From Geobacter sp. (lineage in GTDB: Bacteria > Desulfobacterota > Desulfuromonadia > Geobacterales > Geobacteraceae), in assembly GCA_016177775.1 (NCBI GenBank), contig JACOUQ010000027.1, positions 1 through 64,000 of the forward strand: DNA of 64,000 nt. The letters run 5' to 3'. The position numbers and the translations under genes are program-made. Below the pieces are notes generated by a model. It was not told where the DNA came from and ran no database searches. It saw only the letters and a list, made by a program, of their open reading frames with translations. Below are positions 1 through 64,000 of this stretch, one piece after another. Position 1 is the stretch's first letter. Each line of letters begins with the position of its first letter.

Positions 1-181
1 CTAATCGACGGGCACAGGGCACCAATGTGAAAGCGGCCTCCTCACCCCGGCTGCCGAAGCAAAAATATCGGATCCCGAGGAAAACAGCAAGTTACTCTAA
101 GACAAACCCCCGACGGGGCGGGGTGCGATGCTAATCAGTAACCTTTTTGAGCTGTCCGTAACTAAGCTTTGCGGACAAGCT
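1..181. other. window edge, no gene seen
   Basis: No coding sequence is supported here. The right end (149-182) is an imperfect inverted repeat: GAGCTGTCCG pairs with CGGACAAGCTC with one bulged base, and it touches the stop codon of the minus-strand gene that ends at 182. It is not followed by a T run in either direction, so it is a 3' stem-loop rather than a convincing intrinsic terminator. Confidence 0.4.
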
Positions 182-1771
182 CTAAAGCAGAATCTCGAAT
201 GGAACGCCGGCTACTATCCCCTTGCGCACCCTCTCCTTCAGCCATACATCGTAAAAATCGATGGGATTGTAGTTATCGGTGAGAACGATGGCGGGTGTTT
301 TTTCAGGAAACCGGAAAGTCATACCGAAAATCTGGCGCACTGATGCGGCCATGGGGTGCACAGGAAACTGGCGTGCTTCCTCGGGCCGCACGTCCCTTTG
401 CGGCTGTCTGCTGGCGATTACTGCAAGATTGCCGGCGCCGTCACCCTCGGCCTGATCGAAGCAGGTATAGATGCGCACATAGGGGAAAACCTCTTTGATG
501 GTCCGGATAATCGATGCCGTCATGAAGGTTTCATGCTTGATACTCCCAATCAGGTTAACAGCGACGATCCCCTGCCCGCTCAGCCTCTCCCGGATCACTT
601 CCAGTGCCTCGCGGCTCAGCACATGACCAGGAGTGGTGTCCCCGCTGAACACATCCAGGATGACATAATCGTATTTCTTTGCAGTGGTGTTGAGGTAATA
701 GCGCGCGTCGGATATGACAACCTCCCCCGAAACCCGGAACCCGAAGTAGTCGCGGGCCACCCTGACCACCTCGGGGTCGATGTCCACCACATCGGTCCTT
801 ATCCCCATGCTCTCATACCAGGTGGGAATGACCCCTGCCCCCAGCCCCACCATGAGACAGCTCTTCCCCCGGGGGTTCAACAAATACGGGATGTATTGTA
901 GATAGTAGGGGTACTCGTACACCGAGAGCCCAGTGGCCGTGTCTATTCCCCCCTGGATCAGGCCGTCCAGCATCAGCTCCCGCGTCCGCTTGGCTCCAAG
1001 CGAATATTCTACCACCTTCACCTGACCGTAAAAGGTCTCCTTGGCGAACAGTTCGGTTGCTTTGGTTCCGTCCGGCATGGTGGCGCTTCGCGACTCTCCT
1101 CCTTGGAACAACATGAAGACGGGAAGGAGCAGGAAGACAAGGAGTAACGCCTTCTTCCGAAACAATGCAAAATATCCGGCGGCCAGCGCCACAAGAAGCA
1201 TACCGACCACCAAGAATATCTGGTCTACACGAAAAAAGGCGATCAGGACGAAGCCGGTGCAGACCGTACCGACGAAGCTCCCTACCGTTGAAATGGCATA
1301 GAAAACGCCGACCGTCCGCCCGATATTGCGCATCTCCCGCGCCGCGATCCTGATTATGTATGGAGATACACACCCCAACAGGAAGAGAGTCGGACCGAAC
1401 AGGAGGGAAGCACTTGCAAAAGCCCCGGTACGCAGGCCTAGCGACAGACAGGTCTTGAGCACTGGCGCGCGAAGAAAGGGGATAAGCAAGGTGAGCAACC
1501 CGGCTGTAAGAATGATCCCATAGAGATAGACAGGGGAATCTCGCCGATCGGCCAGATGGCCGCCAACAGCGTAACCGGCGGCAAGGGCCACGAGGGTCAC
1601 GGTAATGAGAGATGTCCAGACAAAGAGGCTTACGCCGAAGAAAGGCCCGATGACCCTTGAGCCCAGCACCTCGATAACCATTACCAAGGCGCCGCAGACC
1701 AGTGCGGTCAGAATCAGGTACCACACGAACGAACGCGGCCGGGAATCCACCGCCATTGCAATTTCAGACAT
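182..1771 (-). CDS. membrane-fused spermidine synthase-like protein
   Basis: Predicted 529-residue protein. About the first 210 residues form roughly seven hydrophobic helices, as in transporter-like/SpeE fusion proteins. The C-terminal half is an aminopropyltransferase-type Rossmann fold with a VGLGAGV nucleotide loop, VDIDPEVV at the end of the second strand, and the ISDARYYL and ILDVFSGD blocks that in SpeE enzymes contact polyamine and decarboxylated SAM. Reading frame continues upstream to 1945 inside the next gene, but ATG at 1771 is preceded directly by AGGAGGAGGG, so I start there. It follows the radical SAM gene by 19 nt and is probably cotranscribed with it. No speD is visible nearby, so the true substrate is uncertain. 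Confidence 0.85.
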   Translation of the reverse strand: MSEIAMAVDSRPRSFVWYLILTALVCGALVMVIEVLGSRVIGPFFGVSLFVWTSLITVTLVALAAGYAVGGHLADRRDSPVYLYGIILTAGLLTLLIPFLRAPVLKTCLSLGLRTGAFASASLLFGPTLFLLGCVSPYIIRIAAREMRNIGRTVGVFYAISTVGSFVGTVCTGFVLIAFFRVDQIFLVVGMLLVALAAGYFALFRKKALLLVFLLLPVFMLFQGGESRSATMPDGTKATELFAKETFYGQVKVVEYSLGAKRTRELMLDGLIQGGIDTATGLSVYEYPYYLQYIPYLLNPRGKSCLMVGLGAGVIPTWYESMGIRTDVVDIDPEVVRVARDYFGFRVSGEVVISDARYYLNTTAKKYDYVILDVFSGDTTPGHVLSREALEVIRERLSGQGIVAVNLIGSIKHETFMTASIIRTIKEVFPYVRIYTCFDQAEGDGAGNLAVIASRQPQRDVRPEEARQFPVHPMAASVRQIFGMTFRFPEKTPAIVLTDNYNPIDFYDVWLKERVRKGIVAGVPFEILL

Positions 1772-1790
1772 CCCTCCTCCTATTGTCGGA

Positions 1791-3146
1791 TTATTTTCGC
1801 CTCTGTTGCGGGGCGAGCGGATCGGTGACAGGCCAACTCTTCTCCAGCCCCGGCGGGTAGAAGTTTTCTTTCGTCCTGTTGAAATAGCCGTACTGGATGC
1901 GGGGGAACGCGCGCTTAACCTCCTCCAGCATCCGGTACATGCCAATCCCCTTCCCCGTCACCCCCATCCTCTTGTTGTAGAAGTCGGGATCGATGGAGAG
2001 GTTGCGCATCTGGATCATGTCCACCCCGGTGTCGGCAATGAACTTCAGAAGCGCCTCCACCTCGGCCGGATGATCGGTCACTCCTGGGGAGACCAGATAA
2101 TTGATCATGGTGAACAGCCCTCGCTCCTTGGCGGTCCGCACCGACTCCACCACGTCGCTGAAGCGGTACCCAACGGGACGGTAGTAGGCGTTGTACTGCT
2201 CCTCCCGCACCGAATTCATGGAAAAGCGCATGGAGTCCATCCCTGCGTCGCAGAGCATCCGCACCCGGTCCGGAAACGAGCCGTTGGAGTTAAAGTTCAC
2301 CGTGCCGCGACTGGTGGCTTTCTTTAGCTGCCGGGTGGCCTCCGCCACGGTGTCGGCCTGCATGATCGGGTCCCCCTCGCACCCCTGTCCATAGGAGACG
2401 ATCGGCTCCGGAGCCTCGTTCAGATGCGGCAGGGCAAGCTCCACGATCTCCTCCGGCGTTGGGACGAAGTTGATTCGCTCGTGGTTGGACGGGCAGCAGT
2501 CGGAGGGCTGGAGACTGATGCACCCCAGGCAGCGGGAATTGCAGGCCGGCGAAGTGGGGATCGGCGCTTCCCAACGGCGGAAGAAGAGGTTCTTGGCGGC
2601 AAAGCAGTGGTAGTCCACGGCGCAGCGGGCTAGCTGCTCCAGTAGCCGGTTCTCCGGCTTCTCCCCCATCATCTTCCTTACCAGAGGATCGAGCTTCCGG
2701 TCGTCGTAGTTTCGCGGCAGCCAATTCTCATTGGTATCCACGCGGCTTGCCGCCACAACGAACCGCTCGGTCTCCTCGTCCCAGCCGACAGCCGTGTAGG
2801 ACCAGAGAGGGAGGTGGACCTTCTTCCTGCAGTAATCGCAGGCAGGGAGGAGGGTTCGCATGTAACCGGGCGCCATGAAGGCGGATACCGCCTGCACCCG
2901 TACCTCCCGCCTCCCCTCGCGAACCGAGTCCACGGTCACGAAGCGCTTGAGTTTCCCGTCCCAGGCAACAGGAGGCGTATCGGGAATAGTGAAGAGCCGG
3001 CTGTCCTCCGGGAGGGGGATCAGTTCCACATCCTCCGGAAGCACCGCCTCGGTGCCGTTCATGCCAGCCATGCAGAGGTACGGGTGGTCAAAAATATTCC
3101 CCTTCGCGTCTGCGTAGAGGAGTTTGGGGAGGCTTCTTCGTTTCAT
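1791..3146 (-). CDS. radical SAM protein
   Basis: A 451-residue radical SAM enzyme. The cluster motif CNSRCLGC (CX3CX2C) lies at residues 202-209, unusually far from the N-terminus. About 200 residues precede it, including CDYC near 103-106 that could bind a second metal, plus further Cys around 184-191. After the motif come YGQGCEGDP and NFNSNGS, matching the glycine-rich and strand regions of the SAM barrel. The product and substrate are not recognisable. It is the first gene of a minus-strand pair with the SpeE-like gene and is divergent from another radical SAM gene (start 3234), with an 87-nt gap that must hold both promoters. Confidence 0.85.
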   Translation of the reverse strand: MKRRSLPKLLYADAKGNIFDHPYLCMAGMNGTEAVLPEDVELIPLPEDSRLFTIPDTPPVAWDGKLKRFVTVDSVREGRREVRVQAVSAFMAPGYMRTLLPACDYCRKKVHLPLWSYTAVGWDEETERFVVAASRVDTNENWLPRNYDDRKLDPLVRKMMGEKPENRLLEQLARCAVDYHCFAAKNLFFRRWEAPIPTSPACNSRCLGCISLQPSDCCPSNHERINFVPTPEEIVELALPHLNEAPEPIVSYGQGCEGDPIMQADTVAEATRQLKKATSRGTVNFNSNGSFPDRVRMLCDAGMDSMRFSMNSVREEQYNAYYRPVGYRFSDVVESVRTAKERGLFTMINYLVSPGVTDHPAEVEALLKFIADTGVDMIQMRNLSIDPDFYNKRMGVTGKGIGMYRMLEEVKRAFPRIQYGYFNRTKENFYPPGLEKSWPVTDPLAPQQRRK

Positions 3147-3233
3147 GTCCCGTACCTTATCACAAAGCGGGTCCGGATGCCAACGGGGATAAAAATGTTT
3201 TGATTTTCATGGCAATCCGGTACAATCCGCCGC

Positions 3234-4964
3234 ATGAAACTCCTCCTGACAACCCTTCATGCCAAATACGCCCATGCCTCGCTGGCTCTTCCGTATCTCG
3301 CCGCGACCTGCGCCGGAATAGACGACGTCGAAACCGTCATCCGCGAGTTCACGGTCAACGAACCCGCAGACCATGTCTTACGCCGGATTGTCAACGAAGA
3401 GGCAGATATGGTGGCCTTTTCCTGCTACATCTGGAACGTGGAGCAGACCCTCAGGCTCGTCTCCGATTTGAAGAAGGTCCGCCCGGAGACCTTCATCATC
3501 CTGGGTGGGCCGGAGGTATCATACGGCACCTTCGAACTGATGGAGCGAAACCCTGCCGTCGACTGCGTGGTACGGGGAGAGGGAGAGACCGCCTTCCCCG
3601 CCTGCATCCGGGGGCTATTGGAAAGCAGTGATCCGTCCGGTCGCATTGAGAGGCTTGCCACCATCCCCGGCCTCACCATCCGCAACGGCGACGAGATAGA
3701 CGCCACGTCGCCGTCCACCCCCATCGGCAATCTGGACACGATCCCCTCCCCATTTACCGCCGGCCTGGTCGATCTGGAAAAACCGCTGGTTTACTTCGAG
3801 AGCTCCCGCGGCTGCCCCTTTTCCTGTGCCTTCTGCATGTCGTCACTGGAGGAAGGGGTGCGTTCCTTTTCCATGGAGCGGATCCGTGGAGACCTTGACA
3901 TCCTCCTGCAAAAGCGGGCGCGGGTGATAAAGTTCGTGGACCGGACGTTCAATTTCGACGCATCACGGGCCAACGCGATCTGGGAGCATATCCTCGGGAA
4001 TAACATTGGGAGCATGTTCCATTTCGAGATCGCGGCAGACCTGCTCACCGACGCGAATCTGGAGCTGTTGCGGAAGGTTCCGGCGGGGATGTTCAGGTTC
4101 GAGATCGGGGTACAGTCGGGAGAAACGGAGACCCTCAGGAGGGTCGGGAGAAAATCGGAGCTGGAGAGGCTGTTTGCCAATGTGAAACGGCTTCGGGAGG
4201 AAACCGGCGTGGTCGTTCACCTCGACCTCGTGGCCGGCCTGCCGGGAGAGGACTTCGCCGGCTTTCTCGGTTCCATGGAGCGGTTGTTTGAGGTCGGGCC
4301 GCACCATATCCAAGTGGAGCCTCTCAAGGTGCTGAAGGGCTCCCCCATGCGCAGGATCGCCGCAGACAAGCTCTACACATACTCGGACGCTCCACCCTAC
4401 AAAATCCTGCAAAACCCGTGGCTTGCCTATGGGGAAATCTGCCGGATCGAGACAATTGCCCGCCTCCTCGACCTCGTTTACAACGGCGGTCTATTCCGCG
4501 CCACCCTACGGGTGCTCACCGCCTACGCTCCTCATTCAACGCTTTTTGACAAGCTGGCGAAATTCTGGGAAGGGCATGGTCTGCCGACCTCCATATCACA
4601 AAAGGGGCTCTTCGAGGCGATCTGGCAGTTCGGGACAGAGTTCCTGCAGGAAGAGTCCCGCTCTCTTTTTGCCGACGCCCTCACCTTCGACTTCTGCCTT
4701 ACCGAATACCCCTCCTCCGGGAGCCTTCCCACCTTTTTTGCCTCTGATGGGCGCCCCGCCCACCCCCAACGGAGGGTGGCCACCGAAGACATCGCAATCC
4801 GCCTCGATATACCCCGCAACGCCAGGGTGCGGACCTTCAGCAGGCTGTTCTGCCGGGATTTCGGGAAGGACGATTGGCCCGAGACGGAGACCGAGCTGAC
4901 CTTCGTCTACATTTCGGCGCCGGGCAAGGGGTTGAGGGTGAAGTTGTTGGGTCGAGGCGAATAA
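3234..4964 (+). CDS. B12-binding domain radical SAM protein (DUF4080-like)
   Basis: A 576-residue protein with an N-terminal cobalamin-binding-like Rossmann region (MKLLLTTLHAKYAHAS start, then a LGGPEVSYG segment around residue 85-95) and a radical SAM core with CPFSCAFC at residues 194-201. The C-terminal ~150 residues fit the DUF4080 extension typical of this family. The usual cobalamin DxHxxG histidine is not evident, so real B12 binding is uncertain. Family members are mostly annotated as B12-binding radical SAM proteins of unknown reaction. It is transcribed divergently from the other radical SAM gene. Confidence 0.85.
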   Translation: MKLLLTTLHAKYAHASLALPYLAATCAGIDDVETVIREFTVNEPADHVLRRIVNEEADMVAFSCYIWNVEQTLRLVSDLKKVRPETFIILGGPEVSYGTFELMERNPAVDCVVRGEGETAFPACIRGLLESSDPSGRIERLATIPGLTIRNGDEIDATSPSTPIGNLDTIPSPFTAGLVDLEKPLVYFESSRGCPFSCAFCMSSLEEGVRSFSMERIRGDLDILLQKRARVIKFVDRTFNFDASRANAIWEHILGNNIGSMFHFEIAADLLTDANLELLRKVPAGMFRFEIGVQSGETETLRRVGRKSELERLFANVKRLREETGVVVHLDLVAGLPGEDFAGFLGSMERLFEVGPHHIQVEPLKVLKGSPMRRIAADKLYTYSDAPPYKILQNPWLAYGEICRIETIARLLDLVYNGGLFRATLRVLTAYAPHSTLFDKLAKFWEGHGLPTSISQKGLFEAIWQFGTEFLQEESRSLFADALTFDFCLTEYPSSGSLPTFFASDGRPAHPQRRVATEDIAIRLDIPRNARVRTFSRLFCRDFGKDDWPETETELTFVYISAPGKGLRVKLLGRGE

Positions 4965-4982
4965 ACCTTATAACAGCACTTA

Positions 4983-5064
4983 CTCGCGCAAAGACGCAAA
5001 GGGCGCAAAGAAAATCGAAACGTTAAAACCCCTTTGCGTTCATTGCGAGCTTTGCGCGAAATTG
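4983..5064. repeat. GCAAAG-type palindromic intergenic repeat, copy 1
   Basis: The left arm has three GCAAAG units (GCGCAAAGACGCAAAG and a following copy). The right arm has the complementary TTTGCGTT and GCGAGCTTTGCGCGAAA. A second copy lies at 25703-25815. It fills the gap between the convergent genes ending at 4964 and 5081, where the snap-back structure could act as a shared 3' end. Confidence 0.7.
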
Positions 5065-5080
5065 TCTTTTCTAAGATAAA

Positions 5081-5563
5081 TTATTTCCCGCAGCACTTCT
5101 TGTACTTTGCCCCGCTCCCGCAAGGACACGGCTCGTTCCGCCCGATCTTGCTGCTCACCAGCGGCTTCTGGGGCGCGGTCCTGCCATCGGTGAAGTACCA
5201 TTTCCCGTCTAGCTTCCTGAAAGCCGCAATCTCGTGGTGGCTCTTGGGAACGCCCTGCTCGCGGAAGCGTGCCACGAACTCCACCTCCCCCTTCTCATCC
5301 TTCGGCCCGCCATCCTTAGCGGAAACGATATCCAGCCCTTCCCACTCCGATTCCTCGGCCCACTGCCGCGTCCCATCGGGGTCGTAGTCGGTACGGTGGT
5401 CGGGATGGGTGGTCTCGTAAATGTAGTCGATCTCCACCTTCGCATAGGCGGCATAACGGGAGCGCATCAGCTCTTCGGCAGTTTCGGCCTGGCGCTTTCC
5501 GGTAATCATCGGCTCACAGCAATCGGCGTAGGTGCGGCTAGACCCGCAGGGGCAAAGTGCCAT
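5081..5563 (-). CDS. YchJ-like SEC-C motif protein
   Basis: A 160-residue protein with a zinc-binding SEC-C motif at each end: [13 protein letters not shown] at residues 4-16 and [13 protein letters not shown] just before the C-terminus. Between them is the NTF2-like YchJ/UPF0225 core (RSRYAAY, then a TTHPDHR segment). This layout matches YchJ-family proteins, whose precise function is not established; the SEC-C motif in SecA binds zinc and SecB/ribosome. It stands alone on the minus strand, separated by about 100 nt from the chrA genes upstream and by a palindromic repeat from the convergent radical SAM gene. Confidence 0.88.
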
Positions 5564-5659
5564 GGTTATCTTCCTCTCGTTTCAAAATAATGACGCCGTC
5601 GGGCGACAAACGCCGGGTACGATACCACCGGCTGTCTGATGATGTCAACATTCCGGTGT

Positions 5660-6175
5660 TCATAAAAGCATCCCCATCCCCCCGGCGCCCAGTATCACCA
5701 GCATCGGGCTGATCCGGGTGAACTGCAGAACGGCAAAGCCCGCAGCCAGGATCATGAAGTCAGCCGGGGTAACGAGGGAGGTCTTCCCCAGGTTGTAGGC
5801 GGCGCCGGCCACAAGCCCCACGACCGCAGGGAGAAGGCCGTCGAGGGTACCGCGGATGATCTCCATGCTGCTGAATTTCGCGTAGTAGCGGGAAATGAAG
5901 AGCATGAGCACGGTGCAGGGGAGATAGATGAACACCGTCCCGACCAGGGCTCCGGCCAACCCGCCCGCCTTGAAACCGGTAAAAGTTGCGAGCATGGCCA
6001 GGGGACCGGGGGTGAGCTGGGAGAGCGCCACCCCGTCCAGGAACTCCTTCAGGGTGAGCCAGCGGTACTCGTCCACCATGATCCGGTGCAGAAGCGGGAT
6101 CAGGACGTAGCCGCCGCCAAAGAAGATCATGCCAATCTTGAGGAATATCCATGCCAGGTGCGCCATTTTGAGCAT
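5660..6175 (-). CDS. chrA: chromate transporter ChrA family, C-terminal-type half
   Basis: A 171-residue hydrophobic protein of the CHR (chromate ion transporter) family in the short, single-domain form. It carries FFGGGYVLIPLLHR and the ALSQLTPGPLAM signature. It starts within the stop codon of the preceding half (TGATG overlap at 6175-6177), so the two halves are translationally coupled and presumably form the heterodimer known for paired short ChrA proteins. The inner-membrane role is anion (chromate/sulfate-like) transport; the natural substrate in this organism is unknown. It is the last gene of the uvrD-lipM-lipA-chrA-chrA run. Confidence 0.9.
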   Translation of the reverse strand: MLKMAHLAWIFLKIGMIFFGGGYVLIPLLHRIMVDEYRWLTLKEFLDGVALSQLTPGPLAMLATFTGFKAGGLAGALVGTVFIYLPCTVLMLFISRYYAKFSSMEIIRGTLDGLLPAVVGLVAGAAYNLGKTSLVTPADFMILAAGFAVLQFTRISPMLVILGAGGMGMLL

Positions 6176-6729
6176 CAGGCATGCTCCCGCAGATACCAGC
6201 TCCGGCCGGCCGACCAGACGAGCGCGGCGACAAGGACGCCGAGTGCGCTCACCTTGAACAACGAAAACGAGGCAAAGGCAGCCAGGGCGACGATCCAGTC
6301 AACCGGCCGCCTGACCTTCGCCTTTCCCATCCCCACCGACGCCACGATAATCAGGGCGATGATGACCGGGTTCGTGCCGCGCAGCGCGGACTGGAGCTGG
6401 GGCACCTCATGGTATTTGAAATAGAGCCAGGAGAGGAACGATATGATGCAGAAGGAGGGGAAGATGAAGCCGACCGCCGCAGTGACGCCACCCGCGATCC
6501 CCCGCAGGTAATAGCCGACAAACGTGCTGGTATTGAGGGAAAACGGGCCGAGTATCTGGCCAAAGGCCAGGCCATGCATGAACTCACTCCGACCGATCCA
6601 CTTCTTCTGCTCGACGCAAATCCTCTCGGTCAGGGCAACTATCGCCATGCCGCCGCCGAAGCCGGTGAGTCCGATATAGAAAAAAGTGCGGAATATCTCG
6701 CTGAGCGTGACGCTCTGTTTCGGTTCCAT
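6175..6729 (-). CDS. chrA: chromate transporter ChrA family, N-terminal-type half
   Basis: A 184-residue membrane protein, the partner of the ChrA half that follows. It shows FGGGMAIVALTERICVEQKKW and a GLAFGQILGPFSLN segment corresponding to the family GP motif. The reading frame stays open upstream to 6930 across lipA, but that part is the wrong frame of lipA. ATG at 6729 gives the expected N-terminus and lies 13 nt after the lipA stop. Together the two halves equal one full-length ChrA. Confidence 0.88.
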   Translation of the reverse strand: MEPKQSVTLSEIFRTFFYIGLTGFGGGMAIVALTERICVEQKKWIGRSEFMHGLAFGQILGPFSLNTSTFVGYYLRGIAGGVTAAVGFIFPSFCIISFLSWLYFKYHEVPQLQSALRGTNPVIIALIIVASVGMGKAKVRRPVDWIVALAAFASFSLFKVSALGVLVAALVWSAGRSWYLREHA

Positions 6730-6742
6730 GGCGGCTGTTATA

Positions 6743-7621
6743 TCAGGAAGGGTGATGTTTCGGCAAGGAAAAGTCGGGCGCGCCATAGGAAGCGGCGTGG
6801 TAAGAGCTGCGTACATACGGCCCGCTCTCCACGTGGACAAACCCTGCCTCCAGCGCCTTCTGACGGTATTGGTCGAACAGCGCCGGTTCAACGTATTCCT
6901 GCACCGGGCAGTGCTGCCTCGAAGGGGCAAGATACTGGCCGATACTCAAATATGAGGAGCCGACCGAGCGGAGATCGGCTATCACCTGGAGCACCTCGTC
7001 CTCCATCTCCCCCAGGCCGAGCATTATCCCGGACTTTGTCCTGAGGGATGGATCGAGATCGTGTGCCCGCCGCAACAGCTCCAGTGAGCGATGATAATCG
7101 GCGCCGGAGCGGATATGGTAGAGCCGCGGAACGGTCTCCACGTTGTGGCCGAGGATGTCGGGGCGGGCCTGCACCACGGTCCGCAGGCTTTCCGCGTCCC
7201 CTTGGAAATCGGGAACCAGGAGCTCCACCGTTGTCGCGGGTGAAGCATCGCGTATTGCCGCCACTGTTGCCGCGTAGAGTCCGGCGCCGCCGTCCGGCAG
7301 GTCGTCACGCGTGGGGCTGGTCACTACCACATGGGCAAGCCCCAGCTCATTCACTGCCGCTGCCACCCGCGCCGGTTCCTGCGAGTCAACCGGGAGCGGC
7401 GCCTGCTTGGTCACGTTGCAAAAGGTGCACATCCGGGTGCAGATGCTCCCCAGGATCAGGAAGGTGGCCTGTTTCTGGCGGAAACATTCGGAGATGTTGG
7501 GACACATCGCCTCCTGGCAGACGGTGTGGAGCTTGAGGCCGCCGAGCAGCCGCTCCATCTCCGCGTGTGCAGCGGGGTTTATCTTTTTTTGCAGCCATTC
7601 CGGCTTGCGCTGGATCTTCAT
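6743..7621 (-). CDS. lipA: lipoyl synthase
   Basis: LipA, a radical SAM enzyme that inserts two sulfurs into octanoyl groups on lipoyl domains. It shows both clusters expected: the auxiliary cluster motif CQEAMCPNISEC (CX4CX5C) near residues 35-46 and the SAM cluster motif CTRMCTFC near 61-68. The RSSY signature that ligates the auxiliary cluster is near the C-terminus. About 292 residues is normal for the family. ATG at 7621 overlaps the lipM stop (TGATG); a GTG three bases upstream is an alternative. It serves GcvH, PDH-E2 and OGDH-E2, all encoded in this window. Confidence 0.96.
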   Translation of the reverse strand: MKIQRKPEWLQKKINPAAHAEMERLLGGLKLHTVCQEAMCPNISECFRQKQATFLILGSICTRMCTFCNVTKQAPLPVDSQEPARVAAAVNELGLAHVVVTSPTRDDLPDGGAGLYAATVAAIRDASPATTVELLVPDFQGDAESLRTVVQARPDILGHNVETVPRLYHIRSGADYHRSLELLRRAHDLDPSLRTKSGIMLGLGEMEDEVLQVIADLRSVGSSYLSIGQYLAPSRQHCPVQEYVEPALFDQYRQKALEAGFVHVESGPYVRSSYHAASYGAPDFSLPKHHPS

Positions 7622-8427
7622 CACAATTCCTCATCAACATGGTTCCATTTGGGACAGTCGTACTTGCGCATCTTCAGCTCCGCAACCGCCAGCTCTTCAG
7701 CCGGAGTGAGCGTTGTCGGCCGCAGCTCCGCCCCCAGTGTCTCCCGGAAAGCGTCCCCCATCTCCCGCCTGAGCAACCCATCGTCGCGGCATGCGCCCAG
7801 TTCGTTAAGGGAAGCGGTCTCCTCGCCGATCCGTGCGGGAGGGGAGCGCAGGAACCCTGCCCCTTCCACGGCCCGGTTGACTAGGGGGATAGAGCCATGC
7901 TGAAAAATAACGTTTTTGAGCCTGCGCTGGGCATTGCCGCCGATCTTCCGCCCATTGATCAGAATATCGTAGCTTTCCTTCCCCGCAAAGCAGAAAGCGG
8001 TCCTCTCCCCGAGGCGCTCTCCGGAAGGGGCCGCGTCCACGGCATAGCATGCGGAAAGGCCAAGCTTTTCGTAAAAGCGGAGGAGAAACGATGTCAGGAC
8101 CCGGAACGATTCCTTGATGGAGGACGCAGGGGGTATGTGGTGCGGGGCGCAGACGATACTGTAGGTGAGCTCGTCCGCGTGGAAGATCACCCCGCCGCCG
8201 GTGATGCGACGGACCACCGGGACATTGCGCGCATTACAGCTCTCCAGGTCGAGGACTTCACGGGCATCCTGGAATCGCCCGATGGAGAGGGCCGGCGGGC
8301 TCCAACCATAGAGCCGCAAGACGGGCGCCGAACTGGCCGGGTCAAAGGAGAGCAGAAGCGCCTCGTCCACAGCCATGTTGGTAGGCCCATCCATAGGGCC
8401 GGTGTCGATGAAACGCCAGGATGTCAT
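7621..8427 (-). CDS. lipM: LipM/LplA-type octanoyl- or lipoate-protein transferase
   Basis: A 268-residue biotin/lipoyl ligase-fold protein. It has RRITGGGVIFH, the family lysine segment GRKIGGNAQRR, and a cysteine in AFCFAGKESYDI at the place where LipM-type octanoyltransferases carry their nucleophile. With lipA immediately downstream (overlapping stop/start), the most likely role is moving octanoate from ACP to lipoyl domains. A lipoate-salvage ligase cannot be excluded. It is not a second LipB: a true LipB with the INPCGM motif is encoded at 28462-29082. Confidence 0.85.
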   Translation of the reverse strand: MTSWRFIDTGPMDGPTNMAVDEALLLSFDPASSAPVLRLYGWSPPALSIGRFQDAREVLDLESCNARNVPVVRRITGGGVIFHADELTYSIVCAPHHIPPASSIKESFRVLTSFLLRFYEKLGLSACYAVDAAPSGERLGERTAFCFAGKESYDILINGRKIGGNAQRRLKNVIFQHGSIPLVNRAVEGAGFLRSPPARIGEETASLNELGACRDDGLLRREMGDAFRETLGAELRPTTLTPAEELAVAELKMRKYDCPKWNHVDEEL

Positions 8428-8437
8428 GACATCTTCC

Positions 8438-10477
<2,040 letters not shown>

Positions 10478-10521
10478 GGATTACCTTGTATTTCCCCCTA
10501 TTGAGACGACAGGGAGAGGGT

Positions 10522-10582
10522 GGTAGGGGCGAACCTATGTGTTCGCCCTTGATTTGGGCAGACACACAGGTCTGCCCCTACC
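10522..10582. repeat. GTAGGGGCG-type palindromic repeat
   Basis: Two stem-loops: GGGCGAAC pairs with GTTCGCCC, and GGGCAGACACACAGGTCTGCCC follows. The outer arms GGTAGGGGC and GCCCCTACC close the whole structure. Related shorter copies lie at 15914-15941 and 32630-32655. It occupies the space between the divergent uvrD-like and ligA genes. Confidence 0.75.
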
Positions 10583-10654
10583 AAAACCACCCGAACCCTA
10601 ACGTTGGTAGCCAAGGAGGCTTTTCAGAGAATTGACGAATGCAGCATACATTAA

Positions 10655-12820
<2,166 letters not shown>

Positions 12821-12834
12821 CCTCAGAGGCCGGC

Positions 12835-12868
12835 AAAAAGCCCAGTTCGCTTGAACGGGACTTTTTTG
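12835..12868 (+). terminator. intrinsic terminator after ligA
   Basis: An imperfect ten-base stem (AGCCCAGTTC with GAACGGGACT, two mismatches) with a 4-base loop is followed by TTTTTTG. It lies 15 bases after the ligA stop. Confidence 0.7.
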
Positions 12869-12917
12869 TTTATCCCCCGGTTTGTCGCCCCCCGCTTTGT
12901 CTGTTATATTTGAAACC

Positions 12918-14819
12918 ATGGAAACGGTTCCGGCAGAAAAGGGTAAGACCCTGGACATGATCCCCAAGGATTGGCTTAAGCGGACCCTGGAAATTGCTGC
13001 CCAAGGTACAGGGGCCTGCCTCAGGATCACGGCCCTGGACGGAACGCCAGTAATGACCGTGAAACCCACGGCTGCGGAAGAAACGGGCACCTGTCCCGAA
13101 GAGGAGTGGCCTGCGGGTGAAGAAACTGCCGCCGCGGAAGCAGTGGAGAAGAACGGCTGGAGTTTCACCACCCTACCGCTTCGGCGGCGGGAAGAGTCGA
13201 TCGGATACCTGACCGCCTGCCGTAAAGCCGGGACCGGCGAGGATGACAGGTTCAGGACAATACTGGCTCTGGCCGCTGCACAGATCGAGGGGCTGGTCGA
13301 TGCGGGGTACGAGGTGGAGAGCCTTGCCGGCGAGGTCGTCAGGGTCTATGAGGAACTCACCCTCATCTACCGGCTGAGTAGCGAGCTGGGGACCCGCTTC
13401 GAAATTGAGGAGATATGTCGCATCGTTATCGAAGAGGCGGAAAAAATCCTCCACCCGAAGAACATCGTCTTCCAGCTCGCCGACGAGGTCGCAGGGGTTT
13501 TCCGCACCATCTTCGCCACCGGCATGCATCGGGAAGATGCATTGCGTTTTGCGCCGAAACTGGATCAGGGGATTATCGGGTGGGTGTTCGCGAATCTTCG
13601 ACCGGCCATTGTCTCGGATGTGGAGAAGAAACCGGATGGCATCGAATGGCCGTTTCCTGTCCGGCACCTGCTGGTTCTACCGCTGATGGCAGAGAACAAG
13701 GGGCTGGGGGTCGTTTTTGTAACGGACAAACGGGATGGATCCGACTTCGACACCCAGGAGGAGAAGCTCCTTTCCGCCATCGCCTCCGTGGCCGCCATTT
13801 CCATCAAGAACTCCCAGCTCTACTCCGAGATCAAGAACCTGTTCGAGGGGTTCATAGATGCCTCGGTCTCCGCCATCGAGGCAAGGGACCCGACCACTTC
13901 GGGCCATTCCGCCCGGGTCGCCACCCTGACGGAAGAGTTGGGGAAGCTTGTGGACGCTTCGGACCTCCCCCACTTCAGAAAGATTACCTTCACAAAGGAA
14001 CAGCTCCTGGAAATTCGCTACGCCGGCCTCCTGCACGACTTCGGGAAGATCGGGGTGAAGGAGACGGTCCTCCTCAAGGGAGCGAAACTCTTCGGCAAAG
14101 ACCTTGAAAGGATAAGGGACCGGTTCGGCTACATCAAGGAAAAGAAATTACGCGAGGCCCTGGAAAAAAAGCTGGATATCATCCTCTCCAAAGGGAATGA
14201 AGCATTCACCGCGGAAACCGGGGAGATCGATTCCAGGGTGGCGCTGGAAATAGCCAGACTGGATGCGGATCTCGATTTTCTGGAGATCGCCAACGATCCG
14301 CGGATCCTGCTGACAGACCTGCCGGAGCCGGAAAGGCTTTCGGCGCTTGCAGAGCGCTTATATATCGACATGAAAGGGGAGAGCAAGCCGTATCTCACCC
14401 AGTTCGAGTTCCAGAACCTGAAGATTCTAAAAGGTTCACTGAACCCGGATGAAAGGAAGGAGATAGAATCCCACGTAACCCACAGCTACAGGTTTCTGTG
14501 CAAGATACCCTGGACAAGGAGCTTCCCCCAGATTGCCGACATAGTCCACTCGCACCACGAGAAGATCGACGGAAGCGGCTACCCTCAGGGGCTCAAGGGG
14601 GAGAACATCCCGTTTCAGGCGAAAATGATGACGGTGGCAGACATCTTCGACGCCCTTACAGCCTGGGACCGCCCATACAAGAAGGCAGTATCGGTGGACA
14701 AGGCCCTTTTCATCCTGGAGACCGAGGCCAGGGAAGGAAAGCTTGATCCGCACCTTGTCCGGCTGTTCCGGGAGGCTAGGGTCTACGACACGGTGGAGAA
14801 CATGCGTACCCGGCGATAA
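12918..14819 (+). CDS. GAF and HD-GYP domain signalling protein
   Basis: A 633-residue soluble protein. A GAF-type sensor domain spans about residues 150-300 (TRFEIEEICRIVIEEAEKIL, GIIGWVF). It is followed by an HD-GYP phosphodiesterase domain, predicted to hydrolyse cyclic di-GMP or a related dinucleotide. Catalytic signatures: SGHSARVA, HD of LLHDFGKIG at about 373-374, HSHHEKIDGSGYPQGLKG, and MTVADIFDALTA. Between HDFGK and the ESHV helix sits a charged, helical insertion of over 100 residues not present in minimal HD-GYP domains. I chose ATG 12918 over an upstream TTG; the ribosome site is weak either way. A receiver gene follows 25 nt later. Confidence 0.88.
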   Translation: METVPAEKGKTLDMIPKDWLKRTLEIAAQGTGACLRITALDGTPVMTVKPTAAEETGTCPEEEWPAGEETAAAEAVEKNGWSFTTLPLRRREESIGYLTACRKAGTGEDDRFRTILALAAAQIEGLVDAGYEVESLAGEVVRVYEELTLIYRLSSELGTRFEIEEICRIVIEEAEKILHPKNIVFQLADEVAGVFRTIFATGMHREDALRFAPKLDQGIIGWVFANLRPAIVSDVEKKPDGIEWPFPVRHLLVLPLMAENKGLGVVFVTDKRDGSDFDTQEEKLLSAIASVAAISIKNSQLYSEIKNLFEGFIDASVSAIEARDPTTSGHSARVATLTEELGKLVDASDLPHFRKITFTKEQLLEIRYAGLLHDFGKIGVKETVLLKGAKLFGKDLERIRDRFGYIKEKKLREALEKKLDIILSKGNEAFTAETGEIDSRVALEIARLDADLDFLEIANDPRILLTDLPEPERLSALAERLYIDMKGESKPYLTQFEFQNLKILKGSLNPDERKEIESHVTHSYRFLCKIPWTRSFPQIADIVHSHHEKIDGSGYPQGLKGENIPFQAKMMTVADIFDALTAWDRPYKKAVSVDKALFILETEAREGKLDPHLVRLFREARVYDTVENMRTRR

Positions 14820-14844
14820 GCGGGGTTTTGGAGGGCCGTATTAA

Positions 14845-15228
14845 ATGAGCGCGGGAAAAGTTCTGGTTGCAGATGACGAACCGTACATCGTCCGATCCCT
14901 TGCCTTTGTGCTGCAACGGGAGGGGTTCCAGGTGGAGACCGCTTCGAACGGCGAGGAGGCCCTGGCCAAGGTCAGGGAGTTCCAGCCGCAGGCAGTTATC
15001 CTCGACCTGATCATGCCGAAAATGACCGGGATGGAGGTAGCCCATGCCATAGTCAACGACCCGGTGCTGAGGGGGAATCTACCCTATATCGTCATCCTGA
15101 CCGCCAGGGGGGATGACACCGAGCGCTACAAGGGATACCTTGAAGGGGCAGACGAATATCTGACCAAGCCCTTCTCCCCCAGCGACATCGTCACCAAGAT
15201 CAAGGAGTACTTCATGGGGAGAGAGTAA
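14845..15228 (+). CDS. stand-alone response regulator receiver
   Basis: A 127-residue CheY-like receiver with no output domain. Expected residues are present: acidic pair D10/D11, phospho-acceptor D54 in VILDLIMPKMTG, T87 in ILTARGDD, and K108 in YLTKPF. It is encoded 25 bases after the HD-GYP gene, so it probably signals through that enzyme or a kinase elsewhere. No histidine kinase gene is in the window. A strong terminator follows at 15312. Confidence 0.93.
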   Translation: MSAGKVLVADDEPYIVRSLAFVLQREGFQVETASNGEEALAKVREFQPQAVILDLIMPKMTGMEVAHAIVNDPVLRGNLPYIVILTARGDDTERYKGYLEGADEYLTKPFSPSDIVTKIKEYFMGRE

Positions 15229-15311
15229 ACCGATCTGCCATTCGTGAGAATGACTTTGTCCTGATGGAATGCAAAACTCCTAAGCAAGCCGGACTCAATC
15301 AGTGCGGCGCC

Positions 15312-15352
15312 AACAAAAAAACCGGCTGAAAATCCAACCGGTTTTTTATTTG
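15312..15352. terminator. bidirectional intrinsic terminator
   Basis: AAAAAACCGG and CCGGTTTTTT flank a loop of about 15 bases. An A run on one side and a T run on the other make it usable by both the plus-strand receiver operon and the convergent minus-strand gene ending at 15368. Confidence 0.85.
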
Positions 15353-15367
15353 TGGCCATCTGCGCCA

Positions 15368-15871
15368 CTATTCCCCCTTCTCGTTCCAGATGGAGTTCTT
15401 TTTGTCGTCGGGATGGAGCTTTTCCATATCCTCGGGGAACACATGCCAGAAAGAGCTGTCCACCGCCCCTTCCGCATACTCCTGCTTTTGGCTGTGGGCG
15501 AAGGGGCACCACCAGTTTTCCACAATCATCACGAGGTACGCGGCATATCTGAACAGCGCCACGCTCAACGGGCAGTAGAGCTTGCAGTTGAATATCCAGA
15601 AGAACCTGTAGCGGGCGGGACGAAACCGCGTTGTATCAAGAACCGGCTGCTCGCTGTTCCGGTACCGATGGGAGATCCAGGTGGGGGCGAAGTCCCAGTA
15701 CGATCGTATATCCATCCCGCCGACATACCGGAGATGGGTCTTGATAAGAAAGACCCCGATGATCATGAACGGCACAGTCGTAATGATCGGCAGGTATATG
15801 AGCGGGACACCCAGGATCACCTTCCAGAAAGGTTGCCTGACATAGTTGCAGCCGATTCTTACCCTGTCCAT
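15368..15871 (-). CDS. conserved hypothetical membrane protein
   Basis: A 167-residue protein starting at ATG 15871, preceded by GAGGGAG. Residues 16-43 form one long hydrophobic segment (ILGVPLIYLPIITTVPFMII), followed by an aromatic- and Arg-rich part (RYRFFWIFNCKLYCPLSVALFRYAAYL) and then ENWWCPFAH. Cysteines in NCKLYC and WWCPFAH could bind metal or heme, but no CXXCH is present. I do not recognise the family. It stands alone between a terminator and the gcv operon, so context gives no role. Confidence 0.65.
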   Translation of the reverse strand: MDRVRIGCNYVRQPFWKVILGVPLIYLPIITTVPFMIIGVFLIKTHLRYVGGMDIRSYWDFAPTWISHRYRNSEQPVLDTTRFRPARYRFFWIFNCKLYCPLSVALFRYAAYLVMIVENWWCPFAHSQKQEYAEGAVDSSFWHVFPEDMEKLHPDDKKNSIWNEKGE

Positions 15872-15913
15872 GCTATCTCCCTCATAATCCGCATTTAAAC
15901 ATGAAAACCCAGA

Positions 15914-15941
15914 TGTAGGGGCGGGGCATGCCCCGCCCCTA
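15914..15941. repeat. GTAGGGGCGGGG palindrome
   Basis: A perfect palindrome of 28 bases, GTAGGGGCGGGGCA followed by its reverse complement. It is a short member of the family at 10522-10582 and sits upstream of the hypothetical gene and downstream of the gcv terminator. Confidence 0.75.
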
Positions 15942-15994
15942 CAGTTGATATGTTGCTTGCCTCCGTAATACAACGCACCGGCGAAGAATATGTA

Positions 15995-16027
15995 TAAAAA
16001 AAGGGGAACCCCGTTGGGTCCCCCTTT
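15995..16027 (-). terminator. intrinsic terminator of the gcv operon
   Basis: Read on the minus strand, AAAGGGGGACCC pairs with GGGTTCCCCTTT around a short loop and is followed by a TTTTTTT run. It lies about 10 bases after the gcvPB stop. Confidence 0.85.
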
Positions 16028-16037
16028 GCGCCGCGCT

Positions 16038-17480
16038 TTACCATTTACTGTAACAGACCGCCTGCTCCCGCGCCGCCTTGGTCTCGTCCAGCCGCGTGAC
16101 CGGCATGGTGACCGGCGCCTGATGGAGCGCCTCCGGGTCCTTTTCGGCCATCTCCGCAGCCTCCTTCATCACCGCGATGAAGGCATCAATGGTCTCCTTG
16201 CTCTCGGTCTCGGTCGGCTCGATCATAATTGCCTCCTTGACGTTGAGGGGGAAGTAGACCGTCGGGGGATGGAAGCCCCGGTCGATCAGGTACTTGGCGA
16301 TGTCAATGGCGTGCACGCCGTGCTTTAACTGGCGAGAGGCGGAGAAGACGCACTCGTGCATGCAGGTGAAGTCGTACGGCAGATCGTAGTGGGACTTGAG
16401 CTGGCTCATGATGTAGTTGGCGTTCAGCACCGCCTGTTCGCTCACCTTGATCAACCCTTGCCGGCCAAGCATCAGGATATAAGCGTAGGCCTTGACCATT
16501 ACCCCGAAGTTGCCGAAGAAGCTGGAGACCCGGCCGATGCTTGCGGCGTTGTCGGTTTCGAGGCTGTATGCCCCGTCCTTCTTCACCACGCGCGGCATGG
16601 GGAGGAACGGTACGAGCGCCTGCTTCACCCCCACCGGCCCGCTCCCCGGACCGCCGGCGCCGTGGGGGGTACCGAAGGTCTTGTGAAGGTTCAGGTGGAT
16701 GACGTCGAAGCCAAGGTCGCCGGGCCGCACCTTCCCGAGGATGGCGTTGGTGTTGGCCCCGTCGTAGTAGACCAGGGCGTCGAAGCTGTGGGCGATGTCA
16801 CAGATTTCCCTGATGTGCGGATTGAAGAGCCCCAGGGTGTTGGGGCAGGTCATCATCACCGCCGCCACCTCGCCGTTCATCTTCGCCTTGAACTCGTCCA
16901 GGTCCATGTCGCCGTAGGGAGCCGAGGGGATGGTAATGATCTCGTAACCAGCCATGGCCGCGCTGGCCGGGTTGGTGCCGTGGGAGGAGTCGGGGACGAT
17001 GACGTAGCGCTTCTTGTTCCCCTTGGCCCGGTGATAGGCGGCTATCAGCATAATGCCGGTCATCTCGCCGTGGGCGCCGGCCAGCGGCTGGCAGGTAACC
17101 TCGTCCATGCCGGTGATCTCGGTGAGAAGCTCACCCAGGTGATGGACCATGGCCAGGTTCCCCTGGGCGTAGCGCTCGCCGCCCGGAAGGAGCGCGGTCA
17201 TCGGGTGGAAGTCGCCGAACAGCTTCGCCGCCTCCTCGATCGCCTTGCTGTTATACTTCATGGTGCAGGAGCCCAGCGGGTAGAAGTTGGTGTCCACCGA
17301 GAAATTGCGGCGCGACAGGTTGGTGAAGTGGCGCACGGTCTCCAGCTCGGAGAGCTCGGGGAGCCTTGCGGACTCAGCGCGCAAGAGGCTTTTCGGCAGC
17401 ACCGCCGCTGTCGGCACATCAGAGGCGGGGAGCAGCACTCCGCGCCGGCCGGCCCTGGATTTTTCGTAGATCAGCTCCAT
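16038..17480 (-). CDS. gcvPB: glycine dehydrogenase (decarboxylating) subunit 2
   Basis: The C-terminal half of the glycine cleavage P-protein (480 residues), carrying the PLP lysine in [11 protein letters not shown] and the [12 protein letters not shown] and TCPNTLG segments. It pairs with GcvPA to decarboxylate glycine and pass the aminomethyl group to lipoyl-GcvH. Its start lies inside the 3' end of gcvPA (10-base overlap at 17471-17480), indicating coupled translation at a 1:1 ratio. The split P-protein is the usual form outside enterobacteria. Confidence 0.96.
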
Positions 17481-18817
17481 AGTGCCACCTCCAGCCGCTC
17501 GGCCAGCGTATCGATCTCTTCCTTGCTCCGCTTCTCGGTCACCGTCACCACCAGCTGGTTATCCAGGCCTGCATACCAAGCCCCGGCCGGCACGCCAGCG
17601 GCGATCCCCTGGCCGAGGAGGGTTTCCACCACCTCCGCAGCAGATTTGGGAAGCGTCAGGGTGAACTCGTTGAATGTGGACCCGGCGTTGTATAGCGATA
17701 CCCCCTTCACCGAGGCGAGGACCTGTTTCGCATAGCCCCCCTTGTCATAGTTGAGGCGGGCCAGCTCCACGAACCCCTCGCGGCCGAAGGCAGAGAGGAA
17801 GATCAGGCCGCGCAGGGCGCAGAGGCTCTGGTTGCTGCAGATATTGGAAGTTGCCTTATGCCTTTTTATGTGCTGCTCCCGGGCCTGGAGGGTCAGGACG
17901 AAGCCGCGTTTGCCGTTTCGGTCCACGGTCTCGCCGATGATCCGGCCGGGAAAGTTGCGGATGTACTTCTTGATCGACGCCATGAAGCCGAATGATGGGC
18001 CGCCGAAGGAGAGCGGGTTCCCCAGGGGCTGGCCGTCGCCGGTGACGATGTCGGCCCCCATTGCGCCTGGAGTCTTGAGAAGCCCCAGGGCCACCGGGTA
18101 AACGGAGACCGAGGCGAGCGCCCCCTTGGCGTGAGCCGCTGCGACGATGTCGGTGAAGTCATCCACGGTGCCGAAGAAGTTGGGGTTCTGCAGGAGAACG
18201 CCGGCAGCGGCCTCGTCAATGGCGGCGATGAAGGCCGTGCGGTCAATGGCGCCGTTCACCGGCATCACCTCCACCACCTCCACGTTCACCATGGCGAGAT
18301 AGCTCTTCACCACCTGGCGGTAGAAGGGGTTGATGGCGCCGTCCATGACGATCCTGTTCCGCTCGGTGACGCGGAGCATCATGAGCGCTGCCTCGGCCAT
18401 GGCCGTTGCGCCATCGTAGAGGGAGGCGTTGGAGACCTCCATGCCGGTCAGCTCGCAGATGGCGGTCTGGTACTCGAAGAGGGCCTGAAGCGATCCCTGG
18501 GAGCACTCGGGCTGGTAAGGGGTGTAGGCGGTGTAGAACTCGGCCCGCCCCGAAAGGTGGTCCACCACGGCAGGGATCACGTGGTCGTAGAAACCGCCGC
18601 CGATGAAGCTCGACAGGTCGCCGGCGTTCTTCCCGGCCAGGGCCTTCAGTCCGGCCAGCATCTCGAACTCGGACATCCCGGCCGGCAGGTCGAATGACTT
18701 TGCCCGGAGATTGGCCGGGATCGGAGCGAACAGCTCGTCGATGCTGCCGGCGCCAATGGCGGCGAGCATCTCCCGGATGTCCTCCGGGGTGTTCGGGAGA
18801 AAGTTCTCGTGACTCAT
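17471..18817 (-). CDS. gcvPA: glycine dehydrogenase (decarboxylating) subunit 1
   Basis: The N-terminal half of the split P-protein (448 residues), recognised by [38 protein letters not shown] (family hallmark), and [13 protein letters not shown] near the end. The start overlaps the gcvH stop by four bases (18814-18817) and the gene overlaps gcvPB downstream, so gcvH-gcvPA-gcvPB is one tight translational unit. Confidence 0.96.
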
Positions 18818-19188
18818 TCCAGCCCCTTTACATACTCGTCATACTGCTCCTTGGTCATGAGGTTCTTGAGCTCGGTCTCGTCGCTGATCTCCACCCAGGC
18901 AATCCAGGCGGCGTCCTCGGGGGCCTCGTTGACGATCTCCGGGTTGTTTTCCAGGGCGTCGTTCACCTTGGTCACCTTGCCGGAAACCGGGGAATAGATG
19001 TCGCTCGCCGCCTTGACTGACTCGATGGCAGCCAGGACCGCGAACTGCTTCACTTCCTTGCCGACCTTGGGGAGCTCCACGAAGGTGACGTCCCCCAGCT
19101 GGTGCGCGGCAAAGTCGGTAATCCCTACCGCGCCGACCCCTTCCTTGATCTTGACCCACTCGTGTTCCTTGGTGTAGTAAACGCTCAT
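18814..19188 (-). CDS. gcvH: glycine cleavage system H protein
   Basis: A 124-residue lipoyl carrier. The lipoylated lysine is in [14 protein letters not shown], in the standard hairpin context, with [11 protein letters not shown] and WIAWVEIS framing it. It shuttles aminomethyl and reducing groups between GcvP, GcvT and Lpd. It is separated from gcvT by a 135-base spacer that consists mostly of an inverted repeat (19221-19310), the only sizeable gap in the operon. Confidence 0.97.
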
Positions 19189-19220
19189 CAGTTAACCTCC
19201 CGGATATAATGTCAATTGGT

Positions 19221-19310
19221 TTTTGCCACAGAGTCACGGAGACGCAGAGAAAACGTCATGGTTTTCACTCTTTCTCTGTGTTTCTCTGAGTCTCAGTGTC
19301 TCTGTGGCGG
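19221..19310. repeat. CCACAGAG inverted repeat, copy 1 (gcvT-gcvH gap)
   Basis: The outer arms GCCACAGAG and CTCTGTGGC are complementary, with further CAGAGA/TCTCTG matches inside. The same family occurs at 30406-30485, 31495-31628 and 34678-34782. In each case it occupies a gap between two codirectional genes of a lipoate-enzyme operon. Confidence 0.8.
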
Positions 19311-19323
19311 ATTCTATCTCTAT

Positions 19324-20412
19324 TTATTTCCGCAGCGACCCGCCAGTGTAGAACGGCAGTTCCACCACCGTCGCCTCCATAGTCACATTCTCGTGCCGGA
19401 TGGTCAGCGGAGTGTCCAGATCGGCCGCCTTCGGCTGCACGTAGCCGAGACCGATGCCGCAGCCGAGCATGGGGGAGAATACGCCGCTGGTGACGCTCCC
19501 CACGCTGTCATCCTTGAAGCATATCTCGTAGTGGTGGCGGGGGGAGCGGCGCGACTGGACCCGGAAGGCGATCTTCCGCCGGGAAAGCCCTTCCTCCTTC
19601 TGCGTCAGGAGCGCTTCCTTCCCCACGAACTCCTTGTCGAAGTTGACGAACGCCTCCAGCCCTGCCTCAAGCGGCGTGGTCTGCTCGTCTATGTCGCTCC
19701 CGTAGAGGGAGTAACCCACCTCCAGGCGAAGCACGTCGCGGGCGCCAAGGCCGGCGGGCTTCACCCAATCGTCGGTCATGAACAGGTCCCACAGCTCGCC
19801 AACCTTGTGGCTCTTGAGGAATATCTCGTACCCCAGCTCGCCGGTGTAACCGGTGCGGCTGACGATCGCCTCCTCCCCCAGTATCTCCATGGTCTCGAAC
19901 CGGAAGTAGGGGATTTCTGCGACCTTTTCGCCGAAGAAACGGACCATCACCTCGCGCGCAAGCGGCCCTTGCAGATCCAGCTTGCCGGTGGTGTCGGAGA
20001 TGTTCTGAAATATGCCGCCGGAGATGCGCTGCTGGATCACCTCGAAGTCATTGTCCGCCGTGGCGGCGTTGACCACGATCATGACCTGGTCCTCGTCCAG
20101 GCGGAAGACGATCAGGTCGTCGATGATCCCCCCGTTTTCATTGAGGAGGAAACCATAGCGGGAGCGTCCCACCGGGATGTTCTTCACCGAAAAGGTGAAG
20201 ACGTTTTCCAGCCCCGACTTCTCGAAATCCCCCTGGAAATAGAACTCCCCCATGTGGCAGATGTCGAAAAGGGCCGCTTTTTCCCGGCACCAGCGGTGCT
20301 CGGCGAGAATTCCCTCGTACTGGATCGGCATGTTCCATCCGCCGAACGGTGCAAGGAGGGCTTTCAAATCCTGGTGTCGCTGAAAAAGGGGAGTGGACCT
20401 GAGATCAGTCAT
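19324..20412 (-). CDS. gcvT: glycine cleavage system T protein (aminomethyltransferase)
   Basis: A 362-residue GcvT that transfers the methylene group from GcvH to tetrahydrofolate. It shows LFDICHMGEFYFQG, a GFLLNENGGIIDDLIVFR segment, and the C-terminal GYVQPKAADLDTPL. It is the first gene of the minus-strand gcv operon. The region upstream (20413-20600) was read for a glycine riboswitch and none was recognisable. Confidence 0.95.
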   Translation of the reverse strand: MTDLRSTPLFQRHQDLKALLAPFGGWNMPIQYEGILAEHRWCREKAALFDICHMGEFYFQGDFEKSGLENVFTFSVKNIPVGRSRYGFLLNENGGIIDDLIVFRLDEDQVMIVVNAATADNDFEVIQQRISGGIFQNISDTTGKLDLQGPLAREVMVRFFGEKVAEIPYFRFETMEILGEEAIVSRTGYTGELGYEIFLKSHKVGELWDLFMTDDWVKPAGLGARDVLRLEVGYSLYGSDIDEQTTPLEAGLEAFVNFDKEFVGKEALLTQKEEGLSRRKIAFRVQSRRSPRHHYEICFKDDSVGSVTSGVFSPMLGCGIGLGYVQPKAADLDTPLTIRHENVTMEATVVELPFYTGGSLRK

Positions 20413-20603
20413 AGTGTGTTCTCCGGAGAAAAAGTATTGGAGGATACGCGAGGTAGGGGTGCTGCTTTTGGCGGTTGTAACTTTAAAATAAATGATATAG
20501 AGTTGTAAACCAGTTTTTTGAAACTTGCCGCCTTTATTCGCTTTCTCGCTGCAACGATGCAGAACCCTTCAAGCTTTTTCTCAAAGGCCGGCGAAATTTT
20601 TCA
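20413..20603. other. divergent intergenic region between gcvT and cytochrome gene
   Basis: No gene is supported. It must hold the gcvT promoter on the minus strand. A TTTACA/TTAAAG pair with 17-base spacing can be drawn, but it is weak. The AT-rich patch around 20480-20510 is the most promoter-like part. No paired aptamer with the conserved glycine-riboswitch core could be assembled. Confidence 0.35.
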
Positions 20604-20632
20604 TTGACCGTCCCTCATAAAAATGGCAGAAT
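20604..20632 (+). promoter_or_regulatory. candidate sigma-70 promoter for the multiheme cytochrome
   Basis: TTGACC at 20604-20609 and CAGAAT at 20627-20632 are 17 bases apart (5/6 and 4/6 consensus matches), leaving a leader of about 85 bases before the ATG at 20725. Confidence 0.45.
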
Positions 20633-20724
20633 TCGCTGCTGTCACCTGCGTCGGAAGCATTCGGCGGATATTTACGCCGTTATTCCGGCATATTCTATCC
20701 AATTCCATGCAAAGGAGGAAAACA

Positions 20725-21594
20725 ATGAAACATGTAGTGAAACCTTGGGCTGTTGCCCTCTGCGCCCTTCTGGTCGCAATGCTGTCGGGACCGCTCCAGA
20801 CAACCGTCCGGGCCGAGGCCCCGGCCCAGCAGAAGGCCACCCTGATGAACGCCGACTGTGGCAAGTGTCACCCGACCCAGGCCGGCCAGATCGAAGAGAA
20901 CGGCAAGGCCCACAAGGACGCCATCGGCTGCCAGGACTGCCACACCGGCCATCGTCCGGCCAGCAAGAACAATATCCCCAAGTGTAGCAACTGTCACACC
21001 GACAAGCCGCACTTCCAGCTTCCCAACTGTCTCGGCTGCCACTCCAACCCCCATACCCCGAAGATCATAACCTTCGGCAAGCAGGTCACCGAGCCGTGCC
21101 TTACCTGCCACACCGAGCAGATCAAGCAGCTCAAGACCTTCCCGAGCAAGCACTCCAAGCTGTTCTGCAGCTTCTGCCATGACGTTCACGGCAAGATCCC
21201 GCAGTGCACCCAGTGCCACAAGGCGCATTCCAGCGAGATGACCGCGGCAGACTGCAAGAAGTGCCACAAGGCGCACCAGCCGCTCAACGTCACCTATGCC
21301 GACAATACCCCCAACAAGGATTGCGGCGCCTGCCACAAGAAGGCACACGACATGCTTTCCGCCAGCAGCGCCAAGCACAAGACGCTGGCCTGCGCGTACT
21401 GCCACAAGACCAAGCACCGCACCTTGCCCAAGTGCCAGGATTGCCACGGCTCGCCGCATCCGGCCGGCATCATGGCCAAGTTCCCGAAATGCGGCGAGTG
21501 CCACAACATCGCCCATGACCTGAACAACTGGCCGGCCAAGGCCGAGGCCGCCCCTGCAAAGCCGGCGGCCAAGCCGGCGCCCAAGAAGAAATAA
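20725..21594 (+). CDS. periplasmic dodecaheme c-type cytochrome
   Basis: A 289-residue secreted cytochrome with twelve CXXCH heme motifs, the first in ADCGKCH and the last in KCGECH, and numerous additional His residues able to serve as distal ligands. An N-terminal signal peptide (Lys, then WAVALCALLVAML) ends near VRAEA. The C-terminus is a Lys/Ala/Pro-rich tail. AAAGGAGG lies six bases before ATG 20725; the upstream in-frame extension lacks a signal sequence and is rejected. Heme spacing of 15-25 residues suggests an extended nanowire-like protein for periplasmic electron transfer. It is monocistronic, with its own promoter and terminator; the partner is unknown. Confidence 0.93.
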   Translation: MKHVVKPWAVALCALLVAMLSGPLQTTVRAEAPAQQKATLMNADCGKCHPTQAGQIEENGKAHKDAIGCQDCHTGHRPASKNNIPKCSNCHTDKPHFQLPNCLGCHSNPHTPKIITFGKQVTEPCLTCHTEQIKQLKTFPSKHSKLFCSFCHDVHGKIPQCTQCHKAHSSEMTAADCKKCHKAHQPLNVTYADNTPNKDCGACHKKAHDMLSASSAKHKTLACAYCHKTKHRTLPKCQDCHGSPHPAGIMAKFPKCGECHNIAHDLNNWPAKAEAAPAKPAAKPAPKKK

Positions 21595-21616
21595 CCAGCA
21601 CTGAAGCATGTAACAA

Positions 21617-21650
21617 CGAAGGGCCGGGAATCATCTCCCGGCCCTTTTTT
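21617..21650 (+). terminator. intrinsic terminator after the cytochrome gene
   Basis: GGGCCGGGA pairs with TCCCGGCCC around a short loop and is followed by TTTTTT. It starts about 20 bases after the cytochrome stop. Confidence 0.9.
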
Positions 21651-21689
21651 CATTTGTGTTACGTATACGCTACGGCAATGTATACACAA

Positions 21690-21719
21690 TTGCCCTCTCG
21701 AATGCACAATAAGTATAAT
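21690..21719 (+). promoter_or_regulatory. candidate promoter with paired GTATAC sites
   Basis: TTGCCC (21690-21695) and a perfect TATAAT (21714-21719) are 18 bases apart, about 50 bases before the ATG at 21772. Just upstream, GTATAC occurs twice (around 21663 and 21680), which could be an operator pair. Confidence 0.5.
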
Positions 21720-21771
21720 GTGGAAGTACTATCCCGCCACGACTTTACGGTGAAGGGACCCTTCAAACAAA

Positions 21772-22863
21772 ATGTGCAAAAAAGTTTTTATCGCCGCCAC
21801 CGGCCAGAATTGCGGAAAAACCACCGTCAGCGTGTCGCTCATGCACCTGGCCCGGAAAAAGTATGGGCGCGTCGGCTTCATCAAGCCGATCGGCCCCAAG
21901 TGCACCGAGTTCAACGGCATCACCATGGACAAGGACGCGGCGCTCATGGCCAGGATTTACGGCCTGGACGACGAGGCCCGCTTCATGTCCCCCGTGGTCC
22001 TCACCAAGCACTGTACCCGGCGCTTCCTCGACGGCGAGATCCCTGCAGATGTCCCGGTGCAGCAAATTGCCGAGGCCTGCCGGGAGCTGGAGGCAAGGAA
22101 CGACTTTCTTATAATCGAAGGTGCCGGTCATGGCGGGGTCGGTTCGGTCATCGGCCTGAACAACGCCAGGGTGGCCAAAATGCTGAATGCGCCGGTGCTC
22201 ATGGTCTCTGGCGGCGGCATCGGCAACGTCATCGATGCGGTACAGATGAACCTTGCCCTCTACGAGCGGGAACAAGCCGACGTTCGCCTGCTCATGGTGA
22301 ACAAGCTCTTCCCCGAGAAGAGGGAGAGCTCTCTCGCATACATCAACAAGGCCTTCGCCGGGACTCCCATCCGCGCCATGGGCGCTTTCGACTACTCGCC
22401 GGTACTCGCCAACCCGACACTGCAGAACATTTCCAGGCTCCTCAAGGAGCCCCTGAACGGCGACTCTGAAGGACGCCACAGGATCGTCAACCACATCCAG
22501 CTCGGCGCCGCATCATCCCAGCGGGTCATCGACGGCCTGAAGGATTCGACCCTCCTCGTCACCACCAGCTCCCGCGACGAGCTTATCGTCACCGTTTCTT
22601 CCCTTTACCACATCCCGGAATACAAGGAGATGATCGCCGGCCTGATCGTCTCGGGCTTCGCCCAGATGTCCCCCATCACCAAAAAAATCCTGGACGACAG
22701 CAACATCCCCTACATCCGCTTCCACGACACCACCGCAAACGCCTTCATGGCCCTCAACTACCACGTCTCCAAGATCAGCGCAGAGGACGAGGAAAAGCTC
22801 TCCCACATCATGTCGCAGGCGGAAACCGATATCGATTTCGACGCTATCGACGCGCTGCTTTGA
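21772..22863 (+). CDS. BioD-like P-loop and DRTGG domain protein (Pta N-terminal-like)
   Basis: A 363-residue protein. It has a dethiobiotin synthetase-like P-loop domain with Walker A ATGQNCGKTT (residues ~8-17), IIEGAGHGGVG, and MVSGGGIGN, followed by a DRTGG-type domain (HIQLGAASSQRVIDGL, then LLVTTSSRDELI). This matches the N-terminal half of long phosphotransacetylases without the catalytic Pta domain, so it is likely regulatory; its ligand is unknown. Its last eleven codons are duplicated beyond the adjacent hicAB pair at 23568, and the gene's likely terminator now sits after that second copy. Confidence 0.85.
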   Translation: MCKKVFIAATGQNCGKTTVSVSLMHLARKKYGRVGFIKPIGPKCTEFNGITMDKDAALMARIYGLDDEARFMSPVVLTKHCTRRFLDGEIPADVPVQQIAEACRELEARNDFLIIEGAGHGGVGSVIGLNNARVAKMLNAPVLMVSGGGIGNVIDAVQMNLALYEREQADVRLLMVNKLFPEKRESSLAYINKAFAGTPIRAMGAFDYSPVLANPTLQNISRLLKEPLNGDSEGRHRIVNHIQLGAASSQRVIDGLKDSTLLVTTSSRDELIVTVSSLYHIPEYKEMIAGLIVSGFAQMSPITKKILDDSNIPYIRFHDTTANAFMALNYHVSKISAEDEEKLSHIMSQAETDIDFDAIDALL

Positions 22864-22866
22864 TTC
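22828..22866 (+). repeat. 39-base direct repeat, left copy (gene 3' end)
   Basis: The last codons and stop of the BioD-like gene. The first 24 bases are identical to 23568-23591, and 34 of 39 bases match overall. It marks the left border of the hicAB segment. Confidence 0.85.
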
Positions 22867-22949
22867 TCTTCGTAATTCTGCCCAACACAGAACTGCTCTT
22901 AACCATTACCTCAGTTCCGCCCAAGTCCATTTCTGTTAACTACCCCCTC

Positions 22950-22978
22950 TTGACAGCCAGTATCATTATTGATATCAT
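22950..22978 (+). promoter_or_regulatory. hicAB promoter, probably leaderless
   Basis: Perfect TTGACA at 22950-22955, a 17-base spacer, and TATCAT (5/6) at 22973-22978. The predicted transcription start coincides with the hicA ATG at 22985, and no Shine-Dalgarno is present before hicA. The spacer and -10 contain TATCAT repeats and a TGATATCA palindrome that could be the HicB operator. Confidence 0.65.
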
Positions 22979-22984
22979 TTATCC

Positions 22985-23245
22985 ATGGCAAGCCTGCTTG
23001 AAATCATTGGAAAAATGCGCACCAATCCTGCTGGGGTTCGTTTTGCCGATCTCTGCAGGGTATGCGACCATTATTTCGGGCAAGCCCGTCAGGCAAGCGG
23101 AAGTCATCGGGTGTACAAGACCCCTTGGATTGGTGACCCACGGATCAACATCCAGAACAGCAAAGGCCAGGCAAAAACCTATCAAGTCAAACAGGTACTC
23201 AAGGCAATTGAACGGTTGGAGGTCGAACATGGCACAGAGAAATGA
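22985..23245 (+). CDS. hicA: HicA-family mRNA interferase toxin
   Basis: An 86-residue HicA-like toxin. The catalytic histidine is in GSHRVYKTP, the family GSHxx motif. It is somewhat longer than the ~60-residue minimal HicA, with an N-terminal helix (LLEIIGKMRTNPAGVRFADL). The 3' end overlaps the hicB start by 17 bases. It is toxin first, antitoxin second, as usual for hicAB. The absence of an SD and the promoter position suggest a leaderless transcript. Confidence 0.85.
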   Translation: MASLLEIIGKMRTNPAGVRFADLCRVCDHYFGQARQASGSHRVYKTPWIGDPRINIQNSKGQAKTYQVKQVLKAIERLEVEHGTEK

Positions 23246-23558
23246 CAAATATACTTATCGGGTCACTTGGTCAGAGGATGATGCCGAATACGTGGGACTC
23301 TGCGCAGAATTCCCAAGTTTAAGCTGGCTTGCGCAGTCTCCTGAGGCAGCATTAAAAGGAATCCGCAAGCTTGTGGGCACAGTTATTGCCGACATGCAAA
23401 GCAATGAAGAATCTGTCCCGGAGCCAATCGCCACCAAACATTTCAGCGGCAAATTTATGGTACGTGTCCCACCTGATGTGCATAGACAACTTGCAATTCA
23501 GGCAGCTGAAGCCGGAGTGAGTCTCAATCGTCTGGCAAGCGCAAAGCTCAGTCACTAG
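23229..23558 (+). CDS. hicB: HicB-family antitoxin
   Basis: A 109-residue antitoxin. The N-terminal partially degraded RNase-H-like HicB domain contains YTYRVTWSEDDAEYVGLCAEFPSLSWLA. The C-terminal part (FMVRVPPDVHRQLAIQAAEAGVSLN) is a ribbon-helix-helix DNA-binding segment, so autoregulation at the promoter before hicA is likely. ATG 23229 has GGAGG six bases upstream. Frame continues upstream to 22860, but that is the alternative frame of hicA. Confidence 0.88.
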   Translation: MAQRNDKYTYRVTWSEDDAEYVGLCAEFPSLSWLAQSPEAALKGIRKLVGTVIADMQSNEESVPEPIATKHFSGKFMVRVPPDVHRQLAIQAAEAGVSLNRLASAKLSH

Positions 23559-23567
23559 GCCCAATCT

Positions 23568-23606
23568 GATATCGATTTCGACGCTATCGACAGCCTTCTT
23601 TGATCC
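23568..23606 (+). repeat. 39-base direct repeat, right copy (remnant gene 3' end)
   Basis: A second copy of the 3' end of the BioD-like gene, still encoding Asp-Ile-Asp-Phe-Asp-Ala-Ile-Asp-Ser-Leu-Leu-stop in principle, and followed directly by an intrinsic terminator. It looks like the original gene end displaced by the hicAB segment. Confidence 0.85.
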
Positions 23607-23620
23607 ATTGTTCGGACACT

Positions 23621-23646
23621 TAGGCCGCCTGATGGGCGGCCTTTTT
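23621..23646 (+). terminator. intrinsic terminator
   Basis: AGGCCGCC and GGCGGCCT form an eight-base stem with a short loop, followed by TTTTTAATTT. It is shared by hicAB now, and probably by the BioD-like gene before the insertion. Confidence 0.85.
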
Positions 23647-23680
23647 AATTTGAGCAACAAACACAAAGGAGTCGAAACAT

Positions 23681-23700
23681 CAAAGGGGGCTATGCCCCCC
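23681..23700 (-). terminator. stem-loop after the AT-rich hypothetical gene
   Basis: GGGGGC-TAT-GCCCCC, a tight six-base stem. On the minus strand it is followed by TTTGATGTTT, a poor T tract, so termination is plausible but weak. Confidence 0.45.
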
Positions 23701-23720
23701 GTGATCACTCTTCAGCACCT

Positions 23721-24725
23721 TCAGCAGCCGCCTGTCCCTCGTGATTGTGAATAAGGTTTCCAGGATTTCGAATTCGGCATTATCTCATATATCACTTCTT
23801 CTGCCCACTCCCAGTATCCTGAGTTCAAGAACACGAAAACCCTGCCATTTAGGTAGACAAACTTGTCTATCTCAAAACCGCCAACGCCTTTTCCATCAGG
23901 ATTCATTGGTATTACTTCGTCAAGCCTGACCTGTGCATTTTCTATATCCAATTGGTAAAGACCTGCCATGCAGCATTGCATTTCACCCTTTTCGCTGTGC
24001 CATACGGCAGATACAAATTGATTAGCAGTACTATTTTGTGGTCTATATACAGTAACTGCAGGGAGATCGAAGAATTTTATTTCTGAAGTTTTAACCCCTT
24101 CTGAATAAAATTCATTGTTTTTCAGGAATTGGGTGAACTTATCTTTCAGCATCTTTGCTAATACATTTTTAAAATATTCAGGGATTTTTGTTTCAACATA
24201 CGGGACTATATTCAGCTTTTTGATCAGAGGATGAGGTTGTTTCAAAACCACAATTTGCTCGTTAGAAAAATCGTGAACAACCGCCTTTTCAGGAGCAAGC
24301 TTGACAGTGATAGTATCGTCTCCACAACCGTCATCTACGTTATAATAAAATCCCTCTGTTGCCATGGCATAATTCGAATAATTTGACAGCACGGTATATT
24401 TATCACTCGACTTATTTACCACCATTTTTTGTAACAGCTTTGGTTTGATCCTGAAGATTTTCTGGACAGTTGGAACAGTCAACCCCCTCTCTTCCAAGGT
24501 CCGCCTGATTTCGTAATTCCAGCTTTCCAAGTCAGACTCGATCAAAATATAATTTTTTGACTGAGACATAACAAATTTGAAATTAAAGTAATCTCGTGCC
24601 GAATTGGCATTAGAGCCAATTTTATTATCACTACTATTTTGACTCTGAGCAATGCCAGTTTTTGTAAACACAATACAAGTTGTCACCAATAGCGCAATCA
24701 ATACAAAACAAGCATTGCCTTTCAT
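23721..24725 (-). CDS. hypothetical secreted protein
   Basis: A 334-residue protein of unrecognised family. The N-terminus (MKGNACFVLIALLVTTCIVF) is a signal peptide; no clear lipobox is seen. The mature part is Lys/Asn/Ser-rich with a CGDD segment, a CC pair in EMQCCMAGLYQLDIE, and a C-terminal Ser/Arg/Gly tail ending in Cys. Base composition is visibly more AT-rich than in flanking genes and the codons are A/T-ending, so recent acquisition is likely; it adjoins the hicAB insertion. No function can be proposed. Confidence 0.7.
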   Translation of the reverse strand: MKGNACFVLIALLVTTCIVFTKTGIAQSQNSSDNKIGSNANSARDYFNFKFVMSQSKNYILIESDLESWNYEIRRTLEERGLTVPTVQKIFRIKPKLLQKMVVNKSSDKYTVLSNYSNYAMATEGFYYNVDDGCGDDTITVKLAPEKAVVHDFSNEQIVVLKQPHPLIKKLNIVPYVETKIPEYFKNVLAKMLKDKFTQFLKNNEFYSEGVKTSEIKFFDLPAVTVYRPQNSTANQFVSAVWHSEKGEMQCCMAGLYQLDIENAQVRLDEVIPMNPDGKGVGGFEIDKFVYLNGRVFVFLNSGYWEWAEEVIYEIMPNSKSWKPYSQSRGTGGC

Positions 24726-24738
24726 ACCCCCCCCTCTT

Positions 24739-25641
24739 TCACACCACCAGCCGCACGAAATCCGGCACAGCTCTTATCCGCACCGGCGCATGGCAGAGGT
24801 AATCCCCGTCGATCTGCACCGCTTTCGTGCCGCTGACCACCACTTCCGACGCATTCACGAGTTCCACGCCGCTCCCGCCGGCCCCCATGCCAAAAACAAG
24901 CCGGGCGCTTGCCTTGAGATAGGTCCACCTGCTGCTTCCAGTGATGCAGACCAGTTGAAAACCGGGGGTGAAAATGTCCCCTTCCGGGGCGAGCGCGAAC
25001 GTTCCGGCGTACTTGGCCGAATTGCAGACAACCACCGTGTGGCAGAGAATGGTTCGGTCATCGGCCGTCACCTCCACCGGCTCCCGCTCCCAGGAGATGA
25101 GTCGACGCAGGGCCGACAGGATGTACGCCCCTTCTTTCAGGATTCTCTTCTCTCCGAGCCTGACCCCCTCCACCACTGCCCCGTCAAAACCGATCCCGGC
25201 CATGAGCAGGAAATAGCGGCTCAGCCCCTCCTTTTCGAGAAGCCCGACCGACATGATCCTGGTCGTGCCCCGTTCGATGCGGCGCAGGGCGTCATCAACG
25301 GAGGCAATGCCGAGCTCCCGCGCCAGCACGTTGGAGGTGCCGAGCGGGAGCACTGCCAGGGTCGCCCTGCCGGGGGTGAGACCGTTCACTACGCCGTTGA
25401 TGGTGCCGTCTCCCCCGCCGGCGATAATGAAAGGCTCCGCTTCTTCCTCGCATATGCGCCGGGCAAAGAGGGAGGCATCGTCAGGACCGCCGGTCAGCAG
25501 AACCTTCGGAACAAAGCCGTGCCTCGGGAGCATTGATGTAATTCTGTCAAGGAGACGTGGCGAATAACTGCCTGCGGTGGGATTGATTACGAGGTGGGCG
25601 ATCCTGGGCAAATCCTGCATCCTCCTGCGAGCGGGGTCCAT
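24739..25641 (-). CDS. diacylglycerol/lipid kinase family protein (YegS-like)
   Basis: A 300-residue DAGK-catalytic-domain protein. Signatures: LVINPTAG near the N-terminus, the nucleotide loop GGGDGTINGVVNGL around residues 76-89, LPLGTSNVLAREL, and MAGIGFDG. These define the lipid/sphingosine kinase-like family; the bacterial substrate is often undefined. The start is ambiguous: ATG 25641, or ATG 25620 with GGAGG too close for an efficient SD. The minus-strand gene lies downstream of the Lon-like gene, after a GCAAAG palindromic repeat. Confidence 0.85.
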   Translation of the reverse strand: MDPARRRMQDLPRIAHLVINPTAGSYSPRLLDRITSMLPRHGFVPKVLLTGGPDDASLFARRICEEEAEPFIIAGGGDGTINGVVNGLTPGRATLAVLPLGTSNVLARELGIASVDDALRRIERGTTRIMSVGLLEKEGLSRYFLLMAGIGFDGAVVEGVRLGEKRILKEGAYILSALRRLISWEREPVEVTADDRTILCHTVVVCNSAKYAGTFALAPEGDIFTPGFQLVCITGSSRWTYLKASARLVFGMGAGGSGVELVNASEVVVSGTKAVQIDGDYLCHAPVRIRAVPDFVRLVV

Positions 25642-25702
25642 ATAACCTACCGGACAATATCACAATAACGCTCGCGGAGCCATATATACCTGCAAAAGTT
25701 AT

Positions 25703-25815
25703 TTCGCGCAAAGCTCGCAAAGAACGCAAAGAAAAATCAAACCAACAGGTATGTTTCTATATCCTTTTTGAAGTATTTGAATTTCTTGGCGGCCTTTGCG
25801 TCTTTGCGCGAGGAA
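25703..25815. repeat. GCAAAG-type palindromic repeat, copy 2
   Basis: The left arm GCGCAAAGCTCGCAAAG with a further GCAAAG is mirrored by the right arm CTTTGCGTCTTTGCGCG across about 55 bases. It is the same family as 4983-5064 and separates the Lon-like gene from the lipid kinase gene. Confidence 0.7.
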
Positions 25816-25834
25816 ATGCGGTTTCAAAGCTTTG

Positions 25835-28255
25835 CTACGCTATCTGTTTCTTCTCCTCCTTCTCCGCCGCGACAAACTTCTTCATGCTGTCCACGATGTC
25901 GCGCAGCCGCTTGTTCACGAGATAATTTATGCTCCCCTCCGGATAGACGCCATCAGGCTGGAGCTCGCCGGCCGGAACGCCGGTCAGGATCTCGATCCCC
26001 TCGTCGATGGTTTCCACGCTCCAGATGTGGAATTGGCCGGCCTTTACCGCCTCCACCACCTCGTCCTTGAGCATCAGGTGCCGCTCGTTGCTCTTCGGGA
26101 TGACGACCCCCTGGTTTCCGGTCAGCCCCTTCATCTTGCAGACCGCAAAGAACCCCTCGATCTTGTGGTTGACGCCGCCGATGGGCTGTATCCTCCCCAG
26201 CTGGTTGACGCTGCCGGTCACTGCGATCCCCTGCTTGAGAGGGATGCCAGAGAGGGTCGAAAGGAGCGCATAGAGCTCGGTAGACGAGGCGCTGTCCCCC
26301 TCGACCCCTTCGTAGGACTGCTCGAAGCAGATAGAGGCCGAAAAGGAGAGCGGCTTGTCGTGGGCGTACCTCCCCCCCATATAACCGGTTATGATCATGA
26401 CCCCCTTGTCGTGGATCGGTCCGGACAGTTTCACCTCCCGCTCTATATTGACCATCCCCGCCTTTCCCAGGTAAACCCTGGCAGTGACCCGTGAGGGGCG
26501 GCCAAAGGTATGATCCCCGAGAGAAATGACCGACAGGCCGTTTATCTGCCCCACCACCTCCCCCTCGGTTTCGCAGAGGATGGTCCCGTCCTCGAAGAGC
26601 TCCTGCATCCGATCCTCGACGCGGTTGCTGCGATATATCTTCTCCTCTATCGCCTTGGCGACGTAATCCTTTGTCACATGGCTGCTCTTCTCCTTCGTGG
26701 CCCAGTAACTCGCCTCCTTGATCAGGTCGGCTATCTCCATGAACTGGGTGGAGAATCGCTCCTGGTCATCCACCAGGCGGGACGAGTATTCCAGGAGCCT
26801 GGCGACCCCGCTGTTGTCGAAGGGGAGAAGCTTTTCGTTCCGGCAGTGGGTTGCAATGAACATGGCGTAATCCCGCACGATCTCCGGGGTCCTGGTGACA
26901 CGGCTGTCGAAGTCCGCCTTTACCTTGAAGAACTTCCGGTAATCCGGCTCCAGGTGATAGAGAAGGTAATAAATCCAGGGGGTGCCGATCATGATAATCT
27001 TGGCCTGAAGGGGGATCGGTTCGGGCTTGAGCGATACCATGGTCATGAAGCGGTACTGCTCCAGCACGTCCTCTATCTTGATCTCGCCGCTCCTGATGCA
27101 GCGTTTCAGGGCATCCCAGGCAAAGGGGTTTATCAGCACCTCGCGCGCGTCGAGAATGAGATACCCGCCGTTGGCCCGGTGCAGCGCCCCCGGCTTGATC
27201 AGGCTGAAATTGGTGCTGGCCGCGCCACCCATCTGCATGACCTGTTCGATACGCCCGAAAAGGTTGTTATAGGTGGGGTTTACCTCGAAAATCACCGGCG
27301 CTCCCTCGGTCTCCCGGTTGTCTACAAGGATGTTCACCTCGTAGCGTTCGAACGAGGGCTCCTGGCGGGGGAGCCTGATGCCGGCAATCTGCGGGGCCGG
27401 CTGCGGCGGCTTAAAATCCTCCAGATTGTTGAGGATGTCTTCCTGCACCGCATCCAGATGTTCCACAACCTTGGCAAAGTCGGCATACTTCTCCTTGAGC
27501 GGCTCGATATGGTGACCCAGAGCCGACAGGCCGAGCTCGCGGTCGAGCTGGGCCATCCTGTCGCGGGTCTCCTTCTCGTTCTCCCGGACCTTGCGCAGCA
27601 CGTCGTTCAGCTTTTCGGACAGCTCCTTGCCGACTGTCTCGACCTTCTCCATCTCCTCCTTGGGAAGCGCCTCGTATTCCTCCTGCGTATAGTTCCGCCC
27701 CTCCTTCTGCGGCACCATCACCAGTCCGGATACGGTCCGTTGGAGCGAAAACCCCTTCCCTGCCGCCTCCTCCTCGAGCTTGCCGAACAGCTCGGAGTTT
27801 TCCTGCTGGTATTCCTCGAATATCGCGGATTTCTGACTCTCGTACTCCTTGCTGTCCAGGGCCTTAGGAATGTCGTTCCGCACACTCTCCAGCATTTCCT
27901 TGATGTCCGACGCGAATTCGATCCCCTTTCCGGCTGCAAGTGCCAGGGCAACCGGCGTGTCCCCCTGTTTGAAATTGTTGACGTAACACCAGTCCGACGG
28001 AGGGGGCTCGGATTTGGCCTGCTTCTTCAAGAGGTTTTTGATGGTGGAAGTTCGTCCGGTACCGGGCTCACCCGCCATGAACAGGTTGAATCCCAACTCC
28101 TTTATCCCGAGCCCGAAATCCAGGGACTTCAAAGCTCGCTCCTGGCCGATGGTCCCTTCCAGCTCCGGCAGTTCATCGGTGGATTTGAAATCGAAATCCG
28201 CGGGATCACATTCCCATCTCAGCTTGTCAACCGGTACTTTCAGTTTGTCGGACAC
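25835..28255 (-). CDS. Lon-like ATP-dependent protease (AAA_32/LonB-type)
   Basis: An 806-residue protein. The N-terminal AAA part has a Walker A loop GEPGTGRTS (residues ~62-70) with Arg in place of the usual Lys, as in this subfamily. A long coiled-coil insertion follows (~170-300, Glu/Lys-rich). The C-terminal Lon protease domain has the Ser in EGDSASSTELYALLS and the Lys in GGVNHKIEGFF. It lacks the N-terminal substrate domain of classical Lon. Start: GTG at 28255 with CGGAGG five bases upstream; frame upstream of it runs through the palindromic repeat at 28311 and is not coding. The role is protein quality control or regulated proteolysis. Confidence 0.9.
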   Translation of the reverse strand: MSDKLKVPVDKLRWECDPADFDFKSTDELPELEGTIGQERALKSLDFGLGIKELGFNLFMAGEPGTGRTSTIKNLLKKQAKSEPPPSDWCYVNNFKQGDTPVALALAAGKGIEFASDIKEMLESVRNDIPKALDSKEYESQKSAIFEEYQQENSELFGKLEEEAAGKGFSLQRTVSGLVMVPQKEGRNYTQEEYEALPKEEMEKVETVGKELSEKLNDVLRKVRENEKETRDRMAQLDRELGLSALGHHIEPLKEKYADFAKVVEHLDAVQEDILNNLEDFKPPQPAPQIAGIRLPRQEPSFERYEVNILVDNRETEGAPVIFEVNPTYNNLFGRIEQVMQMGGAASTNFSLIKPGALHRANGGYLILDAREVLINPFAWDALKRCIRSGEIKIEDVLEQYRFMTMVSLKPEPIPLQAKIIMIGTPWIYYLLYHLEPDYRKFFKVKADFDSRVTRTPEIVRDYAMFIATHCRNEKLLPFDNSGVARLLEYSSRLVDDQERFSTQFMEIADLIKEASYWATKEKSSHVTKDYVAKAIEEKIYRSNRVEDRMQELFEDGTILCETEGEVVGQINGLSVISLGDHTFGRPSRVTARVYLGKAGMVNIEREVKLSGPIHDKGVMIITGYMGGRYAHDKPLSFSASICFEQSYEGVEGDSASSTELYALLSTLSGIPLKQGIAVTGSVNQLGRIQPIGGVNHKIEGFFAVCKMKGLTGNQGVVIPKSNERHLMLKDEVVEAVKAGQFHIWSVETIDEGIEILTGVPAGELQPDGVYPEGSINYLVNKRLRDIVDSMKKFVAAEKEEKKQIA

Positions 28256-28310
28256 TGTTCCCTCCGTGACGTAATGGAAATCAGACTTCTGAGCAACTTG
28301 CACCTGATCG

Positions 28311-28402
28311 ACCACCCCCCAGCCCCCTCCTAACCAAGGAGGGGGAGTTTGCTCCCCTCCTATTTTAGGAGGACCCAAAGGGCCTAAAGGGCTGGGGGTG
28401 GT
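28311..28402. repeat. three-way-junction palindromic repeat, copy 1
   Basis: The outer arms ACCACCCCCCAGCCCC and GGGCTGGGGGTGGT enclose two hairpins, CCCCCTCCT/AGGAGGGGG and CCTCCT/AGGAGG, with an extra ~16 bases before the closing arm. It lies 56 bases upstream of the Lon-like GTG start. Related copies are at 41546-41620 and 62317-62393. Confidence 0.85.
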
Positions 28403-28461
28403 AAGCTTTGCAAAGCTTCTCTCCGTCAAAGCACTGCCAAGGCTGCGTGGGGTGCTAATAG

Positions 28462-29082
28462 CTACACCCGCGGCAGCATCTCATCCAGCATATCCTCGAA
28501 CCTTGCCGCAATGTTCACCTTGACCTCCCCCACCTCCGGAGCACGGTTTGAGAGGGCCTTTAGGGAAGTCACCCGGCAATTCGTCATGCCGCAAGGATTG
28601 ATGGCGCTGAAAGGGGCAAGGTCGTTGGTCACGTTCAGGGCAAAGCCATGCATGGTGACCCAGCGCCGTACCCCCACGCCGATGGCGGCGAGCTTGCCCT
28701 CATCGACCCAGATGCCGGTCCTGCCCGGTATCCGACAAGCCGCAACGCCGTAATCGGCAGCCGTGGCAATCAGGAACTCCTCCAGAAAGCGGAGATAACG
28801 GTGCAGGTCCCTTCCCCTCCGGGAGAGGTCGACCAGCGGGTACCCCACCACCTGTCCCGGCCCGTGCCAGGTAACGTCTCCGCCGCGATTGATGCGGACC
28901 GCCTCGATATTGCTGTCGATGATGTTCGCATCGTTTCCGCCGCTCCCGATGGTATAAACCGGCGTATGTTCCAGCAAAAGGAGCGTTTCCTGGATTTTGG
29001 CGGCAGCCACTTCGGCGGCCATCTGTTCCTGTATGGCCCACGCTTCGCCAAAGTCGATGAGACCGAGATCGAGTGGATTCAT
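28462..29082 (-). CDS. lipB: octanoyl-[ACP]:protein N-octanoyltransferase
   Basis: A 206-residue LipB. The catalytic Cys is in INPCGMTNC and the Lys in EGKLAAIGVGVRRW; the RGGDVTWHGPGQVVGYPLVDL block is the family signature. It starts 12 bases after pdhC, so it is expressed with the E2 subunit that is its substrate. The window also encodes a LipM-like enzyme beside lipA, giving two predicted routes for octanoyl transfer. Confidence 0.95.
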   Translation of the reverse strand: MNPLDLGLIDFGEAWAIQEQMAAEVAAAKIQETLLLLEHTPVYTIGSGGNDANIIDSNIEAVRINRGGDVTWHGPGQVVGYPLVDLSRRGRDLHRYLRFLEEFLIATAADYGVAACRIPGRTGIWVDEGKLAAIGVGVRRWVTMHGFALNVTNDLAPFSAINPCGMTNCRVTSLKALSNRAPEVGEVKVNIAARFEDMLDEMLPRV

Positions 29083-29094
29083 GACCTTCCTCTC

Positions 29095-30390
29095 TCAAAC
29101 CAGCATAGTTACGGGATTTTCCAGTATTCTCTTCAGTTCAGCCAGGAACCGCGCACCCTCGGCCCCATCAATCAGCCGGTGGTCCGCTGAGAGCGTGGCC
29201 TTCATCACCCGCGCCACGACCAGGTGCTCCCCCTTGACTAAAGGCGTGTCCGCGACCGCCCCCACCGCCAGGATCGCCCCCTGTGGCGGATAGATAACGG
29301 CCACGAACTGATCGACGCCGTACATCCCCAGGTTGGAGACCGAAAAGGTCCCGCCGCTGATCTCCTGCTCGGTGATTTTCCCGCTGCGCGCCAAGTCGGC
29401 CAGCTCGCGGCTCTTTACCGCGATCTCCGCCAGGGAAAGCTTCTGGCACCCCTTGATTACCGGGATCAGCAACCCGTCTTCCAGGGCGACCGCGATCCCG
29501 ATATTGACATCGCCGTGCACCGTGATCCCCTCAGGTGCGAACGAGGCATTCAACCGGGGGAACTTCCGGAGAGCAAGTGCAGAGGCCTTCACGACCAGGT
29601 CGTTCAGCGACACCGGCGTGCCCGCATCCTTTAGTTCCTGCCGGACCCGCTCCGCCTCCCCCATCTCGATGGAGACGGTCACGCTGAAATGGGGAATGGT
29701 CTGCCACGCATGGCTGACTGTCTTCGCAATGGCGGCCCGCATCCGGGAGAGGGGGTGGACACCTGCCGATATTTCCGGTGCTGCTTTACCTGTCTCACGA
29801 CTCACGTCTCCCGTCTCACGGGCTATCGCGGCCTCAAGATCTTCCTTCAGAATGCGCCCGTCCGGGCCGCTCCCCTCGACAGTGGCAAGGTCGATATCAT
29901 GCTCCCGCGCCATGCGGCGCACCAGCGGGGAGGCCTTCTCTTCGACGCCGGCCGGAGGGGGAGAAACCGGTCGGGGCTTCTCCTCGACCTTCTCTTCCGG
30001 TATCTTCTCCGGTTCCTTCCCGGGCTTTTCTTCGATCTTCTCTTCAGGCTCTTCTTCCGTTTTCTCCTTGGGTTTCTCTTCAACTTTTTCTACAGGCTTC
30101 TTTTCAGCCTTCTCCTCGGGCTTTTCCCCGGCTTTTTTCTCCGGTTTTCCCCCGGCTGACCCTATGATACCGATGACCTTCCCCACCGCTATCGTATCCC
30201 CCGGCTCGGCCCGTGTCTCCAGAAGCACGCCCGAGGCGAACGCCTCCAGTTCCATGGTGGCCTTGTCGGTCTCCACCTCGGCGATGATATCGCCCCGCTC
30301 CACCGATTCCCCCACGGACTTCTTCCAGGAAACCAGCTTCCCCTCGGTCATGGTGTCGGAGAGCTTGGGCATGGTGATTTCTTTGGCCAT
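29095..30390 (-). CDS. pdhC: pyruvate dehydrogenase complex E2 (dihydrolipoamide acetyltransferase)
   Basis: A 431-residue E2. Domain order: one lipoyl domain (lipoyl-Lys in VETDKATMELEAF, near residue 43), a linker of about 60 residues made of Glu/Lys/Pro repeats, the E1/E3-binding domain (PLVRRMAREHDIDL), a second short linker, and the catalytic domain with SADHRLIDGAEGA near the C-terminus. The linkers are charged rather than Ala/Pro-rich. The second one is encoded by a direct-repeat segment (29788-29820) that resembles intergenic repeat DNA. It lies in the acn-pdhA-pdhB-pdhC-lipB run. Confidence 0.94.
   Translation of the reverse strand: MAKEITMPKLSDTMTEGKLVSWKKSVGESVERGDIIAEVETDKATMELEAFASGVLLETRAEPGDTIAVGKVIGIIGSAGGKPEKKAGEKPEEKAEKKPVEKVEEKPKEKTEEEPEEKIEEKPGKEPEKIPEEKVEEKPRPVSPPPAGVEEKASPLVRRMAREHDIDLATVEGSGPDGRILKEDLEAAIARETGDVSRETGKAAPEISAGVHPLSRMRAAIAKTVSHAWQTIPHFSVTVSIEMGEAERVRQELKDAGTPVSLNDLVVKASALALRKFPRLNASFAPEGITVHGDVNIGIAVALEDGLLIPVIKGCQKLSLAEIAVKSRELADLARSGKITEQEISGGTFSVSNLGMYGVDQFVAVIYPPQGAILAVGAVADTPLVKGEHLVVARVMKATLSADHRLIDGAEGARFLAELKRILENPVTMLV
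29788..29820. repeat. GTGAGAC-type repeat inside pdhC linker
   Basis: Units of GTGAGACG/GGAGACGTGAG on the minus strand encode Glu-Thr-Gly-Asp-Val-Ser-Arg-Glu-Thr-Gly in frame, in the flexible linker between the binding domain and the catalytic domain. Confidence 0.55.
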
Positions 30391-30405
30391 GATTTAACCT
30401 CGGAA

Positions 30406-30485
30406 TTTGCCACAGAGACACAGAGGCTCTGAGAAATACGAAATCGAGAAAAGGGGTTCTCTGTGCCTCTGTGTCTCTGTGGCAA
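30406..30485. repeat. CCACAGAG inverted repeat, copy 2 (pdhB-pdhC gap)
   Basis: TTTGCCACAGAGACACAGAG on the left is mirrored by CTCTGTGTCTCTGTGGCAA on the right. It fills practically the whole 103-base spacer between pdhB and pdhC. Confidence 0.85.
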
Positions 30486-30493
30486 TAACCATG

Positions 30494-31480
30494 CTAATAT
30501 TTTTCACTTAAAACCTCTTTGACAGCCGCTGTAATCGTCTCCACCTGCGGGATGCAGAGCTTTTCCAGTTTTCGCGAATAGGGCATAGGCACGTCAAGGC
30601 CGGATACCCTTCTGACCGGCGCGAGAAGGGTATCAAAGCACGCCTCGTGGATCCGGAAGGCGATATCCGAGCCGAGCCCGGCGGTCCGCCAACACTCCTC
30701 CACCACCACGGCCCGTCCCGTCCTTCGCGCCGAAGCGATAAAAGTCTCGGTGTCGAGCGGGTTCAGAGTCCGCAAATCCACCACCTCGCAGGAAATACCG
30801 TCCTTTTCCAGCTCTGCCGCTGCCTGAAGCGCCAGCACCGACATGCGGGAATAGGCGACGATGGTCAGATCCTTCCCCTCCCGCATGACAGCTGCCTTGC
30901 CGAGGGGGACGAGAAACTCCGGATCCTCCGGCACCTCCCCCTTGCTGTTGTACAGAAGCTCGTGTTCCAGGAACATGACCGGGTTGTTGTCACGGATACA
31001 GCTCTTGAGAAGTCCCTTGGCATCTGCCGGGGTGGCCGGCATGGCAACATATATGCCGGGGCAATGCATGAAGTAAGTCTCCAGGCTCTGGCTGTGCTGG
31101 GCCGCAAGCTGGCTCCCCCCGCCGCCTGGTGCGCGCACCGTTATGGGAAGGTAAGTCTGGCCGCCGAACATGGAGCGGATCTTCGCCATATGGTTCACGA
31201 TCTGGTCCATGGCCAGGAGCGCGAAGTTCACGGTCATCAGCTCCGCCACCGGCCGCAAGCCTCCCATGGCTGCCCCGACGGATACGCCGATGATGGTGTT
31301 CTCAGATATGGGGGTATCCTTCACCCGCTCCTCGCCGAACTCGGCCAAAAGCCCACGGGTCACCTTGAACGACCCCTCGTACAGCGCCACATCCTCCCCC
31401 AAGACGACAATGGAAGGGTCACGCCGCATCTCTTCCTTCAGGGCCAGGTTGATGGCGTCACGGTAGGTCATTTCGGGCAT
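30494..31480 (-). CDS. pdhB: pyruvate dehydrogenase E1 beta subunit
   Basis: A 328-residue transketolase-like beta chain with the pyrimidine-binding part (ISENTIIGVSVGAAMGGLRPVAE) and the C-terminal transketolase domain (VEECWRTAGLGSDIAFRI). ATG 31480 is preceded by GGAGG with suitable spacing; the in-frame extension to 31510 is spurious. It forms the alpha2beta2 E1 with the product of the upstream gene, decarboxylating pyruvate (or a related 2-oxoacid) on thiamine diphosphate. Confidence 0.94.
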   Translation of the reverse strand: MPEMTYRDAINLALKEEMRRDPSIVVLGEDVALYEGSFKVTRGLLAEFGEERVKDTPISENTIIGVSVGAAMGGLRPVAELMTVNFALLAMDQIVNHMAKIRSMFGGQTYLPITVRAPGGGGSQLAAQHSQSLETYFMHCPGIYVAMPATPADAKGLLKSCIRDNNPVMFLEHELLYNSKGEVPEDPEFLVPLGKAAVMREGKDLTIVAYSRMSVLALQAAAELEKDGISCEVVDLRTLNPLDTETFIASARRTGRAVVVEECWRTAGLGSDIAFRIHEACFDTLLAPVRRVSGLDVPMPYSRKLEKLCIPQVETITAAVKEVLSEKY

Positions 31481-31494
31481 GGATTTCCTCCATT

Positions 31495-31628
31495 TTCGCC
31501 ACGGAGCCACAGAGGCTCAGAGGAAAAGCAGAAAACTCTAAACAAAACAGACTCCTCGCAAAGTCGCCAAGACGTTAAGAAATCCAGAACCCTTATGGTT
31601 TTCTCTGTGACTCTGTGTCTCTGTGGCA
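31495..31628. repeat. CCACAGAG inverted repeat, copy 3 (pdhA-pdhB gap)
   Basis: The arms GCCACGGAGCCACAGAGG and CTCTGTGTCTCTGTGGC fill the spacer. The interior carries a degenerate GCAAAG-type fragment (TCGCAAAGTCGCCAAGACG), suggesting that two repeat families are nested here. Confidence 0.8.
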
Positions 31629-31632
31629 ACAA

Positions 31633-32610
31633 TCAAACATAAATATCTTTGTAAACCTCGTCATCCTCCGGCCACGGCGACTCCTCGGCGAATTTCACCG
31701 CCTCCTGCACGATTGCCGCCGCCTTTTCCCTGATAACTTCCAGCTGCTCTCCGGTTGCAATCCGCTCATCGGCAAGGCGCTTGGCAAAACCGACAATAGG
31801 ATCGCGGGCCTTCCAGAGCTCCACCTCCGCGGCGCTCCGGTATTTGCCCGGATCGGCCATGGAGTGGCCTCTAAACCGGTAGGTCATCGCCTCGATGAGA
31901 TACGGCCTGCTGTTCTCCCGTACCCAATCGACCCCCCACTTGACCGCCTCGTAGACCGCCATCACGTCCATGCCGTCGATCCGCACCGCCGGGATGTCGT
32001 AGCCGCAGGCCCGCTTGTGGATGTCCGCCAGGGCCGAGGAGCGATGCACCTCCGTGCCGATGCCATAGAAGTTGTTCTCGCAGACGAAGAGAACCGGCAG
32101 ATTCCAGAGCCGCGCCCAGTTGAGCCCCTCGTGGAAGGTCCCCTGGTTCACGGCTCCGTCGCCGAAGAAACAGGCGGAGATCCGATCCTCCTTCCGGTAC
32201 TTGGCGGCAAAGGCGAGCCCCACGGCGATGGGAAACTGGCCGCCGACAATGGCATAACCTCCCATAAAACTGAGGCCGGGGTCGAAGAGGTGCATCGATC
32301 CCCCCTTCCCCTTGCAGATGCCGGTGGCCTTTCCGAACAGCTCGGCCATGACACGTTTCGGGTCTGCACCCCGTACAATGGCCTGGGCATGCTCCCGGTA
32401 GGCGGAGAGGATGTAGTCGTCCTTGTGCAGCCCCGCCGTTGCGCCGACGGCCACGGCCTCCTGGCCGCTGTAGAGGTGGAGGAAGCCGGTGATGTGCCCC
32501 TTGGTGTACTGCTCGGCGCACGACTCCTCGAACTCGCGGGAGAGGACCATCTGCTGATAAAGCTTCAGAAGTTCCTGGTCAGGCAGGATCGCGCGGAGCT
32601 TGCTGTCCAT
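31633..32610 (-). CDS. pdhA: pyruvate dehydrogenase E1 alpha subunit
   Basis: A 325-residue alpha chain with the thiamine-diphosphate motif GDGAVNQGTFHEGLN...CENN (around residues 165-195) and the GKGGSMHLFDP segment that contains the phosphorylation-loop region in other E1 alphas. YRFRGHSMADPGKYR is typical of the family. It is encoded upstream of pdhB in the same run. Confidence 0.95.
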   Translation of the reverse strand: MDSKLRAILPDQELLKLYQQMVLSREFEESCAEQYTKGHITGFLHLYSGQEAVAVGATAGLHKDDYILSAYREHAQAIVRGADPKRVMAELFGKATGICKGKGGSMHLFDPGLSFMGGYAIVGGQFPIAVGLAFAAKYRKEDRISACFFGDGAVNQGTFHEGLNWARLWNLPVLFVCENNFYGIGTEVHRSSALADIHKRACGYDIPAVRIDGMDVMAVYEAVKWGVDWVRENSRPYLIEAMTYRFRGHSMADPGKYRSAAEVELWKARDPIVGFAKRLADERIATGEQLEVIREKAAAIVQEAVKFAEESPWPEDDEVYKDIYV

Positions 32611-32629
32611 TCGGTCTCCTCGGAAATGT

Positions 32630-32655
32630 CAGAGACGCATGCAATGCGTCTCTAC
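32630..32655. repeat. AGAGACGCAT palindrome
   Basis: AGAGACGCATGCAATGCGTCTCT is a near-perfect palindrome in the pdhA-acn spacer. It resembles the GTAGGGGCG palindromes at 10522 and 15914 in design. Confidence 0.65.
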
Positions 32656-32719
32656 AGATGTCGCAATTCAGGGATAATTGTACCGCACTCTGCCCCGATG
32701 TCCAGCCCGGCGCCTCTTT

Positions 32720-34660
32720 TCAGGCGCCACCCTTACGGACGTAGTTCAGAGTCCCGCCGGCGAGAAGTTCCTTCCGTTCCCGGTCCGACACCTCCAGGAG
32801 GGTAATTACTTTGCGGCCGTTCACCTCCACCGGTATCTCCACCGCCCCGGAGGAAACCAGTTCCCGCAGTTTCGGGCAGGTCACCATGTCCCCCTGCTTC
32901 ACCATCTCGTAGTCCACCGGGTTCTTGAAGGTAAGGGGCAGGATGCCGAAATTCACCAGGTTCGCCTTGTGTATCCGGGCGAAGCTCTTGGCGATCTTCA
33001 TTCGGATACCGAGATAGCGGGGAGCGAGGGCAGCATGTTCGCGGGACGAGCCCTGGCCGTAGTTCTCGCCGCCGACGACCACGCCGCTTCCTTTCTCCTT
33101 GGCGCGTTTCGGGAAGTCGGGGTCAAGCTGCTCGAAGACGAAGTCGCTTATGGCAGGGATGTTGCTCCGGAATGGGAGGACCTTGTTACCGGCGGGCATG
33201 ATGGTATCGGTGGAGATGTTGTCCTCTACCTTCAAGATCACCTCGGCAGAGAAGTCGTCCGGAAGCGGCTCAAATTCGGGGAACGGCACGATGTTGGGAC
33301 CGGTGACGATCTCGGTCTTCTCGGCCTCCTCCTCCGAGAGGGGGAAGATGACGCTGGAATCGTCGATAACGTACTTGTCGGGGTTTTGTACTTCGGGCCA
33401 GGGAAGGAGGTCCCCCAGCTTGCGGGGATCGGTGATCACGCCGAAAAGTCCGGCCGCAGCCGCGGTTTCGGGGGAACAGAGGTAGACCCGGTCGTTCTTT
33501 GTACCGCTGCGGCCGGGGAAGTTTCGCGGAAAGGTGCGGAGGCTCACCTGGTTTGTGCCAGGAGCCTGTCCCATGCCGATGCAACCGAGGCATCCAGGCT
33601 GGTGGATCTGGGCGCCGGCCAAAAGGAGCATCATCACCCCCCCCTGGGTCGCCACGTTCTCCAGCACCTGGCGGCTGCCGGGGTTGACGTTGAAGGAGAC
33701 ATGTGGCGCGACCCTGCGGCCGTCCAGGATGCGGCAGACAGTCATCAGGTCGCGAAACGACGAGTTGACCGAACTCCCCACGATCACCTGGTCGACCTTC
33801 ACCCCTTCCGTCTCGCGGACCGGCACCACGTTGTCCGGCGACGACGGGCAGGCGATGAGCGGCTCCACCTGGGAAAGGTCGATCTCGTCATGCTGGTCGT
33901 AGGTGGCGCCGGGGTCTGCGGCAAGCGGCTGCCAGAGGTCCCCCCGACCCTGGGCCTCCATGAACTCCCTGGTGCGCTGGTCCGAGGGAAAGATGGTTGT
34001 GGTGGCACCGAGCTCCGCCCCCATGTTGCCGATGGTGGCGCGGTCGGTGGCCGAAAGGGTTTCCACGCCAGGGCCATAGTACTCGATGATCGCCCCCACC
34101 CCTCCCTTCACCGTGTGGCGGCGGAGCATCTCCAGGATCACGTCCTTGCCGGAAACCCAGGGCTGGAGCTTGCCGGTGAGCTTCACCCCCCAGATCCGGG
34201 GACAGGGAAGATGGAACGGATGGCCGGCCATGGCAAGCGCCACGTCCAGCCCACCCGCGCCGATGGCGAGCATGGAAAGTCCGGCGGCGGTAGGTGTATG
34301 GGAATCGGCCCCCAGCATCACCTTGCCGGGGATGCCGAAGCGTTCGAGATGTACCTGGTGGGAAACGCCGTTGCCTGGCTTTGAAAGGTGAATGCCGTAG
34401 TGCTGGGCCGCGGTGGCGAGGAATATGTGGTCGTCGGCGTTGCGGTTGTCGGTCTGCAGAAGGTTGTGGTCGATGTACTGGGCCGCCAGCTCCACCTTCA
34501 CCCGAGGAGTCCCCATGGCCATGAACTCCAGCACCGCCATGGTGCCGGTGGCATCCTGCAGCAGGCAGTGGTCGATCTTCAGGGCGATCTCCCGGCCGGG
34601 GACCAACTCCCCTTCCGCAAGGTGGGCTTCGAGGATCTTCGTTGCGAGGTTCTTTCCCAT
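32720..34660 (-). CDS. acn: aconitate hydratase
   Basis: A 646-residue aconitase of the short bacterial/mitochondrial-like type. Iron-sulfur ligands are expected in IACPSSPDN and the PGCLGCIGMG segment; substrate-contact segments include GADSHTPTAAG and GENYGQGSSREHAALAPRYL in the swivelling C-terminal domain. It interconverts citrate and isocitrate in the TCA cycle. Its place between lpdA and pdhA, with repeat-filled spacers on both sides, suggests loose co-transcription of pyruvate oxidation and TCA genes. Confidence 0.94.
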   Translation of the reverse strand: MGKNLATKILEAHLAEGELVPGREIALKIDHCLLQDATGTMAVLEFMAMGTPRVKVELAAQYIDHNLLQTDNRNADDHIFLATAAQHYGIHLSKPGNGVSHQVHLERFGIPGKVMLGADSHTPTAAGLSMLAIGAGGLDVALAMAGHPFHLPCPRIWGVKLTGKLQPWVSGKDVILEMLRRHTVKGGVGAIIEYYGPGVETLSATDRATIGNMGAELGATTTIFPSDQRTREFMEAQGRGDLWQPLAADPGATYDQHDEIDLSQVEPLIACPSSPDNVVPVRETEGVKVDQVIVGSSVNSSFRDLMTVCRILDGRRVAPHVSFNVNPGSRQVLENVATQGGVMMLLLAGAQIHQPGCLGCIGMGQAPGTNQVSLRTFPRNFPGRSGTKNDRVYLCSPETAAAAGLFGVITDPRKLGDLLPWPEVQNPDKYVIDDSSVIFPLSEEEAEKTEIVTGPNIVPFPEFEPLPDDFSAEVILKVEDNISTDTIMPAGNKVLPFRSNIPAISDFVFEQLDPDFPKRAKEKGSGVVVGGENYGQGSSREHAALAPRYLGIRMKIAKSFARIHKANLVNFGILPLTFKNPVDYEMVKQGDMVTCPKLRELVSSGAVEIPVEVNGRKVITLLEVSDRERKELLAGGTLNYVRKGGA

Positions 34661-34677
34661 TATTACCCCCTTTCATT

Positions 34678-34782
34678 TTTGCCACAGAGACACGGAGACA
34701 CGGAGAAGAACCAAGCGCCAAATACTGCTCGAATTTTGTCTGGTTTTGCTTTTCTCAGAGTCTCTGTGACTCTGTGGCAAAT
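34678..34782. repeat. CCACAGAG inverted repeat, copy 4 (lpdA-acn gap)
   Basis: GCCACAGAGACACGGAGACA on one side and GTCTCTGTGACTCTGTGGC on the other. It fills the 123-base gap between lpdA and acn. Confidence 0.85.
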
Positions 34783-34783
34783 A

Positions 34784-36202
34784 TCAAGAGTGTATCGCTC
34801 GTTTATCCACATCCAGCGCCGCTTCCTTCACCGCCTCCGCCAGGGTCGGATGGGCATGGAAGGTCATGGCCACGTCCTGGGCCGTGCCGCCGTAAGTCAT
34901 GGCCGTCACCCCCTCGGCGATAAGGTCGCTGGCCCTCGCGCCGAGGATGTGCATCCCAAGCATCCGGCCGGTTTCGGCGTGGGCCAGGATTTTAACGAAC
35001 CCTTCGGTTTCGTCCATGCACTTGGCCCGGCCATTGGCCATGAAGGTGAATTTCCCGGCCTTGTAGGGGATCCCTTCGCCCTTGAGCTGCTCCTCGGTTT
35101 TCCCCACCGACGCCGCTTCCGGCCAGGTGTAGCAGATGCCGGGGAGAAAGTCGTACTCCACGGCCGATCCCTCGCCGTGCAGCCGTTCGGCGAAGACCAC
35201 CCCCTCCTCCATCGCCTTGTGGGCCAGCATCGGGCCGGGGATCAGGTCGCCAATGGCATGGATGCCGGGGACACCCGTCTCGAAATTCTCGTTCACAGAA
35301 ATTCTTCCAGATTGATCTAACTTCACGCCCGCCTCTTCAAGCCCCAGCCCGTCGATGAGCGGCTTGCGGCCGACAGCGACGAGCACCCGGTCGCACTCGA
35401 TCCGCTCGGTTGTCCCGCCCGATTCCACCGGCACCACGGCCTTGCCGTCCTTCTTCTCCAGACCGGTCACCTTTGTTTCCAGCAGGAACTTCATCCCCTG
35501 CTTCTTGAGCGACCGGACCAGGGCATCGGCCACCTGGCCATCGGTATTGGGAAGGGGTTTGGCCAGCATCTCCACCACCGTCACCTGAGCCCCGAGGCGG
35601 CTCCATACAGAGCCGAGCTCCAGCCCGATGTACCCGGCGCCGATCACCACGAGGTGCTCCGGCACCCGGTCGAAAGAGAGCGCCTCGCGGGCCGAGACCA
35701 CGGTCTCGCCATCAAAGGGAACCGACGGAATCTCCACAGCCGCACTGCCGGTGGCAAGAAGGATCTTGGAAGCTTTCAGCTCCTGGTTTACCTCGTTCCC
35801 CGCTCCTCGAATCTCGATCCTGTGCTTCTCCCCTTCCTTCCCTGCCAACCGCGCCGCCCCCTTCACCCACGCCACCTTGTTCTTCTTGAACAGAAACGCG
35901 ATGCCGTCGGTCAGCTTCTTCACCACATCGTCCTTCCGGGCAAGCATCTTCGCCAGGTCGAGCTGCGGCGGATCGATCACGATGCCGTGGCCGGAGAACT
36001 TGTCCCTCGCCAGGGCGAACAGCTCCGAGGAGTCGAGCAGCGCCTTGCTCGGGATGCACCCCTCGTTCAGACAGACCCCGCCAAGGGAATCGCGCTTCTC
36101 CACCACGGCCACCTTCATACCAAGCTGCGCGGCGCGGATCGCCGCCACGTAGCCACCGGGGCCGGCGCCGATGACGATCAGGTCGAATGTTTCTTCGGAC
36201 AT
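34784..36202 (-). CDS. lpdA: dihydrolipoamide dehydrogenase (E3)
   Basis: A 472-residue flavoprotein. FAD loop GAGPGGYVAAIRAAQLG at residues ~12-28, redox disulfide CLNEGCIPSK, NAD loop GAGYIGLELGSVW, and the C-terminal catalytic His-Glu in HAHPTLAEA. It reoxidises dihydrolipoyl groups of PDH, OGDH and the glycine cleavage system; no other E3 is seen in the window, so it probably serves all three. It is the first gene of the lpdA-acn-pdhABC-lipB block. Confidence 0.96.
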   Translation of the reverse strand: MSEETFDLIVIGAGPGGYVAAIRAAQLGMKVAVVEKRDSLGGVCLNEGCIPSKALLDSSELFALARDKFSGHGIVIDPPQLDLAKMLARKDDVVKKLTDGIAFLFKKNKVAWVKGAARLAGKEGEKHRIEIRGAGNEVNQELKASKILLATGSAAVEIPSVPFDGETVVSAREALSFDRVPEHLVVIGAGYIGLELGSVWSRLGAQVTVVEMLAKPLPNTDGQVADALVRSLKKQGMKFLLETKVTGLEKKDGKAVVPVESGGTTERIECDRVLVAVGRKPLIDGLGLEEAGVKLDQSGRISVNENFETGVPGIHAIGDLIPGPMLAHKAMEEGVVFAERLHGEGSAVEYDFLPGICYTWPEAASVGKTEEQLKGEGIPYKAGKFTFMANGRAKCMDETEGFVKILAHAETGRMLGMHILGARASDLIAEGVTAMTYGGTAQDVAMTFHAHPTLAEAVKEAALDVDKRAIHS

Positions 36203-36303
36203 TTGGATGAAACCTCCAGGAAATATTTTACCATATTGTCCCGCCAGGTTCAGGGACGGGGGAAAGATAATCCAATTTGAGCGGAATTCGCTGATGCGCC
36301 CAT

Positions 36304-36645
36304 CTACGCCTTTTTTACAAATTCCGATTTCAACTGCATTGCCCCAATGCCGTCAATCTTACAGTCAATATCATGGTCGCCTTCGATGAGACGAATGTTT
36401 CTGACTTTAGTCCCGACCTTGACTACCAATGACGAGCCTTTTATCTTGAGATCCTTGATCACCGTGACTGTGTCGCCGTCATTCAGCAGATTCCCAAAGG
36501 CATCGCGCACGACACGTTTCTCTTCAGCACTCTCACTCAACGCATCCTTTGCCCATTCATGGGCGCACTCAGGACAAACATACCTGTCTCCATCTTCATA
36601 AGTGTATTCCGAACTGCATTTCGGACATTTTGGCAAACTGTTCAT
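36304..36645 (-). CDS. yjdM: YjdM/PhnA-family zinc-ribbon protein
   Basis: A 113-residue protein: an N-terminal zinc ribbon (CPKC ... CPEC, residues 6-27) followed by the PhnA beta-barrel ([25 protein letters not shown]). This is the small PhnA protein of uncertain function, not phosphonoacetate hydrolase. ATG 36645 has AAAGGA upstream; the longer frame to 36813 runs through a terminator hairpin and is rejected. Confidence 0.9.
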
Positions 36646-36689
36646 CGTTGCATCCTTTCTGATTTGTATAAACTTCTCCATTTCAGCAT

Positions 36690-36743
36690 CTGAAAAAAAA
36701 GCCGTCACGCCAACGAGATGTCGACGACGACGGCTTCGAGGCG
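36690..36743 (-). terminator. terminator-like hairpin upstream of yjdM
   Basis: On the minus strand AAGCCGTC pairs with GACGGCTT across about 25 bases and is followed by TTTTTT. It can end transcripts from the DUF1059 gene or act as an attenuator in the yjdM leader; the sequence does not decide between these. Confidence 0.55.
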
Positions 36744-36871
36744 CCATGCAAAGCCCCTCCACTCCCTCCCCCGGCAAACAGCACAAATTACAACGCACCC
36801 CCGCTTCTGTCAAGGCAATCGTGCCTTCACAAAAAGCGTTGCCGCAGAGGAGTCAAGGAGACGTTTCCTTT

Positions 36872-37048
36872 CTACTCATCCTCGATGAATCCCTTCACCA
36901 TCTCCAGCAGCTCCGGCGTCGGCTCAAGACCGTGCTCCCTGGCGTGTTTCCTGGCGCCTTCCAGCACCTCCTCCTCCGTTGCGCCGCGGATGACGTGATC
37001 GCAAGTGGAGCTGGGATTTACCTTGCAACAATGGATGACCTTGGCCAT
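36872..37048 (-). CDS. DUF1059 small protein
   Basis: A 58-residue protein (MAKVIHCCKVNPSSTC start) with Cys at 7, 8 and 16 and a helical ATEEEVLEGARKHAREHG segment, the DUF1059 pattern. The function is unknown. The GGGAGG before ATG 37048 fixes the start. It follows the secreted cupin gene by 14 bases, so the two are an operon. Confidence 0.85.
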   Translation of the reverse strand: MAKVIHCCKVNPSSTCDHVIRGATEEEVLEGARKHAREHGLEPTPELLEMVKGFIEDE

Positions 37049-37062
37049 AAAGCCTCCCTGTC

Positions 37063-37542
37063 CTATTTTTTCCTCGGATCTTCCGCCGGGTTGATGTATG
37101 TGATCCCCCATGGGCCGGTCCCATGGATCTGGATGACCGTTTCCTCCGGGGCAAACGCGAACATCTTCATGCCGGGCGGCATTATGATGACGCTACCCGC
37201 CGGGTATGGCTTTGTCTTCACAGGGTCAAACCTGTCGCCGAATCCCAGGTTGAACGTGCCGAAGATAACGGTGACCCGCTCCACCACCGGATGGGTGTGG
37301 GGAGGCACAATGTAACCGGCTGGAACCTTCAGGCGGAAGGTGTACGGGACCGCCTCGTTCAACGGCCCTTCGATGACCGCTACTTTTGCTCCCGGCGGGA
37401 GCGACGGCACATCCGCCCACTTCAGGTCGGCAGGCGTCACGGCAATATGCCCCTCGCTCCCCATGCCGGCAAAGGCTGATGCCGCATAGAGTGCCATGGA
37501 CACGAACATCACGCACGATACTGTCAGACTTAACCGTTTCAT
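37063..37542 (-). CDS. secreted cupin-domain protein
   Basis: A 159-residue protein with a signal peptide (MKRLSLTVSCVMFVSMALYA ... AFA) and a cupin barrel. The metal-binding histidines are in PPHTHPVVERVTVI, and the second cupin motif is around PAGSVIIMPPGMKMF. The substrate is unknown. It is encoded 40 bases downstream of sucB on the same strand but separately from the dehydrogenase genes in function. Confidence 0.85.
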   Translation of the reverse strand: MKRLSLTVSCVMFVSMALYAASAFAGMGSEGHIAVTPADLKWADVPSLPPGAKVAVIEGPLNEAVPYTFRLKVPAGYIVPPHTHPVVERVTVIFGTFNLGFGDRFDPVKTKPYPAGSVIIMPPGMKMFAFAPEETVIQIHGTGPWGITYINPAEDPRKK

Positions 37543-37582
37543 GGGTTCCTCCTGTCTCTTCTTTATAATCTCACTGAATCCC

Positions 37583-38809
37583 TCACCCCTCCAGCAGCAT
37601 CTCCTCCGGCTCCTCGATATGCTCCTTCACCTTCATGAGGAACATTACCGCCTCGCGGCCGTCGATGATCCGGTGGTCGTAGGAGAGGGAGAGGTACATC
37701 ATGGGGCGGATCACAACCTTGTTGTCCCTGGCCACCGGTCGGTCCTGGATGGCATGCATCCCGAGGACCGCGCTTTGTGGCGGATTGAGGATGGGGGTGC
37801 TCATGAGCGAGCCGAAAACTCCGCCGTTGGTGATGGTGAAGGTCCCCCCTTCCAGGTCCGCAAGGGCGAGCTTGTTGGTCTTGATCCGTTCCACGAAGCC
37901 GTCGATCCCCTTCTCGATCTCCCACAGCCGGAGCCGGTCCGCATCCCGCAGCACCGGCACCACCAACCCCTTTTCGCCGGAAACCGCGATACCGATATCA
38001 TAGTAGTTGTGGAGCACGATCTCGTCGCCATCGATGCGGGCATTCAGCGCCGGATAGTCCTTCAGTGCCTCGACGCAAGCCTTGACGAAGAACGACATGA
38101 GGCCGAGCTTCACCCCGTGTTTCTTCTGGAAGCGCTCGCCATGCTCGGCGCGCAGCTCCCTGATGCGGGTCATGTCCGCCTCGTTGAAGCTGGTAAGCAT
38201 GGCGGTCTGCTGGTGCGCGGCCAGAAGCCGCTCCGCGATCCGCTTGCGGATGGGGGTCATGGGGATGCGCGTCTCGCGCCCCTTTTTCTCAGGCTCCTTG
38301 ACAGGCTCCTTCCTGGCCCTGTATTCAACCGGCTCCTCCGATTTAACAAATGCCGCCTCTTCTTTTGTTCGCCGTTCACCGGTCCCTGGTCCCCGGTCCC
38401 CAGTCCCTGCTTTTTCTGCTTCCCGGTCCTTTTTTCTCTCCGATGGAGTAGTCCGCCCTTCCCCTTTCTCCTTCTCCGACGGCTTCTCCTCCGCGGAAGG
38501 CTCCCTGGCGGAAGCGGCTTTGGCCGGAGCCTCTGCGGGAACCTTCTTTTCTTTGGCGGCCTTCTCCTCTTTAGCCCCCTTCGCCTCTTCCACGCTTCCG
38601 ATGACGGCCCCGATCTTGACCGTGGTCCCGGCTTCGGTCGAAATCCTGAGCACGCCGTCCGTTTCCGCACTGAGCTCGAAGGTTATCTTGTCGGTCTCGA
38701 TCTCGCAGAGGGGCTCGTCCTTTTTGACCTGCTCGCCGTCCTTCTTCAGCCACTTCCCCACAAGCGCCTCATACACCGATTCGCCGACTGATGGGATTTT
38801 GATTTCCAT
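37583..38809 (-). CDS. sucB: 2-oxoglutarate dehydrogenase E2 (dihydrolipoamide succinyltransferase)
   Basis: A 408-residue E2 with one lipoyl domain (Lys in EIETDKITFELSA near residue 42), a long charged linker, and a catalytic domain ending in SYDHRIIDGREAV. The peripheral-subunit-binding domain normally present after the lipoyl domain is not evident. In its place is a linker of about 100 residues rich in Ala/Glu/Lys, containing GTGDRGPGTGERRT encoded by a GGGACC repeat also found after nifK. It lies 15 bases after sucA. Confidence 0.92.
   Translation of the reverse strand: MEIKIPSVGESVYEALVGKWLKKDGEQVKKDEPLCEIETDKITFELSAETDGVLRISTEAGTTVKIGAVIGSVEEAKGAKEEKAAKEKKVPAEAPAKAASAREPSAEEKPSEKEKGEGRTTPSERKKDREAEKAGTGDRGPGTGERRTKEEAAFVKSEEPVEYRARKEPVKEPEKKGRETRIPMTPIRKRIAERLLAAHQQTAMLTSFNEADMTRIRELRAEHGERFQKKHGVKLGLMSFFVKACVEALKDYPALNARIDGDEIVLHNYYDIGIAVSGEKGLVVPVLRDADRLRLWEIEKGIDGFVERIKTNKLALADLEGGTFTITNGGVFGSLMSTPILNPPQSAVLGMHAIQDRPVARDNKVVIRPMMYLSLSYDHRIIDGREAVMFLMKVKEHIEEPEEMLLEG
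38371..38430. repeat. GGTCCC/GGGACC repeat inside sucB linker
   Basis: GGTCCCTGGTCCCCGGTCCC and a further GTCCCTGC unit followed by TTTTT. The reverse complement of the block after nifK (63930-63965) contains the same units in the same order. Here it is translated in frame in the E2 linker. Confidence 0.65.
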
Positions 38810-38824
38810 GTCAATTCCTCTTGG

Positions 38825-41509
38825 TTATTTTTGACCGAACGCTTCCTTGATGATCCGCTCCTGCTGCTCCTTGTGCATCCTGTGCGACCCGGTGGCCGGG
38901 GCCGCGTCCTCGTCCCGGCCGATGTAACGCGGCTCCTTGCCGACAATCTCCGCAAGCCGTGGCCGCAGGAAGTTCCAAGCCCCCATGTTGCGCGGCTCCT
39001 CCTGTACCCAGGCGATGTCTGCCTTTTTGAAGGGTTCCAATGCCTCGCGCAACAGGTCGTCCCGCAGGGGGTAGAACTGCTCGATCCGGACGATGGCAAC
39101 GTCGTCTAGCTTATCTGACTCCTTCCGCTCCATGAGCTCATAGTAAACCTTGCCGGAGCAGATGAGCACCGTCTTTACCTTCTTTGGCGACCCGGCAGCG
39201 GGCAGAATCTCGCGGAACCACCCCTTCTCCAGTTCCTCCCGCCGCGAAACGCAGATCGGGTGACGCAAAAGGCTCTTGGGGGTAAAGACCACGAGGGGTT
39301 TGCGGAACGGCTGCTTCACCTGGCGCCGCAGGCAGTGGAAGAGCTGGGCCGGGGTGGATGGCTGGCAGACCTGGATGTTGTTGTTGGCGCAGAGTTGCAG
39401 GTAGCGCTCGATCCGGGCGCTGGAGTGCTCGGCCCCCATCCCCTCGTAGCCGTGGGGAAGGAGCATGACCAGCCCCGATACCCTGTCCCACTTGGTCTCG
39501 CCGGCGGCGATGAACTGGTCGATGACAACCTGGGCGCCGTTGGCGAAGTCGCCGAACTGGGCCTCCCAGATAGTGAGGCAGGCGGGAGTCTCCACGGAAT
39601 AGCCGTACTCGAAGCCGAGCACCGCGTTCTCGGAGAGCATGCTGTCGTAGGCATGGAACCTGGCGCCGTTCTTGCCGGCGGCCGCCAAAGGCACATGCAT
39701 GGCGCCGGTCTTCTGGTCGTACAGCGCCGAATGACGATGATTGAACGTGCCGCGCCGGGAATCCTGGCCCGACAGCCGGACTGATATCCCTTCCCGCAGA
39801 AGCGTCGCAAAGGCGAGGGATTCCGCACTTCCCCAGTCGATGGCTTCCCCCTTTTCCAGTTCTTCCAGCCGTTTCCGCAGACCGGCCTCTATCTTGGGAT
39901 GTGGGGTGAACCCCTCGGGCATGGCGACCGAGATTCGCCCCAGTTCCAGCAGGGTCTCCCGCGTAACGCCGGTTTCTATCTTCTCCGGGGCATACTCGCG
40001 CTTGATGCCGCTCCAGGGACCGCCGAAACCGGCATCTGTAACCGGCGGTTTCTGTTCCATGGCGCTGTCGAGGCGCTTCTTTATTTCTTCGATTGCGGAA
40101 TCGATCGTCTCGGCCGGAACCCCCTCTTCCATGATCCTCCCTGCGTAAAGCTCGTGAACAGGGGGGCGGTCTTTGATCTGCCCGTACATGAGGGGCTGGG
40201 TGAAGTAGGGCTCGTCCCCCTCGGAGTGGCCGTGGCGACGGTAGCAGAGGATCTCCACCACCACGTCCCGCCCGAACTGCCGGCGGTAGTCGAGGGCCAG
40301 GCCCGCCACATATACCACCGCCTCCGGGTCCTCGCCGTGCACGTGAAACACTGGCGCCTGCACCATCTTCGCCATATCGGTCGCATAGCAGGTGGAACGG
40401 GCATCCCTCGGCAGGGTGGTGAAGCCGATCTGGTTGTTGACGACGATATGGAGGGTGCCGCCGGTCCGATACCCCTCAAGTTGCGACAGGTTGAACACCT
40501 CCGCCACCACCCCCTGGCCGGCAAAGGCTGCGTCGCCGTGAATCAATACCGGCAGAACCCGCTTGTCGCCACCCTCGCCATACCGGTCCTGGCGGGCGCG
40601 GCTCTTTCCCTCCACCATCGGGTCCACCGCCTCCAGATGGCTCGGGTTGGTGGTAAGGGTCAGATGGATGCGCGTGCCGTCGCTAACCTTTACGTCGGCA
40701 GAGAATCCCTTGTGATACTTTACGTCGCCGTCCCCCACGAAGCCGAACTCCGCGTTGTCCTTGAACTCGGCAAACAGGGTGGCCAGGGGCTTGCCGAAGA
40801 CGTTCGCCAGAACATTGAGCCTCCCCCGGTGCGCCATGCCCAGGATGAGATCGCTCATGCCATATTTCGCGGCCCGCTGCACCACCGCATCGAGAAAAGG
40901 GATGAGCGCTTCTCCCCCCTCCAGGGAAAAACGCTTCTGGCCTATGAACTTGCGGTGCAGGAATTCCTCGAACAGGGATGCCTCCTGCAGCTTGCGCAGT
41001 ATGTTGAGTCGCTCCTGCTGCGTGAAGCGCCGCCGGTTGCGGGCGGTTTCCATCCGGTCGATGAGCCACTGCCGCTCCCCCGGCTCCTGGATGTGCATGA
41101 ACTCCACCCCGATGGAGCGGCAGTAGGTCTCCTGGAGCAGCTCCAGGATCTCCCGCAGGGTTGCGCTCTCCTTCAGGAAGCGCCGGGTGTGGAAGACCGT
41201 GTCCAGGTCAGCGTCAGAAAGGGTGAACGCCTCCAGGTCCAGAAGGGGATGGGAAGTGCTGCACGGCGAAAGGGGATCGGTGCAGGCCAGCAGGTGCCCG
41301 ATGTCCCGGTAGCGGTAGATGAGCGACTGCACCGCGGAGAACTTGAGCGCAATGTCGATCGGAATGCCGGCTGCCGGCGGGCCTCCCTGCCCAAGCTCGA
41401 AACCTTCGAAAAAGGCCCGCCAGTCAGCGGAAAAAGTCTCCGGCTGCCGCCGCCATTGCAGGTACTGCACCTCGATCCATTCAGGGGTGATGTTTCCGGT
41501 AAAACTCAT
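38825..41509 (-). CDS. sucA: 2-oxoglutarate dehydrogenase E1
   Basis: An 894-residue thiamine-diphosphate enzyme. It starts with the short E2-interaction peptide (ITPEWIEVQYLQWRRQPETF), then the ThDP-binding HGDAAFAGQGVVAEVFNLS, and a transketolase C-terminal domain (LLPHGYEGMGAEHSSARIERYL). The RHGHSEGDEPYFTQPLMY segment is diagnostic for OdhA/SucA. It is the first gene of sucA-sucB; a palindromic repeat (41546-41620) lies 37 bases upstream of the start. Confidence 0.96.
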   Translation of the reverse strand: MSFTGNITPEWIEVQYLQWRRQPETFSADWRAFFEGFELGQGGPPAAGIPIDIALKFSAVQSLIYRYRDIGHLLACTDPLSPCSTSHPLLDLEAFTLSDADLDTVFHTRRFLKESATLREILELLQETYCRSIGVEFMHIQEPGERQWLIDRMETARNRRRFTQQERLNILRKLQEASLFEEFLHRKFIGQKRFSLEGGEALIPFLDAVVQRAAKYGMSDLILGMAHRGRLNVLANVFGKPLATLFAEFKDNAEFGFVGDGDVKYHKGFSADVKVSDGTRIHLTLTTNPSHLEAVDPMVEGKSRARQDRYGEGGDKRVLPVLIHGDAAFAGQGVVAEVFNLSQLEGYRTGGTLHIVVNNQIGFTTLPRDARSTCYATDMAKMVQAPVFHVHGEDPEAVVYVAGLALDYRRQFGRDVVVEILCYRRHGHSEGDEPYFTQPLMYGQIKDRPPVHELYAGRIMEEGVPAETIDSAIEEIKKRLDSAMEQKPPVTDAGFGGPWSGIKREYAPEKIETGVTRETLLELGRISVAMPEGFTPHPKIEAGLRKRLEELEKGEAIDWGSAESLAFATLLREGISVRLSGQDSRRGTFNHRHSALYDQKTGAMHVPLAAAGKNGARFHAYDSMLSENAVLGFEYGYSVETPACLTIWEAQFGDFANGAQVVIDQFIAAGETKWDRVSGLVMLLPHGYEGMGAEHSSARIERYLQLCANNNIQVCQPSTPAQLFHCLRRQVKQPFRKPLVVFTPKSLLRHPICVSRREELEKGWFREILPAAGSPKKVKTVLICSGKVYYELMERKESDKLDDVAIVRIEQFYPLRDDLLREALEPFKKADIAWVQEEPRNMGAWNFLRPRLAEIVGKEPRYIGRDEDAAPATGSHRMHKEQQERIIKEAFGQK

Positions 41510-41545
41510 GTATTGACCTTCTTCTGAGTAAATTCAACTTAATCG

Positions 41546-41620
41546 ACCACCCCCCGGCCCCCTCCTAACCAAGGAGGGGGAGATTGCTCCCCTCCTATTT
41601 TAGGAGGGGCTGGGGGTGGT
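41546..41620. repeat. three-way-junction palindromic repeat, copy 2
   Basis: The outer arms ACCACCCCCCGGCCCC and GGGGCTGGGGGTGGT enclose the hairpins CCTCCTAACCAAGGAGG and CCCCTCCT/AGGAGGGG. It is located 37 bases upstream of the sucA ATG. Confidence 0.88.
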
Positions 41621-41677
41621 AAGCTTTGGTATGTGATTTAGCGACGAAAGCGCCGCCAAGGAAGCGTGAGGCCCTGT

Positions 41678-42256
41678 TCAATAATCCACCCCCGGCTGCG
41701 GCTCGATCCCCTGCCGGTAGGCATGCTTGACTTCCCGGATTTCCGAGACCGTATGGGCCCGTTCCATAACCTCCGGATGAGCGTCGCGGCCGGTGAGGAC
41801 CAGGTGAAGAAGATGGGGCCTCAGATTCAGAAGTTCCAACACCTGGGGGAGATCGACCAGCTCCAGCTTCAGGGCATTGTTGATCTCATCCAGCACCACC
41901 ATGTCGAATTCGCCGGACACGATCTTTTCCCGAGCCAAGGCAATGGCATCCTGGGCATTGGCCCGGTGCTCCTCGAATGGATAGGGGTTGGCCCGGATGC
42001 CGCAGAACCCCTTGCCGGTCATGTGGAATTCAACGAAAGGGGCAAGGCGGGGGATCGCGTCGATTTCCCCGGTGTACATGTCACCCTTCATGAACTGGAT
42101 CAGGCAGACCCGCATGCCGTGCCCCACGGCCCGAAGCACCATGCCGAGGGCCGAGGTGGTCTTTCCCTTGCCGTTGCCTGTTATGACAACAACCAGCCCC
42201 AGCCGCTCGCGCGGTTCGGTCTTTTGCAGAACAGGGAGAGCCATGGGCAGGCTCAC
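41678..42256 (-). CDS. cobO: cob(I)yrinic acid a,c-diamide adenosyltransferase (CobA/BtuR)
   Basis: A 192-residue P-loop enzyme with GNGKGKTTSALGMVLRAVGHG (Walker A, residues ~27-34) and VVLDEINNAL (Walker B). It transfers adenosyl from ATP to Co(I) corrinoid. It makes the coenzyme needed by adenosylcobalamin enzymes. It overlaps the upstream SRPBCC gene by four bases (ATGA), so they are cotranslated. Confidence 0.94.
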   Translation of the reverse strand: MSLPMALPVLQKTEPRERLGLVVVITGNGKGKTTSALGMVLRAVGHGMRVCLIQFMKGDMYTGEIDAIPRLAPFVEFHMTGKGFCGIRANPYPFEEHRANAQDAIALAREKIVSGEFDMVVLDEINNALKLELVDLPQVLELLNLRPHLLHLVLTGRDAHPEVMERAHTVSEIREVKHAYRQGIEPQPGVDY

Positions 42257-42693
42257 ATCTCTTCGCAGAGGAGCTTCACCTTCTCCAGGACATTCAAAGC
42301 CTCGCGGCGGTTCAACTTCTCCACAAGCGAGCTGTTGGCGATTTTCTGCAAGACCAGTGACGGCATCTCGTAGTCGATCCGGATGGCCAGCTCCGTGCTG
42401 CCGCCATTGGCGGCAAAAGTATAATGCTCCTTGATCGGGATGCTCCCGTCCATGGTCAGCCCGAACTCATGCCCCTTCACATTGTCGCTGATCCGCCCGT
42501 TGCCGTGCAATTTTATGCCGAGCATCCGGTACTCCCAATCAAAGGAGGTGCCGGGCTCAAGCCCCGGAGACGAAACGTTGCTCACCTCGGTCAGGCTGGT
42601 GACGTACTCGGTCCAGTTGTCGGGATTGGTGACAAAGCCGAAAACCTTTTCCACGGGCGCGTTGATGACGATCTTTTCGCTGATTGTTGCCAT
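42253..42693 (-). CDS. SRPBCC (START/Bet v1-like) family protein
   Basis: A 146-residue single-domain protein. INAPVEKVFGFVTNPDNWTEYV at the N-terminus is the classic SRPBCC opening, followed by an antiparallel sheet and a C-terminal helix (LNVLEKVKLLCEEM). The ligand is unknown. It is coupled to cobO, but no cobalamin role is established for such proteins. Confidence 0.85.
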   Translation of the reverse strand: MATISEKIVINAPVEKVFGFVTNPDNWTEYVTSLTEVSNVSSPGLEPGTSFDWEYRMLGIKLHGNGRISDNVKGHEFGLTMDGSIPIKEHYTFAANGGSTELAIRIDYEMPSLVLQKIANSSLVEKLNRREALNVLEKVKLLCEEM

Positions 42694-42825
42694 GCTCTCC
42701 CCCCGAAATGTTTGATGGTACGGCTTGTAAAAAACGTTCTCTCCATTAGAATACCAGAAAAGGATTCTTTTTCATCAAGCGGTAAAGCACTCTGAGCAGG
42801 ACAACATCTGCGACCGGAGCATTTC

Positions 42826-43269
42826 ATGCAGAACAGCGAAGCGGAGAGGTCATTTCATCAAGGATTGGCGGCGCTGGAAGAAGGAAACGGGCCGGCCGCC
42901 CTCGCCTGTTTCGAAAAGGCCGCGACCACGTCGCGAAGCCCGGAAATCCTGTCGTACCTCGGCTATTCCCTCGCATGCGAGCGCGGCCAGATACAGAAAG
43001 GGATAGAGCTCTGCAACAAGGCCATCGCCACTGACCCCACAAACCCGCGCCACTACCTGAACCTGGGCAAAATCCACCTGGCGGCAAATGACAGGGCTAC
43101 GGCCATCGTGGTCTTTCGCGAAGGTCTCTGCTTCGGCCCGGACGAACGGCTTGTCGCGGAGCTGGACGCCTTGGGGGCCCGCAAGCCTGTGACCATCAAA
43201 TTCCTTCCGAGGGACCATTTTCTGAACAAATGGTTGGGGATCATCCTGGACAGGCTCGGACTCAGGTAG
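42826..43269 (+). CDS. tetratricopeptide-repeat protein
   Basis: A 147-residue soluble protein with about three TPR-like units (FHQGLAALEEGNGPAALACFEKA, IQKGIELCNKAIATDPTNPRHYLNLGKIHLA, ATAIVVFREGLCFGP). GGAG lies seven bases before ATG 42826. It may be the first gene of the hydrogenase transcript, since hydB follows 48 bases later on the same strand, but no functional tie is visible. Confidence 0.75.
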   Translation: MQNSEAERSFHQGLAALEEGNGPAALACFEKAATTSRSPEILSYLGYSLACERGQIQKGIELCNKAIATDPTNPRHYLNLGKIHLAANDRATAIVVFREGLCFGPDERLVAELDALGARKPVTIKFLPRDHFLNKWLGIILDRLGLR

Positions 43270-43317
43270 AAGAAGCCAGCAACTTGTCACTTCGCAATCG
43301 CGAGCTAAACTTGTTGC

Positions 43318-44316
43318 ATGGCCCGAAATTTCCTTCAAGACGAGCTTTTGCCGGCATTCGTGGACAACCTGGCTGCATTCGGCGAACTGCATGGCCCGAA
43401 ATTGACTGATGACGGCGTGACCGTCTTCGGCCGGGTTGTCACACATGCCGAGCTCCGCCTTGATTACCGCAGCACCCTCCTCCCTCCAAAGAAATACCTC
43501 CTGCCACCAAGGGAAACCACCCTCGCCTATTCGCCCGAAAGCGGTTACCGCCAGCCCGCTGCCACGGAGAAGAACATCATCCTTCTCGGGGTCCACCCAT
43601 GCGACTTGGCAGGGATCGCCTACCTGGATCGGGTCTTTATGTACGACGCGGCCGACCACCTCTACAGCAGGCGGCGCGAAGCCCTCACCCTGATCGGCCT
43701 ATCCTGCGAGCCGGATGATTTCTGCTTCTGTGGAGACGTGAACGCCGATCTCCCCGTGGGGTTCGACATCTTCATCCAGAGGGCGGACGATGGCTTCTGC
43801 CTCGATACCGGTTCGGACAAAGGTGCGGCCATCATCGCCGGGCTTTCCCGACTTTTTATGGAAAGGGAAAGGCCACCATCACGAATGAGAAATTGCTCCC
43901 CCATCAAGGATGCAATCCAGCGGGCCGTGAAGACGCAGGAAACATTCGAGGGAAGCCCCCTCTGGGACGACTTTGCTGCACGCTGCCTCTCCTGCGGGGC
44001 CTGCTCCCTATGCTGCCCGACCTGCTACTGTTTTGACGTCAGGGAATATGGCAATCTCGACGGAGCGACGGCGGAGCGGATACGGGAGTGGGACAATTGC
44101 CTGTTCAAGGCCCACGGCGAGGTGGCCGGCGGGCACAATTTCAGAAAATCCCGCCAGGAAAGGTTCCGCTACCGGTTCCAGCACAAGTACCTGGGTTTCG
44201 GGCCAACGCGCGGCCGCACCTCCTGCGTGGGGTGCGGCAGGTGCCGGGAGGTCTGTCCGGTGGGGATAGATATGCTGGAGCTTTTCAGGCTGAAGGTTGA
44301 AGGAAAGGCTGGATGA
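43318..44316 (+). CDS. hydB: NiFe hydrogenase (sulfhydrogenase-type) beta subunit
   Basis: A 332-residue iron-sulfur electron-transfer subunit with two C-terminal [4Fe-4S] motifs: CLSCGACSLCCPTC near residue 224 and CVGCGRCREVCPVG near 302. GVHPCDLAGIAYLDRVF is typical of the beta subunit of group 3b cytosolic NAD(P)-linked hydrogenases. No convincing SD precedes ATG 43318. It overlaps hydG by four bases. The expected order hydB-hydG-hydD-hydA is kept except that hydA is 8.8 kb away. Confidence 0.92.
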   Translation: MARNFLQDELLPAFVDNLAAFGELHGPKLTDDGVTVFGRVVTHAELRLDYRSTLLPPKKYLLPPRETTLAYSPESGYRQPAATEKNIILLGVHPCDLAGIAYLDRVFMYDAADHLYSRRREALTLIGLSCEPDDFCFCGDVNADLPVGFDIFIQRADDGFCLDTGSDKGAAIIAGLSRLFMERERPPSRMRNCSPIKDAIQRAVKTQETFEGSPLWDDFAARCLSCGACSLCCPTCYCFDVREYGNLDGATAERIREWDNCLFKAHGEVAGGHNFRKSRQERFRYRFQHKYLGFGPTRGRTSCVGCGRCREVCPVGIDMLELFRLKVEGKAG

Positions 44317-45149
44317 TGAAAGATGGGAAAACAATCCCTATAATGGCCGAAATCGCCGAGGTTCGCTCCCTTTCCGGCGACACCTCCCTTTTCCGGCTCC
44401 GGTTTGAAGAAGAGGAGAATTTCCACTTCCTCCCCGGCCAGTTCGTGCAGCTTTCTGTCCCTTCCGGTGGGGAGGTCCCGATTTCGATTGCCGGAGGACC
44501 CTCGGACGACCGGAGCCTGGAGTTATGCGCGCGCAGGGTCGGGCACGTTACCACCATGCTCCACTCCATGGGGAGAGGAGAAAAGGTAGGGGTCCGCGGT
44601 CCCTTCGGCAATGGCTTTCCTGTGGGGGAGATGAAGGGGAAGGACATCCTTCTCCTGGCCGGGGGGCTCGGCATTGCGCCACTCCGCTCGCTTCTCCACT
44701 ATATCCTTGCTTACAGAGAGGATTACGCTGCCGTCACACTCATGTACGGATCCAGGGAGCCAGACGCAATTCTGTTCCGGGAAGAACTGGCAGAGCTCTC
44801 CTGCCGCCGGGACATGCGCCTTCTCTTGACCGTGGATTTCCTGACCGATGGCCCGCCGGGGGAGCTGGCCTGCAATGTGGGGCTTCTCCCCAGCCTCCTG
44901 AAGGGGTTCGATCTGCGGCCGGCCGACACCACCGCGGCGGTTTGCGGCCCGCCGGCCCTCTACCGCTGCCTGACATCGGAGCTTGAAGCCCTCGGCATCC
45001 CCGACCGTTCAATCCTCCTCTCCCTTGAGCGGCGAATGAAGTGCGGGGTGGGGCTCTGCAGCCACTGCGCCGTGGGAGACCTGTTCTGCTGCACCGACGG
45101 ACCGGTTTTTCGCTTCAGCGACATCAGAGGAATTGAGGGGGCGTTGTGA
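44313..45149 (+). CDS. hydG: NiFe hydrogenase gamma subunit (FAD/NAD(P) reductase)
   Basis: A 278-residue ferredoxin-reductase-like subunit. FAD-binding barrel (LPGQFVQLSVPSGG, ELCARRVG), NAD(P)-binding part starting LLAGGLGIAPLRSLL, and a C-terminal [2Fe-2S] site (CGVGLCSHCAVGDLFCC). It links the hydrogenase to NAD(P)H. It is translationally coupled at both ends: ATGA with hydB and GTGA with hydD. Confidence 0.93.
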   Translation: MMKDGKTIPIMAEIAEVRSLSGDTSLFRLRFEEEENFHFLPGQFVQLSVPSGGEVPISIAGGPSDDRSLELCARRVGHVTTMLHSMGRGEKVGVRGPFGNGFPVGEMKGKDILLLAGGLGIAPLRSLLHYILAYREDYAAVTLMYGSREPDAILFREELAELSCRRDMRLLLTVDFLTDGPPGELACNVGLLPSLLKGFDLRPADTTAAVCGPPALYRCLTSELEALGIPDRSILLSLERRMKCGVGLCSHCAVGDLFCCTDGPVFRFSDIRGIEGAL

Positions 45150-45904
45150 AAAAACCTGTCATCGCCATAGCTGGGCTGACCGCCTGTTCCGGCTGCCAGC
45201 TCACGCTCCTCAACTGCGAGGCTGAACTGCCGGAGGTGGCCGAACGGTTCGAGTTCGCCTGGTTCCCGATGGGGACAACGGGGGGGGACGACTGCGCCGC
45301 CATCGACGTTGCCATCGTGGAAGGTGCTGTATCCACGCCGGACGACCTGGAAACGCTCCTGAGGCTCCGAAGCAGGAGCCGCCTCCTCGTTGCATTCGGC
45401 ACCTGCGCCCTCTGGGGGGGGATCGCCGCCATGAAGAACCATGAGCCGCGAACAGCTCTGACGGAAGCGGTCTACGGAGAGATGGCCGTAAACATCCGGA
45501 CATTCAACCCGGCCCCGTTTCACCAATTCATCAAGGTCGATTTCGCCATCCCCGGCTGCCCGCCGGAGAAACACGAACTGCTGACCACCCTCGCATCCCT
45601 ACTGAAGGGAACCTTCCCGGTATTCCCCCAATACCCGGTCTGCACCGAGTGCCGGAACCGGGAAAACCGCTGCCTTCTCATCGAGGACAACGAGATTTGC
45701 CTCGGCCCGTTGATCCAGGCCGGGTGCAATGCGCGCTGCCCGGCAGTCGGAATAAAGTGCGAGGGGTGCCGCGGTCCGGTGACAGAAGCCAACGTGGCCG
45801 CGGAGACGGAGCTTCTTCTGCGGAAGGGGTTCACGCGGGAGGAGATCGAGAGCCGGATGAGGAGGTTTTGTCCGGAGTGGGACTTGTCTTCCCCCCTTTT
45901 GTAA
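45146..45904 (+). CDS. hydD: NiFe hydrogenase delta (small) subunit
   Basis: A 252-residue small subunit carrying the proximal and other clusters: GLTACSGCQLTLLNCE near residue 10, FGTCALWGG, IPGCPPEK, then a C-terminal cysteine-rich block (PVCTECRNREN, LIQAGCNARCPAVGIKCEGCRGP). It starts with GTG in a GTGA overlap. The last residues (SSPLL) and the stop are encoded by a C-rich repeat that runs into the spacer, so the true C-terminus may have been altered when the operon was interrupted. Confidence 0.92.
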   Translation: MKKPVIAIAGLTACSGCQLTLLNCEAELPEVAERFEFAWFPMGTTGGDDCAAIDVAIVEGAVSTPDDLETLLRLRSRSRLLVAFGTCALWGGIAAMKNHEPRTALTEAVYGEMAVNIRTFNPAPFHQFIKVDFAIPGCPPEKHELLTTLASLLKGTFPVFPQYPVCTECRNRENRCLLIEDNEICLGPLIQAGCNARCPAVGIKCEGCRGPVTEANVAAETELLLRKGFTREEIESRMRRFCPEWDLSSPLL

Positions 45905-45932
45905 AGGGGGGCGAGGGGGGATTTAGGAATGC
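45889..45932. repeat. CCCCCC-TTT palindromic repeat at hydD 3' end
   Basis: TCTTCCCCCCTTTTG and AAAGGGGGGCGAGGGGGGAT form a hairpin overlapping the hydD stop codon. It is distinct from, but similar in style to, the three-way-junction repeats. Confidence 0.65.
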
Positions 45933-46225
45933 CGGGAGGAAAACCATGATCGGAAATAAATCTGTTCACTTTTATCTGTGAGTTTATGTAGAGACTAGGC
46001 GGATTACAGTTAACAGCGTACCACTTACAGCTTTTAGCAGTATTTACTATCTTTACTTATATATAGTGTATCATGTGATACATGGTACCACATGATACAA
46101 CACCTAGAATATATTTACTATTGACTGAAATAAATGGCCACATGACCTTGATTTTGTCATGGGCTTTAATGTAAGCTTTTATTGTAATACAAATTTAGGC
46201 TCCTCGTTGTTTAAAAGAAGGCGAC
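45905..46225. other. AT-rich 321-base region at the left end of the inserted block
   Basis: After the repeat, a 12-codon reading frame (45946-45981) has an excellent GGGAGG site but no recognisable product. Beyond about 45990 the DNA becomes clearly AT-rich, with TATATA tracts and an 11-base inverted repeat (46067-46099). The promoter of the kinase-WD40 gene must lie here; I could not fix its -35/-10 with confidence. TTGACT at 46121 lacks a matching -10. Confidence 0.55.
46067..46099. promoter_or_regulatory. operator-like inverted repeat upstream of the kinase-WD40 gene
   Basis: TGTATCATGTG and CACATGATACA are perfect 11-base arms with an 11-base spacer. The unit TGATACA occurs three times in this stretch (one inverted), giving also a compact TGTATCA-TG-TGATACA palindrome. 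It lies 127 bases before the ATG at 46226, within the presumed promoter region. Confidence 0.55.
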
Positions 46226-49200
46226 ATGGGATTCTTCAACAAGCTATTCGGTGGCGCTGGGAAACGTTCTGACGGTGATCTTGGCCCAGCCGCTGAAGAA
46301 TTGCTCAAAAAAATCTACACCTTAATGACCGACGAGGCGGTTCAGAACAATAAGTATCCGCCAGAATTTCAGCAGCTTATGGTTGCCGGCGGGGCCGTTG
46401 ACGCGCTCGCTGGAGCTGAAGGCGACTTCGGACGCGACCTCGGCAATCCCATTCCCGTCAATGGGCCAGTTGGAGAGCTGGTCTACATCTCCAACATGAC
46501 ACTGCCAAATGGGGTCAAAGTCATGGGACACCGACTCGGCACCGTTGGTCGCATTGACGTGTACGAGACGGTAGCCCTTGACGGCTCCCAGTGGGACCTT
46601 CTCTACTTTGATATGTATCACACGCGCAAGTCGCGGCAGTTACCCAGCGGCTACCACTTCCTTTCAACTCCTGAAGCCTTCCTTTTTGCAACGAACTCCA
46701 ATGTTCAAGATTTCCCTGGCGGAATCTATGAGGCGATGCAGGAATGCTCGGAACGAATAGTCGGGATGCCCCTGGTCGCTCCACAACTCCGGGACGTTCA
46801 GCTTTTTAGGAGTTTCTCCCGCCCAGAAGCACACATGAAGAGAATTCAGGCCCTGCAAGGCCATTCTCCCCCGCACAAGGAACCAATCCCTCACACTCCT
46901 CGCACCCTCCCTCACTACCAGCCCGGCGACACCATTCTCGCCAACTACCAAGTGGAAGATGTCATCACCACCGGGGGGATGGGGGTCATTTATGTCACCA
47001 CCCACACGGGGTGGAAGGTGAAGGTAGCCATCAAGTCTCCCACGGAAGAGATGCTCAGTTACAGGGATTTCTCCACCCGTCTTACCAGGGAAGCAGATGC
47101 CTGGATCAACCTGGGACTTCACCCCAACATCGCCTATTGCTACTTTGTAAGGGAGATAGAAGAAGTCCCCCATCTCTTTGTAGAATATGTGGATGGGGGG
47201 AATCTCAGGGAATGGATAGATACGGGTAAGTGCAGCGATCTCAAAATCGCGCTCGATCTTGCCATCCAGTTTTGTCATGGCATGGCCTATGCCCATAGCA
47301 AGGGGATGATCCACAGGGACATCAAGCCCGAAAACATCCTCTTGACGAAGGATGGTATCCTCAAAATCACTGACTTCGGCATTGCCCGCTTCGGTGGCGA
47401 TGTGACCTCTTCTCTCTCCCTTGCCGATACCACCAAGACCAGAGGCTTTATCGGCACTCCCGCCTATGCATCCCCTGAACAGTTAAGAGATGCCCATAAC
47501 GTGCGTGAAGAGACGGACATCTTCTCTTTCGGGGTCACCATCTGGGAGATGCTCTTAGGCAGAAGACCCTATCGCATCGCCATTGAGAAGCAACCATTCC
47601 CCGAGCCCTTATCCTTGAGAACTGATCTTCCTGATGAGCTGGCAACGCTTCTCGCCACTCTCGTTGCCTATGACGAGGAAGACCGCAAGGCCCTGGGTGG
47701 ATTTGCGACCTTGGCCGAACGTTTCAAGGTCCTCTACAACGGTCTCTTTCACGAGTCCTCTCTTCACTCTATCCTTGAAACCCTTGACCTCAAGGCAGAC
47801 AGCCTCAATAACCGTGCTGTCTCCTACCTGGAACTGGGGAAGGAAGAAGAGGCCGCACGCTGCTGGGAACAAGCCCTGAATGAAGATCCTCAGCATCTGG
47901 AGGCTACCTTTAATTATGGGTACTACCAGTGGCAGAATGGTGCGCCGTACCATAAGGTGTTGAGGCTTCCAATGTCAAACCTCACGGGCATCCATGGAGG
48001 TAAGCCTGAGTACTGGCTTCTTCTTGCATGGCTCTACTACGGACAGGGTGAGATTGATGCCATAGAGGAGATACAGAATTCGGCCCACAAGGTCACTGAT
48101 CCTGGATTTTTAAAACTGTATTACGACCTCAACAGCCCTACGGGAAGATGGGTACGTATCTTTAAGGGGCATAGTAACTCTGTATACTCTGTAGCCTTCT
48201 CCCCTGACGGCAGATACGTTCTCTCTGGTAGTGAGGACAGCTCCCTCAGGCTCTGGGAGGCAGCAACGGGCAGGGAACTTAGGCGTTTCGAAGGGCATAA
48301 CAAATGGGTACACTCCGTCGCTTTTTCTCCTGACGGAAAATACGTCCTCTCGGGTAGCGGTGACAAGACCCTCAGACTTTGGGAGGCAGCGACCGGCAAG
48401 GAGCTCAAGCGTTTTGAGGGCCATAGCGACTCTGTATGGGCCGTCGCCTTTTCTCCTGATGGCAGATACGTCCTCTCGGGTAGCGGTGACAAGACTCTCA
48501 AGCTCTGGGAGACAGCAACCGGCAGGGAAATCGGGCGTTTCGAGGGGCATGTCGACAGGGTAATGTCCGTTGCCTTTTCCCCTGACGGCAGATACGTCTT
48601 CTCAGGAAGTTGGGACTGGACTCACATGCTCTGGGAAACAGCGACAGGCAAGCTAGTCGGGTTATTCGCGGAGTATAGTAAATGGGTACACTCTGTCGCC
48701 TTCTCCCCTGACGGCAGACACGTTCTCTCTAGTAGTGATAAGACCATTAGACTCTGGGAAACAGCGACCGGCAAGGAAGTAAGGCGTTTTGAGGGGCATA
48801 GCGACTGGGTACACTCTGTCGCCTTTTCCCCTGACAGCAGATACGTCATCTCGGGCAGTAGGGACAAGACCCTCAGGCTCTGGGATGTGGCGACCGGCAG
48901 CGAACTTGGGTGTTTCGAGGGGCATAGTTACCCTGTACTCTCCGTTACTTTCTCCCCTGACGGCAGATACGTCCTTTCTAGTAGTGACAAGACAATCAGG
49001 CTCTGTCAATTAAAATCCTTAACAAGGGCACCAGAATCTAGCAGTTATCCCGTCCTATCTCGTATCAGGCCTCCAAGCGAGTTGCTCACAGAGTCAAGAG
49101 AAGTCCAGCTTCTCCTCGCCTCAGCTACTGCCAGCATCCAGAGAGGCTCCTTTATGGAGGCTCACTCACTTCTTCGACAAATCCAAGTCGGTCATGCTTA

Positions 49201-50212
49201 CGAAAGAAACAAGGAGGTCCTCGACCTTATCACCTTCTGCGGCATCAAGGGGCTGGGGAGACATAGTGCTATCAGGTCAGGGTGGCATGCCGCCACCTTC
49301 AAGGGGCATAACGACTCTGTATTGTCCGTTACCTTTTCCCCTGACGGCTTATACGTCCTCTCGGGAAGCGACGACAAGACCCTCAAGCTCTGGGAGACAG
49401 CGATCGGCAAGGAACTCAGGCGTTTTGAGGGTCATAGCGACTCTGTATGGGCCGTTTCCTTCTCCCCTGACGGCAGATACGTCCTCTCGGGTAGTTCTGA
49501 TAAGACTCTCAGGCTCTGGGAGACAGCAACTGGCAAGGAACTCAGGCGATTCGAGGGGCATAGCGACTGGGTACATTCCGTCGCCTTCTCCCCTGACGGC
49601 AGATACATTCTCTCGGGTAGTTTTGACTTTACCCTCAAGCTATGGGAGACAGCGACCGGCAAAGAGATCAGGCAATTCAAGGGGCATAGTAACTTTGTAT
49701 TTTCCGTCGCCTTCTCCCCTAACTGCAAATATATTCTCTCGGGTAGTGGAGGGATAGATAATTCAAACATAGACAATACCCTCAGACTTTGGGAGACAGA
49801 GACCGGCAATGAAATCAGGTGCTTCGAGGGGCATAGCAACACTGTACACTCCGTCGCTTTTTCCCCTGACGGCATATACATACTATCGAGTAGCGAAGAC
49901 AGGACTCTCAGACTTTGGGAAGCAGCGACCGGCAAGGAGCTCTGGCGCTTCCAGGGGCACAGTGACATGGTAACCTCCGCCGCTTTTTCCTCAGACGGCA
50001 TATACGTCCTCTCGGGTAGTAGGGATGAGACCATCAGGCTCTGGAAGACTGCGACCGGCAAGGAAATCAAACGTTTCGAGGGGCATAATCAGTATGTAGC
50101 CTCAGTCGCCTTCTCCCCTGACAGCAGATACGTCCTCTCTGGCAGTTCTGACAACACCATCCGTCTCTGGGAAATCGATTGGGAATGGGAGTTCCCGGAA
50201 GGAAGCAGGTAA
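46226..50212 (+). CDS. Ser/Thr protein kinase with two seven-bladed WD40 propellers
   Basis: A 1328-residue protein. Residues 1-200: uncharacterised N-terminal domain (NPIPVNGPVGEL ... HRLGTV ... IDVYETV ... LYFDMYH). Residues ~240-510: Hanks-type kinase with glycine loop TGGMGVIY, K270 in VAIK, E289, HRDIKPEN (catalytic D365), DFG at 383-385 and ASPEQL; the key residues are intact. About 520-620: TPR-like helices (YLELGKEEEAARCWEQAL). Then seven WD40 repeats (~640-930), a ~95-residue helical linker, and seven more (~1022-1320). Repeats are ~42 residues (FEGHSDWVHSVAFSPDGRYV type) and nearly identical at DNA level. No transmembrane segment is seen. Substrate unknown; probably a sensor kinase of the FRG/Clp cassette. 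Confidence 0.9.
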   Translation: MGFFNKLFGGAGKRSDGDLGPAAEELLKKIYTLMTDEAVQNNKYPPEFQQLMVAGGAVDALAGAEGDFGRDLGNPIPVNGPVGELVYISNMTLPNGVKVMGHRLGTVGRIDVYETVALDGSQWDLLYFDMYHTRKSRQLPSGYHFLSTPEAFLFATNSNVQDFPGGIYEAMQECSERIVGMPLVAPQLRDVQLFRSFSRPEAHMKRIQALQGHSPPHKEPIPHTPRTLPHYQPGDTILANYQVEDVITTGGMGVIYVTTHTGWKVKVAIKSPTEEMLSYRDFSTRLTREADAWINLGLHPNIAYCYFVREIEEVPHLFVEYVDGGNLREWIDTGKCSDLKIALDLAIQFCHGMAYAHSKGMIHRDIKPENILLTKDGILKITDFGIARFGGDVTSSLSLADTTKTRGFIGTPAYASPEQLRDAHNVREETDIFSFGVTIWEMLLGRRPYRIAIEKQPFPEPLSLRTDLPDELATLLATLVAYDEEDRKALGGFATLAERFKVLYNGLFHESSLHSILETLDLKADSLNNRAVSYLELGKEEEAARCWEQALNEDPQHLEATFNYGYYQWQNGAPYHKVLRLPMSNLTGIHGGKPEYWLLLAWLYYGQGEIDAIEEIQNSAHKVTDPGFLKLYYDLNSPTGRWVRIFKGHSNSVYSVAFSPDGRYVLSGSEDSSLRLWEAATGRELRRFEGHNKWVHSVAFSPDGKYVLSGSGDKTLRLWEAATGKELKRFEGHSDSVWAVAFSPDGRYVLSGSGDKTLKLWETATGREIGRFEGHVDRVMSVAFSPDGRYVFSGSWDWTHMLWETATGKLVGLFAEYSKWVHSVAFSPDGRHVLSSSDKTIRLWETATGKEVRRFEGHSDWVHSVAFSPDSRYVISGSRDKTLRLWDVATGSELGCFEGHSYPVLSVTFSPDGRYVLSSSDKTIRLCQLKSLTRAPESSSYPVLSRIRPPSELLTESREVQLLLASATASIQRGSFMEAHSLLRQIQVGHAYERNKEVLDLITFCGIKGLGRHSAIRSGWHAATFKGHNDSVLSVTFSPDGLYVLSGSDDKTLKLWETAIGKELRRFEGHSDSVWAVSFSPDGRYVLSGSSDKTLRLWETATGKELRRFEGHSDWVHSVAFSPDGRYILSGSFDFTLKLWETATGKEIRQFKGHSNFVFSVAFSPNCKYILSGSGGIDNSNIDNTLRLWETETGNEIRCFEGHSNTVHSVAFSPDGIYILSSSEDRTLRLWEAATGKELWRFQGHSDMVTSAAFSSDGIYVLSGSRDETIRLWKTATGKEIKRFEGHNQYVASVAFSPDSRYVLSGSSDNTIRLWEIDWEWEFPEGSR
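48160..49010 (+). repeat. tandem ~126-base WD40-coding repeats, array 1 (7 units)
   Basis: Seven consecutive units, each containing a GGGCATAG-like start and a CCTGACGGCAGATACGTC-like core. Differences cluster after GGGCATA and after TCTCGGGTAGT, i.e. in codons for exposed propeller loops. Confidence 0.85.
49290..50195 (+). repeat. tandem ~126-base WD40-coding repeats, array 2 (7 units)
   Basis: Seven further units of the same repeat. Unit 4 has a short extra loop (GGIDNSNID). Individual units resemble units of array 1 as closely as their neighbours, consistent with gene conversion or recent propeller duplication. Confidence 0.85.
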
Positions 50213-50221
50213 AGGCGGAAT

Positions 50222-51079
50222 ATGATTATTTCTCCTAAAAACCCAGATACATCTATAGATCTCTCAACTCAGGAATGGATACCTGCGACACTTGACGGCT
50301 TCATGGCTGAAATGAACCATATAATTTCGTCATGTCGAAGCAAAAACTCTATGGTCTTGTTCCGAGGTCACAGAAAGAGAGAATGGCTACTTGATTCGAC
50401 ATTCGTCCGTTCATGTAAGGCATCTCTGTTCGGATTACCACCGGAGGCACGGCTCTCATCGGAAATCACGGGGTCGATGGTGTTGCACCGCGTATTTCTC
50501 AACCTGTTTTTACTCAAATATGGTGTACTCGTAAGACCAACGCCGGAGCTCGAAGAATTGTCAGCGAAAGAGGGGATAGATGCTTGGTTTGAACTGATGA
50601 AAAGGTATCAACAATATCAGAATAAAGACCTCGCACATTTGAAAGGTTCAAATCTGGTGGATTGGACAGAGTCCTCAGATGTCGCTATATACTTTGCTAA
50701 CTGCAAAAGGGATGGAGCTGGCGCAGTTTACATATGCGACGCTACTGCGACAGGAAAAACTTTGCAAACAATCCCTGTCGGTGAGATTCTCTACAAAATG
50801 AATGAAGCAGGGAATGCAGGCAAAGCGCTAGGTTGCCCGTTGTTGTTCTGTCCACCTAAACAGATTCATTGTATACGCGCAAAGAATCAGCAGGCAATGT
50901 ACTTTGCTCAGATGGATCTGCGGGCTGATTTGGAAACGCAATGGAGATTATGCGAGAAAAATCCTGGAAACGAGACAATATTGATCAAGCTGGTGCTTCC
51001 TTCAGGTTGTGAGGAAGATGTGGAAAAGTACCTAGTCAACAAAGGCATAACAGACAAATTCATTTATCCAGATGGATAA
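50222..51079 (+). CDS. FRG-domain protein
   Basis: A 285-residue protein. The FRG signature is at about residues 46-62 (LFRGHRKREWLLDSTFVRS), and the second conserved block at 140-158 (LVDWTESSDVAIYFAN) corresponds to the LDWT...ALYFA motif of the family; a C-terminal NQQAMYFAQ segment is also typical. FRG domains have no proven biochemical activity that I can cite; they are widespread in accessory and defence-associated loci and are suspected effectors. It starts nine bases after the kinase-WD40 stop and overlaps the next gene by eight bases, so it is in the same operon. Confidence 0.85.
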   Translation: MIISPKNPDTSIDLSTQEWIPATLDGFMAEMNHIISSCRSKNSMVLFRGHRKREWLLDSTFVRSCKASLFGLPPEARLSSEITGSMVLHRVFLNLFLLKYGVLVRPTPELEELSAKEGIDAWFELMKRYQQYQNKDLAHLKGSNLVDWTESSDVAIYFANCKRDGAGAVYICDATATGKTLQTIPVGEILYKMNEAGNAGKALGCPLLFCPPKQIHCIRAKNQQAMYFAQMDLRADLETQWRLCEKNPGNETILIKLVLPSGCEEDVEKYLVNKGITDKFIYPDG

Positions 51080-51533
51080 CACAATGCGTGAACTCGCAAA
51101 GATAGTCATGACATCCGCAGCCACTATCCTTGGCGGAGTGATTGTGCTCATTGCAGGGCAATTGCTCTCGAAATTCTTCATAGAGCCGCTCCAGGAGTTC
51201 AAAAAACTCCTTGGAGAAATCCGCTACTCGCTTGTTTTCTTTGCTCGCGAGATACATACACCAATTTCCGGTGACAAGGATATTTGCGACAAGGCATCGG
51301 AAGCTCTACGCAAGCACTCTTGTGATCTTAGGTCAAAGGTGGCAGCAATACCCTTTTACGAATTTATGTCAAATCGTTCAAGCGGTTTCCTCCCAAACAA
51401 GGCATCGGTATTAGAGGCTGCAAGGTTGTTGATAGCCTTGTCTAATTCGGTACATAAAGATGATCGTTCAATGAATTTCGATCTCAAGAGGAAAATATAT
51501 TCGTTGCTGGGCTTTGGCTCGATTGATGAGTAG
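51072..51533 (+). CDS. small membrane-anchored protein of unknown function
   Basis: A 153-residue protein with one N-terminal transmembrane helix (residues ~11-32, IVMTSAATILGGVIVLIAG) followed by a soluble, helix-rich part with LLGEIRYSLVFFAREI and a SVLEAARLLIALSNSVH segment. It overlaps the FRG gene by eight bases, so it is surely co-expressed. I do not recognise the family. A membrane anchor next to a suspected effector could localise the system to the inner membrane; that is inference. An alternative start is ATG at 51084. Confidence 0.7.
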   Translation: MDNTMRELAKIVMTSAATILGGVIVLIAGQLLSKFFIEPLQEFKKLLGEIRYSLVFFAREIHTPISGDKDICDKASEALRKHSCDLRSKVAAIPFYEFMSNRSSGFLPNKASVLEAARLLIALSNSVHKDDRSMNFDLKRKIYSLLGFGSIDE

Positions 51534-51610
51534 TTCATCATCAAACAACTGGATCAGCATATGCGCTTCATAGTATGTGAGCCGAGTATCGCAATAACAA
51601 GGACTTTGAG

Positions 51611-53920
51611 ATGAAACTCCTCTCCCAATCAATTGGAACCGCCTGGCAGATTGCCGCCTGGGAGGCATCCACGGCCTCTTCCCAGTTCATAGAAAAAGAG
51701 CATTTCGTCATCGGCATTCTGAGTTTGGAAAAGGTGTTGGCCGGTAAACCAGAGGAGATGGGGCTTGACCGACGGCAATGGAACCAAGTGATGGGCGAAT
51801 GCGCCGCGTTGAAAGAAGTCCTCCGCCCCGTGGGACTTGACATGACGAGGCTGCGTCGTGAACTGCGAAAGCGCCTGCGAAAAGGTTCCCATCAGCATAC
51901 GGGAAAAGTCATCCACCGAAGCCCGGAGTGCAAGGCAGTCTTTCAAATTGCCGATACGCTGGCCGGAAACGCGCAGGAAGTATCTACCCTGCATCTACTG
52001 GCTGCAATCGTGGGCGATCCGGGCACGCTGCTCGGGCAGCTTCTGCTGGAAGCGAGCGTGAACAATGCCGAGCTAAAGAAAAACCTCCTGGAGCGTGCCG
52101 CGCAAGGGTATCAACTCCCCGCGGATGACGGGATGCCGGAAGAAAAGCCCCAATCGTATCTTGAGCGCTTCGGCCGCGACCTGACCCAGGCAGCGCGGGA
52201 CGGAAAACTCGGTCCTTTTGTCGGCAGGCGGGACGAACTTTTGCAAACCATCCAGACCCTTGCCCGGAACACCAAGAACAACCCGGTACTGATGGGTGAG
52301 GCGGGCGTCGGCAAGACCGCCATCGTCGAAGCCCTTGCCATGCGCATAATCGAAGGAAAGGTCCCAGATTTCCTGAAAGAGAGCAGGATTGTCGAACTGA
52401 ACATGGGAACGCTAGTGGCCGGCACAAAGTATCGCGGCGAGTTCGAGGAACGCCTGACCAGGATTGTGGAGGAAACCATGGCGCAGAAGGAGGTCATTCT
52501 CTTCATTGACGAGCTCCATACCTTACTGGGAACCGGCAAAGTCGGTGACAGCCTGGATGCGGCCAACATCCTGAAGCCGGCATTGGCGCGGGGAGAGTTG
52601 CGATGCATCGGGGCGACCACGATTGCCGAATATCGCCGTCATATCGAATCGGACTCGGCCCTGGAGCGGCGTTTCGATAAGATCATAGTTGAAGAGCCTT
52701 CGCGGGACGAATGCATCGAAATGCTCAAGGGAATCCGTGGCAAACTGGAGAAACACCACGGCTGCGTCATATCCGACGGCGCCATTGCAAGCGCGGTGGA
52801 CCTTTCCATCCGCTTCGACAGCGACCACCGGCTGCCGGACAAGGCAATCGACCTTCTGGACCGCGCCGGGGCAACCTTGCAGGCCCCTGTCCTTACGATG
52901 GTGCCCCGGAAAGAGGTTGCAGCCGGAGAAGTAACCGAAGCGCTTATTGCAAAGATGCTGGCCGTGAAGACCGACATCCCTCAGGAGGTCATTTCCGGTC
53001 ATCTTGAAGGCGGGTTCAGGAAACTCCTGCAAGGTCTCAAAGAGCGACTTGGCAAACGAATTATCGGCCAGGATGAGGCAATCCGGAAAGTCTCCCAGAG
53101 ATTGCTGGTGACTTATAGCGACATCAGTAGCCGCAGGGGGCCGCTGGCAGTATTCCTCTTCCTTGGGCCTAGCGGCGTGGGAAAGACCGAGCTTGCCAAG
53201 GCGCTGGCAGACGAACTTTTTGGTAGCGAGCGCAACCTGATTCGGCTGGATATGTCGGAGTTCATGGAAGAGCACAGCATCGCCAAGCTGGTCGGCTCTC
53301 CCCCCGGTTACGTCGGATACGATGAAGAAGGGCAACTCACCGGCAGATTGCGGACAAAGCCCTACTCGATTCTATTGCTTGACGAAGTGGAGAAGGCGCA
53401 TCCCAAGGTCTTTGACCTGTTCCTGCAGTTGTTCGACGAGGGACGGATCACCGACGCGAAGGGAAGAACGGTGGATGCCAAAAACTGCATCGTTATCATG
53501 ACTTCCAACATCAGGCAGAAGGTGCAAAGGCTCGGATATGGCGCCCAGGACGAACAAGAGAAACCAGGAGGTATCCCGGAATTGAAAGAATTCTTCCGCC
53601 CGGAACTGCTCAACCGGATTGATGAGAAAATTGTGTTCCTAAACCTTGAAAGAGAGGATATCCGGGCAATCCTTGCACCAATGCTGAAAGCTTTATCTAA
53701 CACCATGGAAAAGCGGCACGGCATTGCTCTGGAGATCGATAAGGGTGTGGTGGAATTTCTGATTGAAAAAGGCTATAGCCCGGAATATGGAGCGCGGGAA
53801 CTTCGGCGGGTCGTGGAGATGGAGCTTGAGGCGAAGATTGCCGAGAGGCTGATTGACGCGGAAGAAGCTCCGACTGGACTGAAGGCGGTTTTACGGGATG
53901 GAGCTATTGTTTTGGCGTAG
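51611..53920 (+). CDS. ClpA/ClpC-like double AAA+ unfoldase
   Basis: A 769-residue Clp/Hsp100 protein. Clp N domain (~1-150). AAA1: Walker A GEAGVGKT at ~227-235, Walker B ILFIDELHTLLG near 295-306, then GATTIAEYRRHIESDSALERRFD. AAA2: Walker A GPSGVGKTELAKAL near 518-530, Walker B LLLDEVEKAHP near 586, and RPELLNRID. The ClpB-type middle coiled coil is absent. At the position of the ClpP-docking loop ([IV]GF/IGL in ClpC/ClpA) it reads LGYGAQDE, so ClpP docking is possible but not assured. AAGGA precedes ATG 51611; it is the last gene of the cassette. It may remodel or degrade a kinase-controlled target. Confidence 0.9.
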   Translation: MKLLSQSIGTAWQIAAWEASTASSQFIEKEHFVIGILSLEKVLAGKPEEMGLDRRQWNQVMGECAALKEVLRPVGLDMTRLRRELRKRLRKGSHQHTGKVIHRSPECKAVFQIADTLAGNAQEVSTLHLLAAIVGDPGTLLGQLLLEASVNNAELKKNLLERAAQGYQLPADDGMPEEKPQSYLERFGRDLTQAARDGKLGPFVGRRDELLQTIQTLARNTKNNPVLMGEAGVGKTAIVEALAMRIIEGKVPDFLKESRIVELNMGTLVAGTKYRGEFEERLTRIVEETMAQKEVILFIDELHTLLGTGKVGDSLDAANILKPALARGELRCIGATTIAEYRRHIESDSALERRFDKIIVEEPSRDECIEMLKGIRGKLEKHHGCVISDGAIASAVDLSIRFDSDHRLPDKAIDLLDRAGATLQAPVLTMVPRKEVAAGEVTEALIAKMLAVKTDIPQEVISGHLEGGFRKLLQGLKERLGKRIIGQDEAIRKVSQRLLVTYSDISSRRGPLAVFLFLGPSGVGKTELAKALADELFGSERNLIRLDMSEFMEEHSIAKLVGSPPGYVGYDEEGQLTGRLRTKPYSILLLDEVEKAHPKVFDLFLQLFDEGRITDAKGRTVDAKNCIVIMTSNIRQKVQRLGYGAQDEQEKPGGIPELKEFFRPELLNRIDEKIVFLNLEREDIRAILAPMLKALSNTMEKRHGIALEIDKGVVEFLIEKGYSPEYGARELRRVVEMELEAKIAERLIDAEEAPTGLKAVLRDGAIVLA

Positions 53921-53926
53921 GGGCAT

Positions 53927-54325
53927 TCACACAAGAAGCACAGAGGGAACTGTGTCGAGCTTTTCCGCCGTACCCGCGAATTTTCGGTCAAAGGTGGCAA
54001 TGCCTGCCAGTTCCGCGCTGCCGGCGAGATGGAGGGCATCGGCGAAGTCCATTCCCTCCGCGTACCAGGTGAGTGCCTGGGCAACGTTGGCGGCATCTTC
54101 CGTTTCCATGTCCGGCAGGCCGAGAATATGGAGCAATCGCTCGTGAACGGTATTTCTGGGGAGATTGTAACCGGCGGGGGAAGATAGGACCCAGGCAAGC
54201 TCCAGGAGAACGGTCTTCAGGACGAAGCATCGGTTGCGGCCAAGAAACGCGGTCGCCAGGGCCGCCTGCTCACGGTCGTCCTTCACCGCGTAACGGACCA
54301 GGACATTGGTGTCGACGGCGATCAT
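53927..54325 (-). CDS. vapC: VapC-type PIN-domain ribonuclease toxin
   Basis: A 132-residue PIN domain. Acidic residues expected for metal binding: D5 in AVDTNVLVRY, E in VLLELAWVL, D in GMDFADALHLA, and D in FDRKF. It overlaps the upstream antitoxin gene by four bases (ATGA). It is convergent with the Clp-like gene with only six bases between stops and no terminator, so it is likely a separate insertion next to the cassette. Confidence 0.9.
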   Translation of the reverse strand: MIAVDTNVLVRYAVKDDREQAALATAFLGRNRCFVLKTVLLELAWVLSSPAGYNLPRNTVHERLLHILGLPDMETEDAANVAQALTWYAEGMDFADALHLAGSAELAGIATFDRKFAGTAEKLDTVPSVLLV

Positions 54326-54573
54326 TTGTGCTTCCCCGCTTCGATCATGATTGCCCGTTCCATATCTTCAAGGGAAAGTGGTTTCCCCTTGTAGACTGAC
54401 GGGGCGCCGGGGGGTTCCAGTTCGGTTGGCGGAAAGACCCTGGTCGGCTTGATGATCAGTTCGGCCCCCCGGTCGATGATGACGAATTCCGTCCCAGCCT
54501 CCCAGTGGTGCCGGTCGCGGATCGATTTGGGAAGTATGAATTGTCCTTTGCTCGACAGTTTGACGGTTTCCAT
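54322..54573 (-). CDS. vapB: AbrB/SpoVT-type antitoxin (VapB-like)
   Basis: An 83-residue antitoxin with an N-terminal swapped-hairpin AbrB domain (VKLSSKGQFILPKSIRDRHHW) and a C-terminal toxin-binding tail (LSLEDMERAIMIEAGKHK). ATG 54573 has AAGGA at proper spacing; an earlier ATG at 54582 is too close to it. It binds DNA and probably represses the promoter at 54607-54635. Confidence 0.88.
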   Translation of the reverse strand: METVKLSSKGQFILPKSIRDRHHWEAGTEFVIIDRGAELIIKPTRVFPPTELEPPGAPSVYKGKPLSLEDMERAIMIEAGKHK

Positions 54574-54606
54574 GGAAATCATCCTTACGGTAAGAAATTT
54601 GTAAGA

Positions 54607-54635
54607 ATTGTATCGCATGCTGCCGATACTTGCAA
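54607..54635 (-). promoter_or_regulatory. candidate vapBC promoter
   Basis: On the minus strand TTGCAA (54635-54630), a 17-base spacer containing GCATGC, and TACAAT (54612-54607). It faces away from hydA, whose ATG is only 32 bases away on the other strand. Confidence 0.55.
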
Positions 54636-54666
54636 GCAAAACATAAGAACGACAAAGGCTGCCAAC

Positions 54667-55968
54667 ATGTCCGAGCAAATTGAAATCTCCCCCCTCACCC
54701 GCGTTGAGGGGCATGGCAAGGTTACCGTCCATCTGGACAACGGGCAGGTGGAGAAGGTCACTCTCTCCCTCTTCGAGTCCCCCCGGCTGTTCGAGGCGCT
54801 CCTGGTGGGAAAGAGCTTTCACGAGGTACCGGAAATCATCTGCCGTATCTGCTCACTCTGCTCCACGGTCCACCGGGTCTGCTCCCTTATGGCTGTGGAA
54901 AAGGCCCTCGGAATTGAAGTGTCCAAGCAGACCAGGCTTTACCGGGAACTGATCCTGTACGGCGGCCATATCCAGAGCCACGCCCTACATCTTTTCTGCC
55001 TCGCCCTCCCCGATTACCTCGATGCGCAAGGCTTTGCCGATCTGGCGGCCAAGGCCCCGGAAGAGCTGAAGATGGGGCTGAGGATCAAGGCAGCGGGGAA
55101 CCTGATCCAGGAGAGAGTAGGCGGAAGGCTTATTCATCCGGTCACCCTCATCCCTGGCGGAATGGGAAAACCGCTCGACAGGGATGGGCTGCTGGAGCTG
55201 AAGGAGACACTGGAAGCGGTGCTGCCCGATGCGACGAATACCTTCGAGCTTTTCTCAACCCTCCCCTCAGCGCCAACCTCCCTTCCCACTGCCCGCTTCA
55301 TGGCTGTCATGTCCGACGAGGCCCCTATGCTCATTGGCGAACGGCTTGAGACCTCCGACGGGACAGCCTTTCAAGCAGAAGAATATCGGGAGAGACTGCG
55401 CGAGGATGTCTGCGAAGGCAACAACGCAAAGATAAGCCTTCTGGACGGAGAGCCCGTAACCGTCGGCGCCCTGGCACGCCTAAACATGGGGACATGGCTG
55501 TCACAGGAAGCCTCGCAGTCTTTCCTGGAATCGAAGGAGAAAATCATCGGCGCAGACATCCGCGCCAACAGCTTCTCCCAGGCCATCGAGCTGATCCACG
55601 CGGTGGAGCGTTCCCTGCAGCTAATCGACTCACTCCTCTCCGCCGGGATAAAGAAGGAGAAGCCCCCCGCCATAGCCCCGAGAAAAGGGAAAGGAACCGC
55701 CTCAATCGAGGCGCCACGCGGTACCCTCATTCACAGCTACAGCTTCGACGGGCGCGGACTCTGCACCGAAGCGGATATCATCACCCCCACGGCCATCAAC
55801 CAGGCCGCCATGGAGCGCGATCTTCTCCACTATGCCCGTGCCCTGGAAGGGGCGGGCGAGGAAATTATGAAACTGGAACTGGAAAAGCTGGTCCGTGCCT
55901 ACGACCCGTGCATTTCCTGCGCAGTGCACGTTATTTCGACACATTCACAAAAGAGAATATCGCCTTGA
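54667..55968 (+). CDS. hydA: NiFe hydrogenase alpha (large, catalytic) subunit
   Basis: A 433-residue large subunit. N-terminal L1 motif RICSLCSTVHRVC near residues 57-70, where RICGIC is usual, and C-terminal L2 motif DPCISCAVH at 413-421; the four Cys needed for the NiFe site are present. Twelve residues follow His421 and would be removed by the maturation protease. Together with hydB, hydG and hydD it makes a complete group 3b-type enzyme. It is separated from them by 8.8 kb carrying the kinase/FRG/Clp cassette and vapBC, so it must now use another promoter or read-through; only a weak AAAGG site precedes the ATG. Confidence 0.94.
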   Translation: MSEQIEISPLTRVEGHGKVTVHLDNGQVEKVTLSLFESPRLFEALLVGKSFHEVPEIICRICSLCSTVHRVCSLMAVEKALGIEVSKQTRLYRELILYGGHIQSHALHLFCLALPDYLDAQGFADLAAKAPEELKMGLRIKAAGNLIQERVGGRLIHPVTLIPGGMGKPLDRDGLLELKETLEAVLPDATNTFELFSTLPSAPTSLPTARFMAVMSDEAPMLIGERLETSDGTAFQAEEYRERLREDVCEGNNAKISLLDGEPVTVGALARLNMGTWLSQEASQSFLESKEKIIGADIRANSFSQAIELIHAVERSLQLIDSLLSAGIKKEKPPAIAPRKGKGTASIEAPRGTLIHSYSFDGRGLCTEADIITPTAINQAAMERDLLHYARALEGAGEEIMKLELEKLVRAYDPCISCAVHVISTHSQKRISP

Positions 55969-55999
55969 CCATCCCCAGTTGAGGGTATATGGTTAAGGC
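55962..55999. other. inverted repeat across the hydA stop codon
   Basis: GCCTTGACCAT and ATGGTTAAGGC (one G-U pair in RNA) form an 11-base stem with an inner CCC/GGG extension. The hydA TGA is within the left arm. No T run follows, so it is more likely a processing/protection stem than a terminator. Confidence 0.5.
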
Positions 56000-56051
56000 G
56001 CGCCGATCCTCCTCAGGCGGCATTCTTTTATTCCTGTAAAGGCCCAAATCC

Positions 56052-57689
56052 ATGCGCTTCAGACGCCCCACCAAATTGAGAATCTACGGCATCCTCCGGC
56101 TGTTCGTCCTGCTCGTCCTTTCGGTTCTCCTGGCCGGCTTCATCAACAGCAAGAATTACACATCCTACTTCAACAAAATGATGTTCCGCCTCCACACGGA
56201 CCGCCGCCTGACGCTGGAGGATACCGATATGCCGGAGCGGATCGCGGGACTCCTCCTGCGAAACGATACCGCCCGCCTCCAACAGATTCTGAACGGCTAT
56301 TCCCAAATCATCGCCCTGGTGGTGACCGACTGCATATCTTTGGATAAGCTCTGCCCGGAGCAGAGGATCCTCCACTCCACCAATCCGGCCCTGATCTGGA
56401 ACAAGTCGATCAAGGTTGCAGATTTGAACCGCTACCCATTCGTGCCTCTCAGACAACCGTTGTCCCCGGCAACAAAGGCAATGCAGGAAAGGATACGGCA
56501 GATCAACCCCCTGCACCCGGTCGGCGGGAAGATCATCGGACGCGTATATGCGGTCCGCACCTTTCCGGCCAGCTTTGCCGAGGATTACAAGCTCTGGCTC
56601 CGGCATCCCTTCGAGGACAACGGCCCCTGGCGTTCCTACCTCGCTACCATGGTGGGGTGCCTGGCCAGCGGCTTCTCTGTCTGGCTTATCATGGAGCTTT
56701 TCCTGAAAATCCGCTTCATGGAGCGGCAGCGGGCGCGGGAGCGGGAATTGGAACTGATGTCCCGCGCCGACACTGCCCTCACGCAACTTGAAGAAAAGGA
56801 GACGCAGCTCAGGGCTCGCGAACAGGCGGCCAGTTGGCAAATGGAGTCCTACATCGGCAGGATCCGCAACCTTGAGCGCCAGCTGCGGGACAAGGAAGAG
56901 TACCGGGAGATCGCGGCCGGCATCATCATCGAGCTGGAGGAGGAAAAGGAGCGCCAGTCGGAGCTGTTCCGCCAGGAGATGGGGCGGACCAACCTGGAGC
57001 GGCAGAGCCTTCTTGATGAGTTGAAGAATTACCGCCTCAAGTCCGAGAGCGAACGGGAAACGGCCACCATGGCTCTGGAAAAGGCCATTGCCCCGCAATT
57101 CGCCAATGTCTTCGAAAAGATGGTCCATGAGGCAGTGACCGGAAGTTCCAAGGGGCGCAAGGGGGACTGGCTCGCGCTGCACCACTTCGACGTGGCGCTG
57201 GGAGAAGCTGGTAGCCAGTTCGTGGATTGCCTGGTCATAAGCCGCGAATGCCTGATGGTCATAGAGGCCAAATATTACGGCGGCACCCTGGAGGCGGAAG
57301 GTGACGTGGCCAACACCCGCTGGTTCAGCCGCAATCATGGTGCAAAAAAGAGCGAGATCAAGAGCAGCTGGGGTGACAACCCCTATCACCAGGTGCGGGA
57401 ATACGCCACCACTCTCTTTTCCCTGATCCGGGAGCGCAGCCCCTGGAAGCTCCACGCCTACGGAATCATTGTCTTTCCGGCCGGCGCTGACATCACGGCC
57501 ATTGGCGACAAACTGGGGAAATACTACAGAATCACCACACTGGACCGGCTGGTCGCCACCCTCGATCATATCGAGGCGGAAGCGCGCCGCGAAAACATCC
57601 ACACCAGGCGACCCACCCCTGAGCAAGTGGAGGAGCTCATTCGTGGCCGCAACATGGGGAAACTGCTGCGGTTGAAGGGGACGGTTTGA
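56052..57689 (+). CDS. membrane protein with coiled coil and C-terminal NERD-like nuclease domain
   Basis: A 545-residue protein. TM1 at ~12-30 (LRLFVLLVLSVLLAGFI), a periplasmic region (~31-195), TM2 at ~198-217, then a long Glu/Arg-rich coiled coil (~220-345). The C-terminal domain (~350-530) has VDCLVISRECLMVIEAKYYGG at ~390-410, the D...ExK arrangement of PD-(D/E)XK/NERD nucleases. A NERD domain tethered to the cytoplasmic face behind a sensor-like periplasmic part is an uncommon arrangement. It shares a TGATG overlap with the next gene. Function unknown; a signalling or DNA-damage/defence role can only be guessed. Confidence 0.75.
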   Translation: MRFRRPTKLRIYGILRLFVLLVLSVLLAGFINSKNYTSYFNKMMFRLHTDRRLTLEDTDMPERIAGLLLRNDTARLQQILNGYSQIIALVVTDCISLDKLCPEQRILHSTNPALIWNKSIKVADLNRYPFVPLRQPLSPATKAMQERIRQINPLHPVGGKIIGRVYAVRTFPASFAEDYKLWLRHPFEDNGPWRSYLATMVGCLASGFSVWLIMELFLKIRFMERQRARERELELMSRADTALTQLEEKETQLRAREQAASWQMESYIGRIRNLERQLRDKEEYREIAAGIIIELEEEKERQSELFRQEMGRTNLERQSLLDELKNYRLKSESERETATMALEKAIAPQFANVFEKMVHEAVTGSSKGRKGDWLALHHFDVALGEAGSQFVDCLVISRECLMVIEAKYYGGTLEAEGDVANTRWFSRNHGAKKSEIKSSWGDNPYHQVREYATTLFSLIRERSPWKLHAYGIIVFPAGADITAIGDKLGKYYRITTLDRLVATLDHIEAEARRENIHTRRPTPEQVEELIRGRNMGKLLRLKGTV

Positions 57690-58378
57690 TGTTATTCATC
57701 ATCCAGAACGACCCGGAAGTCCCTGCCGGCACATACGGCGCATACATTGAAGATCGCGGGATACCCTGCAGCCTCGTCCGCCCCTATCTCGGAGAGCCGC
57801 TTCCTTCTCCGGATCAGGTATCGGCTGCCATCGTCCTGGGCGGAGCCATGGGGGTCCATGAGATCGACAAGCATCCGTTTCTTGGGGACCTAAAGAGATT
57901 CATCCGGGAGACAGTGAACCGGAAAACGCCGTTCTTCGGCATTTGCCTCGGCGGGCAGCTCCTGGCGGACGTGCTCGGCGCACAGGTGATCGCCGGTTCA
58001 CCTTGCGGCGAAAAAGGTACGCTGGATGTGCAACTTACCGAGACAGGCAAACATGACCCTCTTTTCAACGGCATCGCCCAAAGTTTCGTCACCTTCCAAT
58101 GGCACAACGACAGCTTCGAGATTCCCGAGGGAGGGCTCCTGCTCGCCTCTTCCCAAGCCTGTCCAAACCAGGCTTTCCGATTTGGAAATAACGCCTACGC
58201 TACCCAGTTCCACCCGGAAGTGAACCGGACCATAGTTGAGATCTGGGCCAAATGGACCGAGGAAACGGCGCCCCATCTGGAAAGCTACCTCAGGGAATTC
58301 GACCTTGCATCCCCTCTTTACGAAAAAGCATCCCGAAAAATCCTCGCCAATTTCCTTGCGATAGCAAAACTCGCCTGA
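57689..58378 (+). CDS. class I glutamine amidotransferase-like protein
   Basis: A 229-residue stand-alone GATase1 domain. The nucleophile Cys is in FGICLGGQLLA, and the His/Glu pair in TQFHPEVN completes the triad; FQWHNDSFEIPEG resembles GMP synthase-like GATases encoded alone. The acceptor substrate is unknown. The ATG overlaps the previous stop (TGATG), pointing to co-translation with the NERD-like membrane protein, an odd pairing. nhaA follows 14 bases later. Confidence 0.85.
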   Translation: MLFIIQNDPEVPAGTYGAYIEDRGIPCSLVRPYLGEPLPSPDQVSAAIVLGGAMGVHEIDKHPFLGDLKRFIRETVNRKTPFFGICLGGQLLADVLGAQVIAGSPCGEKGTLDVQLTETGKHDPLFNGIAQSFVTFQWHNDSFEIPEGGLLLASSQACPNQAFRFGNNAYATQFHPEVNRTIVEIWAKWTEETAPHLESYLREFDLASPLYEKASRKILANFLAIAKLA

Positions 58379-58391
58379 TATAACCGGAGTC

Positions 58392-59540
58392 ATGCGCAAC
58401 CATTTGAACCTGCTGCGGGAATTCTCCGTCCCCCTCATATTGGGCGTGGTTACGGCGCTCTTCTGGGGAAACCTCGATCCGGAAGGGTACCGCCATTTCA
58501 ATTATGACCCGGTTCTCGGGCCATTCAGCTTCCACTTTCTCACCAACGACATCTTCATGGCCCTGTTCTTCGGCATCGCCGCGGTGGAGATCTCCCAGAG
58601 CTGCCTGCCGGGAGGAGACCTCCACCCGCTGAAAACAGCCATAAACCCGCTTCTTGCCACCCTCGGCGGAGTGCTCGGCCCGATCCTCTGCTATTTAGGG
58701 CTGAACGCCATGCTCGGCGCGCCTGAACTTTCCCGCGGTTGGGGGATTCCGACCGCCACCGACATCGCCTTCGCCTGGCTGGTCGCACGGTTAGTGTTCG
58801 GCGCCGGCCACCCTGCCATCTCCTTCCTCCTGCTCCTGGCCATCGCTGACGACGCCATTGGCCTGATCATCATTGCCCTCTTTTATACCGATCCGACGAC
58901 TCCGGTGCATCCCGCTTGGCTCCTTCTCACCGGCCTCGGCATGTCTGCTGCCTACATCCTGCGCAGATACGGGATGAAAAACTACTGGCCCTACCTCATT
59001 GCCGGCGGGATACCGAGCTGGATCGGACTACACGAGGCCCACCTCCATCCGGCCCTGGCCCTGGTCTTCATCATCCCGTTCCTCCCCTCCCGGCCGAAAG
59101 AGGAAATGCACATATTCGAGCAAGACCCGGTCGACAAGTCGCCCCTTGCCAGGTTCGAGCATGAATGGAAGGTAACCGTGGATTTCGGCCTCTTCATGTT
59201 CGGCCTGGTCAATGCCGGAGTTTCCCTCGCAGCCATGGGAACTGCCACATGGCTGGTCCTCGCTTCGCTCATCGTCGGCAAGACCGCCGGAATCTCCATT
59301 CTGGCACTTCTCGCCGTACGGCTCGGCTACCCCCTGCCTGAAAACATGACCGCCAAAGACCTCTTCGTGGCTGCCATGATTTCCGGCATCGGCTTTACCG
59401 TGGCCCTGTTCGTGGCCAACGAGGCATTCACCGACCCGGCAATACAGGGGGCGGCCAAGATGGGAGCTATGCTGAGCTGTCTCGCCGCGCCGCTGGCATT
59501 CGCCGCCAGCAGGCTGCTCGGAGCGGCAAAGGCAAAATGA
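58392..59540 (+). CDS. nhaA: Na+/H+ antiporter NhaA
   Basis: A 382-residue inner-membrane antiporter with about eleven hydrophobic helices. Family blocks: GWGIPTATDIAFAW (containing the paired Asp region of the ion site), LLLLAIADDAIGLIIIALFY, and LIVGKTAGISILALLAVRLG. The adjacent Asp residues of the transport site (DDAIG) are present. It shares the strand and close spacing with the amidotransferase gene; the nif promoter starts ~100 bases downstream. Confidence 0.95.
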   Translation: MRNHLNLLREFSVPLILGVVTALFWGNLDPEGYRHFNYDPVLGPFSFHFLTNDIFMALFFGIAAVEISQSCLPGGDLHPLKTAINPLLATLGGVLGPILCYLGLNAMLGAPELSRGWGIPTATDIAFAWLVARLVFGAGHPAISFLLLLAIADDAIGLIIIALFYTDPTTPVHPAWLLLTGLGMSAAYILRRYGMKNYWPYLIAGGIPSWIGLHEAHLHPALALVFIIPFLPSRPKEEMHIFEQDPVDKSPLARFEHEWKVTVDFGLFMFGLVNAGVSLAAMGTATWLVLASLIVGKTAGISILALLAVRLGYPLPENMTAKDLFVAAMISGIGFTVALFVANEAFTDPAIQGAAKMGAMLSCLAAPLAFAASRLLGAAKAK

Positions 59541-59638
59541 TTCGTCCTCTGACCAAAACTTAGGCAATTGCATTCTATTCAGGCGTCACCCGCCCCCCTC
59601 TTTCCTCAAAATGCCAGCAATTTCAGTAGCTTTAATAT

Positions 59639-59654
59639 TGGCACGGTCAATGCT
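59639..59654 (+). promoter_or_regulatory. sigma-54 promoter of nifH
   Basis: TGGCACGGTCAATGCT matches the -24/-12 consensus (TGGCACG-N4-TTGC) with GG and GC at the required spacing and one mismatch in the -12 box. Transcription would start near 59665, giving a leader of about 180 bases. No TGT-N10-ACA activator site was found between nhaA and this promoter. Confidence 0.85.
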
Positions 59655-59710
59655 ATATTAGTTTCAAAATCGAATTAAGAATACGATGTGGTATTCGCAA
59701 ATATAATTTT

Positions 59711-59740
59711 GGCCTGGTCGGGAATAACCCGGTGCAGGCC
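59711..59740 (+). promoter_or_regulatory. nifH leader hairpin 1
   Basis: GGCCTG/CAGGCC outer stem and CGGG/CCCG inner stem with an AATAA loop. Part of its right arm can instead pair with the following bases (GCCT with AGGC at 59738-59741 and 59751-59754), which would disrupt the terminator stem, so alternative structures exist. Confidence 0.6.
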
Positions 59741-59743
59741 TGA

Positions 59744-60715
<972 letters not shown>

Positions 60716-60862
60716 GGCAGGCAAAAGGCGAAGGGCAAATGGCAAAAGGGATTGTTTTGCTCCTCGCCTTCTGTGAATTATTCAACAAAATACGTGTGGC
60801 AGAGGCCAAGTGTTGTCAGGGTTTTCCTTTAGCCCTTAGCCTTTTGCCCTTTGCCAAAGGAG
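60716..60862. repeat. GGCAAA/TTTGCC inverted repeat in the nifH-nifD spacer
   Basis: GGCAAAAGGCGAAGGGCAAA with another GGCAAAAGG on the left, and CCTTAGCCTTTTGCCCTTTG on the right, enclose about 70 bases. The structure could protect the nifH 3' end and set the NifH:NifDK ratio. nifD's own AAAGGAG lies just after it. Confidence 0.75.
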
Positions 60863-60869
60863 CATTTTC

Positions 60870-62315
60870 ATGTCCCATGCGATAAAGACAATAGAAGGCA
60901 TCACCAAAGAGTCGACCCAGGAGATGATCGACAAGTCCCTGGAGGTCTATAGCGAGAAGGCGAAAAAGAAGCGTGCACCGCACCTCGCCCCCAACGATCA
61001 GGCTTCCGGCTCCGCCTGCGTGAAATCCAACAGAAAGACCGTCCCCGGCGTGATGAGCGCCCGCGGCTGCGCCTATGCCGGCGCCAAAGGGGTTGTTTGG
61101 GGCCCGATCCGCGACATGGTCCACGTTTCCCACGGCCCGGTCGGCTGCGGCTGGTACTCCTGGGGAACCCGGCGTAACCTTATGAGCGGCACCACCGGCG
61201 TTGACAGCTTCGCCATGCAGTTCACCTCCGACTTTCAGGAAAAAGACATCGTCTACGGCGGCGACAAGAAGCTGAAGACGCTGCTCCAGGAAGCGAAGGA
61301 GCTGTTCCCGCTCGCCAAGGGGATCTCGGTCCTCTCCGAGTGCCCGGTAGGACTCATCGGCGACGACATCAACTCAGTCGCCAAGACCTCCAGCAAGGAA
61401 CTCGATATCCCGATCATCCCCTGCAACTGCGAGGGTTTCCGCGGCGTCTCCCAGTCCCTCGGCCACCACATCTCCAACGACACCATCCGTGACTACATCA
61501 TCGAAACCCGCGAATTCCCCGAGCCGATCGGTCCGTACGACATCGCCCTCATCGGCGAGTACAACATCGGTGGCGACGCCTGGTCGACCAAACCGCTCCT
61601 CGAAGAGTGCGGCCTGAACGTAAAGTCGGTCTGGACCGGCGACGGCGAGATGGAGAAGATTGCAGCCACCCACCAGGTGAAGCTCAACGTCATCCACTGC
61701 TACCGTTCCATGAACTATATGTGCAAGGTAATGGAAGAGAAGTACGGGATTCCCTGGATCGAGCTCAACTTCTTCGGCCCGACCAAGATCAAGGAGAGCC
61801 TGCGCAAGCTTGCCGAGCTGTTCGACGACAGCATCAAGGAGAAGGTGGAAGCGGTCATCGCCAAGTACGACCCGATCATGCAGGCGGTGATCGAAGAGTA
61901 CAAGCCGCGCCTGGAAGGCAAGAAGGTAATGCTCTATGTCGGCGGCCTGCGCCCCCGTCACACCATCAACGCCTACGAGGACCTCGGGATGAGCTGTGTC
62001 GGTTCCGGCTACGAGTTCGCCCACGGCGACGACTATGACAGGACCTCCGTCGAGATGCCCGAAGCAACCGTGGTCTACGACGACGTCTCCGAGTACGAAT
62101 TCGAGCAGTTCGCCGACACCCTGAAGCCCGACCTGATCGGCAGCGGCATCAAGGAAAAATACCTCTTCCAGAAGATGGGGATACCTTTCCGCCAGATGCA
62201 CAGCTGGGACTACTCCGGTCCGTACCACGGCTACTTGGGGTTCCCGACCTTTGCCAAAGACGTGGATATGGCTATAAACAGTCCGACCTGGTCGCTGGTC
62301 AAGGCACCGTTCTGA
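60870..62315 (+). CDS. nifD: nitrogenase molybdenum-iron protein alpha chain
   Basis: A 481-residue alpha subunit. P-cluster region [15 protein letters not shown] and [22 protein letters not shown] (FeMo-cofactor-side His), and the cofactor His near the C-terminus in [12 protein letters not shown]. It forms the alpha2beta2 MoFe protein with NifK. The sequence is of the molybdenum type. AAAGGAG precedes the ATG. Confidence 0.97.
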
Positions 62316-62316
62316 T

Positions 62317-62393
62317 ACCACCCCCCTTCCCCCTCCTGATTCAGGAGGGGGTGATTAAGTCCCCCTCCTAGTTTAGGAGGGGCTAGGGGTGGT
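62317..62393. repeat. three-way-junction palindromic repeat, copy 3
   Basis: The arms ACCACCCCCC and GGGGTGGT enclose the hairpins CCCCCTCCTGATTCAGGAGG (plus GGG) and CCCCCTCCTAGTTTAGGAGG. It starts two bases after the nifD stop and ends about 60 bases before the nifK ATG. Confidence 0.88.
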
Positions 62394-62416
62394 AGAGTTT
62401 AAAAATAATAAATCTA

Positions 62417-62439
62417 CCGTGGGACGGATGAGTCCCCGG
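62417..62439 (+). promoter_or_regulatory. GGATGA-loop hairpin before nifK ribosome site
   Basis: Lower stem CCG/CGG, bulged T at 62420, upper stem GGGAC/GTCCC, hexaloop GGATGA (62426-62431). It has the same core and bulge as the nifH hairpin, but the flanking pairs are swapped (GG/CC instead of CC/GG), which is compensatory. GAGGAG begins two bases later. Confidence 0.7.
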
Positions 62440-62454
62440 AGAGGAGATATACAA

Positions 62455-63924
62455 ATGGCTAACAACCTAGGACTTGCAGTAAAACCGGTGACCGAGACCC
62501 CGGAAGCAGAGATCAAGCGGGTCGCTGAGTGGATCAACACCGAAGAGTACAAGGAAAAGAACTTCGCCCGCACCTCGCTGGTCATCAACCCGGCCCACGC
62601 CTGCCAGCCTCTTGGTGCTGAACTGGCGGCCCACGGCTTCGAAGGGACCCTCCCCTTCGTGCATGGCTCACAGGGTTGTACATCCTACTTCCGCTCCACC
62701 TTCAACCGTCACTTCCGTGAGCCCGCTCCGGCGGCTTCCTCATCCATGACCGAAGACGGGGCGGTGTTCGGCGGCCAGAACAACCTGCACGAGGGCCTGG
62801 AGAACGCCTACACCATCTACAAGCCGAAGATGATCGCGGTCTTCACCTCCTGCATGCCTGAGATCATAGGCGACGACCTGACCGCATTCATCAAGAACGC
62901 CAAGCAGAAGGAGTGCGTTCCGGCAGACTTCCCGACCCCCTACGCCAACACCCCGAGCTTCAACGGCTGCCACATCCACGGCTACGACGCCATGCTCCTC
63001 TCCATCCTTCAGACCCTGACCACCGGGAAGCAGGTGGAAGGGCGCTGCACCGGCAAGCTGAACCTGATCGCCGGCTTTGACGCCAATACCGGCAACTACC
63101 GGGAGTACAAGCGGATTCTGGAAGCCTTCGGCATCCCCTACACCTTCCTGGCCGACATCTCCGAGACCTTCGACTCACCGCTGGACGGCCACTACAAAAT
63201 CTACCCGGGCGGCACCAAGCTGGACGACGCAGCCGACTCCATCAACGGCAAGGCAACCCTGGCGCTCGGCACCTACTCCACAGCCAAGACCTTCACCTGG
63301 ATCAAGGACAACTACTCCGGCAAGCATGTCTCCATGCCGGTACCGTTCGGCATTGCCAAAACCGACGCCCTGCTCATGAAGATCTCCGAGCTCTTCGGCA
63401 AGCCGGTACCCGAGTCTCTGAAGGCTGAGCGCGGCCGGGCCATTGACCTCATGACCGACGCCCACCAGTACATCCACGGCAAGAAGTTCGCCGTGTACGG
63501 AGACCCCGACTACCTGCTGGGCTACGTCTCCTTCCTGCTGGAAATGGGCGCCAGGCCGCACCACATCATGTGCAGCAAGGGGACCAAGAAGCTGGAGAAG
63601 GAACTCCAGGCGCTCCTCGACGCCTCCATGTACGGCAAGGATTGCAATATCTACATGAACAAGGACCTCTGGCACATGCGGAGCCTGGTCGTGACCGACC
63701 CGGTGGACGCCATGATCGGAGACTCCCACGGCAAGTTCGCGGCCCGGGACGCCAAAATCCCGTTGTTCCGCTTCGGCTTCCCGATCTTCGACCGCGTCAA
63801 CCTCCACCGCGTGCCGCTGATCGGTTACCAGGGGACGATAAACATGCTCTCCACGATCTGCAACAAGTTCATCGACATCACGGATGAGACTTGCGATAAC
63901 AGGCATTTCGAGCTGATGAGGTAA
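62455..63924 (+). CDS. nifK: nitrogenase molybdenum-iron protein beta chain
   Basis: A 489-residue beta subunit with the P-cluster ligands in INPAHACQPLG and HGSQGCTSYFRS and in TSCMPEIIGDD, and DSHGKFAARD later. ATG 62455 follows GAGGAG; frame upstream to 62389 lies in the repeat and hairpin. It is somewhat shorter than the ~520-residue proteobacterial NifK because of a shorter N-terminus. The remaining nif genes are presumably beyond the window. Confidence 0.97.
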   Translation: MANNLGLAVKPVTETPEAEIKRVAEWINTEEYKEKNFARTSLVINPAHACQPLGAELAAHGFEGTLPFVHGSQGCTSYFRSTFNRHFREPAPAASSSMTEDGAVFGGQNNLHEGLENAYTIYKPKMIAVFTSCMPEIIGDDLTAFIKNAKQKECVPADFPTPYANTPSFNGCHIHGYDAMLLSILQTLTTGKQVEGRCTGKLNLIAGFDANTGNYREYKRILEAFGIPYTFLADISETFDSPLDGHYKIYPGGTKLDDAADSINGKATLALGTYSTAKTFTWIKDNYSGKHVSMPVPFGIAKTDALLMKISELFGKPVPESLKAERGRAIDLMTDAHQYIHGKKFAVYGDPDYLLGYVSFLLEMGARPHHIMCSKGTKKLEKELQALLDASMYGKDCNIYMNKDLWHMRSLVVTDPVDAMIGDSHGKFAARDAKIPLFRFGFPIFDRVNLHRVPLIGYQGTINMLSTICNKFIDITDETCDNRHFELMR

Positions 63925-63965
63925 AAAGGCAGGGACCGGGGACCAGGAACGGGGGACCGGGAAAA
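63925..63965. repeat. GGGACC repeat after nifK
   Basis: GCAGGGACCGGGGACCAGG and a further GGGGGACCGGG unit. Its reverse complement matches the repeat inside the sucB linker (38371-38430). It begins right after the nifK stop; the final 35 bases of the window show nothing more. Confidence 0.65.
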
Positions 63966-64000
63966 CCTTGCTGTAGCACAAAAAGGGACACTTCCGAAAT

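Follow-up and report, generated by a model that had tools for sequence, protein, structure and literature searches.

How did a solitary toxin-antitoxin pair come to lie behind a housekeeping gene, in front of a second copy of that gene's last codons? The spread of such modules to new chromosomes without mobility genes is poorly explained. In the window (by which we mean the whole 64,000-nucleotide stretch of Geobacter sp. DNA analysed here), a hicAB pair is found between two copies, R and R', of the 3' end of the gene upstream of it, which we refer to as the anchor gene. We argue below that hicAB most likely arrived by recombination anchored on this neighbouring gene rather than by means of a dedicated integrating element. 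The features of the locus are as follows.

21772-22863, forward strand: anchor gene, intact, with AAA_26 and DRTGG domains ('BioD-like', Pta N-terminal-like); identified from Pfam matches and orthologues.
22817-22866, forward strand: functional 3' end of the anchor gene, copy R; identified by reading, repeat search, shuffles and a genome-wide search.
22864-22949, forward strand: leader of 86 nt from the anchor stop to the hicAB promoter, without conservation at other hicAB loci.
22950-22978, forward strand: hicAB promoter, TTGACA-17-TATCAT, overlapping the palindrome TATCATTATTGATA (22961-22974); read from the sequence and kept upstream of hicA in relatives.
22985-23245, forward strand: hicA-like candidate toxin gene, 86 aa; an ORF whose homologues precede hicB in relatives.
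23232-23558, forward strand: hicB antitoxin gene, 108 aa (PF05534, E 6e-15).
23557-23606, forward strand: relic R', the anchor gene's last 14 codons and stop (AQSDIDFDAIDSLL and stop), abutting the hicB stop; identified by sequence comparison.
23622-23642, forward strand: intrinsic terminator with a 9-bp stem, 7 of the pairs G-C, followed by the T tail TTTTAATTT; read from the sequence.
23721-24725, reverse strand: ORF of 334 aa with low G+C; from the ORF list and composition.

A repeat search of the window matched 22817-22864 with 23557-23604 at 83% identity over 48 nt, with a start-to-start spacing of 740. The match contains an identical core of 24 nt (22828-22851 in R and 23568-23591 in R'). 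Direct reading of 22828-22866 against 23568-23606 confirmed the 34/39 identities and 24 identical bases given for these segments in an earlier note on this DNA; the 48-nt match from the repeat search extends these segments to the left. None of 100 shuffled sequences contained the core when as many as 3 mismatches were allowed, and R and R' are its only 2 copies at that tolerance in the genome (3.42 Mb, 85% complete); a chance origin of the match is excluded. Read in frame as protein, the left copy gives AETDIDFDAIDALL and a stop, and the right copy AQSDIDFDAIDSLL and a stop. In register, QAETDIDFDAIDALL and a stop on the left stands opposite HicB ending in SH, its stop, and then AQSDIDFDAIDSLL and a second stop on the right. 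The homology therefore comprises 14 codons and a stop, starting from the hicB stop codon. It conserves the protein on both sides of the core (A-E/Q-T/S before it, A/S-L-L-stop after it), as another allele of the anchor gene would be expected to do. The earlier note had placed hicAB exactly between the copies; both hicA and hicB do lie there, but the left side is not flush, with the 86-nt leader intervening, and on the right the similarity enters the hicB stop, leaving only 9 nt from that stop to the R' core. The terminator that had been reported after the second copy is present and, judged from its position, presumably was the anchor gene's old one.

The insert of about 740 nt encodes an antitoxin that belongs to the HicB family (PF05534, 55 bits against a cut-off of 21), and the hicA-like ORF overlaps the start of hicB (22985-23245 and 23232-23558). 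The 86-aa candidate toxin had no match to Pfam, NCBIfam or PADLOC models or to any PDB chain, and was called HicA from its position and from the 'toxin HicA' annotation of the gene beside a related hicB on Cupriavidus plasmids. The palindrome TATCATTATTGATA is likely to serve as the HicB operator. No inverted repeat bracketing 22864-23558 was detected in the repeat search, and the insert contained no transposase and no further ORF of note. G+C content is 0.50 in hicAB, 0.595 in the anchor gene and 0.582 in the window; it is 0.385 in the 334-aa ORF, which matched nothing in Pfam, NCBIfam or PADLOC and was absent from the vicinity of the anchor gene at eight loci in relatives. The entire stretch 22864-24725, scar and 334-aa ORF together, has the appearance of a variable island. 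The anchor protein matched PF13500 (E 2e-30) and PF07085 (E 3e-6), and its top NCBIfam match, under the model cut-off, was the N-terminal half of phosphate acetyltransferase; with these domains and this nearest model, the 'BioD-like' label it had been given is loosely right. Its orthologues in related genomes are 67-74% identical, and a search of genome contigs with the anchor protein found 3 loci, the best being 74% identical.

We compared the site across 48 family genomes, among which the window genome (G000) is the sole member of its genus. None of the eight orthologous anchor loci that were read has hicAB near the gene, and in four genomes of genus g6 (G007-G010) the anchor gene directly faces lon, giving the junction without hicAB that the earlier note had thought worth seeking in relatives. 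A degenerate gene-end pattern matched 31 of the 48 genomes, and two close matches, 740 nt apart, occurred in G000 only. A close second anchor-gene end is absent from the remaining 47 genomes; pairs of matches in these were far-apart paralogues. Because G007-G010 lack hicAB and two close gene ends occur in G000 only, the comparison supports insertion of a module at the anchor gene's 3' end, with the copies bracketing the insertion. Similarity of the trailing sequences to those of relatives was plausible by eye and non-significant against shuffles, with one exception in 16 tests, the right side of G034 (p 0.027), and was dropped as proof of which copy is native. A search for mosaic breakpoints in the anchor gene, with G004 as donor, gave breakpoints that disagreed among comparisons and did not locate the left crossover; shared high G+C at third positions may have driven the apparent G004 breakpoints.

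We favour the reading, with a probability of roughly 0.55, that the locus is the scar of a one-sided homologous recombination in the neighbouring gene, completed by an illegitimate join that displaced the old gene end. We infer the recombination steps, the donor and the identity of the older copy as follows. An incoming DNA fragment would have carried hicAB and, at one end, homology to the resident AAA_26-DRTGG gene. A crossover within that gene, probably of the RecA type, would either have exchanged its 3' end or formed it anew. Illegitimate recombination, with possible microhomology in the AGG common to hicB TAGG and gene CAGG, would then have joined the other end of the fragment, lying at the hicB stop or just past it, to the resident copy at a point 14 codons short of that copy's stop. 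By reading, this right junction is compatible with a microhomologous join of the kind seen in homology-facilitated illegitimate recombination (HFIR); HFIR inserts one end by homology and the other by an illegitimate join, and needs no mobility gene (PMC3240628, PMC2884548). The product would be a functional gene with an intact end, followed by hicAB, the old end as a 45-nt relic, and the old terminator. One-sided insertion accounts for the intact gene, the relic, its position at the hicB stop and the old terminator behind it, and also for the missing recombinase, the variable breakpoints at a second locus (hemW, described below) and the variety of modules. We also count in its favour the lower G+C of hicAB, the patchy occurrence of hicB, recurrence of the arrangement at hemW and at a mobB-like gene, and a bias of differences towards codon position 3.

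Homologues of hicB were found in 27/48 family genomes (E<=1e-3), 45/277 class genomes (E<=1e-20) and 54/395 sampled phylum genomes (E<=1e-15), and their distribution is patchy, in unrelated surroundings. The block common to relatives runs from the promoter to the hicB stop with mostly unrelated flanks, and no common end sequence was found across hicAB loci. We scanned 101 hicB-family loci with usable flanks for module-spanning direct repeats, at a threshold of 38 bits. Loci with flanks of less than 150 nt, duplicate entries (six, plus the second entries L156 and L157, removed before the count), L175 (same place as L137) and L041 (downstream sequence the same as L040) were excluded; hicB identity was at least 60% in 73 of the 101, the others being weaker relatives. 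Spanning repeats of at least 38 bits were present at 13/101 hicAB loci, compared to 9/400 random positions in 400 kb from eight same-phylum genomes (Fisher p 4.5e-5), and none of 172 mismatched flank pairs scored above 31.1 bits. With a stricter cut-off chosen post hoc (at least 45 bits and at least 75% identity), the counts were 11/101 and 0/400, the latter read from eight of the nine control matches, with the ninth at 38 to 38.3 bits.

By reading, five of the 13 repeats are gene-derived: those of the window, the hemW end in G575, a mobB-like end with its trailer in G412, thiM fragments in G173 and an internal aldolase fragment in G504 (loci L031, which is the window, L117, L132, L091 and L123). 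Set against all nine controls of 400, these five among 101 are not a significant excess (p 0.13). The remaining repeats, also by reading, look like dispersed intergenic repeats (L130, L116, L121 and L118), resemble integron attC sites (L095), or reflect a tandem hicAB (L137) or two neighbour genes related to each other at 63% (L170); at L148, a weak relative of HicB has a serine-recombinase-like ORF next to it. Repeats of 14 nt at L086, L089 and L093, with a similar but inexact one at L097, were rejected as chance codons in both neighbour genes by eye, and L086, L089 and L093 are apparently one orthologous hicAB site, also by eye. Several individual loci have features of their own. The tandem hicAB copies in G277:C134 (L137/L175) have at least 31 nt of upstream sequence in common, and hicAB in G070:C108 (L095/L099) is bordered, by eye, by attC-like repeats. 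Upstream of hicAB in G173:C4 (L098, 9140-9400), fragments derived from thiM form a patchwork with a repeated GCTTCCAAGTTGACAAGTTGAA element, and in G504:C22 (L123/L157) 47 nt from the interior of a class II aldolase gene are copied about 30 nt past the hicB stop. The copied piece comes from inside the neighbour gene in both G173 and G504, and for these two a repeat-generating accident fits better than end displacement.

The anatomy of an intact gene end, a module and a relic of the last codons recurs at hemW (G575 and G657) and at the mobB-like gene of G412, which is followed by hicAB and then by a copy of its own last 14 codons and trailer. The search for hicAB beside duplicated host-gene 3' ends that had been proposed in the earlier note was thus positive for these loci, but not for most of the 101. 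The hemW locus was followed in the genus of G575, where 17 genomes were searched and full hemW was read in 15. Displaced hemW ends lie downstream of an intact hemW in five of these 15 genomes. In G575 and G657, hemW is followed by hicAB and then by the last 25-30 codons of hemW; in the other three, the modules are not hicAB. The G664 module consists of cold-shock and KhpA genes (csp-khpA, named by likeness to the module in G305). In G305, hemW is followed by a csp-khpA module, CMD and an aldo/keto reductase, and then two more hemW ends in tandem. In G659, a 7.3-kb block encodes an iron alcohol dehydrogenase, two flavodoxins, DUF362, CMD, cupin, an aldo/keto reductase and an AraC regulator. No recombinase was found among the twelve module proteins scanned (four in one scan and eight in another).

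Since 88 of the 101 hicAB loci have no spanning repeat of at least 38 bits, and since the same gene-end duplication accompanies other modules at hemW, the repeat is a recombination scar rather than a property of hicAB; the suppositions that hicAB generally carries such repeats, and that the duplication is tied to hicAB, both fail. The hicAB blocks of G575 and G657 are about 95% identical, whereas hemW is 79% identical and similarity drops to 0.78 and 0.71 in the relic, which indicates that block and relic have separate histories. The module appears to have moved or been homogenised between species, with each relic apparently closer to the local sequence in these two genomes. That the two hicAB copies (L156 and L228) are so similar at the same junction suggests recent exchange or homogenisation. 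At L226 (G305:C25:187000-199000, about 2.06-5.2 kb), the displaced hemW ends behind two unrelated modules number three; the relic trailer there looks, by eye, like that after the functional hemW of G609, with a score within the shuffle range.

A reading that we regard as unlikely is site-specific integration, in which the 24-nt core would be an att site, R and R' would be attL and attR, and hicAB would be a non-autonomous or decayed CIME-like element. On this reading the tyrosine recombinase would have acted in trans or have been lost since, and the element would have brought the replacement gene end. One observation that counts against one-sided insertion belongs here: 24 identical bases within flanks of about 37% divergence have the look expected of an att core. 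Insertion at a gene 3' end with the reading frame restored, the five tyrosine-recombinase-family proteins encoded elsewhere in the genome, and the stacked relic ends in G305, which resemble tandem att sites, also speak for integration of this kind. However, none of the 5 genomic matches to the tyrosine-integrase family (PF00589) is on the window contig (C10), and the resolvase family (PF00239) had none in the genome, so that the earlier statement that no integrase is present is borne out for this contig. The core had 0 matches in a viral contig collection, its homology goes on upstream in codon register, and the hicAB loci have no shared end sequence. At hemW, where breakpoints were tested, the longest identical runs in R/R' pairs are only 11-18 nt, and the relics start at about residues 322, 341, 346-349 and 359, with no fixed point. 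Integration that regenerates the gene's 3' end, as the earlier note had put it, is thus right as to the place of insertion and not in the integrase sense, given the lack of an integrase or resolvase, the insert of about 740 nt and the variable hemW breakpoints.

Less likely still is that, in this lineage, the gene end was segmentally duplicated around hicAB, or the entire gene copied in tandem, and that the second copy was then deleted except for its last 14 codons. The decayed thiM relic of G173, present as two separated fragments beside hicAB, is what such a history could leave; the R' substitutions could be decay, and R2 and R3 of G305 form a clear tandem repeat of gene end and trailer. A tandem copy carrying hicAB should, however, repeat the leader after R', and the leader is not repeated; anchor paralogues in relatives are far apart. 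The pooled relics also show divergence of the coding type. Among 8 relic/functional pairs, which are not fully independent (six are hemW, two of these from G305), codon position 3 holds 82/134 differences (binomial P 4e-11 against one third), and 68 changed codons are synonymous and 39 are not. This third-position excess indicates that relic and functional ends diverged as working alleles, a pooled pattern that decay after duplication would not be expected to produce. The window pair taken alone gives a weak signal, with 4/8 differences at position 3 and 3/5 changed codons non-synonymous. The relic in each of G305, G659 and G664 resembles the hemW ends of other species more closely than that of its own genome, which ranks 11, 5 and 6 of 15, as predicted by replacement with an incoming allele; those of G575 and G657 are most similar to the same genome's own hemW end, which counts against such replacement there. 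Integron, transposon or Xer-type cassette exchange, with the gene-end repeat incidental, is very improbable: the attC-like borders seen by eye in G070 and the frequency of related HicB on Acinetobacter plasmids (207/229 plasmid records with a match) would suit it, but 9 nt between hicB and the R' core is too little for attC, transposase and inverted-repeat ends are lacking, and the repeat is derived from a gene.

Beyond this locus, we suggest tentatively, with more doubt than confidence, that small accessory modules, including solitary toxin-antitoxin pairs, spread by a general route that is free of mobility genes, beside the 3' ends of conserved genes. It is a similarly tentative part of this suggestion that an arriving module replaces the gene end, the earlier end staying on as a remnant. 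If true, relic gene ends would be countable and orderable fossils of successive module acquisitions, and the question of how stand-alone toxin-antitoxin pairs move would be answered. Because such a scar shows which gene was the anchor, and in which direction and what order insertions took place, the route can be tested from sequence, and the hemW locus, with displaced ends behind differing modules in 5/15 genomes, is a ready test bed.

The mechanism itself is already known. A literature search, mostly short of full text, found no published account of hicAB insertion by illegitimate recombination and no such scar in which a toxin-antitoxin pair adjoins a housekeeping gene. In the minimal mobile element of Neisseria, different gene modules occupy the space between conserved genes without mobility genes; this likeness aside, a gene-end relic is not known to be part of that concept. 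CIMEs and related integrative elements that use gene 3' ends leave an insert bracketed by copies of the gene's 3' end. The present locus is like them in its bracketing copies and in the identical 24-nt core at both junctions, and differs in that no recombinase was found, hemW breakpoints vary and there is no common att core. A ParDE-like toxin-antitoxin module of Microcystis lies between 152-bp direct repeats beside a gene; these begin 14 bp past the gene's stop and contain an inverted repeat, and are not the gene's end, unlike the repeats here (PMC7935541). HFIR has been described for three competent species and, at low frequency, for conjugation in E. coli (PMC3240628); it is also a proposed origin of dimorphic E. 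coli loci (PMC2884548). It is known from such transformation and conjugation experiments, whereas here it would be read from a natural scar that joins a housekeeping gene and a toxin-antitoxin module. We also draw a parallel in layout with the T6SS immunity arrays of Vibrio cholerae, for which the same process has been proposed, with successive insertions pushing old 3' parts downstream (PMC5361080). Both have a conserved upstream anchor, a new module inserted behind it, the old 3' part downstream and arrays of relics; the displaced parts are immunity genes or effector 3' ends in V. cholerae (PMC5361080), and the last codons of an unrelated housekeeping gene here.
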